Of a stretch of 12,140 nucleotides of DNA, positions 1-12,140 are shown one piece after another. How positions within the stretch are numbered: position 1 is the stretch's first letter; each line of letters starts with the position of its first letter. The notes beneath the pieces were generated by a model. That model was not told the DNA's origin. It saw only the letters and a program-made list of their open reading frames with translations, and did not search any database. Position numbers and translations under genes: made by a program. Source of the stretch: Nitrospinae bacterium RIFCSPLOWO2_12_FULL_45_22 (GTDB lineage Bacteria > 2-12-FULL-45-22). The stretch spans positions 1 to 12,140 of the forward strand of contig MHDQ01000161.1 in the NCBI GenBank assembly GCA_001803565.1, given 5' to 3'.

Positions 1-1181
1 CCCCGGGTCTCCAGGATAGCCCGCTCACCATTTGTCTTTACTATCTCAATTTCAAGACTGGCCTGGGTAGTCTCTCCCTGGAGCAACTGTTGCATGACCC
101 TCTCGATCTTAATGAGTTCCTCGGGCTTATCGGGAGGGAGAATATCCCTTATATGTATCCTATCGTTTAAACCATAACCAGTGAATTCGCGGGCCGCGAG
201 ATTAGCCTCTATGAAATTTCCTTCTAAATCAAACAGATAAATTAAATCATTGGCATAGGTGAAGATATGCTGGTATTTTTCTTTGGTACGGGCAAGCCTT
301 TGCTGGAATAGGGTCCGCTCGGTAGCGATACCCATCTGGCTAGTAATGGTTTCCAGGAAAGGCAGTATCTCGGGTTTAAAATAGTTATACTCCCGGCTGG
401 CCAGGGCTAAAAATCCTAAAAGGCTTCTTTCCCGCGATTTTATCGGCACATAGACCGCTGATTTCACCCCTTCCCGCAAAAGCTTCTTTCGGGGGAGCCT
501 GGGGTCTTGCTCGAAATTTTCTATAACAAGGGAATTACCTTGACAAAGAGTGGTATAGAGGGGCGAATCTGCTATATTAAACGGCGAATACTTCTCCTCG
601 GTAATATAATTGGCGGAAAGACCCCTGCCAACTATCAGCGGGGCAGTCCTGGCTCTAGGATCGAAAGAGCGGATATGCCCTATGGGTACTCCCAGGAACT
701 CGCAGAGTCTATCCAGGCACGCCCCTGCCATCTCTTCTGGCCCCAGCGGCTGATTAAGGATGGTGGTAATTTCATACAAGACCTGGGCCTGCCATCTTTC
801 TTGCTTTAATTGTTCTTCCAGACGGACCTTCTCGGTAATATCCCGGCAGACACTCTGGATGGCTACAATCCTATTATCTTGAGCTATAGGGACGGCCTTG
901 ACCTCCAGGATGGCTATCCTCCCATTGGCCTTAATAAAAGATAGAGGGACTGTTACTTCTCTATTGAACCTGATATGGCTCTGGAAAAGCCGCTGGACTG
1001 TTTGCCAGCTCTCGGCAGTCAGGAACTTGCTGAGATGCTGGCCAATAAGCATATCTACCTCGTAACCCAGAATCTTTTCTATTGCTCGATTCACATAGAG
1101 AAAATTTCCGGTTACATCTAAGGAAAAGACCAGATCGCTTATCTGGTCTAATGAAATCTGATAGTCAATCTGATACAACAT
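1..1181 (-). CDS. PAS-GAF-PAS sensor protein, N-terminal part (truncated by window edge)
   Basis: An open frame of 393 complete codons runs from an ATG at 1181 off the left edge, so the output domain (histidine kinase, GGDEF, sigma-54 activator or other) is not visible. Residues about 9-117 form a PAS domain ending in the typical C-terminal VCRDITEKVRLEEQLKQE linker. Residues about 133-290 form a GAF domain, with 'SAVYVPIKSRERSLLGFLAL' as its conserved core strand pair. Residues about 301-393 start a second PAS domain (YQHIFTYANDLIYLFDLEGN). There is no signal peptide or membrane segment, so it is probably a cytoplasmic sensor of a small ligand, redox state or light. An in-frame TAA lies 9 bases before the ATG, which limits the start to this ATG or to the TTG immediately after it. 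AAGAGG sits only 2 bases from the ATG but 5 from the TTG, so the TTG is a real alternative. The target of signalling cannot be inferred from the neighbours. Confidence 0.88.
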   Translation of the reverse strand, partial: MLYQIDYQISLDQISDLVFSLDVTGNFLYVNRAIEKILGYEVDMLIGQHLSKFLTAESWQTVQRLFQSHIRFNREVTVPLSFIKANGRIAILEVKAVPIAQDNRIVAIQSVCRDITEKVRLEEQLKQERWQAQVLYEITTILNQPLGPEEMAGACLDRLCEFLGVPIGHIRSFDPRARTAPLIVGRGLSANYITEEKYSPFNIADSPLYTTLCQGNSLVIENFEQDPRLPRKKLLREGVKSAVYVPIKSRERSLLGFLALASREYNYFKPEILPFLETITSQMGIATERTLFQQRLARTKEKYQHIFTYANDLIYLFDLEGNFIEANLAAREFTGYGLNDRIHIRDILPPDKPEELIKIERVMQQLLQGETTQASLEIEIVKTNGERAILETR

Positions 1182-1240
1182 ATCCTCTTATCCCAAGGGC
1201 CATTATTTTTTACTTTGCCAATGTTACATTTCCGGGTAGC

Positions 1241-1377
1241 AAATTCTAAATCCTAAGCACCAAACCCTAAACAATATCAAAGACCTAAATCCAAATCTTA
1301 AAACCACTTTTCATTTCGAATTTTGGTCATTTGAATTTGTTTAGGACTTAGGGTTTAGGATTTAGGATTTAAATTTA
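1241..1377. repeat. long imperfect inverted repeat between two minus-strand genes
   Basis: The left arm 1241-1274 (units like AAATCCTAA and AAACCCTAAACAA) pairs with the right arm 1337-1376 (TTGTTTAGG, GGGTTTAGGATTTAGGATTT). The arms contain short reiterated CCTAAA/TTTAGG words. Between them lies an AT-rich core containing TCATTTCGAATTTTGGTCAT. It lies downstream of the acyl-CoA dehydrogenase and upstream of the sensor gene, so it could act as a transcript-end structure. I recognise the style as an interspersed non-coding repeat common in metagenome-derived genomes, but its copy number cannot be checked here. A related fragment (TAAATTTAGGATTTAG) occurs near 4615-4630. Confidence 0.7.
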
Positions 1378-1450
1378 GCCCTGTCTAATTACTTATCGGC
1401 ATTCCTTCTAAACCCTTAAGATACCCTTTGGCTTTTTTCCCCGGACCTAT

Positions 1451-2596
1451 CTAGAGCCCCATATGTCGGGCAATAATCAGGCGCTGCATCTGGGAAGTAC
1501 CAGCGCTGACGGTAGTGATCTTAGCATCCCGGAAATAACGCTGCATATCGTATTCCATACAATAGCCATACCCACCCATAATTTGCATCCCTTGCGTAGC
1601 AACCTCCATAAGGGTTTCTGAAGAAAACAGTTTAGCCATAGAAACCTCTTTGCTGGCAGGTAGCCCCTGATCAAGCATCCAGGCAGCCCGGTAGACCATG
1701 AGCCGGGCGGCCTCTACCTTGGTTTGCATATCGGCCAGCATATGCGAGATAGCCTGGAATTTCCCTATGGGCTTCCCAAATTGGACCCTCTCTTTGGCAT
1801 AGGCCAGGGCATCATTCACTACGCTCTGGGCCTGGCCCACATAAGCAGAAGAGGCTACTATCCTCTCTTTGTCTAGATTGCCCAGAATAACCTCCCAGCC
1901 CTCGTTCAATTTGCCTAGCATCTTATTTTTGGATATTCGGACATTATCCAGGTTAAGAGAAAAAGTACCCATAGTCCTCCGGCCAAGGGTCTCGATCCGC
2001 CGCATAGTTAGACCCGGAGTATCATTCTCTACCAGGAATACTGAGATACCTTTTTGTCTTGGTTGGGCATGTTTATCCGTACGGGTGGCCATAGTGATAA
2101 TAGTATTTTTTGCCTCGGCCCCAGAACAAAACATCTTCTCACCGTTAATAATAAAATCATCCCCATCAGGTACGGCGGAGATGCTTATGGCCGCGGCATC
2201 AGAGCCGGCTGCCGGTTCGCTAATAGAAATAGCCAGTCGGATCTCCCCCCGGACAATCCTGGGAACATAGTAATCCTTTTGCTCTTCGGTGCCATGTTTA
2301 AGGATATTAAGCCCGCAAAACATAGTAGTAACATATCCACCCGCAATATCATAGACATACTTAGCAAATGCCTCGGTCGTTAAAATAAGCTCCATTATGC
2401 CGCAGTTATTACCACCGTATTTTTCTGGAAAGGGCAAACCGAACCAACCTTGCCGAGCTATCTTTTCATAAAAATCATAAGGGAATTGCTTATTCTCATC
2501 ATATTGCCTGGCTACCTCCCGGGGGCACTCCTTTTCTACAAAGCTTACCACGGTCTTTCGGAACATCTCCTGCTCATCCGTCAGACTAAAATCCAT
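1451..2596 (-). CDS. acyl-CoA dehydrogenase, isovaleryl-CoA-dehydrogenase/CaiA-like active site
   Basis: This is a full-length 381-residue FAD flavoprotein of the acyl-CoA dehydrogenase family, which introduces an alpha-beta double bond into an acyl-CoA and passes electrons to electron-transfer flavoprotein. Visible parts are the N-terminal helical domain (1-120), the middle beta domain with the flavin/substrate motif ISEPAAGSD (125-133), and the C-terminal helical domain with RVQFGKPIGKFQ (270-281) and RDAKITTVSAGTSQMQRLI (356-374). At the position of the medium-chain enzyme's catalytic Glu (the E of YEGTSQ) this protein has Ala365. Instead it has Glu244 in NLDKER, matching the helix-G Glu of isovaleryl-CoA dehydrogenase (LDLER) and the same place in CaiA. 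It should therefore be active, possibly on a branched or unusual acyl-CoA; the substrate cannot be named. The ATG is preceded by GGGAGAGAGGAG. A strong promoter lies about 130 bases upstream. Confidence 0.93.
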   Translation of the reverse strand: MDFSLTDEQEMFRKTVVSFVEKECPREVARQYDENKQFPYDFYEKIARQGWFGLPFPEKYGGNNCGIMELILTTEAFAKYVYDIAGGYVTTMFCGLNILKHGTEEQKDYYVPRIVRGEIRLAISISEPAAGSDAAAISISAVPDGDDFIINGEKMFCSGAEAKNTIITMATRTDKHAQPRQKGISVFLVENDTPGLTMRRIETLGRRTMGTFSLNLDNVRISKNKMLGKLNEGWEVILGNLDKERIVASSAYVGQAQSVVNDALAYAKERVQFGKPIGKFQAISHMLADMQTKVEAARLMVYRAAWMLDQGLPASKEVSMAKLFSSETLMEVATQGMQIMGGYGYCMEYDMQRYFRDAKITTVSAGTSQMQRLIIARHMGL

Positions 2597-2724
2597 CTCC
2601 TCTCTCCCTTATCAAGCAAGATTCTTTTATCCTGAAACCCGCATTCCGTCCTCTTATCGCTAAAACAGGACCTAGAACTAATGACTTAAACAGAAATGGG
2701 ACGTTACAATATTTTCGTGGAAGC

Positions 2725-2754
2725 ATTATATGCAGCCCATCTCATTATTGTCAA
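2725..2754 (-). promoter_or_regulatory. sigma70-type promoter for the minus-strand acyl-CoA dehydrogenase
   Basis: On the minus strand a perfect TTGACA (-35, at 2749-2754) is followed after 18 bases by a perfect TATAAT (-10, at 2725-2730). Transcription would start near 2718 and give a leader of about 120 bases before the ATG at 2596. The match to both hexamers is exact, which makes this the strongest promoter visible in the window. Confidence 0.8.
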
Positions 2755-2768
2755 GGGATATTGACAAT
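2747..2768. promoter_or_regulatory. 22-bp palindrome overlapping the -35 box; candidate operator
   Basis: ATTGTCAA, a 6-base spacer (GGGATA) and TTGACAAT form a perfect inverted repeat with 8-bp arms. The left arm contains the minus-strand -35 box. The right arm is itself a plus-strand TTGACA, with a weak -10 (TTTTAT, 2785-2790) 18 bases on. It may be a repressor site, two back-to-back -35 boxes, or both. No regulator gene is adjacent within the window. Confidence 0.55.
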
Positions 2769-3142
2769 TGAACTTTCCCCAAAATTTTATCCCTGGAAGG
2801 GTAAATTAACGTATGGTAGATGGTTTTAGAAGACCTCACTTCCCACTCCTTACGATGTATGTATCTTTGTGCCCTCTGCAAGCTCGACGTCTCGGTGGTT
2901 ACACCAGATATTATAGAATTACCCGCATAATTGCCCTTAGTGCTCTACTCCATAATTACGGTGACGTATTTGAGAGAAAGTGCTTATGATAAGGAAACCA
3001 GGAATACAGGAGAGATTAATTTCCTGGCCTCTTGGCTTCCTAATAAAAAAGAAGGCAAAAAATAGGCATAATACGTAACTGTATTTATGAAATGAAGCCC
3101 TTAGTGATAAAATTTTGGAGGATGTTCAGTCGAGATGGTGGG

Positions 3143-3171
3143 TTGTTCTGGGGGCGTAATATTAGTATAAT
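3143..3171 (+). promoter_or_regulatory. candidate promoter for the plus-strand acyl-CoA dehydrogenase
   Basis: A perfect TATAAT at 3166-3171 lies 17 bases after TTGTTC (3143-3148), a weak -35 that matches three of six consensus positions. A start near 3178 would give a leader of about 50 bases ending in AGGAGG-CGGGAGGG just before the ATG at 3229. Confidence 0.5.
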
Positions 3172-3228
3172 CATAGTGATAGTTATTTCGGAATTATTAT
3201 AACCGAATAGCAAGAGGAGGCGGGAGGG

Positions 3229-4401
3229 ATGGAATTTGGGTTTACTAAGGAGCAGGAGCAATTGAGAGAGGGAGTACGGAGTTTCTTGGAGCAGGAGCTA
3301 GCCGCAGAAAGCTTTGCCGCCCGCAGTAACCAGTGGGTAGAGGGGTTCTCCCAGGAATTCTCTCGTAAGGTAGCCCAGCGGGGATGGATAGGGATGACCT
3401 GGCCCAGGGAGTATAGTGGACAGGGCCGTAGCTATATTGACCGGGCAATACTCATGGAGGAGATGCTCCGCTACCAGGCGCCTATTGGTTACCATTTTCT
3501 GGGGGATCGCCAGGTAGGCCCCTCGCTTATGCATTTCGGTAGCGATGAACTGAAGAAGGAGTTCCTGCCCAGGATAATCAATGCCAGCGTCTCTTTCTGC
3601 CTGGGCTTTAGTGAGCCCGATGCCGGTTCTGACCTGGTAGCGGTTAGGACTAATGCCCGGGAAGAAGGCGATTATTATGTCATTAATGGCCAGAAGGTAT
3701 GGACCAGCCTGGCCCATAAGGCCGATTATATCTGGATACTGGCCCGTACCGACCCCGAGGCGCCCAAGCATAAAGCCCTGAGCGAGCTGATTATTGACCT
3801 GAAGAGCCCGGGGATTACTATCCGACCAATAATAAATATGGCCGGAGCCCACTCTTTTAATGAAGTATTTTTTGAAGAAGTGAAAACACCCAGGACTTAT
3901 CTGGTAGGGGGGAAGAACCGGGGGTTTTATCAGATTATGACCCAGGTGGACTATGAAAGGGCTGGCCTGGAGCGGCTCATGCAGAACTACCCCTTATTTG
4001 AAAAGATTATTAAGTTCCTAAGGGAGGATAAGGGCGAAGGCGCCCGGCTCCGTAAAGACCCGATCATAAGGGACAGTATTGGCCGGTTAGAGGTGGAGTA
4101 TCAGACCGGGAGGCTATTCTGCTATTATGTAGCCTGGGTCTTGGATCAAGGCCGGATACCTAACTATGAAGCGGCCCTGTGTAAGGCATATTGTACCCAG
4201 TTCGAGCAGCGCTTAAATGATATTGCTACCCGCATATTAGGGTTATATGGCCAGCTCTTACCCGGTTCAAAATGGGCACCCATAAATGGTGAAGCCCCTG
4301 AGTCCTATCTCTTCGGCCCCTCTTATACTTTACAGGGTGGCACTGTGGAGATCCTAAAGAATATTGTGGCTACCCGCGGGCTGGGACTCCCCACCTCATA
4401 A
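3229..4401 (+). CDS. acyl-CoA dehydrogenase, divergent FadE-type
   Basis: This is a 390-residue member of the acyl-CoA dehydrogenase family, complete at both ends. The N-terminal helical domain starts MEFGFTKEQEQLREGVRSFL. The flavin/substrate motif FSEPDAGSD is at residues 127-135, followed by the beta-domain strands NGQKVWTS (153-160). The C-terminal domain ends in YTLQGGTVEILKNIVATRGL (366-385). The usual catalytic Glu position (E of YEGTSQ) is Gly370. A Glu at the helix-G position (Glu243 in VDYERAG) is the likely base, as in isovaleryl-CoA dehydrogenase. The segment where many members have VQFG(R/K)PI is replaced by a charged loop (267-279), so substrate handling probably differs from the neighbour at 1451. 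The start is fixed by AGGAGG 8 bases upstream. Enzymes of this looser subclass often serve sterol, branched or CoA-ring substrates and can pair with a second subunit, but nothing here identifies the substrate. Confidence 0.9.
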   Translation: MEFGFTKEQEQLREGVRSFLEQELAAESFAARSNQWVEGFSQEFSRKVAQRGWIGMTWPREYSGQGRSYIDRAILMEEMLRYQAPIGYHFLGDRQVGPSLMHFGSDELKKEFLPRIINASVSFCLGFSEPDAGSDLVAVRTNAREEGDYYVINGQKVWTSLAHKADYIWILARTDPEAPKHKALSELIIDLKSPGITIRPIINMAGAHSFNEVFFEEVKTPRTYLVGGKNRGFYQIMTQVDYERAGLERLMQNYPLFEKIIKFLREDKGEGARLRKDPIIRDSIGRLEVEYQTGRLFCYYVAWVLDQGRIPNYEAALCKAYCTQFEQRLNDIATRILGLYGQLLPGSKWAPINGEAPESYLFGPSYTLQGGTVEILKNIVATRGLGLPTS

Positions 4402-4486
4402 ATTGGGATTGGTTTAATAAACCCTAACAGTTAGGTAGCCATTACTCAAAATTTATTACTTGACAACTTTCTCATTTTGGGTTAAG

Positions 4487-4517
4487 AAAGAATAAAAATT
4501 TAGTATTTTTATTCTTT
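4487..4517 (+). terminator. AT-rich 13-bp perfect hairpin downstream of the acyl-CoA dehydrogenase
   Basis: AAAGAATAAAAAT (4487-4499) and ATTTTTATTCTTT (4505-4517) are perfect complements around a 5-base loop TTAGT. The right arm is T-rich, as in the tail of an intrinsic terminator, but each arm contains only one G or C, so the stem is weak. It lies 86 bases after the stop of the gene at 3229. It may instead be a protein-binding palindrome. Confidence 0.45.
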
Positions 4518-4609
4518 TGTAGACCAATAACCAATTCCGGGAGTCTAAAAACCCTTATCCCCATTTTGCTAAAACTTCTCTTAGTTAATAAGGTTACCAA
4601 AAATTTTTA

Positions 4610-4638
4610 TTGCTTAAATTTAGGATTTAGTGTATATT
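4610..4638 (+). promoter_or_regulatory. candidate promoter for rho
   Basis: TTGCTT (4610-4615) and TATATT (4633-4638) are 17 bases apart. The -10 matches five of six consensus positions and the -35 three. A start near 4645 would leave a leader of about 307 bases, in line with the long regulated leaders known for rho in other bacteria. Confidence 0.4.
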
Positions 4639-4951
4639 GAATCGGTAGCGATTACTTACCGCATTTGGGAAGACATTTTCTATCCCTCATCAAATAAACC
4701 TTGGTAAAAACTCAATAGAAATAACCACAATTCCTCTTTTAGCCCTTAATATTTCTTGCGAGATTGCCGAAAAATCCTTTTGTGGTGTGAGAAGATAAGA
4801 AGATAATTGGTAGGAACATTCAACCCTTAGCTTCGACTCAAGAATAAAATTACCTCCGTTCATCTAATAATGCCAATAAGAGTAAAGGCTCAGGCAAATC
4901 TTTAGAGCGGCAACCCATTACCAACCTTCTGTTAAAAGTAAAGGAGACAAG

Positions 4952-6301
4952 ATGGTAGAGACAACAGTTTCTAGGACTAATAGCGTAGTAGAGAGCAAAC
5001 ATACTAAGAGCGGCGAAGAGACTATCCAGAAAGCTGACGGTCAAGCTCTCCATATCGGGGAATTGAAAGAGATGAGTATTCAAAAATTGCTGGAGATAGC
5101 CAAAGCGCTTGATATACCCGGGAGCAGTAATCTAAAAAAGCAAGAACTGATCTTCCAAATCTTAAAAGCCCAAACAGAAAAGAGTGGTTTGATCTTTGCT
5201 GAAGGTGTGTTAGAAACCTTACCGGAAGGGTTTGGGTTTCTCCGCGCCCCAGATTATAACTACTTGCCTGGCCCGGATGATATTTATATCTCTCCTTCGC
5301 AAATCAGGAAGTTTGATCTACGGACGGGCGATACCGTTTCAGGCCAGATCCGTCCCCCCAAAGAAGGGGAGAAGTATTTTGCTTTGCTTAAAGTAGAGGC
5401 AGTAAATTTCGAGTCGCCCGAGTTAGCGGCAGGCAAGCTCCTTTTTGATAACCTGACACCCCTGTATCCCAACAAGCACATCAAACTAGAAGTAGGGCCG
5501 GACAACTTATGTGCCCGGGTAATGGACCTGCTGACCCCTATTGGCAAAGGGCAGCGGGGCCTCGTAGTTGCCCCTCCCAGGACGGGCAAGACCATGCTCC
5601 TACAGACCATTGCCAATTCCATAACCCGTAATCACCCAGAAATTTACCTGATTGTCTTATTGATAGATGAGAGGCCGGAAGAAGTCACTGATATGGAGCG
5701 ATCAGTAAAGGGCGAGGTAATAAGCTCTACCTTTGATGAGCCGGCCCATAGGCATATCCAGGTAGCAGAGATTGTCTTAGAAAAGGCGAAGCGCTTAACG
5801 GAACACAAAAGAGATGTAGTAATATTGTTAGATAGTCTTACCCGGCTAGCCCGGGCATATAACACTATGGCCCCACCTAGCGGTAAGGTCTTGTCTGGTG
5901 GGATAGACTCCAATGCCTTGCAGCGCCCTAAGAGGTTCTTTGGAGCTGCACGGAATCTGGAGGAAGGGGGTAGCCTAACCATTATTGCAACTGCTTTGAT
6001 TGATACTGGTAGTCGGATGGATGATGTTATTTTTGAAGAATTCAAAGGGACAGGCAATATGGAGCTTAATCTGGATCGCCGTCTGGTGGATAGACGGATA
6101 TTTCCCGCAATTGATCTTGCCCGCTCAGGTACGAGAAAGGAAGAGCTATTGCTGCCACAGGATGAACTCCATAAGATATGGGTCCTGAGAAAAGTTTTGA
6201 CCCCTCTAAATTTGGTGGAATGTATGGAACTATTATTAGAAAAACTGGCTAAGACCAAATCCAATAAAGAATTCCTAAATTCAATGAATAGTTTAGATTA
6301 A
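4952..6301 (+). CDS. rho: transcription termination factor Rho
   Basis: This is a hexameric RNA-dependent ATPase/helicase that loads on C-rich RNA and dissociates elongating RNA polymerase. The protein has 449 residues. Residues 1-35 are a low-complexity extension. Residues about 37-75 are the Rho N-terminal SAP-like helices ([18 protein letters not shown]), and about 80-155 the cold-shock-like RNA-binding fold ([25 protein letters not shown]). The ATPase core carries Walker A APPRTGKT (207-214, Lys213), the catalytic-Glu segment [11 protein letters not shown] (237-247), Walker [11 protein letters not shown] (289-298), the Q-loop [14 protein letters not shown] (310-323) and the R-loop [11 protein letters not shown] (362-372). 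All expected elements are intact. It lacks the long insertion seen in some high-GC actinobacterial Rho proteins. AAAGGAG lies 5 bases before the ATG. The gene appears monocistronic, with a long leader suggesting self-regulation. Confidence 0.97.
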
Positions 6302-6476
6302 CAAACGGTGCTCACCCCTTCTTTTCAATTACATCCCTCATTCCGGAAAGCTGGAAATGCCTAAGTTAGTAATTGTTTAGCCAAATAAAGTCTTCTAAAA
6401 TATAGCCGCAAAGAAGCACAAAAATAAGATTAAACCACCAAGGTACAAAGAACGTTGGACGTGTCCGTCTCTAAGC

Positions 6477-6562
6477 CGTTAAGGGTAAGGCGTGAGGGCG
6501 TAAGGGGTATCTCCCTATGCCTTACTTTTTACGCTCTCACTACTTACGCCTTACTCCTTACG
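6477..6562. repeat. imperfect inverted repeat with GTAAGGCGT-type words
   Basis: The left arm CGTTAAGGGTAAGGCGTGAG and following GGCGTAAGGGGTA (6477-6509) is complementary, with gaps and mismatches, to the right arm GCCTTAC...TTACGCCTTACTCCTTACG (6519-6562). Words of the form GTAAGG recur several times on the plus strand in the left arm and on the minus strand in the right arm. Transcribed from rho it would fold into a long stem and could protect or end the rho transcript. Confidence 0.65.
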
Positions 6563-6572
6563 ATAAGTCCTA

Positions 6573-6611
6573 ACAGTCACGGATCACGAGCGTAAAATTC
6601 TTTGTGACTGT
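6573..6611 (+). promoter_or_regulatory. inverted repeat just upstream of the rpe ribosome site
   Basis: ACAGTCAC (6573-6580) and GTGACTGT (6604-6611) are perfect 8-bp complements with a 23-base spacer. The right arm ends about 9 bases before the AGGAGGT of rpe. In RNA this would make a stem right beside the ribosome site; in DNA it could be a dimeric-protein operator. It may be chance. Confidence 0.35.
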
Positions 6612-6637
6612 ACAATATAAGGAGGTAAGCCCTAATC

Positions 6638-7303
6638 ATGTCTAGAAAGAAGATTGTCCCCTCTATCCTATCCGCAGATTTGACCCGGCTGGCACAAGAG
6701 GTTGAAGCAGCCGAAAAAGGTGGTGCTGATTGGCTCCATGTAGATGTAATGGATGGACACTTTGCACCCACTATTACTATCGGACCTCTGATAGTGTCTG
6801 CCCTCAGAAAAACTACTAAGCTGCCGCTCGATGTCCATCTCATGATTGAAAACCCTGATAGATACATTGAGCAGTTCTCTGAGGCCGGTGCCGACATCAT
6901 CACTGTGCCGGTAGAGGCCTGTACCCATCTCCATCGGACGGTTCATTTTATCAAGGATAGAGGGTGCCAGGTTGGGGTCTGCCTTAATCCAGCTACCCCG
7001 CTATCCCTTCTGGACTGTATCCTTCCGGACCTGGATCTGGTTATCTTACTAATGGTCAATCCCGGCTTCAAGGGGCAGAAGCTTGATCCAGCCCTGCTTG
7101 CCAAGATAAGGGCCCTCCGTAAGCTGATAAATGAAGGGGGGTTGCAGGCCAATATTGAAGCCGATGGTGGTATCAGTCTGGATAATATAAGCCAGGTAGC
7201 CGGGGCTGGGGCTGATATTTTCGTGGCTGGGACAGCCGTCTTCTCCAGCAAAGATTATGGTGAGACTATAAGTAAGTTGCGGAACCTTGCCGAGTCTGCG
7301 TAA
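6638..7303 (+). CDS. rpe: ribulose-phosphate 3-epimerase
   Basis: A 221-residue TIM-barrel metalloenzyme interconverting ribulose 5-phosphate and xylulose 5-phosphate in the pentose phosphate pathway. It is full length. Family signatures are VPSILSADLTRL (7-18), LHVDVMDGHF (33-42), DVHLMIENPD (65-74), VNPGFKGQ (140-147) and EADGGIS (174-180). Predicted metal ligands are His34, Asp36, His67 and Asp176, with Asp36 and Asp176 as the acid-base pair, all present. Small departures from the housekeeping consensus are LLMVNPGFKGQ where MSVNPGFGGQ is usual, and ADGGI where VDGGI is usual. These leave room for an Rpe-like enzyme acting on another ketose phosphate. AGGAGGT lies 11 bases before the ATG, a rather long spacing. 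It faces an LsrF-like gene, which recalls the pairing of LsrF with the Rpe-like LsrE in the AI-2 operon, though this sequence is closer to ordinary Rpe. Confidence 0.93.
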   Translation: MSRKKIVPSILSADLTRLAQEVEAAEKGGADWLHVDVMDGHFAPTITIGPLIVSALRKTTKLPLDVHLMIENPDRYIEQFSEAGADIITVPVEACTHLHRTVHFIKDRGCQVGVCLNPATPLSLLDCILPDLDLVILLMVNPGFKGQKLDPALLAKIRALRKLINEGGLQANIEADGGISLDNISQVAGAGADIFVAGTAVFSSKDYGETISKLRNLAESA

Positions 7304-7347
7304 TCTCCTCACCTGGTAACCATTAAGTTAACCCCCTTCGGCAGGAC

Positions 7348-7428
7348 TTTTTAGACAGGATTAACAGGATTTACAATTTTTTATTATTTGTATTATCCTG
7401 TTTTCATCCTGTAAATCCTGTCTAAAAA
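7348..7428. repeat. palindromic repeat between convergent genes; possible two-way terminator
   Basis: TTTTTAGACAGGATTAACAG...AT (7348-7370) and the complementary arm 7406-7428 match over 23 bases with one mismatch, around a 35-base AT-rich loop that carries another ATCCTG word. The arm begins with Ts on one strand and ends with As, so both strands give a stem followed by a short U run. It sits between the stops of rpe (7303) and the lsrF-like gene (7435). The GACAGGATTAACAGGAT text is a dispersed repeat I recognise from many unrelated bacterial genomes. Confidence 0.75.
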
Positions 7429-7434
7429 TAGTTA

Positions 7435-8229
7435 TTATTTCTTATTTTTTAGACTTTGGTACAGGTCGTGGGCTTGCTTAGGGTTAGCCTTTTCATGCAC
7501 AACAGCACGCAGAGCCTGGATCATAGCTACCGGGTGCCCATCTTGCCAGACATTCCTTCCCAGATTCACACCAATAGCCCCTTTCTGCATGCCATCATAA
7601 ACGAATTCTAATACCTCAAGCGGGGTTTCACACTTGGGCCCACCAGCCATAACCACAGGCACTGGACATCCATTTACTACCTTGTCAAAACCGTCATCAC
7701 ACCAGTAGGTCTTTACTACCCGGGCCCCTAGCTCGGCTGCTATACGGCAGCTTAGTGCCAGGTAGCGGGCATCACGTTTTTCCAATTCTCGGCCCACGGC
7801 AGTAACGGCCATTACTGGAATGCCATAATCTTCGGCCTCATCAACCAGCTTTGCCAGATTTAATAGGGTTTGGCGCTCATAATCACTACCTACAAAGACA
7901 GAGATGCCTACTGCCGCCGCATTAAGCCGGAGGGCTTCTTTAATAGAAGTGGTTATACCTTCATTAGCCAGGTCTTTCCCGGCCATACTGGTACCGCCAG
8001 AGACCCTGAGGATGATTGGTTTACTATTGGTAGGATCTACGGCTGAGCGTAATACTCCCCTGGTAACAAAGAGGGCATCGCAATAAGGGAGCAATGGTTT
8101 GATCGTCTCTCCTGGCCTTTCCAGTTTACTAGTAGGCCCCTGAAAATATCCGTGGTCTATCGGTAAAAAGAAGCAATGACCATCAGGTTTAATCAATTGT
8201 GACAGCCGGTTCTTCATTCCCCAATCCAT
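7435..8229 (-). CDS. LsrF-like class I aldolase/thiolase (DeoC/FbaB family)
   Basis: A 264-residue TIM-barrel protein that reads closely like E. coli LsrF, the thiolase that splits 3-hydroxy-5-phosphonooxypentane-2,4-dione in AI-2 breakdown. Shared segments are DWGMKNRLSQ (2-11), IDHGYFQGPTSKLER (24-38), TRGVLRS (56-62), RIAAELGARVVKTYW (162-176) and GCPVPVVMAGG (187-197). Lys173 in VVKTYW matches the Schiff-base lysine of LsrF. It lacks the roughly 27-residue N-terminal extension of the E. coli enzyme. The start is set by AGGGAGGG 8 bases before ATG 8229; a TTG 27 bases further up lies inside a tandem repeat and is unlikely. It follows a zinc dehydrogenase gene by 51 bases on the same strand, probably co-transcribed. 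No lsr transporter or kinase is in the window, so a different phosphoketose or ketose substrate is possible. Confidence 0.85.
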   Translation of the reverse strand: MDWGMKNRLSQLIKPDGHCFFLPIDHGYFQGPTSKLERPGETIKPLLPYCDALFVTRGVLRSAVDPTNSKPIILRVSGGTSMAGKDLANEGITTSIKEALRLNAAAVGISVFVGSDYERQTLLNLAKLVDEAEDYGIPVMAVTAVGRELEKRDARYLALSCRIAAELGARVVKTYWCDDGFDKVVNGCPVPVVMAGGPKCETPLEVLEFVYDGMQKGAIGVNLGRNVWQDGHPVAMIQALRAVVHEKANPKQAHDLYQSLKNKK

Positions 8230-8247
8230 ATTAATAACCCTCCCTAC

Positions 8248-8275
8248 AATAACCAATAACCAATAACCAATAACT
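8248..8275. repeat. four 7-base tandem repeats (AATAACC)
   Basis: Three exact copies of AATAACC and a fourth ending AATAACT run from 8248 to 8275 between the dehydrogenase stop and the ribosome site of the LsrF-like gene. A related text, ACCAATAACCAATT, occurs near 4523. The array is a likely place for slippage and might change the spacing in the intergenic RNA. Confidence 0.75.
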
Positions 8276-8280
8276 TATAA

Positions 8281-9309
8281 CTAGCGCTGGGGTTCAATAA
8301 TCACCTTGATAGAGTCCTGGGCTCCGGCGACAAGCTGAAACCCCATGGCTGTTTCTGCCAGGCTTAGACGATGAGTAATCATCTCATGCACACGGACCCT
8401 ACGAGCCCGGATCAGTTCCACTGCCGTTGTATAGTCCGCAGGACTACCGGCATAGGAAGTAGTTAGCGTTATGTCGTTGCGAAAAAATAGGTCATTCACT
8501 GAAATAGGAATGGTAACATCCGGGTCTGTCGGGGCAAAGAATAGGACTGTCCCACCCCGCTCTACCGACTGTAATGCCTGAGTGATAGCTGATTTAGCGC
8601 CAGTGCATACCAGCACCCGATCAGCCAGCCGGCCATTATTGACTTCCCGCACCCCGGCCGATACATCCTCTTTAGCATGGATTACTGCCTCGGCCCCAAA
8701 CCGTCTTGCGGCCTCTAGCCGGTATTCAGCCACATCGGTTGCTATTAAGCGCCCGGCACCAAGGGCCCGGGCTAGTTCCAGGTGGAGCAATCCCGAAATG
8801 CCAGAACCAATAACGAGTACCGTCTGACCCGGTTGGATGCGTGCTATCCTTTGCCCCCGCAAGATACAGGCCAGGGGCTCAGTAAAAGTTCCCTCCTCAT
8901 AGGATACCTCATCTGGTAACCGATACACCCCACGATCTACATTGATAGCCGGTAGCCGAAGGTATTCAGCAAAACCACCCGGATCAAAATTTGTCTGGCG
9001 GAGAGTATCACAGACCGTATGATGATCGTTAAGACAATAGTAACAGGTATTACACGGGACATGATGGGCTACCGATACCCGATCCCCTTCGTGGTAGCGT
9101 TCTACCCCGGCACCCACAGCGACAACCTCTCCAGCAATCTCATGACCCAGCACTAAAGGGGCCTTGTGGATGCGATACCATTCCATCACATCACTACCGC
9201 AGATACCACTGGCCTGTACCCGTATTAACAATTCTCCCGGGCCGATTGGAGGAACAGGCATCTCCTCCACACGAATATCCCGATTGTTATAGTACATAGC
9301 AACCCGCAT
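8281..9309 (-). CDS. zinc-dependent medium-chain alcohol dehydrogenase (sorbitol/threonine dehydrogenase type)
   Basis: A 342-residue MDR-family oxidoreductase. The catalytic domain carries GICGSD (35-40, Cys37), GHE (55-57, His56 and Glu57) and FTEPLAC (142-148, Glu144) as catalytic-zinc residues. Structural zinc ligands are Cys86, Cys89, Cys92 and Cys100 in CNTCYYC...C. The Rossmann domain has VIGSGISG (167-173 core) and an Asp (D192) at the end of the second strand, which favours NAD over NADP. The family oxidises polyols, threonine or butanediol; the exact substrate is not readable. ATG at 9309 has AAGGGA 8 bases upstream; a TTG 36 bases earlier is in frame but has no better site. It is followed 51 bases later by the LsrF-like gene, suggesting a joint sugar or polyol pathway with the facing epimerase. 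Confidence 0.92.
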   Translation of the reverse strand: MRVAMYYNNRDIRVEEMPVPPIGPGELLIRVQASGICGSDVMEWYRIHKAPLVLGHEIAGEVVAVGAGVERYHEGDRVSVAHHVPCNTCYYCLNDHHTVCDTLRQTNFDPGGFAEYLRLPAINVDRGVYRLPDEVSYEEGTFTEPLACILRGQRIARIQPGQTVLVIGSGISGLLHLELARALGAGRLIATDVAEYRLEAARRFGAEAVIHAKEDVSAGVREVNNGRLADRVLVCTGAKSAITQALQSVERGGTVLFFAPTDPDVTIPISVNDLFFRNDITLTTSYAGSPADYTTAVELIRARRVRVHEMITHRLSLAETAMGFQLVAGAQDSIKVIIEPQR

Positions 9310-9447
9310 AGTATTTATCCCTTTATGATGAATTCTCTTTAGCAACTAAATCGAGAAACAGAATAGATCACAATAAGCTACCCCCCTGACCCTCACGCTG
9401 TCCGTTGTGACCGACTGAAACAGGTTATCATAATATGGTAGTGGGTG

Positions 9448-10149
9448 TCAAGAATCACACCTCTTATAAATAGCGATCATCTCGTCGCTATATACCTCAG
9501 GTCTCTTATAGATAACAAAAGGTCTTTCTATCCTGAGCTGGCAAGGGGCCAATTTTATCCCTTCTATCAGGACTAATTTAGCAGGGCTGTCTGAGTAGGA
9601 ATGGACAAACTGGAGCCTGGAGGGCGAGATTTTTTGCCGCTCCATAATATCCACTACCTCTCCTAACCGGGAGGGAAGGATTATTAAAGATATTATGCCA
9701 TTGACCCGGGTCAGATAGGCTGCGCTGGCCAGGTATTCTGATAAGGTGATGGCTACTTCATGGCGGGCAATAGCCTTTCCGGCATCGGGGTTTATCCTGC
9801 CGGCTCTAACCGGCCAGTATGGTGGGTTGCCTACTACCAGATCAAAAGAAGCCGGTGGAAAATTATCTGACACCTCTTTTATATCTAACTCCAAGATCTC
9901 AATAACCCCCTCTAGGCCATGGAGCCGAACATTCTTCCTGGCTATAAAGACCAGTTCTTCTTGGATCTCAATCCCAATGATCTTAAGGCCCTTCTGGCGC
10001 TGAGTAAGCAAAAGGGGGATGATCCCATTTCCTGTGCCTAAATCTATTACCCTATCCCCGGGTTTCAAAGGGACGAAATTTGCCAGGATAAATGGGTCTA
10101 GCGAGTAACGGTATCCCTTTTCTGGCTGGATAATCTTTAACTCATCCAT
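9448..10149 (-). CDS. tRNA1(Val) A37 N6-methyltransferase-like protein (TrmN6/YfiC family)
   Basis: A 233-residue class I SAM-dependent methyltransferase. Motif I is VIDLGTGNGIIPLLL (34-48), the acidic end of strand 2 is IGIEIQEEL (58-66), and motif IV is VVGNPPYWP (105-113). NPPY is the signature of N6-adenine or glutamine methylation. The N-terminal IIQPEKGYRYSLDPFILANF (6-25) is characteristic of the YfiC/TrmN6 group, which methylates A37 of tRNA1(Val) in E. coli. That activity is inferred by family only. The chosen ATG has GAGGT 3-4 bases upstream. The frame stays open for another 142 codons, but that part overlaps the divergent gene at 10333 and has no methyltransferase features, so it was excluded. 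It lies 138 bases upstream of the dehydrogenase gene on the same strand and may or may not share its transcript. Confidence 0.87.
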   Translation of the reverse strand: MDELKIIQPEKGYRYSLDPFILANFVPLKPGDRVIDLGTGNGIIPLLLTQRQKGLKIIGIEIQEELVFIARKNVRLHGLEGVIEILELDIKEVSDNFPPASFDLVVGNPPYWPVRAGRINPDAGKAIARHEVAITLSEYLASAAYLTRVNGIISLIILPSRLGEVVDIMERQKISPSRLQFVHSYSDSPAKLVLIEGIKLAPCQLRIERPFVIYKRPEVYSDEMIAIYKRCDS

Positions 10150-10187
10150 AGTACCTCTACCATAACCAGGGTTATCTCTATTTCCAT

Positions 10188-10196
10188 ATTGTATCA
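10188..10196 (-). promoter_or_regulatory. candidate extended -10 promoter for the methyltransferase gene
   Basis: On the minus strand TGA-TACAAT forms an extended -10 element (TGn plus a hexamer matching five of six positions). There is no good -35 at the right distance. A start near 10181 gives a leader of about 30 bases. Confidence 0.4.
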
Positions 10197-10216
10197 AAAT
10201 TTTTGGCAATTTCTTA

Positions 10217-10245
10217 TTGACTGTGATTATTAAAGGTGGTATAGA
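10217..10245 (+). promoter_or_regulatory. candidate promoter for the SDR-fold/ceramidase-fold pair
   Basis: TTGACT (10217-10222, five of six) and TATAGA (10240-10245, four of six) are 17 bases apart. A start near 10252 gives a leader of about 80 bases before AAGGAGGGG and the ATG at 10333. Confidence 0.5.
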
Positions 10246-10332
10246 AAAATCGGCCATAGGGATGATCCATTTGATACCCTGATGTGATATTAAGATTTTT
10301 AAACGGCTTTTTAAGGGAAGGAGGGGTTGATT

Positions 10333-11136
10333 ATGCAACGATATTATCCGGGAAGATTTGCTGGCAAAGTAGCGCTGGTAATGGGTGTAGGAAGAGGTAG
10401 CACCAAAGAAGCGGCGGTTCGGATGGCAGCCGAAGGAGCCGATATAGCGCTGACCGATATTGTCAAGGAGTATGTGGATAAAGCTGCCGAGGAATGCCGG
10501 GGTTATGGCCGGAAAGCGCTGGCCTTTGCGGCTGATGCCGCTGATGGGAAATTGACAGGAGAGATTGTTGAACAAGCTAATAAAGAATTGGCTAAGATTG
10601 ACATCCTGGTCTATGCCGCGATCCCTATTGGTCTTGGTGAGAAGAAAGGGGCCTTACGCCCCTTCCATGAGACTAGCGTTGAAGAGTGGGATAGGGAATA
10701 TGCTGTGACATTGAGGGGTTTTACCTATGCCCTCCGGGCCGTTCTATCCGGCATGATGGAGCGCAATTATGGTAAGATAGTATTTATTGCTACTGATGCA
10801 GCCCGGCAGGGCAGCACCGGCCAGACGGTTGATGGGGCCATGAAGGCGGCTGGGATCGGCTTAGTCAAGACCCTGGCTAGAGAGTATGCCCGCTATAAGA
10901 TCAATGTCAATGTAGTCTCTCCGGGTCCCCATGCTACTCCTTTAGTAAAGGAGCAACTAGAGGCCGCTGGGGCTTTCAGCACCAAGGTCATCGAGGGGAT
11001 GGTTAGCTGGGTACCATTTAAGCGATTGGGGGAACCAGATGAAATCGGTGCGGTAACCTGTTTTATGGCCTCTGACGACGCCAGCTATATGACAGGCCAG
11101 ACCATTAGTGTCAGTGGCGGCCTTAGTATGTTCTAA
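10333..11136 (+). CDS. SDR-fold protein with degenerate catalytic tetrad (likely pseudoenzyme or non-canonical)
   Basis: A 267-residue protein with the full length and layout of a classical short-chain dehydrogenase, from FAGKVALVMG at the N-terminus to VSPGPHATPL (193-202) and YMTGQTISVSGG near the C-terminus. The key residues are changed. TGxxxGxG is MGVGRGST (17-24), NNAG is YAAI (94-97), the tetrad Asn is Thr126 (AVTLRG), the Ser is Thr154 (FIATDA), and the YxxxK Tyr is Asp167 (VDGAMK); only Lys171 remains. The frame is otherwise intact, with no stops or length changes, so it is not simply decayed. BbsC of the BbsCD benzylsuccinate-pathway dehydrogenase is a precedent for an inactive SDR subunit with a catalytic partner, but no partner SDR is visible here. 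AAGGAGGGG lies 6 bases before ATG 10333; a TTG at 10327 is a weaker start. It is coupled by TAATG to the next gene. Confidence 0.88.
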   Translation: MQRYYPGRFAGKVALVMGVGRGSTKEAAVRMAAEGADIALTDIVKEYVDKAAEECRGYGRKALAFAADAADGKLTGEIVEQANKELAKIDILVYAAIPIGLGEKKGALRPFHETSVEEWDREYAVTLRGFTYALRAVLSGMMERNYGKIVFIATDAARQGSTGQTVDGAMKAAGIGLVKTLAREYARYKINVNVVSPGPHATPLVKEQLEAAGAFSTKVIEGMVSWVPFKRLGEPDEIGAVTCFMASDDASYMTGQTISVSGGLSMF

Positions 11137-12140
11137 TGTTGGAAGCAGGGGCGGCGCAAGTAGATATCACACCGGCTTTATCGGAAAAGGTAGTAAGGCT
11201 GGCGGGCTATCGGGCCAGGAATAAAGCCCCTGCCCGAGGTGTTTTAGATAGGCTTCATGTCAGGGCCTTATTCCTGCGTCAGGGTAGCGATAACCTGATA
11301 ATAGTCAGTTGTGACCAACTCTGGATCAGCCACCGGATAAAGGAACTGGTGCTGGAGGCAATAAGTCCCCCCTATCAGGTGGTATCCCGGGAATTGCTTA
11401 TCTGTGCTACCCATACCCATTCCGGGCCCGCTGGCCTCACCGACCATCCCCTGGCCGTGGAACTATTTGGCCCTTATGACACCGAGCTATGGGAAATTAC
11501 CTGCCATAATCTTATTGCGGCTATTAACCTCGCTGCCCGCTCTTTAAGGCCCGCCAGCTTAGCTATTACGGCTGCCCCGTGGGAGGGATACACGATTAAT
11601 CGGCGCCACCCGGCTAAGCCCATAGACCCCCAGATCACCCTTCTCAAGATAGAAGATAATCAAAGCCATCTAATTGCCCTGGTAACCAATTTTACTGCCC
11701 ACCCAACCATCCTGGGGCCGGATAATCTACTGCTCTCGGCCGACTTTCCGGGATATTTTACCCAGGAGCTCCAACGGCTTATTGGGGGGGATCCGGTAAT
11801 TATATTCTGTAACGGCACTCAGGGAGATCAAGCTGTAAGGCAGGATGTATTGATAGGAGAGGATGCTTATGCCCGGTGTAGCTATTTTGGCAAGGCTTTG
11901 GCCCAGCGTGTATACAGCATGACCTACGAGGCACAAACTGGACCCCTGAATAAGCTCTCTTCTTTTCTCCTCGAACAACATCTACCACCGGCTACTAATA
12001 AGCTCATGTCCTTTACCCATGCTCCTCTCCAGGGGTTCATAATAGACAATGCCCTCTTTCTGGCAGTGCCGGGTGAGGTGATAGCGGCCCTGGGATTACA
12101 GATCAAGCAAGAAGCACAAAGGCAGGGTTACTGGCCGGTA
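11136..12140 (+). CDS. neutral/alkaline ceramidase-fold protein, N-terminal part (truncated by window edge)
   Basis: The frame opens at the ATG of TAATG, sharing one base with the SDR stop, and stays open for 335 codons to the right edge. The N-terminal GAAQVDITPA (5-14), ICATHTHSGPAG (89-100) and FTAHPTILG...SADFPGY (186-207) are typical of the neutral ceramidase family (N-terminal domain). Predicted metal ligands include His95 (of HTHSG) and His189, with Glu314 in VPGE as a likely third. In secreted ceramidases the nucleophile Ser sits in a GNLSPN loop. Here the matching loop is NGTQGDQAV (226-234), with Ala at the Ser place by my alignment. There is no signal peptide, so the protein is probably cytoplasmic. 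It is more likely an amidase or lactonase-like hydrolase of unknown substrate than a true ceramidase. It is almost certainly translated by coupling with the SDR gene. Confidence 0.85.
   Translation, partial: MLEAGAAQVDITPALSEKVVRLAGYRARNKAPARGVLDRLHVRALFLRQGSDNLIIVSCDQLWISHRIKELVLEAISPPYQVVSRELLICATHTHSGPAGLTDHPLAVELFGPYDTELWEITCHNLIAAINLAARSLRPASLAITAAPWEGYTINRRHPAKPIDPQITLLKIEDNQSHLIALVTNFTAHPTILGPDNLLLSADFPGYFTQELQRLIGGDPVIIFCNGTQGDQAVRQDVLIGEDAYARCSYFGKALAQRVYSMTYEAQTGPLNKLSSFLLEQHLPPATNKLMSFTHAPLQGFIIDNALFLAVPGEVIAALGLQIKQEAQRQGYWPV

Follow-up and report, generated by a model that had tools for sequence, protein, structure and literature searches.

A constrained SDR-fold protein with altered catalytic and cofactor residues in a Nitrospinae draft genome

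The window, by which we mean the whole stretch of 12,140 nucleotides that was analysed, encodes an SDR-fold protein in which three of the four residues of the catalytic tetrad and parts of both cofactor motifs are replaced, and the altered gene is held by constraint and is not decaying. The protein is probably unable to act as an NAD(H) dehydrogenase. By analogy with BbsC and its partner BbsD, it may be a non-redox acyl-CoA-binding pseudoenzyme that joins an active SDR, or some other ring-reduction enzyme, as its subunit or scaffold, a reading that we prefer tentatively and place a little short of an even chance. The features discussed below are collected in Table 1.

Table 1. Positions and reading of the features discussed (window coordinates unless a contig, C, is given; L, locus).
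Feature	Position	Strand	Basis or remark
Degenerate SDR-fold protein, 267 aa	10333..11136	+	Translation, Pfam, AlphaFold model
Shine-Dalgarno AAGGAGG ahead of ATG 10333	10318..10324	+	Direct reading; similarity to second copy begins here
Promoter-like TTGACT-17-TATAGA	10217..10245	+	Sub-consensus, 9/12 by eye; absent from promoter scan list
Ceramidase-fold (PF04734) gene	11136..12140	+	Start overlaps SDR stop (TAATG); runs off contig end
Possibly altered active site of ceramidase-fold gene	11811-11840		ATHTHSGPAG kept, NGTQGDQAV further on
LsrF-type aldolase and threonine/polyol-type zinc dehydrogenase	7435-8232 and 8281-9345	-	Adjacent genes
Second degenerate SDR lineage	L110 (C43) 4045-8479; L109 (C40) 2900-3673; L148
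HGD-D genes with one in-frame TGA each	C148:3053-4153 (L177); C53:6777-7883 (L178); C231:5340-6494 (L179)
Thiolase to HGD-D gene cluster	L112 (C69) 2840-12880
Cytochrome c oxidase subunit I lookalike	L114 (C278) 11491-13140		By eye

Classical SDR oxidoreductases carry an N-S-Y-K tetrad, whereas the translation of the window gene reads Thr126, Thr154, Asp167 and Lys171 (T-T-D-K). In the glycine motif, M17-G-V-G-R-G-S-T24, the Thr, the Ile and the third Gly (now Thr) of the canonical TGxxxGIG are replaced and the first two Gly are kept, and the NNAG position reads Y94-A-A-I97, followed by about five inserted residues. The residue changes, first noticed in a sequence-only reading of the same DNA, are confirmed by translation. 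That reading held that both cofactor motifs were lost; both are indeed altered, but the wording is slightly too strong, as Gly18, Gly22, Asp42 (the β2 acid), Asp68 and Pro197-Gly198 remain, and given these residues some nucleotide binding may still be possible. It was also right that frame and fold are intact: the frame is open throughout, Pfam adh_short_C2 covers residues 20–265 (8e-49), and an AlphaFold2 model built from an alignment of 42 sequences is confident over the whole length of an ordinary SDR fold (pLDDT 92.1, pTM 0.92), superposing on the FabG structure 2uvd with a Z score of 36.7 and an rmsd of 1.2 over 245 residues. Of its "good promoter and ribosome site", the ribosome site stands and the promoter is moderate. 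Among 136 SDR rows, Tyr and Lys are present in 125, the third Gly is missing in six, and only two, the window protein and a second copy of it, combine Asp with Lys. These are counts and not frequencies across all SDRs, because the rows were collected for their similarity to the window protein or to one other SDR of the genome and a few loci are duplicated.

This second copy lies on contig 171 of the same draft genome (85% complete, 321 contigs); its protein is 90% identical and keeps every altered residue. DNA similarity between the copies starts at the ribosome site and is lost some 10 bases or less from the stop codon, so the SDR gene is the only one that they have in common and their surroundings differ. 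Comparison of the two gives dN 0.047 and dS 0.36–0.46, with a dN/dS (ω) of 0.10 (bootstrap 0.06–0.16), which agrees with the earlier expectation that the gene is under selection, and the check proposed there for decay, a dN/dS near 1, did not bear decay out. The lowest value, ω of about 0.02 (dN 0.006, dS 0.30), belongs to residues 144–213, where one amino acid in 70 has changed; the shortage of substitutions in this stretch has a Fisher p of 0.004, but 0.04 if the stretch is regarded as picked by scanning. These values argue for constraint and not decay, and, together with the retention of the altered residues in a 90%-identical copy, they make the observation more than chance. The argument from constraint would be unchanged had contig 171 entered the draft from another strain and not arisen by duplication. 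That the gene is decaying, or an assembly artefact, might be suspected in a draft of so many contigs; against the low ω, the similar GC content of the two contigs (0.47 in each) and a frame intact in both of their differing contexts, this is scarcely credible.

With Tyr167, Ser154 and Asn126 missing, the third Gly changed to Thr, and Asn94 and Gly97 changed to Tyr and Ile, the protein would have lost NAD-dependent oxidation. That it is still an NAD(P)-dependent dehydrogenase, only with an unusual tetrad, could be defended from the retained Asp42, Asp68, two glycines, Lys171 and PG motif, and from locus L009 of the same genome, an SDR with Thr for the catalytic Ser in which Tyr and Lys are present; the window protein, however, combines the Gly-to-Thr, Asn94-to-Tyr and Asn126-to-Thr changes with Gly97 to Ile plus an insertion and Tyr167 to Asp, and continued dehydrogenase activity is accordingly a poor prospect. 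A neofunctionalised enzyme, in which a pocket of Asp167, Lys171 and Thr154 carries out non-redox hydration, isomerisation or hydrolysis of a cyclic acyl-CoA, has more to recommend it, since residues 144–213 are the most constrained stretch, they hold Thr154, Asp167 and Lys171 in identical form in both copies, and this constraint on the pocket exceeds what a pure scaffold needs. The comparison nevertheless involves two sequences only, the same residues also hold the αF helix and the PG loop, and we know of no SDR with Asp at position 167, which counts against such an enzyme; we regard it as the main rival reading, possible but unlikely. Slightly less likely again is the more specific proposal of an SDR fold without NAD whose Asp167 and Lys171 perform non-redox chemistry on cyclic acyl-CoA esters, in pathways with an unusually large benzoyl-CoA-reductase-family set.

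The closest kinship appears to be with BadH (2-hydroxycyclohexanecarboxyl-CoA dehydrogenase), from which the window protein differs in having T-T-D for N-S-Y and in changes to the third Gly, Asn94 and the GWD stretch. The best NCBIfam model for both copies is that of BadH (TIGR03206), at 197.9 bits for the window protein and 208 bits for the other copy; both scores fall short of the cut-off of 431 bits, which the canonical relatives tested also miss (309–350). Of 15 residues diagnostic of the BadH group as against FabG-type SDRs, the window pair keeps 14 (P110, F111, L138, D155, A156, R158, S161, V166, R183, R187, K218, S259, S261 and L264). The neighbouring group is truly BadH-type, because its canonical members adjoin BadI or BadI/MenB-like genes: L107 lies beside a BadI gene (TIGR03210, 477.6 bits against a cut-off of 467.6) and L104 beside a BadI/MenB-like one. 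Unlike these relatives, the window copy has no adjoining BadI gene.

In a tree of 74 SDRs the window pair joins the BadH group and a second degenerate lineage of the same genome (SH-aLRT 93). In a more careful tree of 32, the five degenerate proteins, and with them a sister relation between the window pair and the second lineage, reach a support of only 51/66, and a single clade of window protein and BadH is neither shown nor rejected (AU p 0.31); the stem branch is long (1.1–1.3) and calls for caution. The residue evidence for kinship with BadH is stronger than the tree evidence. Changes at near-invariant BadH positions affect 8 of 17 cofactor or catalytic sites and 16 of 69 sites elsewhere (p 0.051), a borderline difference that is used here only as a tendency for the losses to concentrate at the former.

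No further T-T-D-K orthologue was found in about 430 other sampled genomes, with the residue-by-residue check confined to the best matches; the search covered samples of 60 and 386 genomes, the own phylum (two genomes), the phyla of other matches, and plasmids. None of 50 loci from a scan of genome contigs is T-T-D-K, and other relatives reach about 41% identity at best. One locus, L018, at which a seeming D-S-T-K SDR adjoins one with N-S-Y-K, had the appearance of a BbsCD-like pair and was dropped when realignment gave an ordinary Tyr-Lys.

The genome encodes 17 full SDRs. Its second degenerate lineage (L006, L010, L148), which is present in two families of the order, reads Gln126, Thr154, Val/Ala/Pro167 and Gly171, and has in common with the window protein Thr154, Asp155, Arg158, Arg187, Lys218 and a position near the BadH group. 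Its identity to the window protein is 30–33%, and its losses differ: the glycine motif is kept and Lys171 and the PG motif are gone, the reverse of what is seen in the window protein. The contig 43 member (Gln-Thr-Val-Gly) has relatives on contig 40 and in one other genome of the order (59% identical). It is flanked on one side by an enoyl-CoA hydratase gene and on the other by a pair of genes of the benzoyl-CoA-reductase/2-hydroxyacyl-CoA-dehydratase family (HGD-D, PF06050), which score 438 bits against BzdN (cut-off 454) and 392 against BzdO (cut-off 449).

The second copy of the window gene has a FadL/TodX-type outer-membrane gene upstream and two HGD-D genes downstream. The genome has a single member of the ceramidase family, and the hydrolase next to the window gene is thus not a constant partner; a conserved functional link between the SDR and ceramidase genes, which the sequence-only reading had entertained, finds no support in these two observations. 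The clade of homologues always preceding a ceramidase-fold gene that it proposed to look for was not found; nor were homologues with a ceramidase neighbour and an N-S-Y-K tetrad met, although only a single pair of SDR and ceramidase neighbours is known. The active site of the ceramidase-fold neighbour may be altered too: ATHTHSGPAG is kept, and further on NGTQGDQAV is read in place of the GDxSP that carries the catalytic serine in neutral ceramidases.

The HGD-D context invites a further explanation, namely an acyl-CoA sensor or structural protein without an SDR partner, for instance a regulator or scaffold of HGD-D-type enzymes. An HGD-D pair directly follows the second copy, and another, one near BzdN/BzdO in score, follows a gene of the second degenerate lineage. 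The 12 kb contig of the window, however, has no HGD-D gene. The 3.67 Mb draft genome has 67 PF06050 matches, a very large set, and at such a frequency chance alone should place some of them beside genes of this kind; the adjacency is suggestive only. We consider this explanation improbable, although less so than retained dehydrogenase activity.

The pseudo-subunit reading draws together the altered residues in both copies, the low ω, the BadH-type residues, the HGD-D context of the second copy and the confident model, which leave it not quite evenly balanced against the other readings taken as a whole. A BadH-like ancestor would have given rise to a retained pseudo-dehydrogenase that kept the SDR fold, the C-terminal segment and the BadH-type residues, and in which loss of the third Gly, Asn94, Asn126, Ser154 and Tyr167 would have abolished NAD chemistry. 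A CoA ester may still be bound by Arg158, Arg183, Arg187 and Lys218, basic residues that are peculiar to the BadH group. In SDRs the C-terminal TGQxxSVSGGLxM segment is part of the oligomer contact, and its retention suggests that the protein still assembles, presumably into a hetero-oligomer. Neither the window nor contig 171 has an active SDR partner gene; since none adjoins, the partner would be encoded elsewhere, for example by the BadH-like protein with N-S-Y-K on contig 145 (L008).

BbsC of the benzylsuccinate pathway was put forward as a precedent from the outset, and aptly so: the title of reference 26 in PMC10818641 describes BbsCD as a heterotetramer with inactive pseudoenzyme subunits. 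The likeness is one of analogy, in that anaerobic aromatic acyl-CoA metabolism would have kept a pseudo-SDR in either case, and the window gene is of the same type in that catalytic and cofactor residues are lost and the gene is kept by selection. The two differ in that bbsC adjoins bbsD, whereas no BbsD-like partner gene adjoins either window copy. Fold searches with the model returned ordinary SDRs only among the matches listed; BbsC was not among them, nor among the 60 PDB matches listed, an absence that proves nothing. No bbs operon was found on the plasmids searched. Few cases of inactive SDR subunits are known, BbsC being the bacterial case compared here, and the window protein, if the pseudo-subunit reading is true, would be another in anaerobic ring metabolism, its residue losses differing from those of the second degenerate lineage in the same genome. 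Should it bind acyl-CoA without NAD, the role of an SDR lacking its cofactor would become directly testable.

The genome is unusually rich in ring-reduction-type enzymes. A cluster on contig 69 holds thiolase, DUF35-like, SDR, MaoC-like, UbiD-like, OYE/BaiCD-like and HGD-D genes; its thiolase scores 289 bits with the BbsB model, under the cut-off of 750, and DUF35, MaoC and UbiD were named by eye. The cytochrome c oxidase subunit I lookalike on contig 278 stands in a genome that otherwise abounds in enzymes of anaerobic type. Elsewhere in the window, the LsrF-type aldolase scores 375.8 with NF006081 (NCBIfam cut-off 297). In three HGD-D genes the single in-frame TGA sits exactly where the other HGD-D proteins compared have a conserved Cys (RDS*, RDS* and RDL* against SESC, RDMC, RDLC, PEIC and PETC) and is followed by predicted hairpins of −21.0, −16.6 and −9.9 kcal/mol in L177, L178 and L179 respectively, making these codons candidates for selenocysteine at a presumed cluster ligand.
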